Source: a virus. From it: a stretch of 64,000 bases of DNA. The stretch spans positions 1 to 64,000 of the IMG/VR virus record IMGVR_UViG_3300009009_000011; one strand, written 5' to 3'. The notes under the pieces are model-generated. The model did not search any database, was not told the DNA's origin, and saw nothing but the letters and a program-made list of their open reading frames with translations. Below are positions 1 to 64,000 of the stretch, piece by piece; position 1 is the first letter of the stretch; the number at the start of each line of letters is the position of its first letter. A program made the translations under genes and the position numbers.

Positions 1-1
1 T

Positions 2-2719
2 CAAGAAGTTAAAAAAGGTAAGATGTCCTTAGATGAATTTGAAAAGCAATTCGGTACTATAGAAGAATATGTAGAGAAGGGTATGAAAGGGCAAAGTGCT
101 AAGGTAGATAAGGAAACTTTTAATCTGTTATATAAAGAATTAGAAATTGCTTCTAGAGATATTGGTGAGTTAACCAGATGGCTTGATAATATGTTAGATT
201 CATCTGATCCTGTTGCATCTGCATTAGTTTCGGCATTTATGACAGCAGAGGAATTATCTAGACTTTCAGCCATTGATAAAAAATACGAAATAGCAGATGC
301 CTTAGAAGAGTTAATGAAACATCGTAATAAGAAGGTGTTTTCATCTGAAGAGGGTTTCTATTCGTTTATGTTAGAACACGATGAAGAAGGTAAAACTACT
401 CAATATCTATTACGCCCTTATAAAAGTACATTTTGGGAAGATATAGAGAATATAAGGAAAGAGAACAAACTTAGTAGAACTAAAGAAGAAACTGCGGATG
501 TTGTAAAATCCTTTGCTAAAATGCATAGGGAATTTGATGATGATGCTTTTCGTGAAGGTCTACAAGACTTTCTTAATGAACTTAGAGTTAGTAAAATTAT
601 ATCTGTAAAAGAAATTCAGGGTATTCTAGAGTACATTGAGGGTCGATCCATGCTTCGTATAAACGATATTATACGTATGGAAGATCTTAATGATGAGGCA
701 AAAAATGCTATTGAGAACTGGTTTGGTAAAAATGTTAAATTGTTTTATATATATAGTGAAAAGTATAGTAATAAGGAATGGGATGATTTTATGAAGCTGT
801 GTGGTATAGATACAAAACAATCTCTATATGCTCAATATAAGGCTTTAAAAGATTCAAAAAATCCATATGCTATATTTTACACAAAGATAGAAGAGATAGC
901 AAATCAAGCTAATTATATGATACCAAATGGGTATCGTTTGTTTGATAGACTTCCAGGTGTTATAAAATTAAATAATGAACGTATTAAAGCCGGGCAAAAT
1001 CCTTTTACAATAGCCAAAAATAATTTTGATGTAGAATTTTTTGTACGTCCAGAAGATGTAGAACGTGGTAGTAAAGAAACAACTAATGAGTTTGGTAGGG
1101 TTAAATATTTTATACCTGTATATTATACAGCAAAAGTAGAACCAGAGAATCAATCTTATGATATTGCTGGTATATACTTTAAATTTTGGGAATCTGCAAA
1201 CGACTATCGTGCAAAACGTAACATATTACCAGAACTTGAAATGACTCGTTATTTTATTAATGAGCGTCGTGCATTAAAACGCAGTGTGTTTAAAGATGTA
1301 CTAAAAACATCTGGTAATACTGATGAGGACAAAGAACCTGTATATAAGGATAGAACTACATTAGCAGAGATGTTAAATGATTGGTTTGAGATGGCTTTGT
1401 ATGGCAAGTATACTAAGGATGAAAAGGCTTTAGTAAGACTTAGTGATAAAAAATCCATAGATATTATGAAGAGTGTAGACCTACTTAACAGGTACACTTC
1501 TTTAAACTTATTAGGTGGTAATATTGTACAAGGTTTTGCAAACGTTTTAATTGGTGAAATTATGCAAAGTATTGAGGTTATAGCACACGAATATGTATCT
1601 GCTAAATCTTATACTAAGGCGGCTGCTTTATATACACAATTTCTACCACAAGTATTAGGTGATGTAGGTCGCAATGTACCAAAAACACTACCGGGATTGT
1701 TATACCAAGAATTTAATGTATTAGATGAAGACATATCTGAAACAATGTTTACTACTAATACTGCTACTGGGAAATTTTTAAAGAATACATCTATATACTT
1801 TGTACAACATGCTGGTGAACATTGGCTACAGAATAGATTCCTGTTAGCTATGTTAATGGAAAAACACATGGTTGATTTAAATGGCAACGATGTGGGTACA
1901 TTGTTTAATCAATATGAAGTAGTCAATGGCAGACTTAAATTAAAACAAGAGTCTTCTATGTCTGCTGTTGATTATCAAAAATTTCTTGTAAAAAATAATT
2001 GGACAGCAAAAGATATACAAGCATTTAAACAAAAAATAAAAGGTGTTTTGTCTAGAATGCACGGTGAATATTCTGAATTGGGTAGAGTTGCTATTCAAAG
2101 AACAGCACTTGGTCGTATGGCTTATATGTTTAGGAAGTTTGTTGTACCTGGTTTCAGACGTAGATGGGGTCGTGAAATGTATATAGAACGAATTGGTCAG
2201 TATGTAGAAGGTAATTATATTAGTACAATAAAATTCTTTAGAAATTACTGGCGTGATTTGTTTGGCCTAAAATTTGCATTAATGTCAGAAAACTGGGCAG
2301 CTTTATCAGACCATGAAAAAGCTAATATTCGTAGAACTTTAGCAGAGGCTACGTTTGTTATAGGTGCTATTATTGCTGCATCAGCATTAGCTAAAGCAGG
2401 TGACGATGATGATGATGAATGGTTGATTTCATTTTTAGCTTATCAAAGTTATAGGTTGCGTGCAGAATTGTTATTTTTTACACCTAAAATTGATGAAGCC
2501 TGGTCTATATTACGATCACCAATGGCATCAATGGCAGTACTACAAAATTTGATAGACTTAGCTGGTCAGTTATCCCATCCTGCTGAATTATATGAACGAG
2601 GTCCTTGGAAAGGTCAATTAAAATTAAAGAAAATAATGTTTGACTTTATACCAATATATAAACAAATATATAAAGCACGAGATATAGAACAGCAAATTAG
2701 TTGGTTTAGGAATGATTAA
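2..2719 (+). CDS. C-terminal part of a very large virion-associated protein (5' end outside window)
   Basis: The frame is open from base 2 through the first internal Met (position 23) with no upstream stop, so this is very probably the 3' part of a longer gene. About 900 residues are visible. They are mostly alpha-helical and charged, with a hydrophobic segment near residues 790-805 (VIGAIIAASALA) followed at once by an Asp run. No enzyme motif was recognised. Very large proteins at the end of the structural arm of Bacteroidota phages are often capsid cargo or ejection proteins, sometimes with polymerase or polyvalent domains; that role is inferred from position only. It converges on the minus-strand AAA+ ATPase gene across a shared hairpin terminator. 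Confidence 0.7.
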   Translation, partial: QEVKKGKMSLDEFEKQFGTIEEYVEKGMKGQSAKVDKETFNLLYKELEIASRDIGELTRWLDNMLDSSDPVASALVSAFMTAEELSRLSAIDKKYEIADALEELMKHRNKKVFSSEEGFYSFMLEHDEEGKTTQYLLRPYKSTFWEDIENIRKENKLSRTKEETADVVKSFAKMHREFDDDAFREGLQDFLNELRVSKIISVKEIQGILEYIEGRSMLRINDIIRMEDLNDEAKNAIENWFGKNVKLFYIYSEKYSNKEWDDFMKLCGIDTKQSLYAQYKALKDSKNPYAIFYTKIEEIANQANYMIPNGYRLFDRLPGVIKLNNERIKAGQNPFTIAKNNFDVEFFVRPEDVERGSKETTNEFGRVKYFIPVYYTAKVEPENQSYDIAGIYFKFWESANDYRAKRNILPELEMTRYFINERRALKRSVFKDVLKTSGNTDEDKEPVYKDRTTLAEMLNDWFEMALYGKYTKDEKALVRLSDKKSIDIMKSVDLLNRYTSLNLLGGNIVQGFANVLIGEIMQSIEVIAHEYVSAKSYTKAAALYTQFLPQVLGDVGRNVPKTLPGLLYQEFNVLDEDISETMFTTNTATGKFLKNTSIYFVQHAGEHWLQNRFLLAMLMEKHMVDLNGNDVGTLFNQYEVVNGRLKLKQESSMSAVDYQKFLVKNNWTAKDIQAFKQKIKGVLSRMHGEYSELGRVAIQRTALGRMAYMFRKFVVPGFRRRWGREMYIERIGQYVEGNYISTIKFFRNYWRDLFGLKFALMSENWAALSDHEKANIRRTLAEATFVIGAIIAASALAKAGDDDDDEWLISFLAYQSYRLRAELLFFTPKIDEAWSILRSPMASMAVLQNLIDLAGQLSHPAELYERGPWKGQLKLKKIMFDFIPIYKQIYKARDIEQQISWFRND
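733..755. other. no separate feature; interior of the large virion gene
   Basis: Nothing independent of the coding sequence is seen in this part of the gene. The entry only records that the first 2.7 kb hold a single coding frame. Confidence 0.2.
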
Positions 2720-2732
2720 AAATGAAATGTCA

Positions 2733-2755
2733 AAGGGGGTCTTTTAGACCCCCTT
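2733..2755. terminator. bidirectional hairpin terminator between convergent genes
   Basis: A 9-bp perfect stem, AAGGGGGTC / GACCCCCTT, has a TTTTA loop. It lies between the plus-strand virion gene (stop at 2719) and the minus-strand ATPase gene (stop at 2789). The minus-strand read-out is followed by T-rich sequence, giving the better intrinsic terminator; the plus-strand tail is only moderately T-rich. Confidence 0.8.
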
Positions 2756-2788
2756 CTTCATTTCCACTAATTCACTAGTTCACTACTA

Positions 2789-3811
2789 CTAGTTTCTTCG
2801 TCTTGGGTGCATCATTCCTTGGACAAGCATTGTCATTATTTCCTCACCCGCTTCTTTGGATTCTTCAAGCTTTACGGCTTTTTCTTTTTCAACTTCACTT
2901 TCTTCGGCTCTGTTATCTTTTGGAGTTTCAAATCCAATAACTTTCTTTTTCTTATCTTTACGTTCTTTGGACTTTTTAATATTTTCCAATAGTAATGGTG
3001 CATCTTTACCTGACTTTAATTCATATACTTTATTTCGTATAAGTACTGTTATAAAGTCTATTGATGGTTTAATGCCATATTCAATAAATTCTAAAGCTAA
3101 ATCTTCAGCCTTTATTTGGTCTCTGTATTTATCAGGTATAACAGATTCAATCATGGCTTTAATAATTTCAGTATCCTCTGTATCAAAGTTATATACTCTT
3201 TCAATCCTACCTATGCGGTTAATGATTGTTTCAGGTAATCTCTTAGTAGAGTTTACGGTTGCTATTAATACCATGTTGTTTCTGCTGTTAGTACCATCTA
3301 AGAAACTTAACATGTCAAGGTCGTCCCCTTTACTTTTTTCATATTCATCAATTAAGATTCCTATAAATCTGTCAGGGTCTTCAATTCTTATCATGTCAAT
3401 GACTTCGTGTAAGTCTGCAGCAGGTTCACCTTTACTCATAATACATATAGCATTCTTTTCTCTTACTAATACTTCCATTAACTGTCCTGCTAAATATGTC
3501 TTACCAGTACCAGGTCCACCGTTAAATATTAATGCTAATTTATGCATTAATCCTAAGTCAATTCTAGCCTCATGTGCTATAGGATCAATAAAGAAATTTA
3601 TATGTTCCCTTGCTTCTTTGAATACACCTGTGTTTATTTCTTTACCTGATTTGTATCTGTTGTTTAACTCCAGGAATACATGAGTCCCAGACCATGGTGA
3701 TCTTTCAACTTTTATATTATATACACCTGCCTCTAATGTAGATTTTACATCTGCAGATTTCCTTGGTACAACCTCGTATTTGTTAATTTTATCTTCTTGT
3801 ACTAAAAACAT
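2789..3811 (-). CDS. AAA+ ATPase
   Basis: A 340-aa AAA+ family ATPase. Walker A is GGPGTGKT (residues 98-105), Walker B is GILIDEYE (about 150-157), a sensor-1-like segment is ATVNSTKRLP, and an RIGRIE arginine-rich segment follows. The last 80 residues are Lys/Glu-rich, probably disordered or coiled-coil. AAA+ ATPases of this sort are common in crAss-like phage replication arms; the substrate is unknown. It is the last gene of the minus-strand arm, ending at the shared terminator. A strong hairpin lies about 20 nt before the start codon. Confidence 0.85.
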   Translation of the reverse strand: MFLVQEDKINKYEVVPRKSADVKSTLEAGVYNIKVERSPWSGTHVFLELNNRYKSGKEINTGVFKEAREHINFFIDPIAHEARIDLGLMHKLALIFNGGPGTGKTYLAGQLMEVLVREKNAICIMSKGEPAADLHEVIDMIRIEDPDRFIGILIDEYEKSKGDDLDMLSFLDGTNSRNNMVLIATVNSTKRLPETIINRIGRIERVYNFDTEDTEIIKAMIESVIPDKYRDQIKAEDLALEFIEYGIKPSIDFITVLIRNKVYELKSGKDAPLLLENIKKSKERKDKKKKVIGFETPKDNRAEESEVEKEKAVKLEESKEAGEEIMTMLVQGMMHPRRRN

Positions 3812-3830
3812 ATGATTTATGATTAAAATT

Positions 3831-3852
3831 GGGGGTATTGTTACATACCCCC
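3831..3852 (-). terminator. hairpin just upstream of the AAA+ ATPase start
   Basis: Perfect 8-bp stem GGGGGTAT / ATACCCCC with loop TGTTAC. It sits 20 nt before the ATPase start codon and 107 nt after the stop of the upstream zinc-ribbon gene. It may terminate the upstream transcript, but the position leaves no room for a promoter between it and the ATPase, so a leader or processing hairpin is possible. Confidence 0.55.
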
Positions 3853-3958
3853 TGTTTTACTTATTTTAAAGCGATTTAAGACACTTTCTTTTTCAAGCAT
3901 ATGGAAATATACCTAAGTTACAGATCGTGTCTCTAAACGCATGTAAATGGCCTCTACG

Positions 3959-4834
3959 TTAATCATTGCTACATTTAACATCAATGCCATCATAATTAGT
4001 GTATGTATATACATAACCTTTAAGCCTTCTCCAATAACTATTTCTAGTATTTTCGAGTTTATTAGTTAATTCATTAGCCTTAAGTACTTCTATAATAGCT
4101 TCTTTCCTTGCAGCTCTTTCAACGAATAACTTACGGAATAACTTACGCCAGAAACCTAACTTTTCAGCTTCAGCTAACTTAGTTACAAGCAATTCATTTG
4201 CAGCTTTTAACTTTTCAACTTCTTCTAAACGTTTAGCTTCTAATTCGGCCTCAGTCTTATTCTTCTTAATCTTATTCATCTCTTCTCTAAGTTCCTGAAT
4301 TTCTTCTTTATACTTATTGATTCGATCAAGATTCTTTGACTGAAGATCTTCTATCTCATTAGAATGACGTTTGTCTTTACGTTTTGCTTCGTTTTCTAGA
4401 GTTTCAATCTTAATCTCAAGATCAAGTTGTAAATCTTCTAAACTTGCAATAGACTTTTTAGTCTGTTTTTCAACATCTTTCCTGATGTTTGCTAATTCAG
4501 AATCAAGGTTCTTGTAAATAGGCTTTCCTGATTTAGTTCTCTTACTTAAAAACTGACCACAATGAGGACAATAAGAACTAGTAGTATTTCCAGTATAGCC
4601 ACAGTTACTACAGTATTTTTCAGTAATTTGTTCTGTACTGCCAACTATAACCTTTTGCTGATCTTTAGCAAGTTCTAATTCTCTTTCGAGTTCGTGTACT
4701 TTAGACTTAAGCACTTCATCTTTGGAGCCTATAGAGATTTGTAGATTTGCAATCTTCTCTGTCAGAGTTAATATCTGATCGTTAAGTCTTTTTAATTCTT
4801 GATCTTTCTGAATAAGGATGTCTGTTTTGTTCAT
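3959..4834 (-). CDS. zinc-ribbon coiled-coil protein
   Basis: 291 aa. A long N-terminal coiled coil is followed at about residues 73-93 by a zinc-ribbon, CxxC-x9-CxxC (CSNCGY...CPHCGQ). A second long Lys/Glu-rich coiled coil fills roughly residues 105-225. A basic, aromatic C-terminus ends the protein. The family was not recognised. The ribbon suggests nucleic-acid or protein binding; the coiled coils suggest oligomerisation. The start overlaps the stop of the 79-aa gene by 4 nt (ATGA), so the two are translationally coupled. Confidence 0.7.
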   Translation of the reverse strand: MNKTDILIQKDQELKRLNDQILTLTEKIANLQISIGSKDEVLKSKVHELERELELAKDQQKVIVGSTEQITEKYCSNCGYTGNTTSSYCPHCGQFLSKRTKSGKPIYKNLDSELANIRKDVEKQTKKSIASLEDLQLDLEIKIETLENEAKRKDKRHSNEIEDLQSKNLDRINKYKEEIQELREEMNKIKKNKTEAELEAKRLEEVEKLKAANELLVTKLAEAEKLGFWRKLFRKLFVERAARKEAIIEVLKANELTNKLENTRNSYWRRLKGYVYTYTNYDGIDVKCSND

Positions 4835-5070
4835 TCTTCAATTTGTTTTATAAATTCGCTAATATTAATCTGGCTCTCTATTGCACTAACCAGTTCATCA
4901 AATGTGTGATTATCATCAGGTAACACACAGAGACGTGCTGAGATCTCTTCGTTTAACTTTGCTTTTACTTTAATAAGTAACTCACTATTGTTATTAAATT
5001 TGGCAATGTTATTTCTTAATACTTTACTTATAATGTAATTAGTTAATTTTTCCACTTTATATATCTTCAT
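4831..5070 (-). CDS. small hypothetical protein
   Basis: 79 aa, predicted helical, no recognisable motif. It is coupled to the downstream zinc-ribbon coiled-coil gene by a 4-nt stop/start overlap. A hairpin terminator precedes it, so it may begin a new two-gene unit. Confidence 0.6.
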   Translation of the reverse strand: MKIYKVEKLTNYIISKVLRNNIAKFNNNSELLIKVKAKLNEEISARLCVLPDDNHTFDELVSAIESQINISEFIKQIEE

Positions 5071-5082
5071 ATATTAAAAGTT

Positions 5083-5103
5083 AAGGGGGCATATAGCCCC
5101 CTT
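5083..5103 (-). terminator. intrinsic terminator after the 167-aa gene
   Basis: Perfect 8-bp stem AAGGGGGC / GCCCCCTT with loop ATATA, 4 nt past the stop at 5107. The minus-strand RNA continues into TTAACTTTTAAT. The stem is also flanked by T on the plus side. Confidence 0.8.
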
Positions 5104-5106
5104 TTA

Positions 5107-5610
5107 TTATCGTATACCATATATTAATTCTATATAGAATGGTTTTATATAGTATTCTTCTGCATGGTCTATTGTATATTTATTAGCATAGTATTCGTTT
5201 GCAGTAAACACTTTGTGTTTATCTTTAAATAATATGCCAAATAAAATGCTGTCTTTATCAGCAGACCAGAAATATAATAATTTTCTTTTATACTTCTCTG
5301 ACAGTTTAGAATACTTACCATTAATAATTAAATATAGGTCGTCTTTATACTCTTTTGGTATTTCAAATATGTACAGTGCAGAGTTATCTGTGTAACGTAT
5401 GTTCTTTATAAACAACCCTTCTGTACATAAATTTAAGTCAAAATTATCTTTGACTTCAAATATTATTTTATTATCATATTCTGGTTTATCAAAGATAGAC
5501 AAATACGTATTGTGAATATTAGGGAATGTGTCTGAATGTTTTATATTATCTTTAAATACCATCGGCGCAATAAAATTTATTGTTGTGCTAAAAGTATCTA
5601 AGTAGTTCAT
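5107..5610 (-). CDS. hypothetical protein
   Basis: 167 aa, rich in Tyr, Phe, Asp and Lys, no signal peptide and no motif recognised. It directly follows the PD-(D/E)XK gene (1-nt gap) and ends at a strong terminator, so it is the last gene of the unit that also holds the nucleases and the primase. Confidence 0.6.
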   Translation of the reverse strand: MNYLDTFSTTINFIAPMVFKDNIKHSDTFPNIHNTYLSIFDKPEYDNKIIFEVKDNFDLNLCTEGLFIKNIRYTDNSALYIFEIPKEYKDDLYLIINGKYSKLSEKYKRKLLYFWSADKDSILFGILFKDKHKVFTANEYYANKYTIDHAEEYYIKPFYIELIYGIR

Positions 5611-5611
5611 T

Positions 5612-6586
5612 TTATAATTCTTCAGTGCCTACACCATCATAATAAACCTGTGGGTAATCCCATAAGTTATTATCAAAGTGCCATTTTAATTGTTTCATAG
5701 TTAGTTCTATTTCGTCTAAACCTCTATTAAGTGTAATTTCCTTTATGGTATACACTTTAATTTCAGTTGGCTCTTTCATATTTATGGCCACTATATAAGT
5801 TTCTTTTTTGTAATCATCAAATCCTTCGATTTTTGTTTCTTTAAAATACCACTTAACAGCTAACCAATAGTAAGCCATTTGACGAAAATATTTATATTCA
5901 AAGAATTTATCCTTGAATTCTCCAAAAGAATTAGTAGTTTTTAAATCAATTATTTTAATTGTTTTACTATTATGATCTATTATAATTCTATCTAATAATG
6001 ATTTACATTCAATTCCATTAGGGTATGTCCAATATATTGGGAATTCATTTTTAATAATTAAATTTTCATCATTATTAAATATGTTTTGTTTATCATTATA
6101 TAATAAATCTCTTACTGTTTTATGTTCCATTAACTTAATTTTTATATCACTAAGTTTATTTTCCATATTTTTAGATAAAACAGTTTTAATAGTAGATATT
6201 TTTATTGATTTTATATAGTTTTTAAATTGATTTGCAAGTTTTTCTGCTTTTTCAAGCAGTACCTCATCCTTTTCTTTACTAACATATACATCTTTATATG
6301 CTCTTAATAGTAAATCTGGTTTAAGTTTATTTTTATATCTTGCTACATGATCACAAAAGTCTTTTTGTTGTTGACTTTTTGGTGCTTCATAGTCTAAAAA
6401 CGTATAATTTTTATTAAATTCTTCTGGTTCTAATATAAAACAATGTACTATTTCACCTTTTTCGTATATAAATTTGTTATCTTCCTCTATCTCCTTATCA
6501 AACATAAGTTTGAAGTACTTAGGAGATATTTGAAACCATGATAATGATGAATTACTAACCCGTTTTATATCGTAATATTCTTTCAT
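5612..6586 (-). CDS. PD-(D/E)XK nuclease, RecE/exodeoxyribonuclease VIII-like
   Basis: 324 aa. The N-terminus (NSSLSWFQISPKYFKLMF and then KGEIVHCFILEPEEF) matches the start of phage PDDEXK exonucleases of the RecE/DUF3799 type. The catalytic core is visible as LLDRIII...IIDLKTT (about 217-238), with the aromatic helix FRQMAYYWLAV after it. Such enzymes degrade or trim DNA ends in phage recombination. It lies in the replication operon beside a second PD-(D/E)XK nuclease and the primase. Family call from motif spacing only. Confidence 0.75.
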   Translation of the reverse strand: MKEYYDIKRVSNSSLSWFQISPKYFKLMFDKEIEEDNKFIYEKGEIVHCFILEPEEFNKNYTFLDYEAPKSQQQKDFCDHVARYKNKLKPDLLLRAYKDVYVSKEKDEVLLEKAEKLANQFKNYIKSIKISTIKTVLSKNMENKLSDIKIKLMEHKTVRDLLYNDKQNIFNNDENLIIKNEFPIYWTYPNGIECKSLLDRIIIDHNSKTIKIIDLKTTNSFGEFKDKFFEYKYFRQMAYYWLAVKWYFKETKIEGFDDYKKETYIVAINMKEPTEIKVYTIKEITLNRGLDEIELTMKQLKWHFDNNLWDYPQVYYDGVGTEEL

Positions 6587-6587
6587 A

Positions 6588-6749
6588 TTACATTATAATC
6601 CTATTAACATCCTTTTTTTGGAAAAAATGATATTCGTTGTTCTGGGATAATAATTCATACATTTGTAATTCTTCGTTAAAATCAAATGATTTTACATTGA
6701 AGAAGTCTAAAGAATCGTCAATTGTGTCGATTGCTATATGATTATACAT
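6588..6749 (-). CDS. small hypothetical protein (53 aa)
   Basis: Short ORF found by eye: starts MYNHIAIDTIDD, acidic, ends KKDVNRIIM. The start codon overlaps the stop of the upstream nuclease gene (ATGTATAA), and the stop lies 1 nt before the next gene. This tight packing supports a real translated gene. Function unknown. Confidence 0.55.
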   Translation of the reverse strand: MYNHIAIDTIDDSLDFFNVKSFDFNEELQMYELLSQNNEYHFFQKKDVNRIIM

Positions 6750-7200
6750 CGTATTTAGATTTTATTATTTGTACTACTTCGTCTATATGCTTTTGATTTC
6801 TAGGCATAAATACATCTGCATTAATATTTTTAGTTGTTAAATAGTATTTAAACAACTTCCACCTTAACGGAAATGCATCATTTGGATTACCCTTGGTTTC
6901 AATTATAAATAATTGACCGCTTGGGTAAGCGCCTACAAAATCTGGGGTATATGTCATACCCTTTATTAAAGCATTAGTTAGCTCGAATTTTTTGTAGTTC
7001 TTTCGTTTTATTAATTCATAACATTTGTTTTTGAATACAAAAGATTCTAATAAATCAAATTTAACAGAATTATAGGTAAAATTTATTGATAATTCTTGTA
7101 GTCTTTTATAGCAATATAATTCTAATTTGCTTTTAAAAGTTATACCCTTATATTCAAGAGGTGTAGCATTACGAACTTTTTTATTTTTACTCTTGTTCAT
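6742..7200 (-). CDS. PD-(D/E)XK endonuclease, DUF1064-like
   Basis: 152 aa, basic N-terminus. The motif set is FKSKLELYCYKRLQEL (conserved Glu helix), then TYTPDFVG (Asp of PD) and FIIETKG (ExK). This order fits small phage endonucleases of the DUF1064 / Holliday-resolvase-like group. The likely role is processing of recombination or replication branch structures. It overlaps the primase gene by 14 nt and the 53-aa ORF by 8 nt. Confidence 0.75.
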   Translation of the reverse strand: MNKSKNKKVRNATPLEYKGITFKSKLELYCYKRLQELSINFTYNSVKFDLLESFVFKNKCYELIKRKNYKKFELTNALIKGMTYTPDFVGAYPSGQLFIIETKGNPNDAFPLRWKLFKYYLTTKNINADVFMPRNQKHIDEVVQIIKSKYDV

Positions 7201-8173
7201 CTAACAACTCTTTTAACATTTCCAAAGCAGTTTCTTTATCAAACTCTTTGACAAAATCGCTTATATCTTTTATTTGATATAAGTCAAGGTATTTTTTAGG
7301 TATAAACTTTATATTTAATGAATGTTTTTCTGATAATTTTTTTGCACCTTGTATACCACCATCATCATAATCAAATAATATGATTATGTTTTTAAACCTT
7401 ATTTTTAGATGGTCTATTATTATTTGAGGTATACCAGACAATTCGCTTTGTGGGGCGATGGCATTAAATCCAAGTGTTTTTAGTACTATGACATCTTTTA
7501 AAGACTTTGTTATGATCAAAAGATCTCCTGTACCTTCTAATTGTTCTAAACCTTGTATATCATAAGTTGAACAATTGTTTCGCCATTTTTCTAGTTTTCT
7601 AGAAAATGGCCTATATATCTTGAATTTATTGTATATACTATAAGCATACATTGGTTCCTTGTCTGTGTAAGTAAATGATTGATTACCATTTACCCAAAAT
7701 GTGTGTATAGGAAATATTTTATATTCTTTTAATAAGTCTTTTGATATACCATATTTTGACCAGTATTGTATATCTTTGTCTGTAAAATTTTTCCTTTTAA
7801 CTTCTATTATATTCTCTTTATTTGTTCGGACTTCTATGTTCTTGATTGTACGCCTTAACGATACTGGCTTTTTTATAACTACATCCTGCCATACTTTTTT
7901 TAAAGCTTGCCCATAATTTAACTCATATAGCTTCTGTACTAAATTTATTATATTACCTGACTCCCCTGTCGCAAAGTCACGATATTTTAATATACCGTTC
8001 TTACTTCTATACAGGGACCAAGAAGGATGCTTGTCCTTACGTAAAGGAGAACTAATAGGCTTGTTTATTTTTACCTCTTTATCTAAGTAATAACAATAGA
8101 TATAATAATCATCTATAATTGATAATATTTTATCAAATGTGATGTTATTTTCTACTTCTCTAGTGTTATACAT
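7187..8173 (-). CDS. DnaG-like DNA primase (TOPRIM)
   Basis: 328 aa. The N-terminal half has the primase segment PISSPLRKDKHPSWSLY followed by YRDFATGESGNIINLVQ, typical of phage DnaG-like primases; a full CHC2 set of zinc cysteines is not visible. The C-terminal half is a TOPRIM domain: LLIITKSLKDVIVLKTLGFNAIAPQSE and the acidic IILFDYDDGG. The usual first TOPRIM Glu is replaced in the TKSLKD form, which also occurs in phage primases. It makes RNA primers for phage replication with the helicase and polymerase encoded nearby. Confidence 0.85.
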   Translation of the reverse strand: MYNTREVENNITFDKILSIIDDYYIYCYYLDKEVKINKPISSPLRKDKHPSWSLYRSKNGILKYRDFATGESGNIINLVQKLYELNYGQALKKVWQDVVIKKPVSLRRTIKNIEVRTNKENIIEVKRKNFTDKDIQYWSKYGISKDLLKEYKIFPIHTFWVNGNQSFTYTDKEPMYAYSIYNKFKIYRPFSRKLEKWRNNCSTYDIQGLEQLEGTGDLLIITKSLKDVIVLKTLGFNAIAPQSELSGIPQIIIDHLKIRFKNIIILFDYDDGGIQGAKKLSEKHSLNIKFIPKKYLDLYQIKDISDFVKEFDKETALEMLKELLDEQE

Positions 8174-8186
8174 TTTAGTGTAATAA

Positions 8187-8213
8187 AAGGGGCCGAGTAT
8201 TAGTCAGCCCCTT
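8187..8213 (-). terminator. intrinsic terminator after the SSB-like gene
   Basis: Stem AAGGGGC / GCCCCTT (7 bp, 13-nt loop), 9 nt beyond the SSB-like gene stop. The minus-strand RNA then runs into TTTTATTAC. Confidence 0.75.
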
Positions 8214-8221
8214 GAGATATA

Positions 8222-8800
8222 TTAGAAAGGTAATTCGTTTTCGTCTTCTGGTTCCACATCAGAGATATCTACTTTAAAAGGATTTTCAGTGGTAGGAACT
8301 CTGTCGGGAATGTCTTTCTTCATTTTATCAATTGATAAAATTTCAAGACCTGATTTTTCTACGTCCATGCGTTCAATAAAAGGAACATATTTTGGTAGAG
8401 CGGTAAAGTTCTTATTTGAATAAACAACTTTTATTCTAACTTTCTTACCTTCAAACTTGCCTTTTAATAGGCTAATTACTTTCTGGCAAAACTCTTCAAA
8501 AGTTTTAACATCTATTGTGAAGTCATCTTCTGATATGAATTTTGTTGCAATATGCTTAAGTCTTTTAATCTGATTAAGCTTTTTGTTTTCTAGAATATTA
8601 CCATCCCTGTCCTTGGGTTCATATTCTGTGTGAGTTAATAGTTTACCTTCTTTTTCAAAAGTAAGTACTAAAAACGGATTGTTATTTGGACTAATTTTAT
8701 ATTCTATAGATTTTAGTTCAACGTTGTCATGAATCCCTACATCTAAGAAATTTGCCTGTCTTGCTTCTGAATTGACAGACTTGTTTACAATATATGACAT
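8222..8800 (-). CDS. single-stranded-DNA-binding-like protein
   Basis: 192 aa. The central part is beta-rich. The C-terminus is acidic and ends EDENELPF, the typical SSB tail that docks partner proteins. It lies 1 nt downstream of the RecA-like ATPase and just upstream of the primase. The OB-fold is inferred from context, tail and length, not from a clear sequence match. Likely role: coating ssDNA at the fork and recruiting replication proteins. Confidence 0.7.
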   Translation of the reverse strand: MSYIVNKSVNSEARQANFLDVGIHDNVELKSIEYKISPNNNPFLVLTFEKEGKLLTHTEYEPKDRDGNILENKKLNQIKRLKHIATKFISEDDFTIDVKTFEEFCQKVISLLKGKFEGKKVRIKVVYSNKNFTALPKYVPFIERMDVEKSGLEILSIDKMKKDIPDRVPTTENPFKVDISDVEPEDENELPF

Positions 8801-8801
8801 A

Positions 8802-9461
8802 TTATACTCCTGAATTATTTAATATTTTGTTTACTTTGGCAATAAATAACGAATAATCGTTCTCCATTTTCTCTTGACTTTCATCATCAAGAAACATGGG
8901 TGGTGTTTTTGCAGAACTCTTTCCATCAGAGTTAAGTGTAATAAAATAATTACGCTTTTTATCTACAACGTTCATATCTGCATAATGTACTACAGTAAAG
9001 TCTTTCTCAACAAAACCTTTCCACTCTTTACCTTTTACCATGATACGTTTTTCAATAGCACCTTCATCTGTTTCAACCCATTCATAATGGGCTGTTACAA
9101 CAAGATGTTTATTATAATTCTTTACTACGTATAACAGTTTACCGATTTCTTCATTATAAAAATTCCAGACATCAAAACCTCGTTTTGTGTCTCTGGCTGT
9201 CTTTAAAACACTGTCAAGATAAGCCGAAAAACTATCTAGTATTACGACTTTTATCTCCTTGTTTTTTGCATATTCGATAAGTTTCTGATAACATTCTTGC
9301 CAACTTGTAGGAGCACTATAGTGTTTGAAGCGATTAATAAATGGCAACGGTTTATTTTCCATATTTACGAAACCTGTTGTATCAGGGTCCATATTTCTAA
9401 ATGCCATTGTCTTACCTCGCCCAGACATACCAACTAATGCAAATTGATATGCTGTGGTCAT
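8802..9461 (-). CDS. RecA-like / Sak4-type ATPase
   Basis: 219 aa single-domain P-loop ATPase. Walker A is GMSGRGKT (residues 11-18); Walker B is KVVILDSFSAYLD (about 70-82); a polar strand VVTAHYEW follows. This matches phage Sak4-like single-strand annealing ATPases and NTP-binding proteins of crAss-like phages. Paired with the SSB-like gene 1 nt downstream and with the nucleases, it fits a recombination-coupled replication module. Preceded by a strongly folded intergenic RNA element. Confidence 0.8.
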   Translation of the reverse strand: MTTAYQFALVGMSGRGKTMAFRNMDPDTTGFVNMENKPLPFINRFKHYSAPTSWQECYQKLIEYAKNKEIKVVILDSFSAYLDSVLKTARDTKRGFDVWNFYNEEIGKLLYVVKNYNKHLVVTAHYEWVETDEGAIEKRIMVKGKEWKGFVEKDFTVVHYADMNVVDKKRNYFITLNSDGKSSAKTPPMFLDDESQEKMENDYSLFIAKVNKILNNSGV

Positions 9462-9492
9462 TCTTTTTTTACTTATTAAAATTTATTAATAA

Positions 9493-9620
9493 GTTGTAAC
9501 ACACCGAACTACTAACTGATATTGCTCTTGGGTTTCCTTGCGGAACCTCAGTGGTATCGGTGTTCTTTTGGACGGAACTTTGATTATAATTCGCACCTGC
9601 GATAACTGTGTGTTACAACT
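9493..9620 (-). ncRNA. structured intergenic element closed by a 13-bp inverted repeat
   Basis: Arms AGTTGTAACACAC (9493-9505) and GTGTGTTACAACT (9608-9620) pair perfectly over 13 bp and enclose 102 nt. On the minus strand the inside holds a short CGC/GCG hairpin, a GTTC/GAAC hairpin, and an ACTGA/TCAGT stem capped by GGTTCC-GCAA-GGAAACC, that is, a GNRA tetraloop. It starts 20 nt after the stop of the 229-aa gene and lies before the RecA-like ATPase. It may be a terminator-like 3' element or a cis-regulatory RNA; no known riboswitch was recognised. Confidence 0.6.
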
Positions 9621-9639
9621 CATTTGTTTACTAAACTAT

Positions 9640-10329
9640 TTATTTAGTCAGATACTTACGTCCCCAACGGTCTTCCTTAACAAAGTATTTGTTTCCGCCA
9701 ATGTAAACAAATTCATTACCAAAGAAATCGACATAAATATCATATTGGTTGTAACCAACTTTTACCCAGTTATCAAAGATAGTTACCTTCTCTTCACATA
9801 CATCATTTAAGAGTATGGCTAAAGGCACATAACTTTTTGGGTGCTTTTTCGACACAGTAACATCAACGTTAATTTCAGTTACTCGTGGCTCATCTTCATC
9901 ATCAACGGCGATGTATCTTTCGTCGTTTGCAGCAACGTATTTTCCTAACCTTTTTAAAATCTTGTCAAAATCGTTAATAAGATCATACGCTTTAAACTGG
10001 CGTCCATCTAAATGATCAAGGTTGTCAACGTTAGTTTCAACTCTATAATCATAGTCAATAGTTCCATTGCAATCACCAAATACTATAAGGTCTCCCTTAT
10101 AAATATTCTTCAAACTCCTCTTGCGAAGAATCTTAGGTTGCTCGCTTAAACCGAACCTGTTAATTTCTTTTGTAAGTCTCCTTACATAGAAACCATCATT
10201 ATTATCACTGTTTAATACAACAAATGATTTTTCTTTCTTAACTTTTTTGCTCTTGTTATTTGAACTTAAACAAGGAATTATACGCTCAACTGCGTTTGAT
10301 AAATTTGATAATTTTAAATAATTTTTCAT
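9640..10329 (-). CDS. hypothetical protein in replication operon
   Basis: 229 aa. Basic N-terminus, then an acidic middle (DDEDEPRVTEINVDVTV) and a C-terminal beta-rich region (IYVDFFGNEFVYIGGNKYFV). No motif recognised. It is 15 nt downstream of the DnaB-like helicase and ends before the structured element, so replication-related work is likely but not shown. Confidence 0.6.
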   Translation of the reverse strand: MKNYLKLSNLSNAVERIIPCLSSNNKSKKVKKEKSFVVLNSDNNDGFYVRRLTKEINRFGLSEQPKILRKRSLKNIYKGDLIVFGDCNGTIDYDYRVETNVDNLDHLDGRQFKAYDLINDFDKILKRLGKYVAANDERYIAVDDEDEPRVTEINVDVTVSKKHPKSYVPLAILLNDVCEEKVTIFDNWVKVGYNQYDIYVDFFGNEFVYIGGNKYFVKEDRWGRKYLTK

Positions 10330-10344
10330 GTGATACCTTTCTTT

Positions 10345-11313
10345 TTAACCTCTCTTATACTCTTCTATAGAATTGTATTTGAGATTGTTAACAAATGTTA
10401 ATATTTTGGGTTCACCTTCCCGATTTTTTAGAAAATGCATATAAACCATATCTCGTACAGGCAAACCGCTTGGATAGTCTTTTGTACCTGGTCCATAATC
10501 ATTTATTCCTATTAATTCGGGTCTATGTAATACAACAACATAATCAGAAGTTTGAAATATAGAATCACTACCGAAAATATCTTTACGCATTGGATAATGC
10601 ATATTTCTATTTGCGATTCTCTCACTGCTTTCAATATCTCTATTCATTTGGCTAATCTGTATAATTGTAGTTTTACCTACTTTTTTAGCTTCAATAAATA
10701 CCTTTTGTAGCTCGTGTAATATACCCCTTTCCCTATCCCCAGAGGAACCCCTGGTTAATAAAGTGTGATCGAGTATAACCAATAACCACTTATTATGAGC
10801 TATTGAATATTGAAAGTGTTTGATTGTGTCCCGTATTTCATCAACAGTACCAGGACTATCTACGTAATAAATAGGGTATTTGCTGATTACTTCTGCATGT
10901 TTTTTAATGAGATTTACATCATCTTCACTTAGTTTGTCTTTTGTATTTTCCGTACCAGTGTACAGTTCACTGGTAGTTCTTCTCATTTTGTAAGATAGTT
11001 TACGTCCTATCTGACGAGAACTTAACATTTCAAAACTAAACGATAGTACTATTAATTCTTCTTCTTTATTCAAGTCAAATAAATCTGTTTCCAGACTATT
11101 GACGAATGAAGATTTACCAGAACCACTAATACCTGCAATGGTGTAAATAACATTAGGTTCAATACCGCCCATACACGTTCTATTAAATTTCTGCCACCGA
11201 GTTCTTAACGACTTGCTAACTCCTGTTCGTCTGTTATCAATATACTTTAGTATTTCGGTAGTAGGCTCTTTAATATGTTTATATTGTAGTATGTTATTCA
11301 ATGTCTGTTCCAT
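10345..11313 (-). CDS. DnaB-like replicative helicase
   Basis: 322 aa, matching the C-terminal RecA-type domain of DnaB family helicases. Walker A is GISGSGKS (61-68), after the family segment GIEPNVIYTIAG. VLSFSFEM follows, then Walker B LLVILDHTLL and the H4-like QISQMNRDIE. The region SDSIFQTSDYVVVLHRPE matches DnaB as well. The classical N-terminal collar domain is missing or very short. It overlaps the upstream 195-aa gene by 20 nt, which may supply a loader or accessory function. It unwinds DNA at the phage fork. Confidence 0.85.
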   Translation of the reverse strand: MEQTLNNILQYKHIKEPTTEILKYIDNRRTGVSKSLRTRWQKFNRTCMGGIEPNVIYTIAGISGSGKSSFVNSLETDLFDLNKEEELIVLSFSFEMLSSRQIGRKLSYKMRRTTSELYTGTENTKDKLSEDDVNLIKKHAEVISKYPIYYVDSPGTVDEIRDTIKHFQYSIAHNKWLLVILDHTLLTRGSSGDRERGILHELQKVFIEAKKVGKTTIIQISQMNRDIESSERIANRNMHYPMRKDIFGSDSIFQTSDYVVVLHRPELIGINDYGPGTKDYPSGLPVRDMVYMHFLKNREGEPKILTFVNNLKYNSIEEYKRG

Positions 11314-11881
11314 AGCCAGTTAAATTTTCATTTTGAGTAGAGACTTGACCCCCTCGGTCAGCGTCTGCATATACTTTCCATGCTTCTGATGAGAGCCACG
11401 CTGGCATACGTTTCATAAAAGCTAATTGACCTCTACGAGAGCGGTCTTCAACTTCTAGTTTTAAACATTTCATTAATAACTCGTGTTTTTTTAAATCTGC
11501 ACCTACAATATTGCGGTATAAAAGGTTGCTTCGCTTATGATCTACTCTTAAATAATCGTAATTACCGTCTGGTCGTAAAACTCTAACAGGAAACGCTTTA
11601 TACAACTCCTCAAAGGAATCTAGTTTAGACTGAAAAAGATTGACAAATTTATCGGTAACTTCTATGGATGTTAGTATTGCATTTACATTGGGCGGATTCT
11701 CAATAAATTGAGTTTCATAAAGATGTTCTAAATCTTCTGTAATTTTATTTAGAGTAGATGAAGCTCTTAAATATCTTTCCAAAAGTTTTAATTCACCTTC
11801 ATAAGCAAGCTTTAATATTACATATTGGTGAACGGATATTCTACATTCTGTTAAATACTTTAAATCTACTTCTATTATCAT
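11294..11881 (-). CDS. hypothetical protein, possible helicase partner
   Basis: 195 aa, helical. No motif recognised. The 20-nt overlap with the DnaB-like helicase gene means coupled expression. Phage helicase loaders or replisome organisers often sit here, so that role is proposed from context only. Confidence 0.55.
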   Translation of the reverse strand: MIIEVDLKYLTECRISVHQYVILKLAYEGELKLLERYLRASSTLNKITEDLEHLYETQFIENPPNVNAILTSIEVTDKFVNLFQSKLDSFEELYKAFPVRVLRPDGNYDYLRVDHKRSNLLYRNIVGADLKKHELLMKCLKLEVEDRSRRGQLAFMKRMPAWLSSEAWKVYADADRGGQVSTQNENLTGYGTDIE

Positions 11882-11932
11882 TATGTTTTAAGTTTAATAG
11901 GTAGAATATTTGATACAGAATGAAAATGTTTG

Positions 11933-12292
11933 TTATTTTTTTAATACCCGTATAAATTTTATTTTGTTATTTTTGATTGTTATTACAGATTTAAAAACTA
12001 TTTCTTTGTGGGAATGTAGTCTTTGTAATCTGTCTACTGTAGTATTCATTTTGAATACTTCTTTTAGTGCATCAACTTTATCTGTAATAGGTAATACCCC
12101 AAATAAAGGGTATAATTCATCTATTAAATCTAAAGCTAATCGTAGTTCTTTACTGGATGGAGAATTTGTAGGTATAAAGGATATTGTATCCATTATATCG
12201 AAATCATTATCATATTCTAATAACAGTAATTTGTTATGTGGATAATCTTCTGCAAATTCTATAAAGCTGTCTATATAATAGGAACATAACAT
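11933..12292 (-). CDS. hypothetical protein
   Basis: 119 aa, helical, slightly acidic, no recognisable motif. It begins 1 nt after the HAD-like gene stop and lies between that gene and the helicase partner gene, in the same minus-strand unit. Confidence 0.6.
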   Translation of the reverse strand: MLCSYYIDSFIEFAEDYPHNKLLLLEYDNDFDIMDTISFIPTNSPSSKELRLALDLIDELYPLFGVLPITDKVDALKEVFKMNTTVDRLQRLHSHKEIVFKSVITIKNNKIKFIRVLKK

Positions 12293-12293
12293 A

Positions 12294-12680
12294 TTATTCT
12301 GTATTTATGTTTAATGTTTTATTACAATGATAAATAAAGTTTCCATCTAAACTCCATATCCCTTTTACTTTGGTATTACTATTTATCATTATAATTTGTA
12401 AATTGTCATCATCTAGATGCCATATAAAATCAGGATTATTCAGAAAAAAATTACATTTACTTTCCATATTTGTAAAATGAATATTTTCTTTTTTTATTCC
12501 TAACTTATTTACAACTTCAAATAAATCCTCGTGGTTACATTCAAAAGAATATTTACTTGGATCTTCATATCTACTTGTAACAATATGTACTTCTATTCCC
12601 TCTTCCATTAGTTTCTTTGCATAATTTTGTATACTTTGAAACTCTAAGGTATTGTCAAAATCGAAACTAACTTTTTTCAT
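12294..12680 (-). CDS. HAD-superfamily phosphatase
   Basis: 128 aa. HAD motif I is FDFDNTLE (residues 6-13), motif II is HIVTSRYED, and motif IV is WHLDDDN. There is no cap domain, so substrates may be nucleotides, polynucleotide ends or phosphoproteins. It sits 1 nt downstream of the polymerase gene, pointing to nucleotide or DNA-end metabolism. A second, different HAD gene is found at 41469. Confidence 0.75.
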   Translation of the reverse strand: MKKVSFDFDNTLEFQSIQNYAKKLMEEGIEVHIVTSRYEDPSKYSFECNHEDLFEVVNKLGIKKENIHFTNMESKCNFFLNNPDFIWHLDDDNLQIIMINSNTKVKGIWSLDGNFIYHCNKTLNINTE

Positions 12681-12681
12681 T

Positions 12682-14553
12682 TTAAAATAGAGTTAATTGT
12701 GGATTAATAATTAAATCAATAATCTTTTGTGTATTATTAATGTAATAACTATAATCTATATTATAATGTAGCATCCGCATACTTTCATTTGCAGATTCCC
12801 AATAATTATTAAATATCATTACTTTTTTATTAACTTCATAATTATTAGTTTTATCTTCTTCATTACAAGTTTTTAGTAATACACCACCAGTTGTTGATAC
12901 ATAATACCTTACAGATCTTTGTAGTATTTCTTTACTATATATGCCATTTTTTATTGTGTGAAATTCATTTGTAAATTTATCGTCTATCCTTTTGGCAATA
13001 CAAAAATCATTAATATCTTTGTGTTCTGTTATTGTTTTTGTTATAGGTATATTATGTATAAAATAATCATATAGTGCTATCGATATTATTGGTTTATCCC
13101 AACCTCTATTTAATGGGTCTGTACCATTATTAAACTCTTTTGGTGTGGTTTTAGTAAATACCCCTTTTTCTTTAACTTTACCATCTAGTTTTACTGCTAG
13201 GTAATTATTAACATCTCTACGAATATACTTTTTATAGTAAGTATATTCTAAAGTATACCCAGTTTCTTTTTCCCAAGTTTCACAAATCTCTTTATATAAA
13301 TTTTCATTATCAATTAATGTTATAATACCATCTGTATTGGCAGATATAACTTTAAAACCTGCCTTTACAATTTTTTCAATCAACATTAACACATATAATT
13401 GTCCATTTATTGTGATTTGCAAATTAACTAGTGGGTCATATAGAAATGAATATTTGTTTCTTGTCTTACCAATAGCTGCATTCATTATTAGTTTTAATCC
13501 CTCTGATTTTGTTTTATTATTTCTACTCTTTTCTATTAATCTGTCATCTCTAATTTGCTTAAATTTCTTTAAGAATTTTATACCAAGATGTTCTGGTGTA
13601 CATTTATGATTTATCATAGTTGTTGGATACATGCTACCTATATCTGCATCAACTATTGACATATTTTCATTTGCTTCAAACAAACCTGGTTCGTCTTCGG
13701 AATGAAGTCCCCCAATACCAAGTTTATATGTTACACCATCAAAGATTATTTTTTTAGAAAAGAATGGTTGGTCTTTGTAATATATGTGTTCTTTAACCTT
13801 TTCTAATAATTCATTTAGTATTAAAGAATCAAAATGCACATCATCAAATACCACCCAGTCAAACTTAATAAATTTACGTTCTGTTCGTAAATCTCTAAAA
13901 TCTTTAGGTTTTAAACCCGTTACTTCTGAATAGAATTTTTCTAGTAGTTTATCGGCTATACCTGTATCAGATTCATTATATAAGTTTACTTCATAAATTT
14001 TAGACAATTCATGTCTAAACTTTATTGCATTTTTTAAATGCTCATATAACCTCTCTGTTATTAATACATCATTTAAATTATAATTTGCTATTAAATCTAT
14101 TTGGCTCTTATCTACAATACTTGTATTATAAATAGGCATATCTTGTAATTTATGCCATTTAAGAGATACGCCAAGTAGTTTTAATGATTTTTTATATCTG
14201 CCTATTTTCATCAAATCAATTGATTTAAATGGTAGATTATACTTGTATTCAGATAGTTTGTCAAATATTATTCTATTTGATAATGCATTTATATTTCTGG
14301 TAGAAATATAACTTGCTTGTGTACTTATATCAAATGAATTAATATATATATAATTTAATATCTGATTATCATAATTAAATGAGTTATAGCCTATAAACCA
14401 CGAAGAGGAATTATCAAATATAAACTTGATTAACTCCTCTCCTTGGTTAATATCTTCAAATATGATAAATTTTTTAATTTCTTGAGATTTTGGATTTTTG
14501 AAAGTAACCATGAAATAATTTTCAAAAGTTTCTATATCATAGATCCATATCAT
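12682..14553 (-). CDS. family B DNA polymerase
   Basis: 623 aa, a compact PolB with proofreading. Exo I is YDIETF (D6, E8), Exo II is IGYNSFNYD (D62), Exo III is YNLND (D162). Polymerase motif A is DADIGSMYP (302-310), motif B is KLIMNAAIG (354-362), motif C is ANTDG (405-409), and KKYIRRDVNNYLA follows as the KxY region. Length and motif spacing match phage replicative enzymes of small size, including those of some crAss-like phages. No terminal protein gene is seen, so primase-based initiation is more likely than protein priming. Confidence 0.92.
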   Translation of the reverse strand: MIWIYDIETFENYFMVTFKNPKSQEIKKFIIFEDINQGEELIKFIFDNSSSWFIGYNSFNYDNQILNYIYINSFDISTQASYISTRNINALSNRIIFDKLSEYKYNLPFKSIDLMKIGRYKKSLKLLGVSLKWHKLQDMPIYNTSIVDKSQIDLIANYNLNDVLITERLYEHLKNAIKFRHELSKIYEVNLYNESDTGIADKLLEKFYSEVTGLKPKDFRDLRTERKFIKFDWVVFDDVHFDSLILNELLEKVKEHIYYKDQPFFSKKIIFDGVTYKLGIGGLHSEDEPGLFEANENMSIVDADIGSMYPTTMINHKCTPEHLGIKFLKKFKQIRDDRLIEKSRNNKTKSEGLKLIMNAAIGKTRNKYSFLYDPLVNLQITINGQLYVLMLIEKIVKAGFKVISANTDGIITLIDNENLYKEICETWEKETGYTLEYTYYKKYIRRDVNNYLAVKLDGKVKEKGVFTKTTPKEFNNGTDPLNRGWDKPIISIALYDYFIHNIPITKTITEHKDINDFCIAKRIDDKFTNEFHTIKNGIYSKEILQRSVRYYVSTTGGVLLKTCNEEDKTNNYEVNKKVMIFNNYWESANESMRMLHYNIDYSYYINNTQKIIDLIINPQLTLF

Positions 14554-14586
14554 ATTTTAAAAATTAAAAAGGAGAGCAGTACAGGC

Positions 14587-16194
14587 TCACGCAGAGTTAG
14601 TCTTACTCTCCTTTTGTTGTTTTTCTGTCTGTTTCTCTTTCTCCTGTTGCTCCTGAAGCAACTTCATATTCTTCTTTATTATTCTTCTTCGTTCACACAG
14701 TTCCGATGGATACTGCTTGGTTATTATGGTCTTATATGTTATACGTGGATACCTGTAAAAAGTTTCAATTTTATCAACTAATTCTACAAATATTTTCTTG
14801 TATATTTTGCCTTCAGAATTCTTCAAATAAGCATACTTCGGTATCTGTATTTTACATTCAACCTTTTCTGCTTGTGTGTCTGCTATTTCCATCTCACCGT
14901 GATATTTTTTACCAGATTTTATTGGTTCATATCTTATATTTTCAACTTGCGGTTCGACTTCAATAATTTGACGTTTAGAATGTCTGTCATATAAAGGAGT
15001 AGAGCGATGTTTAATTGGTTTATCTATACCAACTAATTTCTTGTTAATTGTAACATACTTGAGTGGTAGAACTTTCTTTTGTTCTACTTTTGGAATAAAT
15101 GAATTTGTAACTATTTCATTACCTTCTTCATCTTTTGTAGAAAATGGCTTATCACTCCAATATAAATCTTTTTCTGCTAAGTCTATATTGTGATATTTTT
15201 TCCACTCAACTTTTTTGCAGTAATCATAATGACTACCAGTTGTTACTAATTTAAGGGCTTCGGATTTTGTAATGCGTTCTATTTCCCCTGTATTTAAATC
15301 TTTAACGCATACAAGTTTTTCCTTCTTCTTTTTCTTTACATCTGGTCTGTTAGGTCTGTTAAGTTTTGGTATTTGTTTTTTCTTTTCAGCCGGCTTTGCT
15401 GGATTATCCATCCATGCATATATTTTTACCTTTTTTGTATAGGGTTTACCATCTTTAGTTATAAAGATTTTTTCCCCTTCACCTATAAATACTTGTTTTC
15501 TAGGTGCAATTGGAATTTGATGATTAGGCCATTTACCCGTAGTATGTTGTGTATTTCGTTTTTTATCTTCTACAGATGTTGGTTCCAATAAATATTGCCA
15601 TAAAAAATCATAACCACATGGGGAAGGTTCTGGATCATTTAGCCCTAATAGCCAACGCCAATCTTGATTAAAATCTCTCCACCATTGATTAACTTCATTT
15701 GGTAATTTAATCCATGCTTTATATAGAAAAGTTCCATATATCAAACGTCGTTGCATTACTCCATTAACAATGACTCGATGTTCAAATTCATCACCAACTT
15801 TTGGTAATACAGTTACTCTTAAATGTAATGGTTTCTCTATACTTTTTTTAGATTTAGGGTCATATGATCTGTAATTATAATTAATAGTACGTATTGCATA
15901 ATTACCTGTTTCTTGACCTGGCAGTAAAAATGTTAAAGGTTTTGTCTTAAGCATTTCCTTTAATGTACAAGTTGGTATTGCTAAACCATCTCTATACATT
16001 ACTCTTTCTGCTTGAGTTTCTTTTTTTAACTGTACTTTTAAAGACAAAGGTATTCTAATATGACTCTTGCCTTTCTTTACAGTTTTTATTTTAATACATT
16101 TTCTAGTATCCTTAGTTCTACCACGGATGTTAGAGGTCTTGCATTTCAAAACATGCTTTCTTGCATATTTTTTCTTCTTCTTATATTTTGTCAT
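14587..16194 (-). CDS. large basic protein of unknown function
   Basis: 535 aa, strongly basic: the first 60 residues and several internal stretches are Lys/Arg-rich (KYKKKKKYARK; DVKKKKKEK), and the C-terminus is a Gln/Glu/Lys coil. The middle has an aromatic stretch (NQWWRDFNQDWRWLLGL). No catalytic motif recognised. The charge suggests a DNA- or RNA-binding role. It follows two short genes and directly precedes the polymerase gene. Confidence 0.65.
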   Translation of the reverse strand: MTKYKKKKKYARKHVLKCKTSNIRGRTKDTRKCIKIKTVKKGKSHIRIPLSLKVQLKKETQAERVMYRDGLAIPTCTLKEMLKTKPLTFLLPGQETGNYAIRTINYNYRSYDPKSKKSIEKPLHLRVTVLPKVGDEFEHRVIVNGVMQRRLIYGTFLYKAWIKLPNEVNQWWRDFNQDWRWLLGLNDPEPSPCGYDFLWQYLLEPTSVEDKKRNTQHTTGKWPNHQIPIAPRKQVFIGEGEKIFITKDGKPYTKKVKIYAWMDNPAKPAEKKKQIPKLNRPNRPDVKKKKKEKLVCVKDLNTGEIERITKSEALKLVTTGSHYDYCKKVEWKKYHNIDLAEKDLYWSDKPFSTKDEEGNEIVTNSFIPKVEQKKVLPLKYVTINKKLVGIDKPIKHRSTPLYDRHSKRQIIEVEPQVENIRYEPIKSGKKYHGEMEIADTQAEKVECKIQIPKYAYLKNSEGKIYKKIFVELVDKIETFYRYPRITYKTIITKQYPSELCERRRIIKKNMKLLQEQQEKEKQTEKQQKESKTNSA

Positions 16195-16245
16195 AATGAA
16201 TCTTCTTCGTATTATTAATACTCCAATTCAAAATATGTAAAAGTA

Positions 16246-16264
16246 AGGGGGCTATTAACCCCCT
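16246..16264 (-). terminator. intrinsic terminator after the 74-aa gene
   Basis: Stem AGGGGG / CCCCCT with loop CTATTAA; the minus-strand RNA continues CCTTACTTTTACAT. It lies 5 nt past the stop of the gene at 16269. Confidence 0.75.
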
Positions 16265-16268
16265 ACTC

Positions 16269-16493
16269 CTATCCTACGAAAGGTACTTCTTCTGCTTCAG
16301 ATATAATAAATTGTATATCTGGGGCTAATTCAAGATTATTCAATTTTTCCTGAATCTCTTCTTTTCTTTCAAGTAATTGAGTTTTACGACTTACATAAAA
16401 CTCTTTGTTTAAATATGCTTGAGCTCTGTCTAGTTCATTTACACGAACTTCAATATCAAGTAATTCTTTGCGTGTTTTTTTATTTGTTGACAT
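16269..16493 (-). CDS. small coiled-coil protein
   Basis: 74 aa, Lys/Glu-rich, predicted single coiled coil, acidic C-terminus. No family recognised. Ends at an intrinsic terminator and closes the metallophosphoesterase unit. Confidence 0.6.
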   Translation of the reverse strand: MSTNKKTRKELLDIEVRVNELDRAQAYLNKEFYVSRKTQLLERKEEIQEKLNNLELAPDIQFIISEAEEVPFVG

Positions 16494-16520
16494 TTTGTTA
16501 TGATTTATGTATGATTAATG

Positions 16521-17516
16521 TTAAGCCCAGTCTGTTAATATAATTGGGCAATTCCATGTATATCCACGTTTTTTGTCTAATAATTGGAATTGCATTTGGG
16601 GTGATTCTGGAGTAAATCCATATGCCCTACCCATTTCATTATATCCTATGACTGAACCGTTTATTCTAACTTTATTGCCACATAAATATTGATGCCAGTG
16701 GCCTATCCACGCCATATCAAATGGCAATACTGTGTTTTCTCTATGAATCCATTTCTTTAACGGTACTTCTATGCCGCCAATACCGCCTTGATATTGGAAA
16801 TGATTACCATGTGAGAATTTATTAATTTTACCATATATATTATAATATGTATATGGCGATTCATTAATTACAAATGTAACGTTTGTATACCCTTGTTCTT
16901 TAAAATAACTTTGTAAATGACTATACATAATATATTCGAAAGAAGTTGAAACAGAATTTTTGAATTGGTTCTTTTTTGTTATTCTTCCGTGATTACCTGT
17001 AGTACATATAACTATTATTTCTTTTAAGTTTTCATATTCTGCAAGAGTTTTAATTCCACGAATAAGTAACTCTTCGGCTAATAAAGTACCTTGAATAGGG
17101 GTCAATCTATTTGTTTGTACTAATTCTTCATGTATCCAACCTGATATAAAATCTCCAACTAAATGTAAAACTAAATTGTTAATTTTTATTCCAGATCTTG
17201 TATATACCCTTAACATATAAATTAATCTAGAGAAAAATTTTTCAGTTCTTATTTTAGCTATTTCTGGATTATATTTATTTAACCCATTAGTTATATCAGG
17301 ATTTACTATTTCATCTACATGAAGATCCCCAAACTGTGATATAGCTGTACATTCCTCTTTTAAAGATTTGTTTTCTTTAATAGTGAATTTTTCCAGACTA
17401 GTTACATTTTGAACTGATACAGCCGTGATATTATCTAAAGCTTTTTTTACTTTTTGATATTCTTCATTGATTTTTTGAAGAGCTTTTCTATCTTGTCCTC
17501 TTGTGGTTGATGCCAT
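16521..17516 (-). CDS. calcineurin-like metallophosphoesterase
   Basis: 331 aa. The N-terminal 70 residues are helical. The metal-binding motifs follow in order: FGDLHVDE, HLVGDFISG, CTTGNHGRI, SHGNHFQYQGG and WIGHWHQY. This is the classical GD-GNH-GHxH series. Substrate not known; phage members include nucleases and cyclic-nucleotide phosphodiesterases. It directly abuts the 128-aa basic gene. Confidence 0.85.
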   Translation of the reverse strand: MASTTRGQDRKALQKINEEYQKVKKALDNITAVSVQNVTSLEKFTIKENKSLKEECTAISQFGDLHVDEIVNPDITNGLNKYNPEIAKIRTEKFFSRLIYMLRVYTRSGIKINNLVLHLVGDFISGWIHEELVQTNRLTPIQGTLLAEELLIRGIKTLAEYENLKEIIVICTTGNHGRITKKNQFKNSVSTSFEYIMYSHLQSYFKEQGYTNVTFVINESPYTYYNIYGKINKFSHGNHFQYQGGIGGIEVPLKKWIHRENTVLPFDMAWIGHWHQYLCGNKVRINGSVIGYNEMGRAYGFTPESPQMQFQLLDKKRGYTWNCPIILTDWA

Positions 17517-17903
17517 TTATGCTGATTTTTTAAGTTGTGATTTGTGATATTTTTTACAATTCATACCATCCCTTAAATATTTTTTACCATTGTGGAGATT
17601 TATTTTAAATATCTCCCTGTCAATTTTGCGTAATCGTTTCTTTGACATTTTTGGTTCATAACATAAAAGAAATAGTATATGAGTGTTCTTTAAATAAAGA
17701 GTCTTTTTTGTAGACACTTTATTCTTATGAGGTGTTCCGTGTATAGGGTCACCAGATATTGTATCATATCCTATTATACGTAACCTGGGTTTAATGCGTA
17801 CAACTTTTTTAGGTTTTATAGGCAATTTCCCTAAATTGATTTCCTTACGAACTTGTTTGATCATTCGTAAATTCTGTTGATTTTGTTGTCTTCTTAAATT
17901 CAT
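17517..17903 (-). CDS. small basic hypothetical protein
   Basis: 128 aa, very basic (Lys/Arg and Gln runs), no Cys cluster. Probably nucleic-acid-binding or disordered. Its stop abuts the start of the metallophosphoesterase gene. Confidence 0.6.
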   Translation of the reverse strand: MNLRRQQNQQNLRMIKQVRKEINLGKLPIKPKKVVRIKPRLRIIGYDTISGDPIHGTPHKNKVSTKKTLYLKNTHILFLLCYEPKMSKKRLRKIDREIFKINLHNGKKYLRDGMNCKKYHKSQLKKSA

Positions 17904-17956
17904 GTTTTAAGATTTTATATGTCGATAGTATGTATCAAATAATATGAATAAATGAA

Positions 17957-17979
17957 AAGGGCTCCATTACAGAGCCCTT
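17957..17979 (-). terminator. intrinsic terminator after the coiled-coil gene
   Basis: Perfect 8-bp stem AAGGGCTC / GAGCCCTT with loop CATTACA; the minus-strand RNA continues TTCATTTATT. Lies 7 nt after the stop at 17987. Confidence 0.75.
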
Positions 17980-17986
17980 AACACAA

Positions 17987-18436
17987 TTAAATATTTAAAC
18001 CTAACTTGCTTAGATCTTCAGATACTTCTATTGATACCTCCTTTGTATTAAAATTAGAAAGTTTTGTTCTAATCTCGTTGATGTCTTTATCGATTGTTGC
18101 GATTTTATCATCTATTCCGGATTTATCTAATTGAGCTTTATCCGATGCTTTTTCCTTGACATTCAATAAGAACTTCTTTTTTCCATTAAGGTTGGACAGT
18201 TTATAGATGTAATAATTGTTAGTTTTTCCATCTTCGTGTTTGCCCTTATTAGCTTCTTGAATAGTTTCTTTGATTGGTATCAAAGCTTCTTCAGCTAGTT
18301 GGATAGTCTCTAACGACTTTTCAACTTTCATTTCTGTGTTATTATAATTTAACACATATTCTTCTGAATTTTGGATAAGCTTTTCAAGCGAGTCTTTGAT
18401 TTTTATTATTGTTGATAATTGTACTCTTTTTTTCAT
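17987..18436 (-). CDS. coiled-coil hypothetical protein
   Basis: 149 aa, almost wholly alpha-helical with two Lys/Glu/Ile-rich coils. No enzyme motif. It lies downstream of the lysozyme gene, and could share its transcript since no terminator is seen between them. Confidence 0.6.
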   Translation of the reverse strand: MKKRVQLSTIIKIKDSLEKLIQNSEEYVLNYNNTEMKVEKSLETIQLAEEALIPIKETIQEANKGKHEDGKTNNYYIYKLSNLNGKKKFLLNVKEKASDKAQLDKSGIDDKIATIDKDINEIRTKLSNFNTKEVSIEVSEDLSKLGLNI

Positions 18437-18525
18437 ACTTATTTGATTTTGAAATAAAACAGCCTGTTTGTTTTATAATCTACATACCAAGCGATTAGAT
18501 TTTATTCCAAAGTAATCAAAAAGTG

Positions 18526-18999
18526 CTAAGCAGTATTAAGAATAGCAGAAACTTTATTCCAATAGTCTATTGTTTTAGGTCCCTTACCGTTCCAGTCTTT
18601 TGCAGCCTTTTCAAATGATTTTTGAGATATTTGATTACCTCTCCAATCATGGTCTGTAAAATACAGAAATACTTCTTTAGCCTTATCAAAATCATACATG
18701 TCTTTCAATGTATAATTCTTATTAGTCAATTTGTTATAATGATCAATCCTACATTGTCTAATCTGTAACCCACCAACAGCATTTTCTTTTGAGTTATATG
18801 CTGATGTATCTCTACTAGATTCAATAAAGAATATAGCATCAATTAAAGGATTATAAATAACATAACTTTCTCTCATAACTTCAGATACTGCTATAAAAGC
18901 GGTATTTTGGATACTTTCGTTAAAATTAGACTTGGTATCTGGAGCATATGAAATAAGGTTACTAAATGCTAGAAGGATCACCCATAGCAATTTTTTCAT
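18526..18999 (-). CDS. secreted lysozyme / lytic transglycosylase-like endolysin
   Basis: 157 aa. An N-terminal signal peptide (MKKLLWVILLAFSNLISYA) is followed by an SLT/lysozyme-like domain. The catalytic Glu is in AIFFIESSRDTSAYN, with GGLQIRQCRIDHYN and the C-terminal AAKDWNGKG...YWNKV typical of the fold. It would cut peptidoglycan in the periplasm; the Sec signal means it does not need a holin to cross the membrane. A strong ECF-type promoter lies upstream on the same strand. Confidence 0.8.
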   Translation of the reverse strand: MKKLLWVILLAFSNLISYAPDTKSNFNESIQNTAFIAVSEVMRESYVIYNPLIDAIFFIESSRDTSAYNSKENAVGGLQIRQCRIDHYNKLTNKNYTLKDMYDFDKAKEVFLYFTDHDWRGNQISQKSFEKAAKDWNGKGPKTIDYWNKVSAILNTA

Positions 19000-19022
19000 A
19001 ATATCAAATTTGGTTATACATA

Positions 19023-19040
19023 GGTTACCTTTAGGTAACC
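19023..19040 (-). promoter_or_regulatory. 5' leader hairpin of the lysozyme transcript
   Basis: Perfect 7-bp stem GGTTACC / GGTAACC with loop TTTA. It begins about 5 nt after the predicted transcription start of the promoter at 19052-19081, so it would form the very 5' end of the mRNA. It could stabilise the message or act as an operator. Confidence 0.5.
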
Positions 19041-19220
19041 CCTAACAGTCTTTATACGTAAAAACTGCGATTTGGTTACAACCATTTTTGATTACTTTGT
19101 TACTTAGCGTTAGTTTCTGCAAATGCATACTTACACTTGTAACCACTTGACGGTGCTAAGAAACAAGTTTAACATCCGCCTATTAGAGCGGATGTATATT
19201 AATATACTGTACAATTGAAG
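19041..19220. other. folded spacer between the 185-aa gene and the lysozyme gene
   Basis: The spacer holds the ECF-type promoter, a GTTTCT/AGAAAC pairing around 19112-19165, and a perfect 8-bp hairpin ACATCCGC / GCGGATGT (19172-19195, loop CTATTAGA). The last lies 26 nt past the stop of the 185-aa gene and may terminate that transcript. No gene seen. Confidence 0.5.
19052..19081 (-). promoter_or_regulatory. ECF-type promoter for the lysozyme gene
   Basis: On the minus strand: TTGTAAC, 14 nt, TACGTATAA. Same elements and spacing as the plus-strand sites at 38548 and 40607, and the same -10 and spacing at 39397. It lies 53 nt upstream of the lysozyme start codon. Confidence 0.7.
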
Positions 19221-19778
19221 TTACTCTGTTTTTATTCGTAAACTAATAATTGGCACTACTCTTTGTAGGTCCACTAATTTAGATTTTAACTTTTTCACTT
19301 TGTCTGATAGCCTGTGGCTATTTGTAGCATGTTTCATACCATTCAAAGTTTTGTCAACTTTAAACGATTGATATCTTGCTATTACTGGTTCTTTATAGTC
19401 TGCTACAATGTCAACACTTTCTGGTTCTACTATAATACATGCTTTCATATACTCTTTGTATACAACATCTAATAGATCCATACGGTCGCAATATCTAGTA
19501 AGACTGACGATAGTGGCGACTTTATCATTAAATAAACTTACATATACAGCACGGTCTGCTTTTTTACATATAAGTTTACCTACTTCTATAGGTATATATT
19601 TAATAATTATGTCTGTTACTGGTATCCTTTTTCTGAAAAGTGACCATTTAGATTTTTTCAGAATTACTATACCAGAGCGGGTTACTCTAGCGTAACCCAC
19701 CCGTGGTAATAATGAAACACACATTTCCGCAATTTTCTTACGATTACGGTATGTGAGGTAGATAATATTCTTTAACAT
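19221..19778 (-). CDS. hypothetical protein near lysis genes
   Basis: 185 aa, basic (many Lys/Arg). No motif or membrane segment clearly seen. It overlaps the membrane-protein gene upstream by 1 nt and lies between that gene and the lysozyme, so a lysis or envelope role is possible. Confidence 0.55.
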   Translation of the reverse strand: MLKNIIYLTYRNRKKIAEMCVSLLPRVGYARVTRSGIVILKKSKWSLFRKRIPVTDIIIKYIPIEVGKLICKKADRAVYVSLFNDKVATIVSLTRYCDRMDLLDVVYKEYMKACIIVEPESVDIVADYKEPVIARYQSFKVDKTLNGMKHATNSHRLSDKVKKLKSKLVDLQRVVPIISLRIKTE

Positions 19779-20371
19779 TAAGGAGATAACTTAATAAGTT
19801 CATAGAATCTTACATAGTCTTGCCCCATTAGAGCCGGCCATAATAGAGATGCTACTAATAATATTATTAAATAACATACAAACAACATAAATACATAAGC
19901 AATAGCACTACCATTTAACCTTCTGTATGACTTAACATATAGTGTTATAAGTAAAAACATAGATAAAATAGAACCTACTGCTAAACATGTACTTTGGTTA
20001 TTTTTCTGACGAATAAATTTATTAATCTGTCCAACAGAATAACCTGTACGTTGCTGTAATTGGTCCATTACAGGACCATACCTCCTTTCTTGTAGCTTTG
20101 CTAAAACAGTAATATTATCATTAAAGTTTTTAGCTACTTCTAGAAGTTCTTTATTACTTAACATCTGCAAATTAAATTTCCCTTCCAATACACCATTATT
20201 ATCCGTAATGGTTAATTGTGGATTCTGAAATTGTACATTTACAGTAATGCTGTCTGATGCTGTTTGTAATACCATGTCATCTGTATTATCTTTATCCGGA
20301 ATTTTAGTAAAGGATGGTAAGATAAAGGTAAACAAAAACATCATTGAATAAATCAATAAACGATTTCTCAT
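19778..20371 (-). CDS. membrane protein, holin-like candidate
   Basis: 197 aa. An N-terminal hydrophobic segment (LLIYSMMFLFTFILP) acts as signal or anchor. A periplasmic stretch of about 90 residues follows, then two transmembrane helices (LAVGSILSMFLLITLYV; YVFMLFVCYLIILLVASLLW). Position near the signal-bearing lysozyme makes a holin or envelope-disrupting role plausible. Not matched to a named holin family. Confidence 0.6.
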   Translation of the reverse strand: MRNRLLIYSMMFLFTFILPSFTKIPDKDNTDDMVLQTASDSITVNVQFQNPQLTITDNNGVLEGKFNLQMLSNKELLEVAKNFNDNITVLAKLQERRYGPVMDQLQQRTGYSVGQINKFIRQKNNQSTCLAVGSILSMFLLITLYVKSYRRLNGSAIAYVFMLFVCYLIILLVASLLWPALMGQDYVRFYELIKLSP

Positions 20372-20518
20372 GATTGTAATTGATTAATTTTTGATAAAAG
20401 AAAGCGGGCGCCCAACTCCCCGCCACGTCTCATAAAGTTTTTAGGCCATGACGACCACGGTTTACGAGCTTACCTTTAACCGTACACATTTGGGTTTATT
20501 TCTGGAGTAGCAACCAGA
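20372..20518. other. GC-richer intergenic spacer
   Basis: 147 nt, clearly more GC-rich than its surroundings, with a GCGGG/CCCGC hairpin near 20404-20423 and a CCGTG/CATGG hairpin on the minus strand. No ORF. Possible terminator and leader for the membrane-protein gene. Confidence 0.4.
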
Positions 20519-20998
20519 TTAAAATCTGTCGTTTTCGAGTTGAATTTTGATGGCTTCTACAGCACGATTTGCTTCATCTGCCATTTCCTGTGCCCTTTCG
20601 AGTTCTATTTCAGTAAGTACTCTTGCTACAGCTCGTGCGTTTTCTTCTGTTGCAAAAAGACATTCTTCGAGTTTAACAACTCGTCTGCCTTCTTTTGGTA
20701 CATCAATAACTCCGTTGATAGTTATACAACCCTCTTTTGCTTTGTTGGTAAGACTGTCTACAACAAAAGACTTGATACCAACAACTTTTGGAGCAAATTC
20801 TTTCTTTTTACCTTTAGCTTTATCGTCCCAGGGCTTAGACTTTAAAGTATAGATATTCTGTTCCAACTTAATGTCCCTTGGGTTTAGGGTATCAATCTCA
20901 AGAGCTAAGTCATCGAGATTAGATGCATTTCTTGCTGCATTTGCAATTTCCTTAACATTTAATGTAATGTTAACTACTTCGTTCTTTTCTTTTGACAT
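20519..20998 (-). CDS. hypothetical protein
   Basis: 159 aa. Acidic and basic patches, long C-terminal helix rich in Ala/Glu (NARAVARVLTEIELERAQEMADEA). Base composition is less AT-rich than neighbours, as in well-expressed phage genes. No family recognised. Confidence 0.6.
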   Translation of the reverse strand: MSKEKNEVVNITLNVKEIANAARNASNLDDLALEIDTLNPRDIKLEQNIYTLKSKPWDDKAKGKKKEFAPKVVGIKSFVVDSLTNKAKEGCITINGVIDVPKEGRRVVKLEECLFATEENARAVARVLTEIELERAQEMADEANRAVEAIKIQLENDRF

Positions 20999-21019
20999 GA
21001 TCGTAAATTTAATTTGATT

Positions 21020-21493
21020 TTACTTGATTTGTTTTTTGACTATATAAAATAATTTTTTGTTTTTTGTTAGATGCTTTGTAATATTGGTATCTCGTATTTC
21101 TTTCTTTGGAAGAATTATTCCAGATTTAATATCTTTATAATCCAGTTCAAGTTCTATCCATAAATTTGTTAAAACTTCTTTTGGATTTCCCCATAAACAT
21201 TTTGGTAACTTGTTTCTACTAACATCCCATATATTTTTATAGGGTCTTAAAAAAGTTTTAGTTTCTTCTGTAGATTTATGAAAAGATAATCTTGGTAACT
21301 GTATTATTTTTTGTTTATTAAATAAATTAAATACCAACGCTTTAACTGTTGAAACTTTATATCTAAGTTTTATCCCTCCAACATAAGCATCTTTCACTAT
21401 GACCTTTTTATCAGCAATTTCTGGTATATCACTTTGTATAAGATCATAACGATAAAAAGTTTGTTTTTGCATGGTACTAAATTTTAATTGCAT
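21020..21493 (-). CDS. hypothetical protein
   Basis: 157 aa, basic, mixed alpha/beta, no motif recognised. Its start codon region overlaps a candidate promoter that points the other way, into the large non-coding block. It is thus divergent from the proposed RNA gene. Confidence 0.6.
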   Translation of the reverse strand: MQLKFSTMQKQTFYRYDLIQSDIPEIADKKVIVKDAYVGGIKLRYKVSTVKALVFNLFNKQKIIQLPRLSFHKSTEETKTFLRPYKNIWDVSRNKLPKCLWGNPKEVLTNLWIELELDYKDIKSGIILPKKEIRDTNITKHLTKNKKLFYIVKKQIK

Positions 21494-21496
21494 TTG
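21466..21496 (+). promoter_or_regulatory. candidate Bacteroidota-type promoter for the large RNA
   Basis: TTTG (21466-21469), 19-nt spacer, TGCATTTG (21489-21496). The Bacteroidota housekeeping pattern is TTTG-N19 to 21-TAnnTTTG, so one position of the -7 box differs. Predicted start near 21503, at the left end of the folded block. Single candidate, by eye. Confidence 0.45.
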
Positions 21497-21502
21497 TGTT
21501 GA

Positions 21503-23258
21503 AGCACGAGTAACTAACTTATGAGCACATTGTTATCGTAGACAACATTTTAACCCAAAAATTTTACTCTGATGTTTTTATTTATATTATAAGAAAGTTA
21601 TATTGGTTAAGGATATAACGTATCAATCTTATAATCGATGAACCTTGTGAGCAACTATTAAGTACACTCCAATAGTCATACAAATAGGTTTACGCTAATT
21701 ACTCTGTGTGCTTCGGATGCAAGCGTATTACTTAGTTCCCTTCTTCTTCGCTTAGCTTAGAATGTATCTTTTTTTGTACGGACGATGTCGCCGTTAACAC
21801 AAATATTATGTTTTACTTTTTCAGTATGTTGCTTATTATATGATGTCCCACCCTTATAGATAGTGCTATTTACTCCTGTATTTCACCACAGGCTCTAACT
21901 TTTACTTCGATAAATTCTGAAATATATTGAGATATTTTTTGAAAATAAGTAAATTAAATTGTATATTAATGAAATACACAACAAGTTTCGATTTCACACA
22001 TGTATCTATATGTGATGGTGCATATAATAACGGTAGATTTCACCCTCTACCTCACGTCAATGCTAATGTGACTATAGGTTGTCCTTCTATATACAGATAT
22101 CCTTATGACCATTACGGTTTTTTGGCTATTACATCTGTACACTCCAGAATCTGATATGTAGGCATGGATTTATTAACATTATCCAATTTTCGAGACTTAT
22201 TTTATTGCTTATTTCAACGGTGGATTTAAACCACGAAGTCTGACACTCACTGTGAGCTTATGACATCCCAGTTACGGTGGGCTCCCTTTGAACTTAGATA
22301 TAATATGATACCATTGCATATTATAACTTCTCTTGGGACTACGATTACTTTAAGTTTTATTTAAGTATGGTAAAAATAATGCTATATCTACTACTCACGA
22401 TTGGTCTCTGTTCTAATTAGCCTTTGGCATAATTATTTTCGTCAATTGCGGAACAAAGGGTTTGATCTCGTTCTAATCCATCTATCCATTATAAGATGGG
22501 AGCAGCCGTACTTTTTGTTCTACCGTAAGTACCAACGTCACCTAATTAATTAGGAATCTAAAAATCATCGTTTTCCTCTCTATTATACGTTCTGAATCAC
22601 TATAACGTATACCTCCTCTATCGTTACCAGTCAAATGCACTGGTGCTTAAATATTTGAGAAAATGAATTCTCAACTTTCCTCCCACATAGCATTGTATCC
22701 TAATTTTTAGCATTTCATCGGTAACCTTAACAGAGTTATTTTTTGACCCTGGGAATTCCACCCATTGCGTTACTCATTATGTTATATAACTTCGTTCCTA
22801 TACATAAGGTTATCTCAAACCTTGTGGTTTCTCCCATGTCTTACGACACTTCTAACTTTCGGTCTTTAGTTAGCTAACTGTATTAAACTCCTCACCATAT
22901 AACTTGTTTTCTAATAGACAGGTTTTCCCTAATTGTATCAGAATTAGTTTTACGTATCGGGTATACAATCTAGACACATTCTCCATGCATGTTTCGAAAT
23001 ATGCTAGTAAATTGTAGTGACCTCTGTCTTACTCTGTTGACATTCTAACTCAAAGCGAATGCATCCACGGTACTATCGGGTGCAATAAACTTTGTTAAAG
23101 CGGCTATGGCTAAGAGAGAATGAATTACTTCTTTTATAGTTATCATTGTTTAATGCACCACTTTCTGCTTTGTGTTCGGGTTTTCACCACAGTTATTAAA
23201 GGTTTACTCCTACTGGGGTTAATAGCAAATCGCAGCTATCTACTAAACGCAAATAACA
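21503..23258 (+). ncRNA. very large structured non-coding RNA candidate (about 1.75 kb)
   Basis: No convincing ORF on either strand; the longest plus-strand frame is 75 codons and lies inside the folded block. Perfect stems follow each other: 21691-21727 (TACGCT arms, inner UUCG loop), 21875-21892, 22052-22071, 22299-22325 (9 bp), 22414-22435, 22477-22500, 22508-22532, 22541-22554, 22584-22611 (8 bp), 22625-22645, 22655-22674, 22803-22826 (9 bp), 22929-22947, 23060-23084. Several are extended only by G.U pairs on the plus strand, and would be A.C mismatches on minus. The size exceeds GOLLD, ROOL and OLE RNAs, to which it may be an analogue. A TTTGTTGC/GCAACAAA hairpin with a later T-run (23272-23320) could end it inside the next gene. 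Confidence 0.65.
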
Positions 23259-24908
23259 TCAAAGATCTTCATTTGTTGCATTAGCAACAAAATATACAGC
23301 TTTTTTTATTTTTCCATCATGAGTCTTTAAAAGCTTATCATGAAGCACTGTAACACTTTTGATAAAATCAATACCATATTCTTGATTTAGTGTTGCTTTA
23401 TAACTTTTTATAAAATTTTTAAAATCCAATAGACCCATCTTGTTGGCTTCAATAACTTCCTTATTTGGTTTTATCAAAATATGACAATCTTCACCCATCA
23501 TAAATATGAATACTTCCTTGAAATATGGTACATTTTTTAATATACGTTCAAGGTTTTCATAATTACTACCATTGAATGGAGAGTTCTTTATTGCATACTT
23601 TAATTTACCATAAACAAAAAGAAATGTTTTTCCATTAGCAATATCTATAGAAGCATGATCATTAGTGTCATAATACATTCCTTTACTTATTTCTAAGTAG
23701 TTAGCAAAATGATCACTAGCGATTACTAATGCTCCTTCTCCTGTCTGAACATTCAATTCTTTTATACCAACCGTTATATTATTTAGAGGCTCTCCAACAC
23801 AATTTTGTTCTTTGTGTTTCTTTGAGGAATAGTTATTTACAGCTATTACTTGATTAGTTTCTTGTACACCATAAGTAGTGTATATTGGTAACTTACCAAT
23901 AATAGTATGCATAATCCTTGGAGATAAAAATGCATTTAATATAATGATGGCATCTTTACGAGTACCAAAATTAAAGTCCTTTTTTAGACGATGTCGTGCA
24001 ATTAATGTAAATAACCATGAGAAACAAGTTTCTAATAATAATTTACCAAACCATCTAATTTGGTATACATGTTTTACAACTTCATACCAATGATTTTCAA
24101 ATGCATTTGTATTTGTAATAACTATATTTGCCTCTATTTTAGAGAATACAAATCTAGCATCGGAGTATAACGGCCATAATATACACCAAACAGGAGCAAT
24201 TGCGAAACTTATTTCAGAATAAATTGCTTTATTCTTTAAATTTGGCAATAAACTAGTATCTACTAATTTCATGAATGCATTATATACTTCCTCATCGTTG
24301 AAATATACACATTTTGGATAAGTAGAATCAGCTCCAGAAGAGAATACACCTATTTCACGGTTCCTTTTTTTAACATGAAAATCATGAAAGATAATGTCTT
24401 CTAATTCGTTTGCATTATACGGACCATTATTTATGGCTTCTAAATCCATTTCTAGATCTTGATAGGTATAACCTTTTATAAATGGGATGTTATTAATAAA
24501 TAGTTTACTGTCTATATTAAATGCAGTTTTGTAACATGGATTTCCACGCACTCTATTTACAACATCATATTCTTGTACATTAACTGATGTAAATAAGATA
24601 TTTATATCAGAATTAGTTATTATACCAGAAACCATTGCTGATTTTATATTTGGTGGTATTAAATAGAAATCTACATTCTTTAATATAAGTGCGATATAAC
24701 ATGCAATATAAGATGTAGAATTAGCAGCCCACAAGGCAAATCTTAAATCTTGCCCATATTCTTTTTGTATAATATTTATAACATACATGAACTTAAATAC
24801 TTCTTTTATAAAAGCTACAAAAGTAATATAATTTTCATATACATTAACAAATATTTTATCATTCCACCTTAAATGAAAGATGTTGATGATAGCTTGTATT
24901 AATTTCAT
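23259..24908 (-). CDS. ANL-superfamily adenylate-forming enzyme (acyl/aryl-CoA ligase-like)
   Basis: 549 aa with the full ANL motif order. An early segment resembles the A1/A2 region (LWAANSTSYIACYIALILKN, 59-78). A3 is FSSGADSTYPKC (189-200), A5 is TTYGVQETN (344-352), A7-like is YYDTNDHASID (412-422), A8 region is VYGKLKYAIKN, and A10 is KTHDGKIK with the expected lysine K533. Such enzymes activate a carboxylic acid as acyl-adenylate, then pass it to CoA or another nucleophile. No carrier-protein domain is fused. Very unusual in a phage. Start overlaps the 123-aa gene by 4 nt. Confidence 0.8.
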   Translation of the reverse strand: MKLIQAIINIFHLRWNDKIFVNVYENYITFVAFIKEVFKFMYVINIIQKEYGQDLRFALWAANSTSYIACYIALILKNVDFYLIPPNIKSAMVSGIITNSDINILFTSVNVQEYDVVNRVRGNPCYKTAFNIDSKLFINNIPFIKGYTYQDLEMDLEAINNGPYNANELEDIIFHDFHVKKRNREIGVFSSGADSTYPKCVYFNDEEVYNAFMKLVDTSLLPNLKNKAIYSEISFAIAPVWCILWPLYSDARFVFSKIEANIVITNTNAFENHWYEVVKHVYQIRWFGKLLLETCFSWLFTLIARHRLKKDFNFGTRKDAIIILNAFLSPRIMHTIIGKLPIYTTYGVQETNQVIAVNNYSSKKHKEQNCVGEPLNNITVGIKELNVQTGEGALVIASDHFANYLEISKGMYYDTNDHASIDIANGKTFLFVYGKLKYAIKNSPFNGSNYENLERILKNVPYFKEVFIFMMGEDCHILIKPNKEVIEANKMGLLDFKNFIKSYKATLNQEYGIDFIKSVTVLHDKLLKTHDGKIKKAVYFVANATNEDL

Positions 24909-25276
24909 AATGGAAGTAATACATTGTTAAGAGACCACTCATAATAACTTACATTATTAAAAGCAGAGTCTATAACTATCATAAACCTGTTAGGTCGTCT
25001 TTCACTTTCAGTATCATAGTTTTTGAATACTAAAGAGAATTTAAAATCTCCTGTATCTTCACTATTTTTATTAAGCACTCTCACATCAAATACAGAATGG
25101 GGATTATGCTCAATAAAATGAATTACTTCGTCTCGTTTTTTAGCTATTTCAACTTGCTTGCTGAATGCGGGTAATTCCTTTTTCACATCAGTTTCAAGTT
25201 TGACTAGCTTATTATAGAACAAACTTTCAAGTAGATTGGAAGCGTCCTTGTTTGTTTTTGATATCGTTTGATCCAT
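24905..25276 (-). CDS. hypothetical protein coupled to the ANL gene
   Basis: 123 aa. Helical N-terminal half, beta-rich C-terminal half (FKFSLVFKNYD...RFMIVIDSAF). No family recognised. It overlaps the ANL gene by 4 nt and the 208-aa gene by 50 nt, so the three are coexpressed. Confidence 0.6.
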   Translation of the reverse strand: MDQTISKTNKDASNLLESLFYNKLVKLETDVKKELPAFSKQVEIAKKRDEVIHFIEHNPHSVFDVRVLNKNSEDTGDFKFSLVFKNYDTESERRPNRFMIVIDSAFNNVSYYEWSLNNVLLPL

Positions 25277-25853
25277 GTTTTTTTGATTTTATTATTGATG
25301 ATAATGTTGATAATTCAGTTAATAAATCTGATTTTGTCGCATATTTAAAACCAATACCAAGTTCTTCATCAGATAGTCCTTTAATAGAGGATATTACATG
25401 ATTTACTTGTTTAAATGGCCAAACATCTCCAGGAAAATAGATTATACTATCAAATGTATCCCTTGCCTCTACTAGAAAAAGCACATGCTCTGCTCTAGTA
25501 GTATATGTGTGTGGATATAATAAAACATATCCACTTTTTAAATCAGATGGACTGAACCAGAAAAAATCTTCTATATAAATAGGTCTTCGACCTATAATCC
25601 CTCTTATGGATATAGATATATCCCTTTTTAATTCAAAGATTTTATTACCTAATTCATCCGTAATTTCTTTTATATGTCTTTCACTTGGCAACAAAAATGG
25701 AAATCTATTTATAAAAAATTCAGAATTCCTTAAAGATTGTTTTGCAGCATTTGCAATAATTATGGCTTTTGATTTTGATATGCAACTACAAATAATATCA
25801 GCTTGAATTTTCTTTTTCATTATCTCTAATTCTGCTACTTTTGAAGTTGTCAT
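25227..25853 (-). CDS. hypothetical protein upstream of the ANL gene
   Basis: 208 aa. N-terminal helices, then a beta-rich core (GYVLLYPHTYTTRAEHVLFLVEA; SIIYFPGDVW) that could be an enzyme or binding fold. Basic C-terminal tail. No motif recognised. Part of the ANL cluster. Confidence 0.6.
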   Translation of the reverse strand: MTTSKVAELEIMKKKIQADIICSCISKSKAIIIANAAKQSLRNSEFFINRFPFLLPSERHIKEITDELGNKIFELKRDISISIRGIIGRRPIYIEDFFWFSPSDLKSGYVLLYPHTYTTRAEHVLFLVEARDTFDSIIYFPGDVWPFKQVNHVISSIKGLSDEELGIGFKYATKSDLLTELSTLSSIIKSKKHGSNDIKNKQGRFQST

Positions 25854-25877
25854 ATTTTTTAATTTAAGTTATAAAAG

Positions 25878-25982
25878 AAGCCCTAGTACTACCTATTAGG
25901 TATTAATTTATTTATGCCACGGTTAGTAAATAGGATAAGATTTACCACTTAGAATAAACAAACACAAATAATACTAGGGCTT
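25878..25982 (-). ncRNA. intergenic element closed by an 11-bp inverted repeat
   Basis: Arms AAGCCCTAGTA (25878-25888) and TACTAGGGCTT (25972-25982) enclose 83 nt. It begins 16 nt after the stop of the 1153-aa gene, and on the minus strand the second arm runs into CTTTTATAAC. It looks like a long-loop terminator or a 3' structured element of the recurring family in this genome. Confidence 0.55.
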
Positions 25983-25998
25983 AATGTTTTAATAACAA

Positions 25999-28900
25999 TT
26001 ATTCTGTTTGACCAATACTATCATTATAGTTTTCAAAAGCCTTCTTTATCATCTTGTGATGTTCAGTTGGACTTTGTTTTGCTACTCTTACAGTATGTAA
26101 TCCTTTGCCAGAATTTATTGCATTTACGATAGCCTCTCTTAATTTAGAAGAATCATTAAATTTCTTCACTATTGATTTCAGAGATTCTTTGAAACCATGT
26201 TTATCTTTAGCATTAGCTAATTCTTCAAAAGTTTCATTCTCGTATTCTTTACGAGTTTCTCCTATTACTTCTGCTTCCTTAATATTAGCAAGTTCTTTGT
26301 CTGTGTAAACAGTTTTTACCCACTGATTTACTTCAGCTTCAGTCATGCTCATATCAGAAATTTGCTTTTTGTCACAAACCACTGACTTTACAGCTTTTAA
26401 AGCAGAAATTTCGTTTTCTTTTGCTTTATATTTAACTAATACATCTTTAACATCTTTTTCAGATTTAGCTGTTACCAAAGCATCTTTAATGATGTCTGTC
26501 AAATCCTTTGTGTCTGCAGGTGAAACAATAACCTCTTCTTTCTTTGCAGATGTTTCGGTTTTAACAGGCTTTGTAGATACAGCTAATTTGGTTTCTGAAT
26601 CTTTTGGTAAACTTTCACTGAGTGGCGTACCTCTTACTGATTTAAGATTTTCCATATATTTATCATACATGGCTTTGTTCTTAATTTTTGCAGAACTTAC
26701 ACACATCTCTCTTATCTCTTTAAGGCCTGTATCAATCTTATTGTCTCGACAATATATTCTTACTTCATTAGTAAAAGATAATAGCCCAACAGTGGAATCG
26801 CCTATTTTAGAATCTATATGTTCTTGAGCTTTCTTTTTCATTTCCACTATAGATTCAGGTGACGTATACATAGCTCTTGTAAAAGCTTCTAAGTATGAGT
26901 CAAGCATTTCCGGATGCTGTGAGTTAAACATTGGATGAAGCATTTCTGGTTCTTTTGGAAACAGTTTATCAGAAACCTTATCACTTGCCCATTTCTTTAA
27001 ATCATTTAAAGACAGTTTGTTTTCCAAAACTTGTACTTTAATCTCATTTTCGAAATGTTTATAAGATTCAATTTCAGATACTTCATATTTGTTATTAATG
27101 TCGAGTTTATCTTTTATCTCATAAATCTCTTTAATAAATGCAGTAAAACCTTCAAGATTTTTCACTTTGATTATACTGTCGACATTGTCTATTGTACCTT
27201 TTATTGGTAGGAAAGTTTTATCTTTCTTTTCCAAAAGCTTGAGATTTGTTTTAGCAAAATCTTCAGCAGATACTTTAGCTTTACGAGCTTCTATAATAAG
27301 AGGCAATAGTTTTGCTACAGGATATTCCTTTAATGTAGCAACATATGTTTCGTTGATTTCTTCAAACTTCTTTGAAATGAATTTTTGGTAATTATCCTCT
27401 GTAAGTACAAGAGTTCCTGTTTCTTCTGGATCATCAAACTCTTGTCCTTTCATTTTAAGAAGTGTTGGGTGATTTAATACATCCTCTAAAATACCATTAC
27501 TTTTTATTACAGAAAGTATAATACCTTCGAGTTTATCAACTCTCTTCTTCTTTTCTTCTGCTAAAGTTATAGCCGGATCTATTGGCTTCTCGGATGCAGT
27601 ATCTATTTGTTCTGTAGATACATTTCCAGCACCTGTCACATCCGAAGTTACATGCTCCCCCGGTACTTTACTTTGGTCACTTTCAGGTCCTTTTGAAGAT
27701 TCTACGATTACATCAATAAAATGTAGAACATGATAAGAAGTATAAAACATAGCTTTGTTTACAGGTGTTTTGTTATCACTAGCAGTTCCTAACAATATTT
27801 TATGTTTTAACTTTTTAACCATGTTGATTACAAATTCAGTTTCGAATTTATCATCTTTTGGTGCATTTTTAATAGCATCAACAACATTTTGATATTGATC
27901 CTTTTCGTTGTTTTCTTCAAAGACTATCATTTTTTCATAACACATGTGACTAAAGAAGTCTTTAGCGCTTGTAATTAGTTTGGGCCGATTTTCGATAACA
28001 TTTATAAATTCTTTGCTATCTTTATATTCATTAGCAGGGCGAGAATTAAAGAATAAATTAACTTCCTCTTTAATTTTATCCATATTTTGTGCCTTGCCTT
28101 CATCAGACCCACGTAGTTCTTTACATTTGGCTAATAAAGTATCGATGTGTTCTACTTCTTTTTGTAAGGTGCTTTCTTCATTAATATAAGCATTTGATTC
28201 ATTAGATTCTTCTAATTCATCTTCAACTTTTATTTCAGCATCTTTAACTCCAAACTTTTTAAGATTTTCTAAAGTCTTATCAACATTTTCATTTGCTACT
28301 TCAAATATAATGTTACTATATTCTTCCCTGCCTTTTTTAGTTTGTAGTTGAATATATACATCCTCTGGTACGATATCTTTAATATCACACTTTACAGATT
28401 TTAGCCATTTACAAAGGTTATCATAATACTTAGTTGGCACTGCTATTAATGTACCAGGTTCTTCATCAGAAGTCTCTTCCTGGGATGCATTTTCTGAAGC
28501 CACTGTTGTACTTGATGCAGGTTGAGCAGTCTCTTTTGCATCTGTAGTAGGGTTTGTTTCTTTACCAGGATCAGTATCTGCTTCTTTGTCTGGTTTAGCA
28601 GTTTTATTATGCTTTTTGGCAGATTTTTCCAAATCATCAATCCAGCTTTTTACCCTTGCTTCGTGCCATTTTTCAGGTTTTTGTTTTTCCTTAACAGGTA
28701 TATATTTAGCATTTAATAAATAACCTTTTGCTAAATTCAAAGCTTCTTCTTTTTTACCAGCTAAAATTAATTCTTTACACTTTTCAGCTAAAGCATTTTG
28801 CTTAATTGTATCCGGTATCATTTGAATAACTTTTGCTTCTTTTTCCTGTTTTTCAGCAGCCTCTACTAAATAAACAAAATTAGTATTATAATATTTATTA

Positions 28901-29460
28901 GCTTCGGCTTCTGTAGAAATTTCTACAGTTTTGTTATCCCCTAAATCTACAATTGTTTCAATTAATAGATTTATAATTTCTGAATGGATGGTTTCTTTAG
29001 TCTTATGACTTGCAATTGCATCTTTGACAAGATTCTCTAATGTCTTGAAACCCCATCTTTTCTTTTCAGTCTGAGGGCCGAATGGTAAATCTTTATTTTC
29101 ATCTTTTCCACCACTAACCGTAGGAAAGTTTTTATCAAAGAATTTCCTATTTACTCCTAGAGTTTCTGCATCTGATACTACACTATTTAATTCTGATACT
29201 TTGAAAAAGTCAAGAGTAAATTGTGTTCTTGCTAATAATATAGACTCCAGTCTAATTATTTCGAAATTTACAAGGTCTCTCTGAGCTATTTCATCAGGAT
29301 TAATAAGTGTAATTTTACGTCTTGTCCAGTAATCTAGAGCATCTGTAATGTCTTTTGTACTGTTGTACAAGAATGCTCTCAATGAATTAACATCATACTT
29401 TTTAATAGTATCATATATATCATTGTACTGATTTTGTGTTGCTTGATTATTTTTACTCAT
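25999..29460 (-). CDS. very large acidic/charged protein of unknown function
   Basis: 1153 aa, Lys/Glu-rich and mainly helical. A low-complexity linker rich in Thr, Ala, Glu and Ser lies at about residues 275-345, and similar linkers follow. No transmembrane segment, no catalytic motif. Repeated-looking helical blocks (ELAN, DLKKWAS, KDVLVKYK) suggest a multi-domain scaffold. It starts the unit that ends with the ANL enzyme. Its promoter region has a CGTATAA -10-like box but no matching TGTAAC. Confidence 0.65.
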   Translation of the reverse strand: MSKNNQATQNQYNDIYDTIKKYDVNSLRAFLYNSTKDITDALDYWTRRKITLINPDEIAQRDLVNFEIIRLESILLARTQFTLDFFKVSELNSVVSDAETLGVNRKFFDKNFPTVSGGKDENKDLPFGPQTEKKRWGFKTLENLVKDAIASHKTKETIHSEIINLLIETIVDLGDNKTVEISTEAEANKYYNTNFVYLVEAAEKQEKEAKVIQMIPDTIKQNALAEKCKELILAGKKEEALNLAKGYLLNAKYIPVKEKQKPEKWHEARVKSWIDDLEKSAKKHNKTAKPDKEADTDPGKETNPTTDAKETAQPASSTTVASENASQEETSDEEPGTLIAVPTKYYDNLCKWLKSVKCDIKDIVPEDVYIQLQTKKGREEYSNIIFEVANENVDKTLENLKKFGVKDAEIKVEDELEESNESNAYINEESTLQKEVEHIDTLLAKCKELRGSDEGKAQNMDKIKEEVNLFFNSRPANEYKDSKEFINVIENRPKLITSAKDFFSHMCYEKMIVFEENNEKDQYQNVVDAIKNAPKDDKFETEFVINMVKKLKHKILLGTASDNKTPVNKAMFYTSYHVLHFIDVIVESSKGPESDQSKVPGEHVTSDVTGAGNVSTEQIDTASEKPIDPAITLAEEKKKRVDKLEGIILSVIKSNGILEDVLNHPTLLKMKGQEFDDPEETGTLVLTEDNYQKFISKKFEEINETYVATLKEYPVAKLLPLIIEARKAKVSAEDFAKTNLKLLEKKDKTFLPIKGTIDNVDSIIKVKNLEGFTAFIKEIYEIKDKLDINNKYEVSEIESYKHFENEIKVQVLENKLSLNDLKKWASDKVSDKLFPKEPEMLHPMFNSQHPEMLDSYLEAFTRAMYTSPESIVEMKKKAQEHIDSKIGDSTVGLLSFTNEVRIYCRDNKIDTGLKEIREMCVSSAKIKNKAMYDKYMENLKSVRGTPLSESLPKDSETKLAVSTKPVKTETSAKKEEVIVSPADTKDLTDIIKDALVTAKSEKDVKDVLVKYKAKENEISALKAVKSVVCDKKQISDMSMTEAEVNQWVKTVYTDKELANIKEAEVIGETRKEYENETFEELANAKDKHGFKESLKSIVKKFNDSSKLREAIVNAINSGKGLHTVRVAKQSPTEHHKMIKKAFENYNDSIGQTE

Positions 29461-29509
29461 ATTTGATTTATTTATACGTTGATTACAGAATAACTATTTG
29501 TACAGTATA

Positions 29510-29785
29510 TTAGTCGTTATCTTCAATTTCTTCTAAGAGATTGAGTTCTGCAACTGTTGTAGAAAATAAATCATCTTCTTCCAGTTCCATATATACTTCA
29601 GCACATGTGCGTAACATGTTTTTACGAAGCTTAATAACAGCTTTAGTGGCTTCTTTATCCCCACGTTTAGCTCTTTTTATAGCTTTTTGTAATGCACTTA
29701 AAACGCCTTCTTTATTGGCATCTACTTTTTTAACGACGAGTTTTTTTAATAAATCGTCCCTGTCAGTGAATGTAATTTTACTCAT
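29510..29785 (-). CDS. small hypothetical protein
   Basis: 91 aa. Basic first half (ALQKAIKRAKRGDKEATKAV), acidic C-terminus (EELEEDDLFSTT...EEIEDND). No family recognised. Lies 5 nt downstream of the 169-aa gene. Confidence 0.6.
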   Translation of the reverse strand: MSKITFTDRDDLLKKLVVKKVDANKEGVLSALQKAIKRAKRGDKEATKAVIKLRKNMLRTCAEVYMELEEDDLFSTTVAELNLLEEIEDND

Positions 29786-29790
29786 TGTGA

Positions 29791-30300
29791 TTAATTTTTT
29801 ATGATTTTAAAACCTATTGATTCTAGTTTGTGTAAAAAAGATGCCCCATATCTGGAACGTCTAAATATTGCAATATATTGTCGTGATTCTTTTTCATTTT
29901 CACTTAACATCGCATAACCACGATTAGTGATCCTGAATTCAAAAAGGTTATGTATATCGTCTGGTTTTATAAACCTATAACAAGAGTGTGATAATGGATA
30001 AGATTTACCCATTATAGGAAACAACACATGTAAAGTATTTACACTACTAATGTGACAATGTTTATAACTCTTATTATCTAGTTTAACATCTAACCATTTT
30101 TCTTTACCTGGCATCCATATAGAACCATAAAATTTAACAATACGCCCCATATCACCATCATGTGTTATTATAGGGTGACCATCTTCTAATGTGGTTTCTA
30201 CAGCAGATTTTTTTATTAACAAGCCATAATAAAGATTTTCAACCTTTGGTTTTGAAAATTTTGATTTCAGCCAATTTTTAGTAAATTTGAATTTACTCAT
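29791..30300 (-). CDS. hypothetical protein
   Basis: 169 aa, basic, beta-rich with several Lys/Trp/Tyr positions. No motif recognised. Its start overlaps the stop of a 55-aa ORF (ATGAGTAA), showing coupling with the sigma-factor cluster. Confidence 0.6.
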   Translation of the reverse strand: MSKFKFTKNWLKSKFSKPKVENLYYGLLIKKSAVETTLEDGHPIITHDGDMGRIVKFYGSIWMPGKEKWLDVKLDNKSYKHCHISSVNTLHVLFPIMGKSYPLSHSCYRFIKPDDIHNLFEFRITNRGYAMLSENEKESRQYIAIFRRSRYGASFLHKLESIGFKIIKN

Positions 30301-30460
30301 TTTTCCTTTGTGTTAAACAATGAAATTTTATTCTTTGTAATGGGGTAGTTTCAATAAAAATGTATTCATAACCATCATTACTACGACGGCAGAAAAATAT
30401 ACCAGGTTTATTGCCTGCTTCTTTTTCAACAGATTCAATTTGTTTATCTATTCTGTTCAT
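30293..30460 (-). CDS. small hypothetical protein (55 aa)
   Basis: Found by eye: MNRIDKQIESVEKEAG..., basic with two Cys. It overlaps the next gene by 8 nt and the upstream membrane-protein gene by 4 nt, filling what would otherwise be a gap. Function unknown. Confidence 0.6.
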   Translation of the reverse strand: MNRIDKQIESVEKEAGNKPGIFFCRRSNDGYEYIFIETTPLQRIKFHCLTQRKNE

Positions 30461-30672
30461 GTAGATATTATATATGTTGCGACAAAACTAACTATAAAAC
30501 ACAACAAACTTACCATGGCTATAAGTATGCAAAAGTCTGTTACTTTTTTTATAGCATGTATATAATTTGCTGATATTAGTCTATTTTCTATAATACTTGA
30601 ATAATGTAATCTAAGTATAGTAAAAAGCATAACAAATACTATTGTTACAATAAGTGATATTAATATAGTCAT
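30457..30672 (-). CDS. small membrane protein with two TM helices
   Basis: 71 aa: TM1 at about residues 1-20 (LISLIVTIVFVMLFTIL), short loop, TM2 at about 47-69 (ILIAMVSLLCFIVSFVATYI). It lies 2 nt after the ECF sigma gene. In bacteria a small membrane protein cotranscribed with an ECF sigma factor is often its anti-sigma; the cytoplasmic domain here is too short for a classical one, so this is only a suggestion. Confidence 0.65.
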   Translation of the reverse strand: MTILISLIVTIVFVMLFTILRLHYSSIIENRLISANYIHAIKKVTDFCILIAMVSLLCFIVSFVATYIIST

Positions 30673-30674
30673 GA

Positions 30675-31229
30675 TTATTTTTGTTGATTTATTATTAGTT
30701 TAGCTAATACTAATTTTGCCCTATGTATATAGGCCTTAACAGTACCTATAGGCATGTTTAGTTTATTAGCAATTTCCTCATAACTCATATCCTCAAAGTA
30801 TCGTTTTTGTATTACATTACGATATATTGGTTTAAGTTTATTTACAGCATCTTTTAAAGTTACATAATTCTGCATTTTAATGATGTTATCATCTGTGGTA
30901 GCATCATCTACAATTTGATTATGATCTTCATGTTGATGTTGTAAATCAGGCTGTACTTTACATTTTCTTAAGTAGTCAATGGCTGTGTTAGTAGCTATCC
31001 TATATAACCATGTACTAAATTTACATTTGTCATTATACATATTTAAATTTAAATATGCTTTAACAAATGTTTCATTAGTTAAATCTCTTGCTGTTTCTTT
31101 ATTATTAACTATCTTTAAGATATGAAAGTATATTATGTCTTCCCACTCTTCAAGTATCCAACGAAATTGTTGTTTGTCTCCATTTAATATTAATTTAATT
31201 AGAGACATATCAATTACACGTTTAGGCAT
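30675..31229 (-). CDS. ECF-type RNA polymerase sigma factor
   Basis: 184 aa. Region 2 is complete: FRWILEEWEDIIYFHILKIV, then DLTNETFVKAYLNL, then KFSTWLYRIATNTAIDYLRK. Region 4 is LKPIYRNVIQKRYFEDMSYEEIANKLNMPIGTVKAYIHRAK, a typical HTH. No region 1 or 3, so it is an ECF (group 4) factor. It would redirect the host polymerase to phage promoters; four ECF-type promoters in this window are candidates. The gene overlaps the Cys-rich gene upstream by 8 nt. Confidence 0.9.
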   Translation of the reverse strand: MPKRVIDMSLIKLILNGDKQQFRWILEEWEDIIYFHILKIVNNKETARDLTNETFVKAYLNLNMYNDKCKFSTWLYRIATNTAIDYLRKCKVQPDLQHQHEDHNQIVDDATTDDNIIKMQNYVTLKDAVNKLKPIYRNVIQKRYFEDMSYEEIANKLNMPIGTVKAYIHRAKLVLAKLIINQQK

Positions 31230-31467
31230 ATATTAAATCTATTATTTTATCTACTAAAATATTTGGTAAATATTTTTTTAATAGCTTTAATGTTGCAGCT
31301 CTGTTAAGTGTTGGAGCATCATCTAATGGACAATCATATGGAAATTTATTAGTATTATCACAATTACCATTAAAGTTTTTGGAATGAATACATTTGAAAT
31401 ACTCACTAGTTGGTGGCACATCTTCTCTACGATATGCACACGCTGCTGGACTTAATATTGTTTTCAT
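31222..31467 (-). CDS. small Cys-rich protein
   Basis: 81 aa with Cys at CAYRRED, FKCIHSKNF, GNCDN and YDCPLDDAP. The pattern FxYDCPLDDA is shared with the next gene (FSCPLQDG), so the two are related. Probably metal-binding. It overlaps the sigma gene by 8 nt. Confidence 0.6.
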   Translation of the reverse strand: MKTILSPAACAYRREDVPPTSEYFKCIHSKNFNGNCDNTNKFPYDCPLDDAPTLNRAATLKLLKKYLPNILVDKIIDLIYA

Positions 31468-31469
31468 AA

Positions 31470-31784
31470 TTATTTAGTTTTAAAATAACCACATGTTACA
31501 CCTATGCAATCTAATGGAGCATCTGGTTCATTACAACTATAAATACCTTTTTTATCATAATATCTACAATCCTTACGATTACGTCTTTTTGGTATTGTTA
31601 CAGTCATTTCACCATCTCTCCAACGATTACGTCTTGTTCTTATTATACCATCTTGTAATGGGCAACTAAAGGGAAAAGCATCATAATGACAAGATATCCT
31701 TAAACCTTCAGGATGTGTACAGTTGCAGCCAACATGAACTAGTACTTTATAACCACATTCTCTTGTATTATTAATTAGTTTCAT
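31470..31784 (-). CDS. Cys-rich protein, paralogue of the preceding one
   Basis: 104 aa with nine Cys in CGYK, GCNCTH, SCHYDAFPFSCPLQDG, DCRYYD, SCNEPDAPLDCIGVTCGYF. The FPFSCPLQDG segment resembles the neighbour's FPYDCPLDDA. Two metal-binding modules are likely. Function unknown. Confidence 0.6.
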   Translation of the reverse strand: MKLINNTRECGYKVLVHVGCNCTHPEGLRISCHYDAFPFSCPLQDGIIRTRRNRWRDGEMTVTIPKRRNRKDCRYYDKKGIYSCNEPDAPLDCIGVTCGYFKTK

Positions 31785-32164
31785 AGTATTAGTTTTAGTG
31801 CTTCAATTAAACCTTGTTCAAGTGCTTCTTCATATGTATTATATCTAAGTGACTTAATATTACGAATATATTTACTTGTTTTATAAGTATTATCTACAAT
31901 ATCACAAGCAAAAGTTTTGTCTGAATAAGGATGAAGGAACATATGAATGTCATGTATTTCTCTTAACCATTTCTGAAGTAGAGATTGAGTAGGTGCTTCA
32001 TAAACAAACCTCTGCACGAAATTATTTGTGTGTAGAGTTATTTCATTATTCAATATATGAATGTCTGATAAATGATTATTTCTATAATCACATATACTTC
32101 CATTTACAAACCCCTTTTCTTTAGCTAATTTAGCTGTCTCAAATGAGATTAATTGATCTGTCAT
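31781..32164 (-). CDS. hypothetical protein
   Basis: 127 aa, mixed alpha/beta, no motif recognised. It overlaps both neighbours by 4 nt (ATGA-type coupling), as in the rest of this packed unit. Confidence 0.6.
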   Translation of the reverse strand: MTDQLISFETAKLAKEKGFVNGSICDYRNNHLSDIHILNNEITLHTNNFVQRFVYEAPTQSLLQKWLREIHDIHMFLHPYSDKTFACDIVDNTYKTSKYIRNIKSLRYNTYEEALEQGLIEALKLIL

Positions 32165-32754
32165 ACGCCATCAAATTGGGGATTAATAACTTTACAGGTA
32201 TTACAGTTCTCGGAGTTCTGATGTCCACATTCTCTACACTCAAGAGGTAATGGTTCAGGGTTAAAACATCTGGGTTCGTCAAACGGTGCACCTTTATCTT
32301 GATTTGATTTATTTGTTAATGATGTACCATCATAATCAACTACTTGTTCCCATGAACCAATTAAGCAAAAATCATCTTTAAACATTATTGCAATGTTCTC
32401 AGAATGTGCTTGTATAGATTCAAGTATATAGACAGCTTTATTATCAAGTATTTTATATATACTTAATATATTTTCAAGCTCCTTAAAGAATTTTCTAGGT
32501 ATACATATAAGACTACTTATATGTTCGTCTTTATCATATATACCTTTTATCCTAGCAGTATGATATGGGAAATACCCAATTATCATAACACCTAATTGAA
32601 ATGCTGATTTATTACACTTAATAAAATTAAGCTTATTATACCACGATTCTTTGAATATCATGTATTTGATTGTTAATTGATTTAAAAAGAAAAAAGTATA
32701 TCTAGTATTATTTATATTATGGGCTATAGCTTTAGGCTTAACTTGAATAGGCAC
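32161..32754 (-). CDS. hypothetical protein with C-terminal Cys cluster
   Basis: 197 aa. The last 35 residues carry CFNPEPLPLECRECGHQNSENCNTCKV, two CxxC pairs typical of a zinc ribbon. The rest is alpha/beta with no motif. First gene of the sigma-factor unit, with a palindrome about 50 nt upstream. Confidence 0.6.
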   Translation of the reverse strand: MPIQVKPKAIAHNINNTRYTFFFLNQLTIKYMIFKESWYNKLNFIKCNKSAFQLGVMIIGYFPYHTARIKGIYDKDEHISSLICIPRKFFKELENILSIYKILDNKAVYILESIQAHSENIAIMFKDDFCLIGSWEQVVDYDGTSLTNKSNQDKGAPFDEPRCFNPEPLPLECRECGHQNSENCNTCKVINPQFDGV

Positions 32755-32803
32755 TATAGGCAGCTCATATTTATAATACAGGAATTGATATAATCGTATA
32801 TAT

Positions 32804-32819
32804 TATGTAATATTACATA
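32804..32819. promoter_or_regulatory. 16-bp perfect palindrome upstream of the sigma-factor unit
   Basis: TATGTAATATTACATA reads the same on both strands and lies 50 nt upstream of the first gene of the unit. It is a candidate operator for a dimeric regulator; the AT-rich background makes chance palindromes more likely. Confidence 0.4.
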
Positions 32820-32863
32820 CTATAATGATATATATGCAAAACCTTTGTCAATATACTTTTTAG

Positions 32864-32949
32864 TCCCCATAGTAAGACTTGAACTTACACATCCATTACT
32901 GAATAAGGGATTTTAAGTCCCTCTTGTCTACCAATTCCAACATATGGGG
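32864..32949 (-). tRNA. tRNA-Leu (anticodon UAA)
   Basis: Acceptor stem CCCCATA / TATGGGG, T8-G9, D arm TTGG...CAA, anticodon stem AGGGA / TCCCT with loop CTTAAAA (anticodon TAA), a long type II variable arm and a T arm GTAAG-TTCAAGT-CTTAC, discriminator A. The 3' CCA is not encoded (CTA follows). It decodes UUA, the leading leucine codon of this AT-rich genome. Confidence 0.93.
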
Positions 32950-32959
32950 ATTTTATAAC

Positions 32960-32983
32960 TAGGGTGACATTACTATCACCCTA
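32960..32983. other. 8-bp hairpin next to the tRNA
   Basis: Perfect stem TAGGGTGA / TCACCCTA with loop CATTACTA, 10 nt upstream of the tRNA 5' end. It may separate the tRNA from the structured RNAs beyond it or be a processing signal. Confidence 0.5.
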
Positions 32984-33037
32984 ATCATAATTTCGGCTTT
33001 ACCTTACAAAGTGTCCCATTTGGTTTGCTGTACAACT

Positions 33038-33093
33038 CAAGCTTTCAAATATTACAAATGTTAATAACTTTAGGGATGTAATATAAAAGCTTG
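33038..33093. ncRNA. structured RNA candidate 1 of the tRNA-linked cluster
   Basis: Outer stem CAAGCTTT / AAAGCTTG (8 bp) encloses a second perfect stem ATATTACA / TGTAATAT (8 bp). No ORF. Strand not resolved. Confidence 0.5.
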
Positions 33094-33100
33094 TTTGAGG

Positions 33101-33172
33101 TAGGGCAAGGCTAAACAACAGTTTAGTTTCAGAGTATATGTCACAATGAGTGAGAGGTCTGAACTTGCCCTA
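33101..33172. ncRNA. structured RNA candidate 2: three-way junction
   Basis: P1 TAGGGCAAG / CTTGCCCTA (33101-33109 with 33164-33172), P2 CTAAAC-AACA-GTTTAG (33111-33126), P3 TTCAGA / TCTGAA (33128-33163) with an inner TCAC-AATGA-GTGA hairpin. All are perfect, with linkers of 1, 1 and 0 nt: a compact three-way junction of 72 nt. No hammerhead core is present. A G.T extension of P1 slightly favours the plus strand. Confidence 0.6.
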
Positions 33173-33176
33173 TAGG

Positions 33177-33277
33177 ATAACAAGGGTGTACAGATAATCT
33201 GTAATATTATCTAATTGATATTCAATTATTAATGATAATACCTACGGACTCGGTCCGCTTTACACTACCCTTGTTAT
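33177..33277. ncRNA. structured RNA candidate 3: four-helix junction
   Basis: P1 ATAACAAGGGT / ACCCTTGTTAT (11 bp). Inside lie TACAGA-TAA-TCTGTA, TATTATC / GATAATA topped by TAATTG-ATATT-CAATTA, and CGGAC-TCG-GTCCG. All arms are perfect. The plan resembles a cloverleaf but P1 is 11 bp and there is no tRNA loop signature. Strand not resolved. Confidence 0.6.
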
Positions 33278-33402
33278 AGGAGTACACCATTAGTTATATG
33301 AGTTTGTTACCAATATTGTCAGTATGTAAATGGAATTACCCTAATTACAGAAATCAATTACAATAGTCAGGTGATGCTGTCACCCTTTGGTATCATATAA
33401 TA
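33278..33402. other. spacer with one hairpin
   Basis: No gene. A GGTGA / TCACC hairpin near 33371-33385 precedes the stop of the 100-aa gene by about 17 nt and may serve as its terminator. Confidence 0.4.
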
Positions 33403-33705
33403 TTACCTTTTTACTAATGATGTACAAGGTCTTTTTAACACTTGGTTAATATAACCAGATGAATCTAAACATCCAATAATTTTAGATGAGTATATTTTTT
33501 TAGCAAAACGTCTATTCTGGTTCCATAATGTAATATTCCCAGAGCGTTTCATTTTATTTTTTAACTCTTTTAGCATATTTAATTCTTCCGAGTTTAATAT
33601 TACTTCTGGAAGATTTATCCTTGATGTTAATCGAGTCTGTGTTTGGTGTTCTACAACTTTTAATTTTAGTCGTAATGTTTTGTTTTGTGGTTGCATACCA
33701 ATCAA
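33403..33705 (-). CDS. small basic hypothetical protein
   Basis: 100 aa, Lys/Arg-rich, no Cys cluster. It overlaps the membrane-protein ORF 33554-33877 by 152 nt in another frame. Either the overlap is real or the true start is later: an internal Met (MLKELKNKMKRSG) would nearly remove it. Low certainty on the start. Confidence 0.4.
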   Translation of the reverse strand: MIGMQPQNKTLRLKLKVVEHQTQTRLTSRINLPEVILNSEELNMLKELKNKMKRSGNITLWNQNRRFAKKIYSSKIIGCLDSSGYINQVLKRPCTSLVKR

Positions 33706-33877
33706 GTGTTGAGGTTAAACATAGAACTAAATAAAATAATGGCCACATTGCACTAAATACCATCATAATTGGTATTGGTAAGTCTTCATGTTGTACAGCA
33801 ATATATACCATTGTTATAACTATTATACTTATGTATAATAGTGTAAATACTGTTGGCCAATTAAATGGATGTATCAT
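33554..33877 (-). CDS. small membrane protein
   Basis: 107 aa. Two hydrophobic segments (VFTLLYISIIVITMVYIAV; IPIMMVFSAMWPLFYLVLCL) and a basic C-terminal tail. No holin family recognised. It overlaps the 75-aa gene by 4 nt and so belongs to the packed minus-strand unit. Confidence 0.55.
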   Translation of the reverse strand: MIHPFNWPTVFTLLYISIIVITMVYIAVQHEDLPIPIMMVFSAMWPLFYLVLCLTSTLDWYATTKQNITTKIKSCRTPNTDSINIKDKSSRSNIKLGRIKYAKRVKK

Positions 33878-34101
33878 ATTTTTATATATATTAAGTCCAT
33901 ATTTTTACCAAATACTTTTTTAAAACAAGGATATTTATATTTCTTATTTTCTAATTTTAGGCAATCTGAATTATCCTTAAAATAACAACCTTCACATTTA
34001 TGATGATAAATTTCGTTAATAATACTATTATTATTACAGAGTGCTTTAACTCGCATTAATTTAACACCTTTATATTCATATATCTTATGTATTTTACTCA
34101 T
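33874..34101 (-). CDS. small Cys-rich protein
   Basis: 75 aa with CNNN, HHKCEGCYFKDNSDCL and PCFKK: four Cys and His likely to bind a metal. One of several small Cys-rich proteins in this arm. Function unknown. Confidence 0.55.
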   Translation of the reverse strand: MSKIHKIYEYKGVKLMRVKALCNNNSIINEIYHHKCEGCYFKDNSDCLKLENKKYKYPCFKKVFGKNMDLIYIKI

Positions 34102-34103
34102 GA

Positions 34104-34310
34104 TTATTTCTTTTTAGGTGTAGGACATTCAGAATAAGGATCAGTACCATAATGTTCCCCCATAGTCCAACCACATCTAGCACATATTTCTTTGTTAAAA
34201 TGTGATTTATGATCTGGACCAATATGACGAAAAGAAACGATACCACTCCTATAATAATTACTATTACTATACCGCCTTGGTTTAAATGATTTAAATTGAA
34301 TTTTTGCCAT
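34104..34310 (-). CDS. small zinc-binding-like protein
   Basis: 68 aa from the start MAKIQFKSFKPRRY; a longer reading frame to 34418 exists but runs through the inverted-repeat spacer, so the shorter start is chosen. It has CARCGW...EHYGTDPYSECP, a possible zinc site. Confidence 0.55.
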   Translation of the reverse strand: MAKIQFKSFKPRRYSNSNYYRSGIVSFRHIGPDHKSHFNKEICARCGWTMGEHYGTDPYSECPTPKKK

Positions 34311-34351
34311 GATTACAAGTATGAATGGGTTTGATAAACAAAAAAGGGGGA

Positions 34352-34372
34352 ACAAATTATAATATAATTTGT
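34352..34372. other. AT hairpin
   Basis: ACAAATTA / TAATTTGT, 8 bp, loop TAATA, in the spacer before the 68-aa gene, next to an A-tract followed by five G. Possible terminator or leader structure. Confidence 0.35.
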
Positions 34373-34388
34373 ATTGCATATATAAAGT

Positions 34389-34446
34389 AATGTAGAGTGT
34401 AATACTCATGAGGCCCACGACTGCCTAATTTCTCACACTCTACATT
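34389..34446 (-). ncRNA. intergenic element closed by a 12-bp inverted repeat
   Basis: AATGTAGAGTGT (34389-34400) and ACACTCTACATT (34435-34446) pair perfectly and enclose 34 nt with a CTCATGAG core. It lies 33 nt after the stop of the 269-aa gene. Member of the recurring inverted-repeat elements. Confidence 0.55.
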
Positions 34447-34479
34447 TGTTGTTATGTTAAATACGCCAAAATGGCCTAA

Positions 34480-35289
34480 TTATGGAAGGTCCATACCTGC
34501 GGCATCTTTGCCGGTATCGTCATCTTTGTCAGTTTCAGGTGGCATACTTACATCTTCAAGGTTTTCAACTTTCCTTTCACTTGCCCCTGCTGTATTTACA
34601 ACGTATGTTACTTCTTCAGCAAGCAGAGGTTCTACACGCTTTTGGTATTGTGCAATAGCCAATGACATGAGTGAAGGAATCTGATGGTCGTATATGAACA
34701 TACGCATTTCCCTCATTACAGTTTTGGATTTTTCACCAAATTTACCTGTACTGATGTCTTTCCTTGCATTTGAAAGAACTTTACCATCAGGTCCTATTAC
34801 ATGATGTCCAGGTACCTGAACAGCTACGAATACCCCCATTACAGGGTTACGCATTTTAAGCCTTGGGTTACCTTCATCATCTTTTTTCATACCTTCAAAC
34901 CATTTTTCCTTTTCTTTTAATCTTTCGATTATGTCAGAGAAGAATTCAGGTTGCTGGTTTTCAAATAAGTTATCAGCCCATGCTTTACGTGGTACAACAA
35001 TGGGTTCATCAGGACTTGTTACAGTCTTGACGTAGTCAGTTTTAACTATCCTGAGATAGTTAGTGTCTCTGAGTGTAGGATTGGCTTTTTTAGCTTCATC
35101 CGAAAGTTTGGTTCTCAGAGTGAATTGATCTTTTTCTACATTATCGCTACTTACTTTCACCTTACCTGTTAAGATGAATTTTGTTTTTTGAGGTATAAGC
35201 GGATGTGCAGCAGGCCCGAATAGGCCAGGATTCAGTTCAATTAGTTTTTGCCGAATTTCAGCTTCGGTGGCTTTTGTTTTTTGTGCCAT
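34480..35289 (-). CDS. hypothetical protein with acidic tail
   Basis: 269 aa. Beta-rich core (KFILTGKVKVSSDNVEKDQFTLRTKL; VMGVFVAVQVPGHHVIGPDGK) and an acidic disordered C-terminus (ETDKDDDTGKDAAG). The coding sequence is richer in G and C than its neighbours, which suggests high expression. An acidic tail also occurs in ssDNA-binding proteins; that role is not shown. Confidence 0.6.
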   Translation of the reverse strand: MAQKTKATEAEIRQKLIELNPGLFGPAAHPLIPQKTKFILTGKVKVSSDNVEKDQFTLRTKLSDEAKKANPTLRDTNYLRIVKTDYVKTVTSPDEPIVVPRKAWADNLFENQQPEFFSDIIERLKEKEKWFEGMKKDDEGNPRLKMRNPVMGVFVAVQVPGHHVIGPDGKVLSNARKDISTGKFGEKSKTVMREMRMFIYDHQIPSLMSLAIAQYQKRVEPLLAEEVTYVVNTAGASERKVENLEDVSMPPETDKDDDTGKDAAGMDLP

Positions 35290-35527
35290 AATGTTTTAAA
35301 TAATAGTGAGTTTTTGTGAATTAGCGAATTATATATAGTGGTTATTGTTGTCAATCTATTTCAATGCGTAGACCCTAGTCTTTAAACCGTAGCTTCTACT
35401 CTTTTGTTAGCATCGTGAACTGTTTTGTAATTCAGTTATCACATAACCCTGCAATAGGTTATTGGCTGTTTTTAAGACATTGCATATCTTATTATCAGAC
35501 TTAACTCATCGTCATGAGTGATATTGT
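35290..35527. other. folded spacer
   Basis: No ORF. Perfect hairpins: AGAC-CCTA-GTCT inside GTAGA/TCTAC, AACTG/CAGTT, ATAACC/GGTTAT and ACTCAT-CGTC-ATGAGT. Together with the next element it makes a 330-nt folded gap upstream of the 269-aa gene. Confidence 0.45.
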
Positions 35528-35616
35528 TAAAAGCCTTGTTATAATAAATAAATTATCAATTTGAAATATGTACACAATTATCCTGTAATTATACAAAGAA
35601 CGCATAACAAGGCTTT
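35528..35616 (-). ncRNA. intergenic element closed by a 13-bp inverted repeat
   Basis: AAAGCCTTGTTAT and ATAACAAGGCTTT pair perfectly and enclose about 60 nt with AATTA/TAATT and AAATT/AATTT hairpins. It begins about 7 nt after the stop of the gene at 35623. ATAACAAGG also occurs in the P1 of RNA candidate 3. Confidence 0.6.
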
Positions 35617-35622
35617 ATATTA

Positions 35623-35907
35623 TTATTTATTAGATTGCATGGTTAAAACATATACGTCTATTGCAGACTTTAATGATTTAGCCATCATTATCTCTTTAAT
35701 ATCAAACTCTGGGTTTGGATGTTCAGTGTGACCAAATAAGTCACGTTTAGTACCAATCTTCCCAATTATTGTATTTGTTGGGTCATCAATACTGTCAAGT
35801 AAACTTTGAGTTGATACTTCTGTTTCAGGGAATTTAATTTGCCCATAACCAATGATGTTATCATCAACATCTAGTATTGGTGTGTGTATACAATTAATTT
35901 TCCTCAT
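35623..35907 (-). CDS. hypothetical protein
   Basis: 94 aa, acidic, alpha/beta. No motif recognised. Its start overlaps the stop of the 58-aa Cys protein (ATGA). Confidence 0.55.
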   Translation of the reverse strand: MRKINCIHTPILDVDDNIIGYGQIKFPETEVSTQSLLDSIDDPTNTIIGKIGTKRDLFGHTEHPNPEFDIKEIMMAKSLKSAIDVYVLTMQSNK

Positions 35908-36080
35908 GATTTAGATGTTTTTGGTTTGTTATGTATTGTACACAATTTACATTGTGGGCTATTTAAATTCGGCCCCACACATGTTATACAGTCTGCTTTA
36001 TTTGTAGGGTATTCCCTTGACCCAGTCATATATGGTTCAACGTGACCATATCGTAGTTGTTTAATTTGTTGTGGTGTCAT
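35904..36080 (-). CDS. small CxxC...CxxC protein (58 aa)
   Basis: Found by eye: MTPQQIKQLRYGHVEPYMTG..., then CITCVGPNLNSPQCKLC, a zinc-ribbon pattern. The start follows the shared AATCACGACA motif directly, and the stop overlaps the next start. Good support for a real gene. Confidence 0.6.
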   Translation of the reverse strand: MTPQQIKQLRYGHVEPYMTGSREYPTNKADCITCVGPNLNSPQCKLCTIHNKPKTSKS

Positions 36081-36088
36081 TGTCGTGA

Positions 36089-36478
36089 TTATGTTAAAGG
36101 TTTAAATGATGCACATTGTCTTGTTGGTCTTTCAGGGTTACGTAGATATGTATTACAATGGTCTTGATGATCACATTGTAGGCATAGTGTCCCAGATGTA
36201 ATGGTTTTAGGTGGAGTAGAAAGCACAAGTTTAGCTAAACAATTAGGCATATTGTTTTGTATACTATTATATGCTTTAATAGCTAATGATAGTTTTCCAA
36301 CTGAACATATTATATTATTCATATGTTTTATATGAAAAAATATGGTCTCTGTTGTATGACCAAACCTGTTAGTTTGTAAGGTTATAGTCATTTCTATTTT
36401 CTTTTGTTCAGCACTTGATGATGCTATAATATGTTTATATTCACCATCTAATTGACTTGATAATATTGTATGTGCCAT
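36089..36478 (-). CDS. hypothetical protein with C-terminal Cys cluster
   Basis: 129 aa. Last 30 residues hold LCLQCDHQDHCNTYLRNPERPTRQCASF, a possible zinc site. Its start overlaps the stop of the 67-aa gene by 1 nt. Confidence 0.55.
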   Translation of the reverse strand: MAHTILSSQLDGEYKHIIASSSAEQKKIEMTITLQTNRFGHTTETIFFHIKHMNNIICSVGKLSLAIKAYNSIQNNMPNCLAKLVLSTPPKTITSGTLCLQCDHQDHCNTYLRNPERPTRQCASFKPLT

Positions 36479-36681
36479 TATTTGCGCTTTGACCTTTCTT
36501 CAATACGCATTCTTTGTAAGATACCATTGTCCATTTTTATTATGGAGTTGGCTAATTTTGAGATGGCTGATGCTTTTTCGACAGTTAATTTACCGTCATG
36601 TACTTCTTTTGAATAAGTGATTAAGTCTGATTTGTAATCTCTTAATTCATTTAAATCTGTTGTCGTGATTGGGTTTTTCAT
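36478..36681 (-). CDS. small hypothetical protein
   Basis: 67 aa, helical, no motif. A copy of the AATCACGACA sequence lies inside its first codons instead of upstream of the start. Confidence 0.5.
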   Translation of the reverse strand: MKNPITTTDLNELRDYKSDLITYSKEVHDGKLTVEKASAISKLANSIIKMDNGILQRMRIEERSKRK

Positions 36682-37097
36682 GATTTTTGGTTTTTAATTT
36701 GACGATATAAAGTTAATTGTGCTTTTTTGAGTTCTATTTGTTCTGGAGTTATTGAGTTTTTGTCTAAATGAAGATCATATATTATAGTATGTTTTATATA
36801 ATCTGGTGTTAAAGTGTTTCGTTTTATTTGCTCTCTTTTTATTCTACATCTACGTATTATATCTTTACCTTTTTTTGTTTTTGAGTATTTTTTGTTTTTT
36901 TCTCTTATGTGTTTTTTGTTATTATTTCTCCATATTTTATTTTCTTCTCTTGCACATTCTTTGCATATATTTGTTGGAATGTGATATATATATGTTTTAT
37001 TTGGTCTTTTTGTGGTTACTTTTTGTATACGGAAGTTATTTATTGGCAATTCTTTGCCATTTGAATGTAATGGACCATAACATATTTTAGTTACCAT
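36678..37097 (-). CDS. zinc-finger HNH/endonuclease VII-like protein
   Basis: 139 aa, very basic. C-Y-G-P-L near the N-terminus and NICKECAREENKIWRNNNKKH in the middle resemble phage zinc-finger nucleases of the HNH/endonuclease VII group. The catalytic residues are not clear, so the family call is tentative. Start directly after the CACGACA motif. Confidence 0.5.
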   Translation of the reverse strand: MVTKICYGPLHSNGKELPINNFRIQKVTTKRPNKTYIYHIPTNICKECAREENKIWRNNNKKHIREKNKKYSKTKKGKDIIRRCRIKREQIKRNTLTPDYIKHTIIYDLHLDKNSITPEQIELKKAQLTLYRQIKNQKS

Positions 37098-37393
37098 TGT
37101 CGTGAAGTTTTAGTTATAAAACTAGGGGTTGATGTTGCTAAGCTTTGTCCAATTTCTATTCCGAAGTTGAATAGGTCGGTAGTGTTTAACTCATATAGAG
37201 ATGCTATTATTAAAAAACGATGTATTATTCTTTTTCCTGTAAAGCTTTTTACTCTTTTACTTTTGTGTATGTATAGTTTAATATATGACCAATGTTTTTC
37301 CATTAATTCAATGGTTGGTTGAATTTTACTTTCTCTTGTTCCGGCTGGTATTGGCCAAAAAGCTTGGTCTACATGAGTTTTATACTCTTTCAT
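37091..37393 (-). CDS. small hypothetical protein
   Basis: 100 aa, basic, helical. No motif recognised. Preceded by the AATCACGACA start motif and by the 640-nt folded gap, so it probably begins this unit. Confidence 0.5.
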   Translation of the reverse strand: MKEYKTHVDQAFWPIPAGTRESKIQPTIELMEKHWSYIKLYIHKSKRVKSFTGKRIIHRFLIIASLYELNTTDLFNFGIEIGQSLATSTPSFITKTSRQW

Positions 37394-38034
37394 TGTCGTG
37401 ATTATTAATGGTTAATATTACTCAGTTATCAAGCTGAGTCGCACAATTAGTTTATTAAGCTAGGAACTCAATCCGAATATTACATTATTTCAATACTTTA
37501 TTAAATGGAAACCAGGTTCAATGTTAGCTTATTCAACTATACTTCACATACTTATGATTATATATGAAGGCTAATGTTTTTATTATTGAAACATCTTTCA
37601 GCTTACGCTTAGTCGGATGAACATTAGCTGCCCTTGCACAATTTACCTAGATCATTGATATGATTTAATATATGTCCTTTGATTGTGCATGATATTATCA
37701 CCTTATGCTATAATTTAGACTGATAAAGGTGTAGATATTAAAGGCCCCCTAATTATAGCAATATTATAGTCAAGGAGCCAGTTATTTCATTAAATCTAAA
37801 TATTATTTTATTTGTTCCAGTTATATAGTTATGGTCAGACACCTGTAATGGAGCAAATAGGTGAAACTAACTCTAATTTGTGTCTGGTGTGCAGTCTTTG
37901 TATTGAGGATATTGACTGCTTATATAATTTAATATTCAGATAATTATAACCAATGTATTCAATATGATTGATAAACATAGGCTATTAATTTGCTTATTGT
38001 CCTTATTTATGTATCAATGGTATTATAGCGTAAA
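37394..38034. other. 640-nt gene-free folded region
   Basis: No ORF worth reporting. Stems include ACTCAG/CTGAGT (37420-37439), TGCACAAT/ATTGTGCA (37636-37690, with an inner ATCAT/ATGAT hairpin), ACCTT/AAGGT (37701-37731), CAGACAC/GTGTCTG (37836-37886) and GCAGTC/GACTGC (37891-37919). Could hold one or several structured RNAs; strand not resolved. Confidence 0.5.
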
Positions 38035-38053
38035 GAGCAGTTTATTACTGCTC
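38035..38053 (-). terminator. hairpin terminator after the 80-aa gene
   Basis: GAGCAG / CTGCTC with loop TTTATTA, 5 nt after the stop at 38058; the minus-strand RNA continues TTTACG, a short T-tract. Confidence 0.55.
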
Positions 38054-38057
38054 ACTA

Positions 38058-38300
38058 TCATCCACCCTTCTTTACTGTGGTTTCAGGCACTAACTCAAAC
38101 CCTATCATCGGTGTACCTGTCTTCTTCTGGTCATATTGGTTAATTCTGACCTTGTGACCATCAATTTCAGCGACTTTCTTGGTCTCTACAAACTGTTCAC
38201 CAAAATGAATATCGCTGATTTCCATCTGTGCGTTGCCTTTGAGTGTGGCTAATGCAGACTCACTAAAGGACTTTTCTGGTTTTGCATAAAAGCTTTTCAT
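38058..38300 (-). CDS. small hypothetical protein
   Basis: 80 aa, less AT-rich codons than the neighbours, beta-rich C-terminal half. No motif recognised. CACGAC directly precedes its start codon, like the shared start motif. First gene leftward from the divergent control region. Confidence 0.55.
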   Translation of the reverse strand: MKSFYAKPEKSFSESALATLKGNAQMEISDIHFGEQFVETKKVAEIDGHKVRINQYDQKKTGTPMIGFELVPETTVKKGG

Positions 38301-38547
38301 GTCGTGGTTTTTAGTTTTTAAAACTTATTTATTATTGGTGACGGGGTACAACCCCTTCCCGAAGGGCTCGGGGGTAGTTGATATGAGGCAGTTAGCGGGG
38401 GCTATTATATATACAAAATGTACGGTTAAGACGGGCTACTATATACACAGTTTATACAGTTCTCACACACGTTAATATATAGTATGGGGTAGGGGGGTAT
38501 TTTATATATATAGTTAAGCCGGGGGTATTGAAAATAAAAGGTTAAAT
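38301..38547. promoter_or_regulatory. divergent control region with G-tract/AT repeats
   Basis: Lies between minus- and plus-strand arms. Five degenerate repeats of a G-tract followed by an AT-rich block: 38369-38385, 38396-38414, 38432-38448, 38492-38513 and 38520-38530, of the form CGGGGGTATT or CGGGGGCTATTATATA. G/C hairpins at 38343-38372 add structure. Candidate replication origin or regulator-binding array. Confidence 0.5.
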
Positions 38548-38577
38548 TTGTAACCTTTATATTTTTAATACGTATAA
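38548..38577 (+). promoter_or_regulatory. ECF-type promoter P38 for the right arm
   Basis: TTGTAAC, 14 nt, TACGTATAA; 22 nt before the first plus-strand gene. An 8-bp inverted repeat AAAGGTTA / TAACCTTT overlaps the -35 box and could be an operator. Confidence 0.7.
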
Positions 38578-38599
38578 TGAGTATAAATATGTATATAGT

Positions 38600-38860
38600 A
38601 TGGTATTTACTAGGGAACAAATAGCAGATTGGGTTAAAGAGATTGATGCCTGTAAAGCAGAAGAAGAAGTGTATGGTAAACCAATAATAATGTGTAGACG
38701 TGGTGGGGTATATGAAACTACTGTTACTTTTGAATGTGAGGAGTGTGAAGAAGTGTTAAGTGTAGAACCAGGGTTAGAGGAAATAAATCATATAGATTGT
38801 AGGTGCCCAACATGTAATACAGTAAGGCCTATAACTACTATATTTTTAAGTTGTGATTAA
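38600..38860 (+). CDS. small zinc-ribbon protein
   Basis: 86 aa. CEECEEV and CRCPTCN give a CxxC-x26-CxxC ribbon (about residues 50-81). First gene of the right arm, directly under promoter P38. Function unknown. Confidence 0.6.
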   Translation: MVFTREQIADWVKEIDACKAEEEVYGKPIIMCRRGGVYETTVTFECEECEEVLSVEPGLEEINHIDCRCPTCNTVRPITTIFLSCD

Positions 38861-38861
38861 T

Positions 38862-39212
38862 ATGAAGAAAATTGATAAATTAGTTGAAAAAGCCAAGCAG
38901 TTTATATTGCTTGATGATAGGTTATTAGTATATCCATTACCATTACGTAGTTATAGTACTACGGATACGGTTTTAGATGATGAGGCTAATAAAGGTAAAA
39001 ATCCAATGCTTGACGAGTTAAAGACTGTCAAGAAGGTTGTTGAGATAAATTATAAGTATCAGGTTGCTATAGTTTTAGCAAAGTCTGATAATGTTAAAGA
39101 CCTTAACATAGGCGATAAGATTGTGTATAGGTTGTCTAATGTTATAGACTTTGACCTGCTGAAAGATGTGTCTATGCTAAAGCGATTTGAGATAATAGCT
39201 AAAATGGTATAA
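38862..39212 (+). CDS. GroES/gp31-like co-chaperonin candidate
   Basis: 116 aa from MKKIDKLVEK. The C-terminal half has the Cpn10 layout: an N-terminal strand DDRLLVYPLP, a mobile region, then YKYQVAIVLAKSDN, IGDKIVYRL and a final strand RFEIIAKM. Phage co-chaperonins (such as T4 gp31) help fold the capsid protein with host GroEL. The match is by layout and is weak. Confidence 0.45.
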   Translation: MKKIDKLVEKAKQFILLDDRLLVYPLPLRSYSTTDTVLDDEANKGKNPMLDELKTVKKVVEINYKYQVAIVLAKSDNVKDLNIGDKIVYRLSNVIDFDLLKDVSMLKRFEIIAKMV

Positions 39213-39214
39213 TT

Positions 39215-39370
39215 ATGTGGTACAGGAAGTTAAAGCGTAAAATAAAGCGGCTTATATCGACTGTAAAGAAGAAATTGCCACATAAACCTGATGCTATGAC
39301 AAAGTTATATTATATCTTGAGTAATGTTAATGGTAAGTATTATTTTACAGACTCATTAAAAAAGCTATAA
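39215..39370 (+). CDS. small basic protein (51 aa)
   Basis: Found by eye: MWYRKLKRKIKRLISTVKKKL... Very basic N-terminal half. It lies 2 nt after the GroES-like gene. Function unknown. Confidence 0.5.
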   Translation: MWYRKLKRKIKRLISTVKKKLPHKPDAMTKLYYILSNVNGKYYFTDSLKKL

Positions 39371-39396
39371 TAAACTAAAAAAATATTTTGTATAAA

Positions 39397-39426
39397 GTGC
39401 AACAAAATTGTAACTTGTACGTATAA
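39397..39426 (+). promoter_or_regulatory. ECF-type promoter P39
   Basis: GTGCAAC, 14 nt, TACGTATAA, with an extra TTGTAAC 3 nt upstream of the -10, as in P40. Would drive the folded leader and the 39714-40490 genes. Confidence 0.6.
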
Positions 39427-39428
39427 CG

Positions 39429-39713
39429 AGTAGATCCTTGAACCCTCCCTGGTGTCTGGTAAACAATTGGGAGGAGAGTTGGGTGGAGATACTACAAATA
39501 GTAGGACGGTCATCCATTGGTCACAAAGAATAAAATATAAGTTTTAGGTGAGGTGTATATAAAAGGATACACCGAGGTAGACAAATTAACTATTGTCAGC
39601 ACTGCCTAATAACTGAAGTTTTTATTTAAAAAGGAGGTCTTTTACCGCAAGGTAAAGGGAACACCTCTATTAGTTAATATCATATATTATTTAATTGGCT
39701 TTGACTTCTTATT
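39429..39713 (+). ncRNA. structured leader or small RNA downstream of P39
   Basis: About 280 nt between the promoter and the next start codon. Stems: CCTCCC/GGGAGG, TACTA-CAAA-TAGTA, GGTGTAT/ATACACC (7 bp), AGGTAG/CTGCCT (with a U.G pair, plus strand) enclosing GACAA/TTGTC, and GAGGT...ACCTC enclosing TTTACC-GCAA-GGTAAA (GNRA tetraloop). Could be a regulatory 5' leader; no known riboswitch recognised. Confidence 0.55.
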
Positions 39714-39959
39714 ATGAAAAGTTTGAATAGTGTTCAACAAAATATATTTAATGATTTTTTATTATTAAAGGTTATACAAGATGATAATAATCATAATAAG
39801 TTATGGGCCATAAATATATTATATGAAAGATTTGGTGATCGGGTTTTAGATAAGGGTTTACTGAAACCTATAGCAAAAGAGTTGGGGGTAGCTAGGTATG
39901 TTGTAGTTGATTATATAAAGTATAAGTTAAAAGGGTTACCTCATGGCAAAATTAAGTAA
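39714..39959 (+). CDS. small HTH-like protein
   Basis: 81 aa. The C-terminal LLKPIAKELGVARYVVVDYIKYKL resembles a helix-turn-helix recognition unit. Overlaps the next gene by 17 nt. Possible DNA-binding regulator; weak. Confidence 0.5.
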   Translation: MKSLNSVQQNIFNDFLLLKVIQDDNNHNKLWAINILYERFGDRVLDKGLLKPIAKELGVARYVVVDYIKYKLKGLPHGKIK

Positions 39960-40146
39960 AGCTGAGTTACGTAGGTTAGTTGAGCATGTTGAATCTGTAG
40001 GTTCAGACTTAGACACGTTAGACTTAAGGTCATTAATATGTGACGAGGGGTTGTGTCCTATCGAACATTGCGCTTATTACGGGCCAGGCGAAGTTGAATG
40101 TCCACACTTGACACAAGTGTGTGAGCTGTTAAAAAATGGTAAATGA
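39943..40146 (+). CDS. small Cys-rich protein
   Basis: 67 aa with C residues in LICDEGLCPIEHCAYY and ECPHLTQVCELL. Likely metal-binding. Overlaps the next gene by 4 nt. Confidence 0.55.
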   Translation: MAKLSKAELRRLVEHVESVGSDLDTLDLRSLICDEGLCPIEHCAYYGPGEVECPHLTQVCELLKNGK

Positions 40147-40490
40147 CTGTTATAGACAAGGCAGATGATGGTAAGTTGAGGTGGGACCTTTTACCAGTTG
40201 CCGAAATTGAAGAGCTAGTTAAAGTTATAAACATGGGGGCTGAAAAGTATGCTCCTAATAATTGGCAAAATATGCCAAATGCGACAGACCGACTATATGC
40301 TGCTTTATTGAGGCATTTAGTTGATTGGCGTAAAGGGTCTAAAATAGACCAAGAATCTGGGTTAAATCATTTAGCCCATGTGTTATGTAACGCTTTATTT
40401 TTATTGTGGTTTGACCGTAATAAAGGGGGGAGGTGCAATGATGTGCAAGAAGAAGTGGAACCAAAAGGGATTTATGCTTTTGTAAAGTGA
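40143..40490 (+). CDS. dATP/dGTP diphosphohydrolase-like (MazG-related, DUF5664)
   Basis: 115 aa. DDGKLRWDLLP, then VINMGAEKYAPNNW, then RLYAALLRHLVDWRKGSK and ESGLNHLAHVLCNALFLLW follow the family pattern. These all-alpha pyrophosphatases cleave purine dNTPs; some phages use relatives to prepare pools for modified purines. Here it probably tunes dNTP pools with the RNR downstream. No PurZ-like gene is in the window. Confidence 0.7.
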   Translation: MTVIDKADDGKLRWDLLPVAEIEELVKVINMGAEKYAPNNWQNMPNATDRLYAALLRHLVDWRKGSKIDQESGLNHLAHVLCNALFLLWFDRNKGGRCNDVQEEVEPKGIYAFVK

Positions 40491-40550
40491 GACCAAGGGG
40501 TGTAAAAAACCTCTGATTATATATAGCAGGTGTGTAACAACATTCTGTAC

Positions 40551-40588
40551 AAGGCTAGGGCTAAATACTCTAGCCTTTTATTTTTTAT
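40551..40588 (+). terminator. intrinsic terminator
   Basis: Stem AAGGCTAG / CTAGCCTT (8 bp), loop of 11 nt, followed by TTATTTTTT. Ends the P39 unit just before promoter P40. Confidence 0.85.
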
Positions 40589-40606
40589 GAAAATATTTTA
40601 CATTAA

Positions 40607-40636
40607 TTGTAACTTTATTGTAACTTATACGTATAA
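40607..40636 (+). promoter_or_regulatory. ECF-type promoter P40
   Basis: TTGTAAC, 14 nt, TACGTATAA; a second TTGTAAC sits 3 nt upstream of the -10. Drives the unit that includes the RNR. Confidence 0.7.
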
Positions 40637-40683
40637 AGGGTGTGGGGCAGTTTTAGTATAAAGTTATTTAAAATGATAATAAT

Positions 40684-40830
40684 ATGAGATTAGTTAAGTT
40701 AATACCGGTTTATAGGGTTGTTGAAGTTAGCCCTTTAAAGCCGTTGAAGAAGCGCATTTTAAAACTAATGCGGCGTTCGAAAACAAAAACAATAAGTTAT
40801 AATGTACTGATTAGGTTATTAGTTGATTAA
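40684..40830 (+). CDS. small basic protein (48 aa)
   Basis: Found by eye: MRLVKLIPVYRVVEVSPLKP... basic, ends 1 nt before the next start. Function unknown. Confidence 0.5.
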   Translation: MRLVKLIPVYRVVEVSPLKPLKKRILKLMRRSKTKTISYNVLIRLLVD

Positions 40831-40831
40831 T

Positions 40832-41209
40832 ATGGGCGAAAAAGAGCGTTATATAAAACAGCCAATATTTGATCATCAACAGTTTTTAAGTGATGATGGG
40901 TCTTTTATACAGGCTAAATGTGAATTAGAGTTATACTATTATGACGACCTTAGAACTAAGCTAGAGTGGGTTTCTCCACAGGCAATTTTAAAGCTTAGTA
41001 ATGGGGACCGAGTGTTTAATTTTTATACAGAATCTTTTAATTCAGATGCTAGGCAAACCTCTATAAATACTATTGAAAAAGTTATAGCTGTGTTAGAGCA
41101 GTTTAAAGCTGCTTTTATATATTTAGATGAACAAACTACTGTGTTAGAAGCAGAGGCAGATAAGAATAATAAGGTTACAGAGGAAGTTGTAGAACCAATA
41201 AATGAATAA
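40832..41209 (+). CDS. hypothetical protein
   Basis: 125 aa from MGEKERYIK (a TTG 9 nt upstream is less likely). Alpha/beta with an acidic tail. No motif recognised. Abuts the next start codon. Confidence 0.55.
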   Translation: MGEKERYIKQPIFDHQQFLSDDGSFIQAKCELELYYYDDLRTKLEWVSPQAILKLSNGDRVFNFYTESFNSDARQTSINTIEKVIAVLEQFKAAFIYLDEQTTVLEAEADKNNKVTEEVVEPINE

Positions 41210-41479
41210 ATGGGTTTTGGCGAAGTTGATGTTTGGTTATGGCTTGCTCTATTTTTTGGGTGTATTGTATATGACTATACAAACGCTAAGTATGTGCGAG
41301 CTGTAGCCGAATACAACAGGCTAAAAGCCGCAAACACTAGTATGTTTTTAGTTGTTGCAGGGGGGTTATTTACATACGAATATGTTAATAACTTATGGAA
41401 TTTAATACCTATTGCAGCAGGTTGTTGGTTAGGGACTTTTATTAGTGTTTGGCAGAAAAATAAAATAAATGTTAAGTGA
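41210..41479 (+). CDS. small membrane protein
   Basis: 89 aa with hydrophobic segments LWLALFFGCIVYDY, MFLVVAGGLFTYEYV and LIPIAAGCWLGTFISVW. Possible holin, not recognised. Overlaps the HAD gene by 11 nt. Confidence 0.55.
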   Translation: MGFGEVDVWLWLALFFGCIVYDYTNAKYVRAVAEYNRLKAANTSMFLVVAGGLFTYEYVNNLWNLIPIAAGCWLGTFISVWQKNKINVK

Positions 41480-41885
41480 TAAATTAGTTTTAGCAATAGA
41501 CTTTGATGGGACTATAGTTAGTCATAATTACCCAGAGATGGGGGAGTTATTTACACATGCTAAAGAATGCATTAATGAATTATATGATAGTGGTAAATAT
41601 TACATTATAATATGGTCATGTCGCACTAATCAGAATGAGGCAGATATGATAAAGTTTTTGAATGAAAATGGTATAAGGTATCATTCAATTAATGAGAATT
41701 GTCCAGAGTTTATAGCTAAGTGTGAATTAGTTAAATGTGGCTTACCCCGTAAATTATATTATGATATATTAGTGGATGATAGGTCATTGTGGGGTTATTG
41801 TATTAACTTTGAATTTGAATGGCCTATGATTAAAAGATTAATAGAAACTGAGTATATACTCAAAACAAAAAATATAACAGTATGA
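41469..41885 (+). CDS. HAD-superfamily hydrolase
   Basis: 138 aa. Motif I is AIDFDGTIV, then YYIIIWSCRTNQNEAD (motif II) and ILVDDRS (motif IV). Capless HAD enzymes of this type resemble Bacteroides BT0820-like hydrolases. Substrate unknown; placed beside the RNR. Confidence 0.8.
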   Translation: MLSDKLVLAIDFDGTIVSHNYPEMGELFTHAKECINELYDSGKYYIIIWSCRTNQNEADMIKFLNENGIRYHSINENCPEFIAKCELVKCGLPRKLYYDILVDDRSLWGYCINFEFEWPMIKRLIETEYILKTKNITV

Positions 41886-42088
41886 GTTTAAAATCAAAGT
41901 GGTGGTGTATTAAGTCAGAGTGTAAGCATTATAATACACATTCTACACACAAAGGGGCTCTTGTTGTTACAGAGCATTGTAGACATAAAGATGCGGTCAA
42001 TTCTAAAAAATGTGATACCCCAAGGTTAGGTCGTAATATAGATACTATGCAGATGTGTCCTGTATTATATGATATGAAGGAGGACTAA
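41882..42088 (+). CDS. small Cys/His-rich protein
   Basis: 68 aa with WWCIKSECKHYNTHSTHK, EHCRHKD, KKCDTP and MCPVL. Likely metal-binding. A GGAGG ribosome site for the RNR overlaps its end. Confidence 0.55.
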   Translation: MSLKSKWWCIKSECKHYNTHSTHKGALVVTEHCRHKDAVNSKKCDTPRLGRNIDTMQMCPVLYDMKED

Positions 42089-44401
42089 ATGACTAGGGTA
42101 GAAGTATTAAAAACAGCAAAGGATTATTTTAAAGGTAATGAATTACAAGCAACTCTTTGGGTTGATAAGTACTGTTTACATGATAATTTAGGTAATTATT
42201 TAGAGTCTACTCCTGATGATATGTTTCATCGTTTAGCTAAAGAATTTGCACGTATTGAATTAAAATACCCAAATCCATTATATGAAGAAGAGATATACAA
42301 TTTGCTTAAAGACTTTACTTACATTATTCCAGGTGGGTCTATTCTCTTTGGTGTTGGTAATGATCATGTTTACACCTCTCTTGGCAATTGTTTCGTTATT
42401 GGTGATAGTACTGATTCGTATGGTTCAATTTGTAAAATTGACGAAGAGCAAGTACAATTAATGAAACGGCGTGGTGGTGTAGGTCATGACATTTCACATT
42501 TACGTCCTAAAGGTGCTTCTGTTAATAATGCAGCTTGCACCTCAACTGGGGCAATTAGCTTTATGAGTAGGTATTCTAACACTACTCGTGAAGTAGCTCA
42601 AGGGGGTAGGCGTGGTGCTTTGATATTAACTATGTCAGTTGATCATCCAGATATAGAGGATTTTATAGAGTCTAAGGCAGATATAACTAAGCTTACAGGT
42701 TGTAATATTTCAGTAAAGGTTACTGACAAATTTATGGATGATGTAAAAGCTAAAGTACCTCAGGCATTGACCATTTGGCAAAAATTGGTATATCAGGCCT
42801 GGGCTACAGCTGAACCTGGTGTATTATTCTGGGATACTATTACTAATAATAGTCCTGCTGATAAATATAAAGGGTTTGAATCTGTATCAACTAATCCATG
42901 TGGGGAGATACCTTTATGTCCGTACGATACATGTCGTTTAATGTCTGTTAATTTGTTTAGTTTTGTTGATAAACCTTTTACTCCTAATGCTACTTTTAAT
43001 GCTATAAAATTTGTTGATGTTGTTAATAAGGCTCAACGATTGATGGATGATGTGATTGATTTAGAGAAAGAAAAGATAGATAAAATATTAAAAAAGATAT
43101 CTCCTGCTAAAGTAAATAGTGATTCTACACATAGGGAGTATATACTTTGGACAAAGATATATGAGAAACTACACAAAGGTCGTAGGACTGGTTTATCTGT
43201 AATAGGCCTTGCAGATTGCTTAGCAGCATTAAATGTTAAATATGGTTCACCAGAATCTATAAGCACAATTGATTTTATGTTTAACATATTTAAAAAAGCT
43301 GCTTATACTTCTAGCGAATACATGGCAGAAGAGCGTGGAGCGTTTCCTGTATGGGATAAAAATATAGACCCTATGCCTAGACGTAATATTGCTTTATTAA
43401 CTATACCCCCATCAGGTACAATATCTATTATGGCTGGTGTAACAAGTGGTATAGAGCCAGTATTTAATTTATTATATATACGTAGGCGTAAGGTTGAGGA
43501 ATCTGATAATGTTGTATTTGTAGATAAACAAGGTGACAAATGGGAAGAGTATACTGTATTACATCCTAAATATGAAGAGTGGAAATATACAACAGATTTA
43601 AAATTATTTGGTGATGCTTGGGATAGAAAAACATTGTATAATATAGATATAGAGGATACATATATTAAAGCATCTCCTTATTATGGTTGTACAGCACATG
43701 ATATCAACCCTTTAGATAGGGTTAAGGTGCAAGCTACTATACAGAAATATATAGACCATAGTATAGCATCTACTATTAATTTGCCAGCAACTGCAACAGT
43801 TGAAGATATATCTAATATATACATGACTGCATGGGAAAGTGGTTGTAAGGGTATTACTGTATATCGTGAAGGTTGTAGGGATGGGGTGTTAATTAATAAA
43901 GGTGAGAATAAGACTGAATTTAAGCAACACAATGCCCCAAAGAGGCCTAAAATTTTAAGGGCTCAAGTTAATGAAGTTAAGATAAAAGGTAATGTTTATA
44001 GTGTGCTTGTTGGTTTGTTTGATAATAAACCATATGAAGTATTTGTTTTGAACTATTCTTTACCTTCTATTGAAGGGGATATAGTTAAGAATTCAAAAGG
44101 TAATTATATATATGGTACTATTAATGTTACAGAGAATTTAACAGATGAGCAGTCAGCAATAACTAGGTTAGTGTCTACTGCTTTAAGACATGGTACTGAC
44201 ATTAAATTTATAGTGGAACAACTTAATAAAATAGGTGGTGATTTAACATCTTTTACAAAAGCAATATCTAGGGTATTAAAAAAATACATACCAGATGGTA
44301 CTAATATTAAAGGTATTAAATGTGAAGTGTGTGGGAATGGTTTAGTTATGGAGAATGGTTGTATGATTTGTAAATCGTGTGGTAATAGTAAATGTAGTTA
44401 A
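42089..44401 (+). CDS. nrdJ: class II (adenosylcobalamin-dependent) ribonucleotide reductase
   Basis: 770 aa. GNCFV carries the first redox Cys (C101). GGRRGA and LTGCNISV follow. The active-site loop NPCGEIPL (269-276) holds the thiyl Cys C271 and E273, and CRLMSVNL gives the second redox Cys (C282). The C-terminal part has a TSCPD-like region and a zinc ribbon CEVC...CKSC, typical of class II NrdJ. No NrdB subunit is seen. It reduces ribonucleotides using host B12, supplying dNTPs for phage DNA synthesis. Good Shine-Dalgarno (GGAGG). Confidence 0.9.
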   Translation: MTRVEVLKTAKDYFKGNELQATLWVDKYCLHDNLGNYLESTPDDMFHRLAKEFARIELKYPNPLYEEEIYNLLKDFTYIIPGGSILFGVGNDHVYTSLGNCFVIGDSTDSYGSICKIDEEQVQLMKRRGGVGHDISHLRPKGASVNNAACTSTGAISFMSRYSNTTREVAQGGRRGALILTMSVDHPDIEDFIESKADITKLTGCNISVKVTDKFMDDVKAKVPQALTIWQKLVYQAWATAEPGVLFWDTITNNSPADKYKGFESVSTNPCGEIPLCPYDTCRLMSVNLFSFVDKPFTPNATFNAIKFVDVVNKAQRLMDDVIDLEKEKIDKILKKISPAKVNSDSTHREYILWTKIYEKLHKGRRTGLSVIGLADCLAALNVKYGSPESISTIDFMFNIFKKAAYTSSEYMAEERGAFPVWDKNIDPMPRRNIALLTIPPSGTISIMAGVTSGIEPVFNLLYIRRRKVEESDNVVFVDKQGDKWEEYTVLHPKYEEWKYTTDLKLFGDAWDRKTLYNIDIEDTYIKASPYYGCTAHDINPLDRVKVQATIQKYIDHSIASTINLPATATVEDISNIYMTAWESGCKGITVYREGCRDGVLINKGENKTEFKQHNAPKRPKILRAQVNEVKIKGNVYSVLVGLFDNKPYEVFVLNYSLPSIEGDIVKNSKGNYIYGTINVTENLTDEQSAITRLVSTALRHGTDIKFIVEQLNKIGGDLTSFTKAISRVLKKYIPDGTNIKGIKCEVCGNGLVMENGCMICKSCGNSKCS

Positions 44402-44403
44402 TA

Positions 44404-44541
44404 ATGGCTAGAGGTATAGGTGTAAGTAAATTTAGGCGTAAGCCAAGGCATAAAAGGCCTGGTATTCATGCTAAATGTAAAGAATCAAAGAATAAAAATA
44501 GTAGGAATTATGTTAAACAGTATGTTGGGCAAGGGCGTTGA
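44404..44541 (+). CDS. small conserved basic protein (MARGIGVSKFRRKP type)
   Basis: 45 aa found by eye: MARGIGVSKFRRKPRHKRPG...YVGQGR. Very basic; short proteins of this form recur in crAss-like and other Bacteroidota phages as I recall. Probably nucleic-acid binding. Overlaps the next ORF. Confidence 0.6.
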   Translation: MARGIGVSKFRRKPRHKRPGIHAKCKESKNKNSRNYVKQYVGQGR

Positions 44542-44701
44542 AGATAACATAAGGGCAGAAGTTTTAGAGATAAATAAAGACATGCCTGACGGTATATATT
44601 TATATGAAATATACCCTGGGTTTAAAACATGGATGAGTAAACAATTAATGATAGAGGTGGAAGTAGCACTTCGTTTAAAAGTATTAGAATATGATAGGTA
44701 A
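44510..44701 (+). CDS. small hypothetical protein
   Basis: About 63 aa from MLNSMLGKGVED; an upstream Met at 44468 exists but overlaps the previous gene more. Mixed alpha/beta, acidic. Overlaps the next gene by 11 nt. Confidence 0.5.
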   Translation: MLNSMLGKGVEDNIRAEVLEINKDMPDGIYLYEIYPGFKTWMSKQLMIEVEVALRLKVLEYDR

Positions 44702-44948
44702 AAAGTTTTATGTATATACCAACTGGGGCCTTTGTAAAGGCACTGTTGTGAAAGAGAAAAAAGATGAGAAGTATAATACTGGGTTAACTCAGTATAAATT
44801 GAGAATTGATATTGATAGGAATAATACAAACAAAGATTATGGATTTTGGTTTTGTGAAGGCCAATTACATAAGTATTATTTTACAGCAATAGTATTAGAA
44901 TTATTTAAACCATTTGGTTGGTTTGTTAAATCTATAATTAAAGGTTAA
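44691..44948 (+). CDS. small hypothetical protein
   Basis: 85 aa, beta-rich, with a possible SH3-like start (FYVYTNWGLCKGTVVKEKKD). Function unknown. Abuts the 188-aa gene. Confidence 0.55.
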   Translation: MIGKKFYVYTNWGLCKGTVVKEKKDEKYNTGLTQYKLRIDIDRNNTNKDYGFWFCEGQLHKYYFTAIVLELFKPFGWFVKSIIKG

Positions 44949-44949
44949 T

Positions 44950-45516
44950 ATGAAAATGTGCAAGACAGATAAATTTGAACCAGTTGAGGTTATAAAGTCC
45001 TTTTTAGGAATTAAGAAGGGGACTGTGCTGAAGTTTGATGGTGCGAGTTCTAAGTATATAAGTAGGGTTGAAGAGGAAGAAATAGGTGACAATGATTATT
45101 ATTATTCAGGTCATGCTATTGCTATAGATCCTTTGATTGTTGAGAATAATTTGGGTAAACATTTTAAATTACTTGAATTAAAAGCAGCACCAGTACAACC
45201 AGCTATAGAAGAAAAAGAACAGGAAGTACCGCCTGTAAAATTTGTTAGTTGTGAAAAAACAGAGAATACAGACGCACCAGATCAAGAACCAGTCCGTATG
45301 GAGAAGAAGAGAGAACTGCCGCCTGAAAAAGCAGATCTTGTATTTGAATGTGGGTTGTGTCATTTTGTTAATAAGATTGCTTCTGTAAGGCACGGGGTAT
45401 TTTTTCCTGTCGGCAAAGATACTTTTCTAAAAATCAAGTGTGAGAATTGTGGGATTACTACTAATATTTATTATGATATAGCAGATGATACTACAGAAGA
45501 AAGTAAACAAGGGTAG
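44950..45516 (+). CDS. hypothetical protein with C-terminal zinc ribbon
   Basis: 188 aa. Proline/glutamate-rich linker at about 80-125, then CGLCHF...IKCENCGI, a CxxC-CxxC ribbon. Overlaps the winged-helix gene by 32 nt. Possible transcription or translation accessory. Confidence 0.55.
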   Translation: MKMCKTDKFEPVEVIKSFLGIKKGTVLKFDGASSKYISRVEEEEIGDNDYYYSGHAIAIDPLIVENNLGKHFKLLELKAAPVQPAIEEKEQEVPPVKFVSCEKTENTDAPDQEPVRMEKKRELPPEKADLVFECGLCHFVNKIASVRHGVFFPVGKDTFLKIKCENCGITTNIYYDIADDTTEESKQG

Positions 45517-45898
45517 TTTTTATACTGACTTTGTAAATATTTTAAATGGGGTACTTCAGCTTTCTCCGAGGGAAGCTGAGGTATTTTCTCATTTATTATT
45601 GTTTAGTGATGCAGGTTATGCGGAGAATATAAATCATAAAACAGTAAGGAAGAATATAAAATTGGTATTAGGTATTAGTGAAGCAAATTTAAGTAGGTAT
45701 TTGAATACTATAAAAACTAAAGGTCTTATAGTAAAAAGTGGTGAATCTAAATGGGTAATAAATGATAACATAAAACCTGATGTTGAAGGTGATACTGTTG
45801 AGGTTTTATTTAGTTTAAAGATATTAAAAGATGTTGAAGATAAAGCAGTTGTGGAAAAAGCTATCGCTGGTGTCTATACAAAAGACGCTGAATCATAA
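45485..45898 (+). CDS. winged-helix DNA-binding protein
   Basis: 137 aa. LSPREAEVFSHLLL...VRKNIKLVLGISEANLSRYLNTIKTKGLIVKSG forms a winged HTH with a wing strand KWVINDNI. It could regulate the structural genes that follow. Start overlaps the previous gene by 32 nt. Confidence 0.65.
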   Translation: MILQKKVNKGSFYTDFVNILNGVLQLSPREAEVFSHLLLFSDAGYAENINHKTVRKNIKLVLGISEANLSRYLNTIKTKGLIVKSGESKWVINDNIKPDVEGDTVEVLFSLKILKDVEDKAVVEKAIAGVYTKDAES

Positions 45899-46115
45899 TC
45901 TAGAGTGGAAAGATGTTGAACATCAGATATATGATGAAAATAGTAATAAAGTATATGAGATTAGGTTTTTAGGTATTAAGGTCTATAGGATTGAGAATAC
46001 GGTTATTGCTAATCATGAAATACTTAAAGCGGGTAAAAAAATAGGTTTTATATCAGATGACAAAGTTGGTGAACAAGCAAGAGTTGTTGATAAAGCAACT
46101 AGCCAAAGAATATAA
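45831..46115 (+). CDS. small hypothetical protein
   Basis: Up to 94 aa; a GTG at 45870 is a possible later start that would reduce the overlap with the previous gene. Beta-rich core (VYEIRFLGIKVYRIENTV). Function unknown. Confidence 0.5.
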   Translation: MLKIKQLWKKLSLVSIQKTLNHNLEWKDVEHQIYDENSNKVYEIRFLGIKVYRIENTVIANHEILKAGKKIGFISDDKVGEQARVVDKATSQRI

Positions 46116-46455
46116 AATAGACTATAGGGTATGTAAAGCAATAGTTAATTCTCCTTTTTTGTATTTAAAGTATTTGGTTACAGACGATTTTCAAGAGGAT
46201 GGAATGCGTATACCATATTTTGGTGCTTTTTGTCAAAAAGGTGGTTATAAAAATAAAACAATGAGAACTGAAACTAGGAAAAAAATATTATTAGAAAATA
46301 TAGATGAGGTTACCATTATGATGGCAACTACACAAGGTTTTATAGTTCCGTCAAGTGATTCTGCTAAGGAAGTTATAGAGAAAGCTTGGGAAGATGGTGA
46401 CTACGAAAAGATTAATTTTATTTGGGGTGGGTGGAAAGAATATAATGGTAGTTAA
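46057..46455 (+). CDS. small conserved hypothetical protein
   Basis: 132 aa. The segment KIDYRVCKAIVNSPFLYLKYLV...RIPYFGAFCQK recalls a recurrent small Bacteroidota phage family with an N-terminal helix-turn-helix-like unit. Function not known. Overlaps the previous gene by 59 nt. Confidence 0.55.
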   Translation: MTKLVNKQELLIKQLAKEYKIDYRVCKAIVNSPFLYLKYLVTDDFQEDGMRIPYFGAFCQKGGYKNKTMRTETRKKILLENIDEVTIMMATTQGFIVPSSDSAKEVIEKAWEDGDYEKINFIWGGWKEYNGS

Positions 46456-46456
46456 T

Positions 46457-47665
46457 ATGAAGAATTTATATTATGATAAAAAGGAAAAGAAACTTAGCAC
46501 TAAAAAACCTGTTGTAGAGAATCCTGATTTAAAATTTAAAGGAGAAAAAGGGGATAAAGGTGACAAAGGAGATCCTGGTGAACCTGGTAAAGATGGTAAA
46601 ACTCCAGTAGAAGGGGTTGATTATTTTATAAAAGAAGGTTTAAGAGGGTTCCCTGGTAAAAATGGATCTGATGGTAAAAGTTTAGATCCTCATCATTATA
46701 TACCATATATAAATGCTATAAAAGATGTTGACTTAGGCAATCATGAATTGTATACAGATGGTATACATGTAGATGGTTCTACTGCACTTCCGCCCACAGG
46801 CCCTGGCCTTACTCTTGCTTATTTCACTGGTGCGTTTCCTGGGGATACTAGTATGATAGCATCAATGAATTGGGATGCTGGTATTCCTATTGATCTAGCA
46901 ATTGAAGGTAAGGATATTAATATTGATGCAAGTGATATTAATTTGAATGCTAGTAATGTTAATATTGGTAATGATTTGATAGCCGATGGTGGTACATGTG
47001 AGTTGGATAGAATTGAAACTTTTTATGTTAATTGTAGTGATGGTTTTATAAAAATAAATAGTGCAGATAGTGGTGGTAGATTTTTAGTAACAGGGGATAA
47101 TAGAAGTGGTTATACACATCAAAGTAGCACTACAGGTAATTATAGTCAATTTGCGACTGGTGTAAACGTTGGTGGTGCTTTAAGTACAATTACTATTCAT
47201 GATGCAGGCACAGGTTATAATGTAGATGATGTATTAGAAATATATCAACCAGGTATAGGTGCTTGTGGAGGTAGAGTGTGGGTTAATACAGTGGATGGTG
47301 TAGGTGGTGTTACAAGTGTAAGTGTTAATACTGGTGGTACTGCTTATATAGTTCAAGATGATCTTGAAACAGTTTTAATAGTAGGTGGTGGAACTGGTTG
47401 TAGATTAAACATAACAGGAGTTACTGTTGGAGGTTACGTGTTTTTACAATCTAATTCTGATGGTGATTCAGTTACTCAACCAATACAAATTTGGATTGAC
47501 GCTGCTAAAGAATATGAGTTTTCTTCTACTAAATTAGACCTGTGTTCTAATGGTTTAAAATCTACAGGTTTGTCAGAGCATGCTGATAATGCAGCAGCTT
47601 TGCTTGCAGGATTAACCGCAGGTGATTTCTATCGTACTGCTGATGTTGTTAAAGTTGTTCATTAA
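46457..47665 (+). CDS. collagen-like tail fibre or adhesin protein
   Basis: 403 aa from MKNLYYDKKEKK (a longer frame to 46394 overlaps the previous gene). A collagen-like GEKGDKGDKGDPGEPGKDG stretch at about residues 31-49 is followed by a long beta-rich, Gly/Asp/Ser/Thr-rich region and an Ala/Gly-rich C-terminus (AAALLAGLTAGDFY). Probable trimeric fibre that binds host surface. Placed directly before the terminase genes. Confidence 0.7.
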   Translation: MKNLYYDKKEKKLSTKKPVVENPDLKFKGEKGDKGDKGDPGEPGKDGKTPVEGVDYFIKEGLRGFPGKNGSDGKSLDPHHYIPYINAIKDVDLGNHELYTDGIHVDGSTALPPTGPGLTLAYFTGAFPGDTSMIASMNWDAGIPIDLAIEGKDINIDASDINLNASNVNIGNDLIADGGTCELDRIETFYVNCSDGFIKINSADSGGRFLVTGDNRSGYTHQSSTTGNYSQFATGVNVGGALSTITIHDAGTGYNVDDVLEIYQPGIGACGGRVWVNTVDGVGGVTSVSVNTGGTAYIVQDDLETVLIVGGGTGCRLNITGVTVGGYVFLQSNSDGDSVTQPIQIWIDAAKEYEFSSTKLDLCSNGLKSTGLSEHADNAAALLAGLTAGDFYRTADVVKVVH

Positions 47666-48237
47666 TGAAAATCTTTGATATAGTAGATAATCGGGTGGTT
47701 TTAAATCCCCAATCTCTTAATATTCCAGAATTTAAAGCTATATGGGACAGGGATAAATCTAAGATGAAAGGTAACGCTACGAAAGAAATTTCGTATATAG
47801 TATATCTTTGTGATGAATCTGTTGATAATCCTTATCGTGCTTATAGGGAAGACGAAAGGGAGAATATGATTTTAAAAGATTTCATGGGGGTAGAATGGAA
47901 ACCTGATGAATTAATAAGTAAGGCCACTGAAAAGTTCAGAGACCTTAAACAAACTACTAATTCTAGGTTATTAAGATCAGCAAAAAAGGCAGCAGAAAAG
48001 CTGTCTGAGTATTTTGATTCTGTAGATTTTAATGTTAGGGATTCTTATGGGAAACCTGTATTTTCATCTAGGGATTTAGCATCAAACTTGAAAGAGGTTG
48101 CGGGTATTGTTAAATCTTTAAATATGTTAGAGGAAATGGTTCGTAAAGAACAGACAGAATCTTCTAATGTACGAGGAGGTGGTGATGTAGGTTTGTATGA
48201 ATTAGAGAGATCTGATTTTGATTATGGGTTAGATTAA
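47665..48237 (+). CDS. putative terminase small subunit
   Basis: 190 aa, helical with Lys/Glu-rich coils. No HTH was clear. Its stop overlaps the large terminase start (TAATG), the usual position of the small subunit. Called from context. Confidence 0.55.
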   Translation: MKIFDIVDNRVVLNPQSLNIPEFKAIWDRDKSKMKGNATKEISYIVYLCDESVDNPYRAYREDERENMILKDFMGVEWKPDELISKATEKFRDLKQTTNSRLLRSAKKAAEKLSEYFDSVDFNVRDSYGKPVFSSRDLASNLKEVAGIVKSLNMLEEMVRKEQTESSNVRGGGDVGLYELERSDFDYGLD

Positions 48238-50261
48238 TGGCAGGTGTATATAAAATTAAGGTAATTAACTGTGATAATGCTGACAAGTTTAGACCGGCAG
48301 CAGTTAATTATGAACAGTATGAGTATTATACGGCAGCTCCTATTGGTACCACAGCTTATATGAAGTTTTGGGACGAGGAGCTTAGTCGTTGTATATTTGG
48401 GTATACTACCGAAGATGGTGAGTTTATATCTGGGTATTTTTATTTTTATTTGAATTATTGTAGGATAGTAAAGACAGACGAAAAGGAAATCATAGATGCT
48501 CGTGGTAAAACTAGGACTATTATAAAGAGGGTTGAAAGTTTTCCTAGGTACTATGATTATGATAGGGCTTATTTTGATGCAATAGAAGAAGCAGAGAGAC
48601 TTGGTAAACATCTTGTGACGATTAAGAAACGTGGTGCTGGGTATTCTTATAAAGGTGCTTCTATGTTATGTAGAAATTTTTATTGTATACCAAGGTCTAA
48701 GTCTTATGCCATTGCTGCTGAGGCAGAGTTTTTAACAAAAGATGGGTTGCTTACAAAGGCGTGGGATATGATGTCATTTATAGATACAAAGACTGCTTTT
48801 AGTAAGCGTAGGCAAAAGAAGGATACAGGTATGCACAAAAGGGCTTCTTTTGTGATGAGGTCTGCAGATGAATATGGTATAGTATCTGAACAAGGGTATG
48901 GCTCTGAGATTATAGGTGTGAGTCTTAAAAATGACCCACAAAAAGCTAGGGGTAAACGAGCAAAGTTAATATTATGGGAAGAGGCTGGTAAATTTCCTGG
49001 GTTAAAAGAGTCTTGGCAAATAGCTAGACCTTCTGTAGAGGAAGGTAATGTTGCATTTGGTTTGATGATAGCATATGGTACTGGTGGTACTGAGGATGCT
49101 AATTATGAAGGATTGAAAGATTTGTTTTATGAACCAGACGCATATAATGCTTTGCCCATACAAAACATTTGGGACGATGGTGCGTTAGATGGTAAACCAT
49201 GTGGGTTCTTTGTACCAGAATATTTTAATGTTTATGGCAAAGATATAAATGGAATTCCATTTATGGATAAGAATGGTAATTCTAATATTCATGTTACGTT
49301 AATTTGGGCGAATGAACAACGTGATATTATAATAGAGAATTCTAGTGATAAATCTTCAATAGATAGGTATATTGCAGAGCATCCATTTAATCCAATGGAA
49401 GCAACATTGCAGATATCGGGGAATATATTTCCAAAAAAAGATATTATAAGACATTTAGCTGAGATAAGAAATTCTAGTAAGTTAAAGAATTTTAAGCAAG
49501 TAGGTGATTTATATTTTGGGGAAGATGGTATAGTTAGATGGGAGATTAATACTAAATATAAGGATTTAACTAAGTATAGAGTTTCATCAAATGATGACCC
49601 AACAGGAGCCATAGTAATATGGGAACATCCTCCGGATGAAATACCTTTTGGGTTGTATGTTATAGGGTGTGATAGTTATGATTATGATCAGTCATCTACA
49701 GATTCTTTAGGCTCGGCTTTTGTTTATAAACGTTTTCAAAATTTTGAGGCCTATTATGATTTACCTGTTGCAGAATATACAGGGCGTCCAGATAAGGCTG
49801 AAACTTTTTATGAGAAGGTTAGACTTTTAGCTTTATATTATAGAGCTAAAATCATGTATGAAAATCAAAACAAAGGTATATTTGATTATTTCTTACATAA
49901 GAAATGTGATTATTTATTGGCAGATCAGCCAGATATAATCAGAGATGTTGTAGGTGTTACAACTGTACAAAGGACAAAAGGTTGCCATATGAGCAAACCT
50001 TTAAAGATATGGGGTATAGGTTTACTTAAGGATTGGTTAAATGAAGAGTATGCCCCAGGTAAAAAAAATCTAACAAAGATTTTTTCAGAACCTCTGCTAG
50101 AGGAATTAATAGCGTTTAATGATACTGGTAACTTTGATAGGGTGATGGCCGTGATACAAATCATGATATATCTCAGAGAGCTCTATTCTGTTACAGTTAA
50201 GAAGAATAAAGAAGTTTCTAAACGTTCTTTATTTATAGAAGGTATATTTAGAGATATTTAA
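48237..50261 (+). CDS. terL: terminase large subunit
   Basis: 674 aa. N-terminal ATPase: KKRGAGYSYKGA as the P-loop-like segment and AKLILWEEAGKF as Walker B. C-terminal nuclease: VIGCDSYDYDQSSTDSLGSAF with acidic residues, then a final acidic segment. It packages DNA into the procapsid. Order TerL-portal-scaffold-capsid supports the call. Confidence 0.9.
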   Translation: MAGVYKIKVINCDNADKFRPAAVNYEQYEYYTAAPIGTTAYMKFWDEELSRCIFGYTTEDGEFISGYFYFYLNYCRIVKTDEKEIIDARGKTRTIIKRVESFPRYYDYDRAYFDAIEEAERLGKHLVTIKKRGAGYSYKGASMLCRNFYCIPRSKSYAIAAEAEFLTKDGLLTKAWDMMSFIDTKTAFSKRRQKKDTGMHKRASFVMRSADEYGIVSEQGYGSEIIGVSLKNDPQKARGKRAKLILWEEAGKFPGLKESWQIARPSVEEGNVAFGLMIAYGTGGTEDANYEGLKDLFYEPDAYNALPIQNIWDDGALDGKPCGFFVPEYFNVYGKDINGIPFMDKNGNSNIHVTLIWANEQRDIIIENSSDKSSIDRYIAEHPFNPMEATLQISGNIFPKKDIIRHLAEIRNSSKLKNFKQVGDLYFGEDGIVRWEINTKYKDLTKYRVSSNDDPTGAIVIWEHPPDEIPFGLYVIGCDSYDYDQSSTDSLGSAFVYKRFQNFEAYYDLPVAEYTGRPDKAETFYEKVRLLALYYRAKIMYENQNKGIFDYFLHKKCDYLLADQPDIIRDVVGVTTVQRTKGCHMSKPLKIWGIGLLKDWLNEEYAPGKKNLTKIFSEPLLEELIAFNDTGNFDRVMAVIQIMIYLRELYSVTVKKNKEVSKRSLFIEGIFRDI

Positions 50262-50272
50262 TTATAATTAAA

Positions 50273-52615
50273 ATGGTAGACAAATCTAATTTTCCTGTAC
50301 AAAAATTACCTAAATACAAGAAGACCAAAGAGTGGGGCAAGGCTTCGCTTGACTCTGTAATATCAAGAGATTCTGGTGGGTTTTTAGGTGCTCAACGTAA
50401 GCAGGAGATGACTACTTGGTATGGGTTGTATAATAGTGAATACAATGAGGATGACTTAAAGTATGTTACTAATCCGTTTAAAGTCGAAGATGGCTTCCCT
50501 GCCAAACTTCAGAACTTTAATATTATTAGGCCTAAGATTGATCTTTTGATAGGTGAGGAATCAAAGAGACCTTTTGATATACGGGTTATTCAAACCAATC
50601 CAGATGTAGTTACACAATTACAGGATAAGAAAAAAGAACTGCTTATGCAGTATATATCAAACGTTGTAGGGTTACAACAGGATCAAAATGGAGAGCCTAT
50701 CACACCAAAAGAGATTGAGAAATATTTAAAGTATTCATATAAAACTGTTGCAGAAGAAACAGCTTATCATGCACTTAACTATTTAAAAGAAAAGTTAAAT
50801 CTTAATAACGAATTTTTGAAGGGCTGGAGAGATGGGCTGATAGCTAGTGAAGAGATATATTTTGTATCTACAATTAATGGTGAACCTTTTTTAGAACGGG
50901 TTAATCCAATAAATTGTGATTATGACAAGGACCCAGATATAGAGTTTATAGAAGACGGTGACTGGTTTGTAAGGTATATGCAGATGAGTCCAGCTACTAT
51001 TTATGATAGGTTTTTTGATTTGATGGATGAAAAAGACCTTGATAGGATGTTAGAATACGCAGGAGAAGGCAGAGCTTCTACATCTACTTTGGGTTCGTCT
51101 ATGGCCGATAAGGTTGAGTTTAGAGACATGACAACTAAGAAGTATATATACTCTGGTGATACAGATTTTAATTTAGTTGAAGTTTATCACGGGGTGTGGA
51201 GATCTTATAAGAAGATTGGATTTTTAACTAGTGTAGATGAGGGGTCAGGGCAAGAACAAACAACAATAGTTAGTGAGGATTATAAGCCGTTGCCTACAGA
51301 TGATATAGAATGGGATTGGATACCAGAGGTGTGGGAAGGTTATAAAGTAGGAGATGATATATATTTAGGTATTGGACCTGTAGAATATCAGCACACTTCT
51401 ATTAATAATGTGTCTTCTAGAAAACTACCGTATTGTGGTATTATATATAATAATATAAATTCTTTACCTAAGTCATTAGTTGCCTTAATGAAACCTTTAC
51501 AATATATGTATATTATATTATGGTATAGGTTGGAGCTAGCAATAGCTAGAGATAAGGGCAAAATTATCAATATGGATATAACTCAAATACCTAAAGGTTT
51601 GGGTATTGATGTTAATCAATGGATGCATTATCTTAGTGCCCTCGGGGTTAATTTTATTAATCCTTATGATGAGGGTTGGGATATACCTGGTAGAGAGGGG
51701 GGTAAACCTGCTGCTTATAATCAGATAACTGACATTGATTTATCTATGATGAATGTCATGGCTGGGTACATTGAACTCATGGCCAAGATAGAAGACATGA
51801 TTGGTGAGATATCTGGTGTTAGTAAACAGCGTCAAGGTTCTATATCTAAGACAGAATTAGTTGGTAATGTAGAGCGTGCTGTTATACAGTCTTCTCATAT
51901 TACAGAACCTTTGTTTTGGTATCATAATCAGGTTAAGAGAAATGCATTGACAATGTTGATAAATGTGGCTAAACATGCTTGGCGTGAAAAGCCTAACATG
52001 AGTATACATTATATATTGAATGATGCAGAGAGGGTATTCTTAAATGTTGAGGATGATTTCTTATATTCAGATTTAGATGTATTTCTTAGCGATAGTACAA
52101 AACAGAATATGGATATTGAGTCTATAAAGACTTTATTACAGCCAGCTATGCAGAATGGTGCTACTTTACTTGAAGCTGCAGAGATATTATCTTCTGATAA
52201 TTTATCACAAATTAAACTCAAACTTACAGAAATAGAGAAACGTAAGGAAGAGTTAATGGCTCAGCAAGCACAAGCAGAACAACAGCAAGTACAGATGGAG
52301 GCTCAATTTAAAATGGAAGATCTTCGTATTAAGGAAGAAGATTCTATACGTAGGGCAGAGACTCAAATACAAGTTGCATTGCTTGGTGCTAATAGTAAGG
52401 ATGGTGATGCTAATAATAATGGTACTTTAGATCAAATGGATTTAATGGATTTTCAATTACAATTGGAGAAGCAAAAAGAGGAAGTAAAGATTAAAGATGC
52501 ACAAGTTAAAGAGACTGTGCGTAAGAATAAAAAAGCTGAAGAGCAACGTCAGCAAGAAATAGAAATAAAACGTAAGATTGCAAACAAACCGAGGACAACA
52601 AGTAATAGTAAATAG
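50273..52615 (+). CDS. portal protein
   Basis: 780 aa. NFNIIRPKIDLLIGEESKRPFDIRV, a long helical core and an Asn/Gln/Glu-rich coiled C-terminus (MAQQAQAEQQQVQMEAQF) match crAss-like and related portals. Forms the dodecameric DNA entry vertex. Confidence 0.85.
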   Translation: MVDKSNFPVQKLPKYKKTKEWGKASLDSVISRDSGGFLGAQRKQEMTTWYGLYNSEYNEDDLKYVTNPFKVEDGFPAKLQNFNIIRPKIDLLIGEESKRPFDIRVIQTNPDVVTQLQDKKKELLMQYISNVVGLQQDQNGEPITPKEIEKYLKYSYKTVAEETAYHALNYLKEKLNLNNEFLKGWRDGLIASEEIYFVSTINGEPFLERVNPINCDYDKDPDIEFIEDGDWFVRYMQMSPATIYDRFFDLMDEKDLDRMLEYAGEGRASTSTLGSSMADKVEFRDMTTKKYIYSGDTDFNLVEVYHGVWRSYKKIGFLTSVDEGSGQEQTTIVSEDYKPLPTDDIEWDWIPEVWEGYKVGDDIYLGIGPVEYQHTSINNVSSRKLPYCGIIYNNINSLPKSLVALMKPLQYMYIILWYRLELAIARDKGKIINMDITQIPKGLGIDVNQWMHYLSALGVNFINPYDEGWDIPGREGGKPAAYNQITDIDLSMMNVMAGYIELMAKIEDMIGEISGVSKQRQGSISKTELVGNVERAVIQSSHITEPLFWYHNQVKRNALTMLINVAKHAWREKPNMSIHYILNDAERVFLNVEDDFLYSDLDVFLSDSTKQNMDIESIKTLLQPAMQNGATLLEAAEILSSDNLSQIKLKLTEIEKRKEELMAQQAQAEQQQVQMEAQFKMEDLRIKEEDSIRRAETQIQVALLGANSKDGDANNNGTLDQMDLMDFQLQLEKQKEEVKIKDAQVKETVRKNKKAEEQRQQEIEIKRKIANKPRTTSNSK

Positions 52616-52617
52616 TT

Positions 52618-53796
52618 ATGACAAAAAAGGTAGATAATAATCCGCCTAATGTATTTGAAGGATTCGAGGCTTTATCAAAAAGTTTATTGGGTAACCCTGG
52701 TGGTGGGAAATCTCCAGATGATGAAATACCGTATATAGACCCTGAAGATATTGGCAAAGAAGAGGTCGAAGAAGGCGAGGAGAAGAAAGAAGAAAAAGAA
52801 GAAGTAGAGGAACCTATTAAAAAGAAACCTACTTCAGTTAAAGAAGAAGTTAATGAAGACGATGAAGAAGACGAATCTGGTGAAGAAGATGATGAAGGAG
52901 ATTCTGGAAAAGAGGAAACTGATACTGAAGAGGTTGAAACAGAAGTAACTACTTTTCTGAAAGATAGGTTATCTGAAGAACTTGGATGGGAGCTTGATGA
53001 AGATGATAAATTTGAGTCCATAAAAGATGTTGTGGATTATATGAAAGTTTTGGTTGATGAGAATTCTAAACCAAAGTATCATAGTAAAGAAATACAAGCT
53101 TTAGATGAATATGTTAAAAACGGTGGAAGTATAAGTAAATATTTTAAAGAAGTTTATAAAGAAGCTGCTGCAGGAGTAGATTATGATCATATAGATTTGA
53201 CTAGGGAATCTAATCAAAGGTTAGTTGTGCGTGAAGTATTAAAAGAACAAGGTCTAAGTTCGGAGCGTATTCAGAAGCGTTTAGATAGGTATGAGAGAGA
53301 AGGGCTTTTACAAGACGAAGCGTCAGATGCTGTAGAATTGTTAAAAGAATACAAGTCTCGTAATGAAGAAAAGCTATTAGATGAACAGAAAAAAATAGCA
53401 GCAGAGCAGGGTAAACAGCAACAAAACTTCTTTGAAAACGTACAAAACAGTGTAAAAGGCCTGGAGAATATCCGTGGCGTAAAAATTTCTAACAAGGAAA
53501 AAACAGAATTGTTAGATTATATATTTAAGCCTGATTCTGATGGTTTAACTAAATATCAGAAAGATTACATGTCTGATATTAAGAACTTGATTGAGTCGGC
53601 TTATTTTACTAAAAAAGGGGACTTCCTCATAGACGAGGCAAAGAAAAAAGGTTCCTCTGATGCTTATAAAGAATTTCATCAGAAATTAAAAGCTAACAAA
53701 GGTAAGCGATCCAAGAATACAGGAGGCCTAGAGAGTGGCTCAGACTCTGATTTATTATTAAGCTCGTTAAGTAAAAATTTATTAAGTAAAGTATAA
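52618..53796 (+). CDS. putative scaffolding protein
   Basis: 392 aa. Highly acidic at about residues 40-105 (EEVEEGEEKKEEKEEVEEP and similar), then helical with coiled coils. Position between portal and capsid is the usual scaffold slot. No protease motif seen. Confidence 0.65.
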   Translation: MTKKVDNNPPNVFEGFEALSKSLLGNPGGGKSPDDEIPYIDPEDIGKEEVEEGEEKKEEKEEVEEPIKKKPTSVKEEVNEDDEEDESGEEDDEGDSGKEETDTEEVETEVTTFLKDRLSEELGWELDEDDKFESIKDVVDYMKVLVDENSKPKYHSKEIQALDEYVKNGGSISKYFKEVYKEAAAGVDYDHIDLTRESNQRLVVREVLKEQGLSSERIQKRLDRYEREGLLQDEASDAVELLKEYKSRNEEKLLDEQKKIAAEQGKQQQNFFENVQNSVKGLENIRGVKISNKEKTELLDYIFKPDSDGLTKYQKDYMSDIKNLIESAYFTKKGDFLIDEAKKKGSSDAYKEFHQKLKANKGKRSKNTGGLESGSDSDLLLSSLSKNLLSKV

Positions 53797-53823
53797 TTAT
53801 TAATTTATTGATTGAAGGTTATT

Positions 53824-55290
53824 ATGGAAAATAATGTATTAAATAAACTACAGCTCTACCGTACAAAGTGGTTTTCAGACCTCGTAGACGAGAAGATGCT
53901 TGCTAATACACTACTTACCAGACCTCATGAAGTATCACCCGTTTTGTCTTATATAATGGGACGTTTCAATCAAGGAAGCGTTATCGATTATATAACTAAT
54001 GGTATGGGTAAAGTCATGACGATCGAGAACAGGCAGTATGAATGGCGTGTTATGATCGAATCCGAGCGTGCGGTTACAATTCGCAATGCTCAGATCGATG
54101 GTACAGCTGTTTCAGCAACTGATGTTCCTGGTATTAATGGACAGCCCATTACTCTTTGGTTATCAGACAAATGGTTTGGTCCTGGAGCTATTATCGAATT
54201 TGATGATAAAGAATATCAAGTGAGAGTAGTTTCTGAGCCTTATCAGGATGGTAATGAGTGGGTTTATACAGTAGTGTTGGCAGATGGTCAGGCAGCTTCT
54301 TACATTCCGCCTACACTTCTGGCAGCTGGTAAACAGGTATCTAGGGTTGGTAGTGCATATGAAGAAGGTAGTGATGAGGCTGATATCGTTAATTATCAGA
54401 CCCCGTTCATGCTCAGGAATCATCTGACTACTATGAGATTAACTTATGACATCACAGGTGATGCTTATTCATCTGTCATGGTTATCGAAATTCGTGAACC
54501 TGGAACTAAAAAATCTACTAAGTACTGGGCTCCTTATCAGGAGTGGGTTGCTCTTCGTCAGTGGTATGAAAGAGTAGACTATATGACTATGTATTCTAAG
54601 TATAATGCTAATGCTGATGGTACAGTTAGTCTTATTGGTACTAATGGTCGTCCTGTGTATATTGGTGCAGGTATTCTGCAGCAGATAGCTCCGGCTAACA
54701 GGAAGGGCTATACAACTATGACACTTGATTTACTTGATACTTATATGTCAGACCTTTCTTTCAACATCCGTGGATTTGGTGAGCGCAAGTTTCTTGCTCT
54801 TGCTGGTGAAATGGCTATGAAAGAATTTGACAGAGTATTAAGAGATAAGGCTTCTGGCTACACACTTATGGACACAAAATTTGTCACAGGTAATGGTCAG
54901 GAACTTACTTTAGGTGGTCAGTTTACAACATATAAGGGTCTCAACGGGGTTGAGCTTACACTTAAGCATTTACCGTTGTTTGACGATCCTATTCGTAACA
55001 GAAAACTTCATCCGATTACAGGTAAACCTCTGGAGTCTTATCGTATGGTATTCCTTAACATTGGAATAAAAGACGGTGATTCTAACATTAAGAAGGTTGT
55101 TCGTAAAGATCGTGAATTAGTTATGTGGCACACCGCTGGTGCTGTTGCTCCTGGTTCAGGTCATTCGAAATCAATCACTACACTGAGGTCCAATACCAAG
55201 GATAGCTACCAGGTTAACTTCCTGTCAGAACAGGGTGTTATGGTAACAGATCCTACTAGTTGTGGTGAATTATACTGCGACGCTGAATAA
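53824..55290 (+). CDS. major capsid protein
   Basis: 488 aa from MENNVLNKLQLYRTKWF (a TTG at 53812 is less likely). Length, position and mixed alpha/beta HK97-like composition fit the capsid. The codons are markedly less AT-rich than those of neighbours, as in the most expressed phage genes. Followed by an intrinsic hairpin. Confidence 0.8.
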   Translation: MENNVLNKLQLYRTKWFSDLVDEKMLANTLLTRPHEVSPVLSYIMGRFNQGSVIDYITNGMGKVMTIENRQYEWRVMIESERAVTIRNAQIDGTAVSATDVPGINGQPITLWLSDKWFGPGAIIEFDDKEYQVRVVSEPYQDGNEWVYTVVLADGQAASYIPPTLLAAGKQVSRVGSAYEEGSDEADIVNYQTPFMLRNHLTTMRLTYDITGDAYSSVMVIEIREPGTKKSTKYWAPYQEWVALRQWYERVDYMTMYSKYNANADGTVSLIGTNGRPVYIGAGILQQIAPANRKGYTTMTLDLLDTYMSDLSFNIRGFGERKFLALAGEMAMKEFDRVLRDKASGYTLMDTKFVTGNGQELTLGGQFTTYKGLNGVELTLKHLPLFDDPIRNRKLHPITGKPLESYRMVFLNIGIKDGDSNIKKVVRKDRELVMWHTAGAVAPGSGHSKSITTLRSNTKDSYQVNFLSEQGVMVTDPTSCGELYCDAE

Positions 55291-55306
55291 AAACTGGGTG
55301 TGATGT

Positions 55307-55327
55307 AGGGGGCTGAGTAAGCCCCCT
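55307..55327 (+). terminator. hairpin after the capsid gene
   Basis: Perfect stem AGGGGGCT / AGCCCCCT with loop GAGTA, 16 nt past the stop. No long T-tract, so it may be a partial terminator or an mRNA 3' stabiliser. Confidence 0.6.
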
Positions 55328-55368
55328 GAACACCATTATTATTTATAAACCGTTTTAAGCGAGGAATT

Positions 55369-56265
55369 ATGAAAGCAACATTACGGCCGTTGTATAAAGA
55401 CAAATGGTCAGGGCTAATAAAGTATAGAAATTGTTATGAGGACATATGTCCTTATTACACACGGTCAGGGATGATCTACACCGGTCTGTCAAAGGCAGAC
55501 GAAGAAAGATTAAGTAAAGAATTAGGGGTAGACTTAGCTCGTGGTTCAGAGTTTTGGAAGAATTATTTTGTAAGGACTTATACAGGGGACATCATATTAG
55601 ATTTAGAAGATCCTAATGATGAATTAAAATATCTGTATTTAAAGAATCATAAGAAAGTAAAGACATCTGAGTTTGAACATAAAGCAAGTGCTAAGTTTTT
55701 ACTTATTAATAAAGAAGAAGAGGCCAAGAAGTCTAATCTTATAAACAAAGTTAGACGTAGGGCAATGAAGGAATTTGATACACTTACAACAGAAGAGGTT
55801 AGGAAAGTTCTTAGGTTGTTTGGGTATAATGGGGATAATATGGAACCAGAAGTTGCAGAAAATAAACTGTTTGAACTTGTGGAAAATAATCCTGAATCAT
55901 TCTTAGAGAAGTGGGTAAACAATAAACATAGGGATACTGAAGTTGTTGTTGAGCGTGCAATATCTATGAATATTATAAGACGTAGTAAAAACGTATACAA
56001 ATATGGGTCTGAAATTGTAGGTCGTTCTATGGTAGAAGCAATTGATTTTTTAGAGAATCCAAAGAACCAAGATATATTATTATCTGTTATGAAATCATTA
56101 CAGTCTAAAGTTTATATAGATCAACCAGATGTTAATAACACTTTGACTACTATTGAAGAAGTGGTTGTGGATGTTCCTAAAGTTAAATCAGAGGTTACTA
56201 TAGACTTAGATGATGATGAAGTAAAGTTTAAATCTAGACCTAGGAAAAAAGGAGATACATTATAA
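55369..56265 (+). CDS. virion-associated hypothetical protein
   Basis: 298 aa. Helical middle with EEVRKVLRLFGYNG and an acidic C-terminus (IDLDDDEVKFKSRPRKKG). Found after the capsid in related phages as I recall. Overlaps the next gene by 1 nt. Confidence 0.55.
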   Translation: MKATLRPLYKDKWSGLIKYRNCYEDICPYYTRSGMIYTGLSKADEERLSKELGVDLARGSEFWKNYFVRTYTGDIILDLEDPNDELKYLYLKNHKKVKTSEFEHKASAKFLLINKEEEAKKSNLINKVRRRAMKEFDTLTTEEVRKVLRLFGYNGDNMEPEVAENKLFELVENNPESFLEKWVNNKHRDTEVVVERAISMNIIRRSKNVYKYGSEIVGRSMVEAIDFLENPKNQDILLSVMKSLQSKVYIDQPDVNNTLTTIEEVVVDVPKVKSEVTIDLDDDEVKFKSRPRKKGDTL

Positions 56266-57125
56266 TGACAATAGCTAACATGCATGTTGCCTTTAAACTC
56301 TTGCTGGACAAATCGACTGGCTTAGAGTTTCCTGCTTTTGAACCCGAAGAAATAGATCTTTGGTTAAATAAGGCACAACGGCAATTTGTTAAAAATAGGT
56401 TTCTTGGTACAGATAAGGGGATAGGTTTTGAACAAACTTCAAAACGTATTATGGACCTTTCTGTATTATTAACTGAAGATACGTTGGTTTATAGAAATGG
56501 TACAGACTTAGTTGTCGGTACAATAAAAGATAATTCATTTGTAGCAGATTTAAGTAGGTGCCCTACTACTGTATTTTTAATAGTAGGGGATGAAGTGCTT
56601 ATTGCATATGCTGATTTACTTGATACATTAACTAGTGTTACAACTGGTAATTTGGTTACTGGTAGTGCATATTATGTGCTTACTAGTACCATAACACACA
56701 ATGGTACTGTATATTCAGCAGGGGAATATTTTGAAGCAGCTAATGCTAATTTTACCGGTTCAGGTACAGTTGCATTAGTTACTGCTAAAAAACAAGGTGT
56801 TACTAATTGCACTGCTAATAATTATAGGGCTCATATAGATGATCCTTATAGTGAACACAGGCTACATTATGAAGAGGCAAAACCTCTGCGTTTGATATAT
56901 CAAAGGTATGTTGAACTGGTTACTGATGGTAATTATGGTATATTAGAATATAGTATAAGATATTTGAGGGAACCTGCAGATGTTGCGGTTGGCACTCCCA
57001 CACATTGTGAATTGCCAGCCCATACTCATGATGAGATAGTTGCCTTGGCTGCTAATATGGTCTTAGAGAATATAGAACAGCCTAGGTATAAATCTAACTT
57101 AAATGAGTTAAACAAAGTTGAATAA
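56265..57125 (+). CDS. putative head-tail connector
   Basis: 286 aa. EEIDLWLNKAQRQFVKNRFLG resembles connector N-termini of Bacteroidota phages, with ending DEIVALAANMVLENIEQPRYKSN. Called from position and this fit. Confidence 0.6.
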   Translation: MTIANMHVAFKLLLDKSTGLEFPAFEPEEIDLWLNKAQRQFVKNRFLGTDKGIGFEQTSKRIMDLSVLLTEDTLVYRNGTDLVVGTIKDNSFVADLSRCPTTVFLIVGDEVLIAYADLLDTLTSVTTGNLVTGSAYYVLTSTITHNGTVYSAGEYFEAANANFTGSGTVALVTAKKQGVTNCTANNYRAHIDDPYSEHRLHYEEAKPLRLIYQRYVELVTDGNYGILEYSIRYLREPADVAVGTPTHCELPAHTHDEIVALAANMVLENIEQPRYKSNLNELNKVE

Positions 57126-57143
57126 TTAAAAATTTATTTTATT

Positions 57144-58211
57144 ATGCTAACAAGAGTAAATAAGGTATTAATCGGGAAGGATATTAACCGGGATGCAGCA
57201 ATAGTTAATGGGGCTACCATTGCGACTATTATACAAACTGGAGTTCTGGCTGATGGTGAAGTAGTTGTTCTTGATAAGTATAAAAAAGTATTGGGTGCCG
57301 GCGCAACTTTTGCTGACTCCGATACCATTTATATTGCTCAAGGTACTAGTAAAACGTATGATTATACGAATGAAGCTGGTACTGCATTTGCAGCCTGTCG
57401 GGAGATGATTTTTTCTGATCCAATACAAGGTAAAAAGGTAAGGTCTTTTAAAGGGGATGCTTTTACAGTGAAAGCTGAGCAGACCGCTGTAGTAGATCTT
57501 ACAGGACTCACTCCTATAGAAGGGACTGAGTATTTGATTCGTGTTATATATAAGGATATGGAAGAGTATCCTAGTCAATTTACACAGACTTATCGTTATA
57601 TAGCAACTGCAGCTGATGCTGCTGATATTGATGTTTTTGGAGCAGCTATTGTTGCTAAAGTTAATGCTCATAGTGGTCGTAGAGTAAATGCTACATATGG
57701 TGCTGGTGGGGACACAATTACATTAACAGCTAGGGAAATCCCTAATTGTTGCACTGCACTTACAGATCTTGAGGAATTCAGGATGGTTCAATTTGAAGCT
57801 AGGTTTTTATATGTTGACTCAGACGGTAATTGGCAGATTATACCATCTACTGTTACTACAGTAACATATGCAGGCCCTACTCCAGGTTCAGGTAATTGGG
57901 AACAGGTTAGAGATCTTGAAAAAGCTGCTCAGCCGTATAGTGGTATTAGTAATTTTACACAGTTTCCTGTTATTACTCCAACCATGGCTACTACAGTGGA
58001 TTCTTATTATGATCTTATTGTTATAGAACATGATCGGGAATATTTGTCTCCTGGTATTAATAGTTATCAGTCTACAAGTCTGACTACTGTTATAGCTTTA
58101 GCTACTGCTGTTAATGGTGTAAATGCTGGTACGCAGTCTCCAGATATAGTAGCTACCTTGAATACATGGATGGCTTCATGTCCTGGTCAGTTTGCTAATA
58201 TTTCAATTTAA
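57144..58211 (+). CDS. putative tail tube / structural protein
   Basis: 355 aa, beta-rich with Ala, Thr and Val. No enzyme motif. Position after the connector suggests tail tube or ring component. Confidence 0.6.
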   Translation: MLTRVNKVLIGKDINRDAAIVNGATIATIIQTGVLADGEVVVLDKYKKVLGAGATFADSDTIYIAQGTSKTYDYTNEAGTAFAACREMIFSDPIQGKKVRSFKGDAFTVKAEQTAVVDLTGLTPIEGTEYLIRVIYKDMEEYPSQFTQTYRYIATAADAADIDVFGAAIVAKVNAHSGRRVNATYGAGGDTITLTAREIPNCCTALTDLEEFRMVQFEARFLYVDSDGNWQIIPSTVTTVTYAGPTPGSGNWEQVRDLEKAAQPYSGISNFTQFPVITPTMATTVDSYYDLIVIEHDREYLSPGINSYQSTSLTTVIALATAVNGVNAGTQSPDIVATLNTWMASCPGQFANISI

Positions 58212-58215
58212 TTAA

Positions 58216-58228
58216 GGAGGATATAAAC
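58216..58228 (+). promoter_or_regulatory. strong ribosome-binding site
   Basis: AAGGAGG directly before the 139-aa gene, unusual in a genome with mostly weak starts. It suggests a highly translated product. Confidence 0.6.
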
Positions 58229-58648
58229 ATGGCAAATGATTTTTTAATTCAGAGAGTTGCGTTTGGTAATGTTACTTATGTAAGTACCGCTACCAATGCT
58301 ACAAACAGTGTTACCGTTGATGGCGGGTATCTTCCTAAAGGTGCTATCGTTACAGGTATTAGACTTTTTCCTGGTGGTGCTATAACAAATGGCAGTAACT
58401 TTGAAAATGCTACATTTAATTTATATTGTGGTGGACAGGCTCTTGGCACAAATGATAGGAAAGCTTCCGAAGCATTCGTACAGACTGCTGCTGCAACTAT
58501 GGCCGTAGCAGGCGGTATTGCTTACGTTTCAGTAGGTGGACCGTTAGTTGTTTACTGGGCTTCTAGCACAAGTAAGAAGACTGGCATAGCTTTTGATTCA
58601 GATATATATGTAGAATATTTATATTGTGGTTCAAGAGATACCGATTAA
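58229..58648 (+). CDS. putative virion decoration or tail protein
   Basis: 139 aa, all-beta, Gly/Ala/Thr-rich, low charge. Strong ribosome site and a following terminator suggest an abundant structural protein. Family not recognised. Confidence 0.6.
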   Translation: MANDFLIQRVAFGNVTYVSTATNATNSVTVDGGYLPKGAIVTGIRLFPGGAITNGSNFENATFNLYCGGQALGTNDRKASEAFVQTAAATMAVAGGIAYVSVGGPLVVYWASSTSKKTGIAFDSDIYVEYLYCGSRDTD

Positions 58649-58680
58649 TTGAGGTAATAACATTAATGCTCGTATAGATT

Positions 58681-58718
58681 AAGTAATAGGGGGTTGGGGT
58701 AACCCATCCCCCTTACTT
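58681..58718 (+). terminator. long hairpin terminator
   Basis: AAGTAA / TTACTT, then GGGGG / CCCCC, then TGGG-GTAA-CCCA, one long interrupted stem; followed by TTTAAAAT. Confidence 0.7.
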
Positions 58719-58731
58719 TTAAAATAAATGT

Positions 58732-59451
58732 ATGAAAGAACCAAGAATAGTAGTTAATGAATCTGTAGGGAAACATAACTCAAATCTTGATGAGTCAATA
58801 AAAAGAATTGACAAATCTAAAATGTATAGGGATAATTCCACGATTATAGTGTGTCCTACAAGGGGTATGTTCCCCACAATGGTTGTCCAGTCTTGGATGA
58901 AATTAATGAGACCAATGAACCAAACAGTTGCTGGACCAATTTTTGCAGAGTCTATGAAAGTAGATGTAGCATATGAAAGTTTGTTTGAGTATATATTAAG
59001 CAATGAATATTTAAGTAAATTTAAATATGTACTCACAATTGAAGAAGACAATTTACCCCCGCCTGATGGTTTATTGAAACTATATGAAAGTATGGATGAA
59101 TATGACGTTGTAGGTGGTCTATATTGGGGTAAAGGTGATAATGGGTTTCCAATGATATTTGGTGATCCAAAAGATTCTACTGATTTTAAACCAGCAACAC
59201 CCGTTGCTAATTCGTTACAGCAAGCCAATGCTTTAGGTATGGGGTTTAACTTATTTAAATTAGATATGTTTAGAAAAGTACCTAAACCTTGGTTTAAGAC
59301 TGTTGAGGGTAAAGATGAAAATGGTAATATGTCTGGTATAACACAGGATGTTTATTTTTATCAAAAAGCTGCTAAAGAAGGTTATAAATTTGCATGTGAC
59401 ACTTCTATATTAGTGGGCCACTATGATAATAAAACGGATGTTGTTTATTAA
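58732..59451 (+). CDS. glycosyltransferase-like protein
   Basis: 239 aa, GT-A-like. STIIVCPTRGMFPTMVVQSW starts the fold, LTIEEDNLPPPDGLL holds the acidic pair like a DxD motif, and DVYFYQKAAKEGYKFACDTSI...GHYD closes it. It may glycosylate phage virion or host surface; position in the tail cluster favours virion modification. Confidence 0.7.
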   Translation: MKEPRIVVNESVGKHNSNLDESIKRIDKSKMYRDNSTIIVCPTRGMFPTMVVQSWMKLMRPMNQTVAGPIFAESMKVDVAYESLFEYILSNEYLSKFKYVLTIEEDNLPPPDGLLKLYESMDEYDVVGGLYWGKGDNGFPMIFGDPKDSTDFKPATPVANSLQQANALGMGFNLFKLDMFRKVPKPWFKTVEGKDENGNMSGITQDVYFYQKAAKEGYKFACDTSILVGHYDNKTDVVY

Positions 59452-59463
59452 AATACAGTAGAT

Positions 59464-60054
59464 ATGATAAATGAATTAAAGCTTGATTTGGCTTGCGGGG
59501 ATAATAAAAAAGAAGGTTTTAAAGGTATAGATATAGCAAATTTGCCGGAAGTAGATTATGTAGTAGATTTGCAAGTTTATCCCTGGCCTATAGAATCTAA
59601 TAGTGTAGAAGAAATACATTGTGGTCATTATATTGAGCATATTCCTCATGTTAATATAAAAGGGGTTTTAAAAGAGTCAAATTCTTTTGAAGAGTTTAAG
59701 GAAAAGTTACTTCAGTCTAAAGACGGTCTCATAGAATTTTTTAATGAAGTATATAGAATATTAAAACCTGGTGGTAAGGCAACAATGGTTGCGCCTTATT
59801 ATACATCTGAAAGGGCTTATGGTGATCCAACCCATGTAAGATCCATAAATGATTTTATGTGTTATTATTTAACAAAAGATTGGGTTAAAGTAAATAAATT
59901 AGAACATTACGGTATAGAGTGTGATTTTGATGTTAAGTTGTCTTATTTTATAACTAATGAAATGACATTAAAATCTGAAGAAATTAGGATGAAAGCATTT
60001 CAACATGATTGGAATGTAATAATGGATATTATAATAGAATTAACAAAGAAATAG
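59464..60054 (+). CDS. SAM-dependent methyltransferase
   Basis: 196 aa. LKLDLACGDNKKEGFKGIDI is the SAM-binding motif I, DYVVDLQVYPWPIESNSVEEIHCGH the second motif, and VYRILKPGGKATMVAP the post-motif. Class I (type 11) methyltransferase. Paired with the glycosyltransferase, perhaps for virion or sugar modification. Confidence 0.75.
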   Translation: MINELKLDLACGDNKKEGFKGIDIANLPEVDYVVDLQVYPWPIESNSVEEIHCGHYIEHIPHVNIKGVLKESNSFEEFKEKLLQSKDGLIEFFNEVYRILKPGGKATMVAPYYTSERAYGDPTHVRSINDFMCYYLTKDWVKVNKLEHYGIECDFDVKLSYFITNEMTLKSEEIRMKAFQHDWNVIMDIIIELTKK

Positions 60055-61835
60055 TGATCCCAACCTTTGGCGACATAGTAATACCAAAAGTACCTGTTAA
60101 AAAGAGGTTTGTACCTACTGAGCATGATAATGCTGCTCATAGTGAAGTGTATGTGACCTCTACTACTTATACACCTGCTACTACTACTGCATTAGGTGCT
60201 GTTATAGTTCCTGTTGCAGGTAATTTAGATGTAGATGTAAGTGGTAATATATCAGTACCGTTAGCTACTACAACTACTGTTGGTGTTGTAAAGATACCAA
60301 CTTCTGGTAATTTAACCATTGATGGTTCAGGTAATGTTAGTGTTCCTACAACTTCTGCTGGTACCCTTGGCGTATTAAAATTAGGAGTTGGTCTTACAGA
60401 TGTTGGTGGGGGTGTTATTAATGTTACAGGGGGGACTCCTGGTATACATAATTTAGTAGATACTGTTAATCATCCTGTTACGGGATTAACTATTGGTCAT
60501 TATTTAAAAGCGACTGGGGCAACTACTTATGAGTTTGCAGATTTACCATCCCCAAGTGCAATGGGGGCAATAGCTGATCCAGGCACCTCTGTTGATTATG
60601 ATATTTTAATATGGAACGGTGCAACAGGTGATGCAGTATATGGTGAAAGTAAAGTATCTATAAATCCAGGCACTGGATTATTAATGTCAGACAATGATAT
60701 AATTGCATATGGTTCTGGTGGCGGTGGTGCAGGTGGTTGGACATTTAGATATTCATTAGTATCAGATGGTTCTTTTAATGTAAACCTTGTTAATGATAGT
60801 GCTGCTCCTGGTCCGAGTAAAGTATATGGTACAGATGGGGCTGGTACAAGGGGTTGGATTACAGCTCCTACTACTATGACTTACCCAGGTGCAGGTATTG
60901 CTTTATCAACTGGTTCTGCCTGGGGTACATCAATAACTAATAATTCAGCTAATTGGAATACAGCGTATGGATGGGGTAATCATGCTTCGGCCGGTTACTA
61001 TGTTGGGACCAACTCAACAATAAGAGGTTTGTTTTCTTCTTCAGCTACAGGGCTTACCTACACAAACTCCACTGGAATATTTTCTCTTTCATCGGGTTAT
61101 GTTATCCCGACAACCACTGAGCAGAGCAACTGGAATACAGCCTATGGCTGGGGCAATCATGGTTCTGTTGGTTATGCTGTAAAAGCTACTGATGAAACAA
61201 TAACTGGTACTTGGATATTTACTGGTGCAGATGCTTATGGAGGTGGATTTTTAGCTGCTAAATTTGATGATGGTGATTTATGGTTAACAAATGGAATATG
61301 GATTAGTTTTGGTACAGATGTAGATTCTTATATTAATTGGTCTGGTGATCAATATTTTAGATTAAGTATTCAATCATATGCAGTAGACACTGCTATATTA
61401 TTTGAAGGTAAAGATGCTGGTGGTACATTACGAACATTAGCTATGTTTAAACCAAGATCAGGATGTGAATTATATTATACTGGTACTAAAAGATTTGAAA
61501 CAAATAATTATGGTGCTACTGTAGTTGGACAATTATACTTAACTGATTCAAGTTCTACTATAGAAAAAGGTTCAACTGGAGCATTAAAACAAGTAACTGC
61601 TTATGGTTATGTTGAAATTGGTGCTCAAAATTCAAGTTATTGTCATTTTGAGACAGATAGATCTGCTTATTATTTTGATCATAACTTAGTTATAAATGAG
61701 GGTATTATTTCATCTTATGATGAAGATTTTATTTTAAAACGTGCTGGCACTACTAAATTAACTTTTACTACAACATCTGCTACATTTGAACAAACAGTAT
61801 ATTCAAAAGGAGATGTAATAGCTTATTCAACTTAA
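60054..61835 (+). CDS. tail fibre protein
   Basis: 594 aa using a GTG start that overlaps the previous stop (an upstream ATG at 60009 would overlap by 46 nt). Thr/Gly-rich repeats lead into two copies of NWNTAYGWGNH (about residues 300 and 360), then a beta region. Likely host-binding fibre. Confidence 0.7.
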   Translation: MIPTFGDIVIPKVPVKKRFVPTEHDNAAHSEVYVTSTTYTPATTTALGAVIVPVAGNLDVDVSGNISVPLATTTTVGVVKIPTSGNLTIDGSGNVSVPTTSAGTLGVLKLGVGLTDVGGGVINVTGGTPGIHNLVDTVNHPVTGLTIGHYLKATGATTYEFADLPSPSAMGAIADPGTSVDYDILIWNGATGDAVYGESKVSINPGTGLLMSDNDIIAYGSGGGGAGGWTFRYSLVSDGSFNVNLVNDSAAPGPSKVYGTDGAGTRGWITAPTTMTYPGAGIALSTGSAWGTSITNNSANWNTAYGWGNHASAGYYVGTNSTIRGLFSSSATGLTYTNSTGIFSLSSGYVIPTTTEQSNWNTAYGWGNHGSVGYAVKATDETITGTWIFTGADAYGGGFLAAKFDDGDLWLTNGIWISFGTDVDSYINWSGDQYFRLSIQSYAVDTAILFEGKDAGGTLRTLAMFKPRSGCELYYTGTKRFETNNYGATVVGQLYLTDSSSTIEKGSTGALKQVTAYGYVEIGAQNSSYCHFETDRSAYYFDHNLVINEGIISSYDEDFILKRAGTTKLTFTTTSATFEQTVYSKGDVIAYST

Positions 61836-61838
61836 TAT

Positions 61839-62342
61839 ATGGCACTAGGAACAAAACAATCTGGTATATATAAAATAGAATCAAAACATAAAAAAGAAAG
61901 ATTTTATATAGGCAGTGCATCTAGAATTGATACTAGATGGAATTTACATTTACATGATCTTAGGTGTAATAAACATGGAAATCAAAAATTACAAAATCAT
62001 TATAATAAATATGGGGAGTCTGATTTATTGTTTTCTATATTATTAATTTGTGATAAGGAAGATTTAATTAAAATCGAGCAATATTTTATTGATTTTTATA
62101 ATCCGTGGTTTAATATATGTAAAATTGCTGGTAGTTCTTTAGGTATAAAAAGATCAGAGACTACCAAAGAAAAAGTTAGACAAGCAAATTTAGGCAAGAA
62201 ACAATCAAGAGAAACTGTCGAAAAAAGATTGAGGTCTAGAGGAGATGTTTGGAACAAAGGTTTAACTAAAGAAGATCCACGGGTTGCTAGATCTGTTAGA
62301 AATTTTCATGGAGTGAGAAAAGAATTAAGGAAAGGAAAATAA
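61839..62342 (+). CDS. GIY-YIG homing endonuclease
   Basis: 167 aa. SGIYKIESKHKKERFYIGSA is the GIY-YIG motif, with the Arg and Glu of the fold (DTRWNLHLHDLR; IKIEQYFIDFYNPWFN). The C-terminal GIKRSETTKEKVRQANLGKK and related blocks are NUMOD3-like DNA-binding repeats. It is a free-standing mobile gene between two tail genes; its first codons copy the start of the next gene. Confidence 0.88.
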   Translation: MALGTKQSGIYKIESKHKKERFYIGSASRIDTRWNLHLHDLRCNKHGNQKLQNHYNKYGESDLLFSILLICDKEDLIKIEQYFIDFYNPWFNICKIAGSSLGIKRSETTKEKVRQANLGKKQSRETVEKRLRSRGDVWNKGLTKEDPRVARSVRNFHGVRKELRKGK

Positions 62343-63806
62343 GTGGCATTAGGTACTTCAAATATTAGTTTAGGTTCAGTAAAATCTGAAATAGGTGAGA
62401 GTACTTATAGTCTTTTTGATATAGGTACATCTACTTTAATAAATAAATGGTCAAAGTATAAACCAATACGAGATGCTGGTGCAGGTACTAATTGGCCTAC
62501 TGGTATTAATAATTTATATGGGTTAGATTTACCTGTTTGGGATAATACAAGTGATAGATTTGAAGATGATAATGGAGATTTAAGTGATGATTGGGATTAT
62601 TTACATCCTCGTGGCGGTAGTCCTGGGGGGACTCCTGATGAACCAGCAAGGTTAGGAGATTTTAGGGGATATGAACACGATGATTCTTTAACCTGGCCAC
62701 CGATGTATTGTAAAACTGACGATCAAGATGAAAATACTCCATTAAGTCCTGCACAACCTAGTGGTGGGTTTTCGTCTTGTACTGCTACAGGAAAGTTTAA
62801 TGTTACTCCATCAAGTGTTAGAATAAAAGTTTCTGATTTAGGGTTAAGTAATTATTATTTTGGAGTTCTTGTAAAAACACCAGATAATGATTATTTTATA
62901 AAAACTAATTCAACAACAATTGGGAGTTCTAATGAAACTGTTGGTTTAGGCATTACTCCAAGTGTAACTTTAACTGATCCTACAGATCCAGAATCAACAT
63001 ATCAAAATTTACCTTATGGGGTTGGTAGTTATACTATGTATTATTGTATATCTTCTACTAATTATACTACTTGGACAGAAGATCCAACTGCAACAATTTA
63101 TTTAATGCCGTCTGGAAGTGTTACTGATTTAACATATAAAAATTATTTTACTTTTATAGTAGAAGATTGGGTTTATACAGCTGATGGAAGTTTATATTGG
63201 ACATATGATGATGATGCTTATGATGATTATGATGAGGCTACTATATATATGTCTGAAGATGCTGAACCTTTTACAGTAGATTTAGATGGAAATACTTGGT
63301 TAGAATATGATGTATATGCTTCAGATGGTACTACTAAAATAACAAGTACTCCAGCATTGTGGAGTAATGGGTGTAAATTAAGAATGTTTCCAATAAATGC
63401 AAATGGTGGACTAGTTAAAGAAGGTATTGTTTATGTAGATGGAACAAATTGTACACCATATCCTATAACAGTAACTCATCAAGCAGCTCCTGCGATAGTT
63501 ACAGTTTATGCTGGTGATTCAGATGTACTTACAGTTTCATCAACTGATGGGCATGTTATTGGTGGGTTAAATATAGAATTTACACCTCATTATGTTCCAG
63601 ATAATGATCCTCATTATGATGTTTGTTGGTATATTAAAGTTAATGATGGTGCTAAGGGTGAATATAGTTCTCTTACAACGGGATTAGCTTGTACTCAAGA
63701 TACACATGAAAACATGCAATCTATTGGTTATGGTTCATTAACTTGGAGTGATGGTGATACAGTGGATGTTTATTTATATTATGAAGAAGCACCAGCTGTA
63801 CCATAA
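62343..63806 (+). CDS. tail fibre / adhesin protein
   Basis: 487 aa with a GTG start (first residues read MALGTSNISLG). Acidic, aromatic, Gly/Thr/Ser-rich, beta-rich (Ig-like composition). Probable receptor-binding or tail-tip protein. Downstream of the homing endonuclease. Confidence 0.65.
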   Translation: MALGTSNISLGSVKSEIGESTYSLFDIGTSTLINKWSKYKPIRDAGAGTNWPTGINNLYGLDLPVWDNTSDRFEDDNGDLSDDWDYLHPRGGSPGGTPDEPARLGDFRGYEHDDSLTWPPMYCKTDDQDENTPLSPAQPSGGFSSCTATGKFNVTPSSVRIKVSDLGLSNYYFGVLVKTPDNDYFIKTNSTTIGSSNETVGLGITPSVTLTDPTDPESTYQNLPYGVGSYTMYYCISSTNYTTWTEDPTATIYLMPSGSVTDLTYKNYFTFIVEDWVYTADGSLYWTYDDDAYDDYDEATIYMSEDAEPFTVDLDGNTWLEYDVYASDGTTKITSTPALWSNGCKLRMFPINANGGLVKEGIVYVDGTNCTPYPITVTHQAAPAIVTVYAGDSDVLTVSSTDGHVIGGLNIEFTPHYVPDNDPHYDVCWYIKVNDGAKGEYSSLTTGLACTQDTHENMQSIGYGSLTWSDGDTVDVYLYYEEAPAVP

Positions 63807-63834
63807 ATTTTTTAACAATTAAATATAATATAAT

Positions 63835-63984
63835 ATGGAATTTTTAATGGGATTTTTAGTAGGTGTTGTTCTTACTTTAGTAGTATTATTTGCTATTAAG
63901 AAAAAGAAAGATACAAAAGTTGTTCTTGATCCTAAACAATTTACACCAGGGCCTGAAAAAAGGCACAATATACCTGAAGTTTAG
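63835..63984 (+). CDS. small single-TM protein (49 aa)
   Basis: Found by eye: MEFLMGFLVGVVLTLVVLFAIKKKKD... An N-terminal membrane helix and a charged tail. Could be a holin/spanin-like or injection-related peptide; not recognised. Confidence 0.55.
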   Translation: MEFLMGFLVGVVLTLVVLFAIKKKKDTKVVLDPKQFTPGPEKRHNIPEV

Positions 63985-64000
63985 GTTTAGGTAAAAAATA

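Follow-up and report, generated by a model that had tools for sequence, protein, structure and literature searches.

A gene-free block of the crAss-like phage replication module carries a conserved structured RNA that may be a single giant molecule

Our data show that the minus strand of a gene-free block in a crAss-like phage almost certainly encodes a conserved structured RNA. The block lies at positions 21494–23258 of the window (i.e., the whole 64,000-nt stretch analyzed here, which corresponds to bases 1–64000 of a 101,841-bp virus record). Since the portal protein in the window is ~50% identical to the portals of gut crAss-like phages and its DNA polymerase is phrog_1252, the source record was assigned to the crAss-like phages. 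An initial annotation had proposed a giant structured noncoding RNA at this place, and this proposal is borne out by covariation well above the controls, by the absence of an ORF, and by the absence of an Rfam match. Large ornate phage RNAs are recognized as long ORF-free regions with conserved covarying structure, including pseudoknots, and such a region is what we found.

The interval comprises 1765 bases between the minus-strand ORFs 23259–24908 and 21020–21493, and it is free of genes, as the initial annotation had stated. Its longest ATG/GTG/TTG ORF has 75 codons' worth of protein (75 aa), reassignment of TAG to Q or TGA to W opened no credible frame, and no ORF is conserved. A second IMG/VR contig (35.6 kb) carries the identical stretch (100% identity), so an assembly accident is unlikely. 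The block belongs to the replication module; it shares its strand with the DNA polymerase gene and lies transcriptionally upstream of it. The block and its two neighbors are as follows:

21494–23258, minus strand: block of the proposed giant structured RNA, free of genes, with homologues in six further crAss-like contigs
23259–24908, minus strand: upstream neighbor, an ANL superfamily AMP-binding enzyme of 549 aa, adjoining the block in 7/7 phages
21020–21493, minus strand: downstream neighbor, a basic protein of 157 aa (pI 9.95), adjoining the block in 7/7 phages

The 157-aa protein matched no known family and gave no informative fold match (predicted structure with pLDDT 74; all fold matches at E 0.26 or above). 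The ANL enzyme had no match among 50,697 GenBank phage records.

To find relatives, contigs chosen for their related DNA polymerase or portal were searched by blastn with the block as query. This search uncovered a homologous block in five IMG/VR contigs (G002, G004, G009, G010, and G007), with E values from 1e-102 for the nearest (G002) to 5e-5 for the most distant, and in each of them the block is flanked by homologues of its two neighbor genes in the window. A further contig, L077, was reached via the downstream flanking gene and is the seventh member. The block is thus present in six other IMG/VR crAss-like contigs, always between the ANL enzyme and the 157-aa gene, and it measures 1580–2010 nt across the seven members (the L077 value being approximate). 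As far as the contigs reach, all seven share one gene order: a large protein, proteins of ~200 and ~125 aa, the ANL enzyme, the RNA block, and then proteins of 157, 159, 197, and 185 aa, among others. Patches of the block retain 74–82% nucleotide identity to G009, G010, and L077, three contigs for which protein identity of the ANL enzyme is only 28–30%; mean identity is 54% in the block versus 51% in flanking coding DNA. The order of the conserved segments is constant in the seven phages, and both G010 and the window have large insertions between them. Pattern scans for the near-invariant hairpin GGGTGGAATTCCC and for the tRNA T-arm-like hairpin recovered the known contigs plus L072, which was rejected as a chance match to the DNA pattern since it has no block homology; L082, from a bacterial MAG, matched the DNA pattern only. 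Blastn of the block against GenBank phages returned short chance matches only.

Two side observations concern the neighborhood of the block in these contigs. The ANL frame of G004 (L063:1792–3414) has an in-frame TGA at codon 25, avoidable by a later start. In addition, several members have a tRNA gene within a few kb on the downstream side of the block (L064:7574–7643, L077:9277–9348, and L097:6144–6230), which recalls the occurrence of GOLLD and ROOL close to tRNA islands.

The individual elements of the block, listed from the 5' end of the RNA, are the following:

23222–23239, minus strand: 5'-most conserved hairpin, stem ATAGC/GCTAT, read by eye in the alignment
23032–23038, minus strand: 5' strand of a long helix, AACAGAG, pairing with 22729–22735, three pairs changed on both sides
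22768–22890, minus strand: window-only insertion in the RNA (approximate), holding the earlier proposed stem 22803–22826
22769–22773, minus strand: pseudoknot helix GTAAC, pairing with 22721–22725 (GTTAC), double changes in 5/5 pairs and 100% of cells paired
22751–22763, minus strand: near-invariant hairpin GGG-TGGAATT-CCC
22729–22735, minus strand: 3' strand of the long helix, CTCTGTT, partner of 23032–23038
22585–22610, minus strand: hairpin ATACGTT...AACGTAT, proposed earlier, with a stem-loop at a similar place in most relatives
22478–22499, minus strand: hairpin CCATCT...AGATGG, proposed earlier, re-formed with other bases in 7/7
22366–22372, minus strand: TACCAT strand of the best covarying helix, its partner ATGGTA being located in the next hairpin's loop (pseudoknot)
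22299–22325, minus strand: hairpin TATAATATG...CATATTATA, proposed earlier, re-formed in 7/7, loop pairing with 22366–22372
22267–22281, minus strand: conserved hairpin CCCA-CCGTAAC-TGGG with a 7-nt loop
22220–22234, minus strand: conserved tRNA T-arm-like hairpin GTGG-TTTAAAT-CCAC
21875–21892, minus strand: hairpin CCTGT...ACAGG, 4/5 pairs with double changes
21497–21531, minus strand: conserved 3' box AATGTGCTCATAAG...GCTTCAACA, immediately ahead of the downstream gene

In the relatives, the stem of the 5'-most hairpin reads GTAGC/GCTAC, ATGAC/GTCAT, or ATTGC/GCAAT. The T-arm-like hairpin at 22220–22234 lies within the conserved context GCTTCGTG(G)GTTYRAATCC(C)ACC. Two pseudoknots are formed, one by the helix 23032–23038/22729–22735 with the helix 22769–22773/22721–22725, and the other by the loop of the hairpin at 22299–22325 with 22366–22372.

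When the block is folded as a single sequence in 300-nt windows, z-scores computed against dinucleotide shuffles range from +0.6 to −2.8, and those of the flanking genes reach −3.7. The block alone folds no better than its flanking genes, and the structure becomes visible only through comparison with homologues. Along most of the block, RNAalifold energies lie below those of column shuffles that preserve conservation (sense z to −7.9), with a mean z of −4.0 versus −2.4 for a coding control of similar divergence (the fam2–fam4 genes of the same seven genomes). Because this coding control is also moderately negative, z values alone overstate the signal, and the case for an RNA therefore rests on covariation.

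The best Watson-Crick stacks in the block score 10.4, 8.2, 8.1, 7.2, and 6.1, and all five surpass every shuffle (the best of 12 reaching 4.9); the coding control scores at most 4.5. Three named helix sets were then scored in independently made alignments, with 98.2, 96.9, and 95.3% of cells paired and with 22, 35, and 15 double-change cells versus 7.9, 12.0, and 6.0 after shuffling. None of 500 shuffles reached the observed double-change counts, these being statistics from seven sequences and from shuffles that ignore the relatedness of the sequences. Sliding the named helices by 1–3 columns lowered pairing to 29–56%. Covariation among the homologues thus exceeds shuffles, shifted registers, and the coding-sequence control alike. 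Helices in the block reach spans of ~300 nt; pairings at the longest range, between the 5' domain and the 3' end, were not above shuffles.

The strand was read from the same helices. Among covarying helices selected on Watson-Crick pairs, the minus strand gives 12 G.U versus 1 A.C cells (1 and 12, respectively, if the plus strand is read), and sense (i.e., minus-strand) folds are lower in 15 of 21 RNAalifold windows. Together, these two results place the RNA on the minus strand. The initial annotation had argued for the plus strand from extra pairs that would be G.U only in that orientation, an argument that fails on these counts, and had set the RNA on the strand opposite to its neighbors, where in fact RNA and neighbors are all on the minus strand. 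The stems it cited all exist in the sequence, at a frequency not above chance in the window alone, and comparison divides them: those at 22299–22325 and 22477–22500 recur as hairpins with different bases in all seven phages, that at 22584–22611 recurs at a similar place in five of the six other phages, and that at 23060–23084 is present in several. The remaining three of the seven fared worse, since 22803–22826 falls within the window-only insertion, 22625–22645 is confined to the window with no counterpart in relatives, and 22052–22071 is inconsistent among homologues.

Known RNA families do not account for the block. Rfam 15 was scanned at gathering thresholds and then at E ≤ 10 for the window block and E ≤ 5 for the six homologues. 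At gathering thresholds the window block had no match to GOLLD, ROOL, OLE, HEARO, or any other family, and at E up to 10 it gave chance-level sub-threshold hits only, the best being tmRNA_permuted on the opposite strand (19.4 bits versus a cut-off of 47). The GOLLD and ROOL covariance models matched neither the window block nor the six homologues at these relaxed limits, and the OLE, HEARO, tmRNA, and rRNA models gave sub-threshold hits only.

In kind, the block resembles the very large structured RNAs of phages. GOLLD, which forms an RNA-only nanocage (PMC12286853), is likewise a very large structured phage or prophage RNA with no ORF; many of its members exceed 800 nt, whereas the blocks described here measure 1.58–2.48 kb, have no Rfam match, and lie in a crAss-like replication module. 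On our best reading, the block RNA would be larger than GOLLD by a factor of two to three. The initial annotation had deemed it larger than 16S rRNA, which fits these figures as lengths of blocks rather than of mapped transcripts. ROOL (Rumen-Originating, Ornate, Large) is a phage-borne large pseudoknotted RNA with no protein product that also forms a nanocage (PMC12286853). The present block, known from sequence, is phage-borne, large, and pseudoknotted as well, but it differs in its hosts, in having no Rfam match, and in length, the studied ROOL example being 659 nt. OLE is also large, ornate, and conserved, but it is a bacterial RNA working with proteins (PMC12286853), whereas the present block belongs to phages and has no match to its model. 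Group I and group II introns are large catalytic RNAs reported from crAss-like or other phages (PMC7886860 and PMC12350094); unlike them, the block has no Rfam match and no split host gene, and it occupies one intergenic place in all members. A structured RNA of this kind is not described in the crAss-phage papers searched, a set that covers few subscription papers and preprints. Yutin et al. (PMC7886860) report short-ORF regions whose polarity is mixed, notably those of the Zeta group, and the passages on these regions do not mention structured RNA. The claim of a new class agrees with these results, and our best reading is that the block represents a new class among the giant ornate RNAs of phages, a kind already known.

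Gut Suoliviridae genomes were also analyzed, a comparison made without p-crAssphage itself. In cr60_1 (Buchavirus, Suoliviridae), a blank 2142-nt stretch lies upstream of the polymerase gene; its homologues occur in Buchavirus, Blohavirus, and Buorbuivirus, and short conserved patches extend it to Afonbuvirus, Aurodevirus, Birpovirus, and Culoivirus. In all gut Suoliviridae genomes examined, an unannotated covarying block occupies the matching locus; the blocks span four subfamilies, always at the same locus, and measure about 2.05–2.5 kb. Ten gut representatives display strong conserved structure (−299 kcal/mol summed on the gene strand versus −261 on the other), and in a 6-bp hairpin whose loop is conserved, 60/60 cells are Watson-Crick, with many pair types. 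An Rfam scan of a gut block gave no match, and no such block was found in crAss001 (Steigviridae) or crAss002 (Intestiviridae).

Neither nhmmer, run both ways between environmental and gut blocks, nor a covariance model of the environmental core revealed a match between the two groups. Since these searches were negative, the case for uniting the two families draws on their agreement in position, size, and base composition and on one downstream anchor gene common to both (hhalign 95%, E 1.7e-8). We consider the gut block to be probably the same element, deeply diverged. RefSeq leaves the locus blank or places a doubtful antisense ORF there: the hypotheticals KNV50_gp34 (L084:1840–2277) and KNV54_gp20 (L085:1838–2275) run antisense inside the block and are probably not genes. 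Other features seen in these genomes include a second blank stretch of 1.55 kb in cr60_1 (L083:16801–18349, between KNV49_gp80 and gp79), an annotated tmRNA at L083:12092–12567 of cr60_1 that overlaps a tRNA-Leu gene and is likely a mis-annotation, and a perfect 27-nt direct repeat in the cr6_1 RNA block (L091, block positions 1583–1610 and 1684–1710).

We favor, with moderate confidence, the view that the minus strand of 21494–23258 yields one giant trans-acting noncoding RNA, a single molecule. It would be a highly structured RNA of ~1.7 kb, transcribed together with the replication-module genes and perhaps processed out of the surrounding operon transcript afterward. As the first conserved hairpin (23222–23239) begins ~20 nt past the upstream stop codon, processing or an internal promoter is likely; no Bacteroidota-type promoter motif was present at a consistent place in the blocks. 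During infection the RNA could act in trans, folding by itself to serve as a scaffold or assembly RNA, much as scaffold-like assembly has been proposed for GOLLD and ROOL (PMC12286853), and the adjacent basic 157-aa protein is a candidate partner. The ends of the RNA, its single-molecule nature, and its action in trans are features that we infer. A broader reading, which we put forward tentatively, is that a single ancient RNA class of 1.6–2.5 kb is core to Suoliviridae and related environmental crAss-like phages and functions in trans during phage replication, as an assembly of RNA alone or of RNA with protein.

Alternatively, the structured RNA might serve in cis, as a giant leader or an intercistronic regulator that controls the 157-aa gene and later genes, with no independent life. 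The block does reach within a few nt of the downstream start codon on the same strand, and the downstream gene is kept beside it in 7/7 environmental phages; however, the gut block of like size precedes a different, apparently unrelated gene, and to our knowledge the block is far longer than known leaders, which makes this option rather unlikely. Similarly improbable is an island of several smaller adjacent structured RNAs. The strongest helices are indeed local or bridge a few hundred nt, pairings at the longest range are not significant, and large insertions separate conserved segments in G010 and the window, but helices of up to ~300 nt and interlocking pseudoknots join neighboring segments, segment order never changes among the seven phages, and no promoters or terminators stand out inside the block.

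An inverted-repeat element at the DNA level, such as an origin of replication or a packaging site, would suit the location in the replication module, on the polymerase strand and transcriptionally upstream; DNA pairing does not predict the asymmetry between G.U and A.C cells, however, and pseudoknotted pairing suits RNA and not cruciforms, so we regard such an element as very unlikely. As for a decayed gene, a recoded gene, or a self-splicing intron, recoding and many introns are described for crAss-like phages (PMC7886860), but the chance that any of these explains the block is negligible. Against a decayed or recoded gene, neither codon reassignment opens a frame, the longest frames differ in place and frame between members, and conservation at least equals that of the flanking coding DNA. 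In addition, the flanking genes are whole, distinct, and unrelated rather than exons of a split host gene, and Rfam gave no group I or group II match.

If the block does produce one molecule, this RNA would rank with the largest structured noncoding RNAs known, ribosomal RNA aside. It is a clearly defined target for study by cryo-EM, SHAPE, and RNA-seq of infected cells, and it makes the role of giant phage RNAs such as GOLLD and ROOL testable in another system. The gut counterpart, which seems to have gone unnoticed until now, fills about 2% of Suoliviridae genomes, and a gut survey (PMC7886860) gives this family, its Delta group, as the largest crAss-like group. Should the tentative reading of a single ancient class prove true, it would concern some of the most abundant viruses of the human gut.
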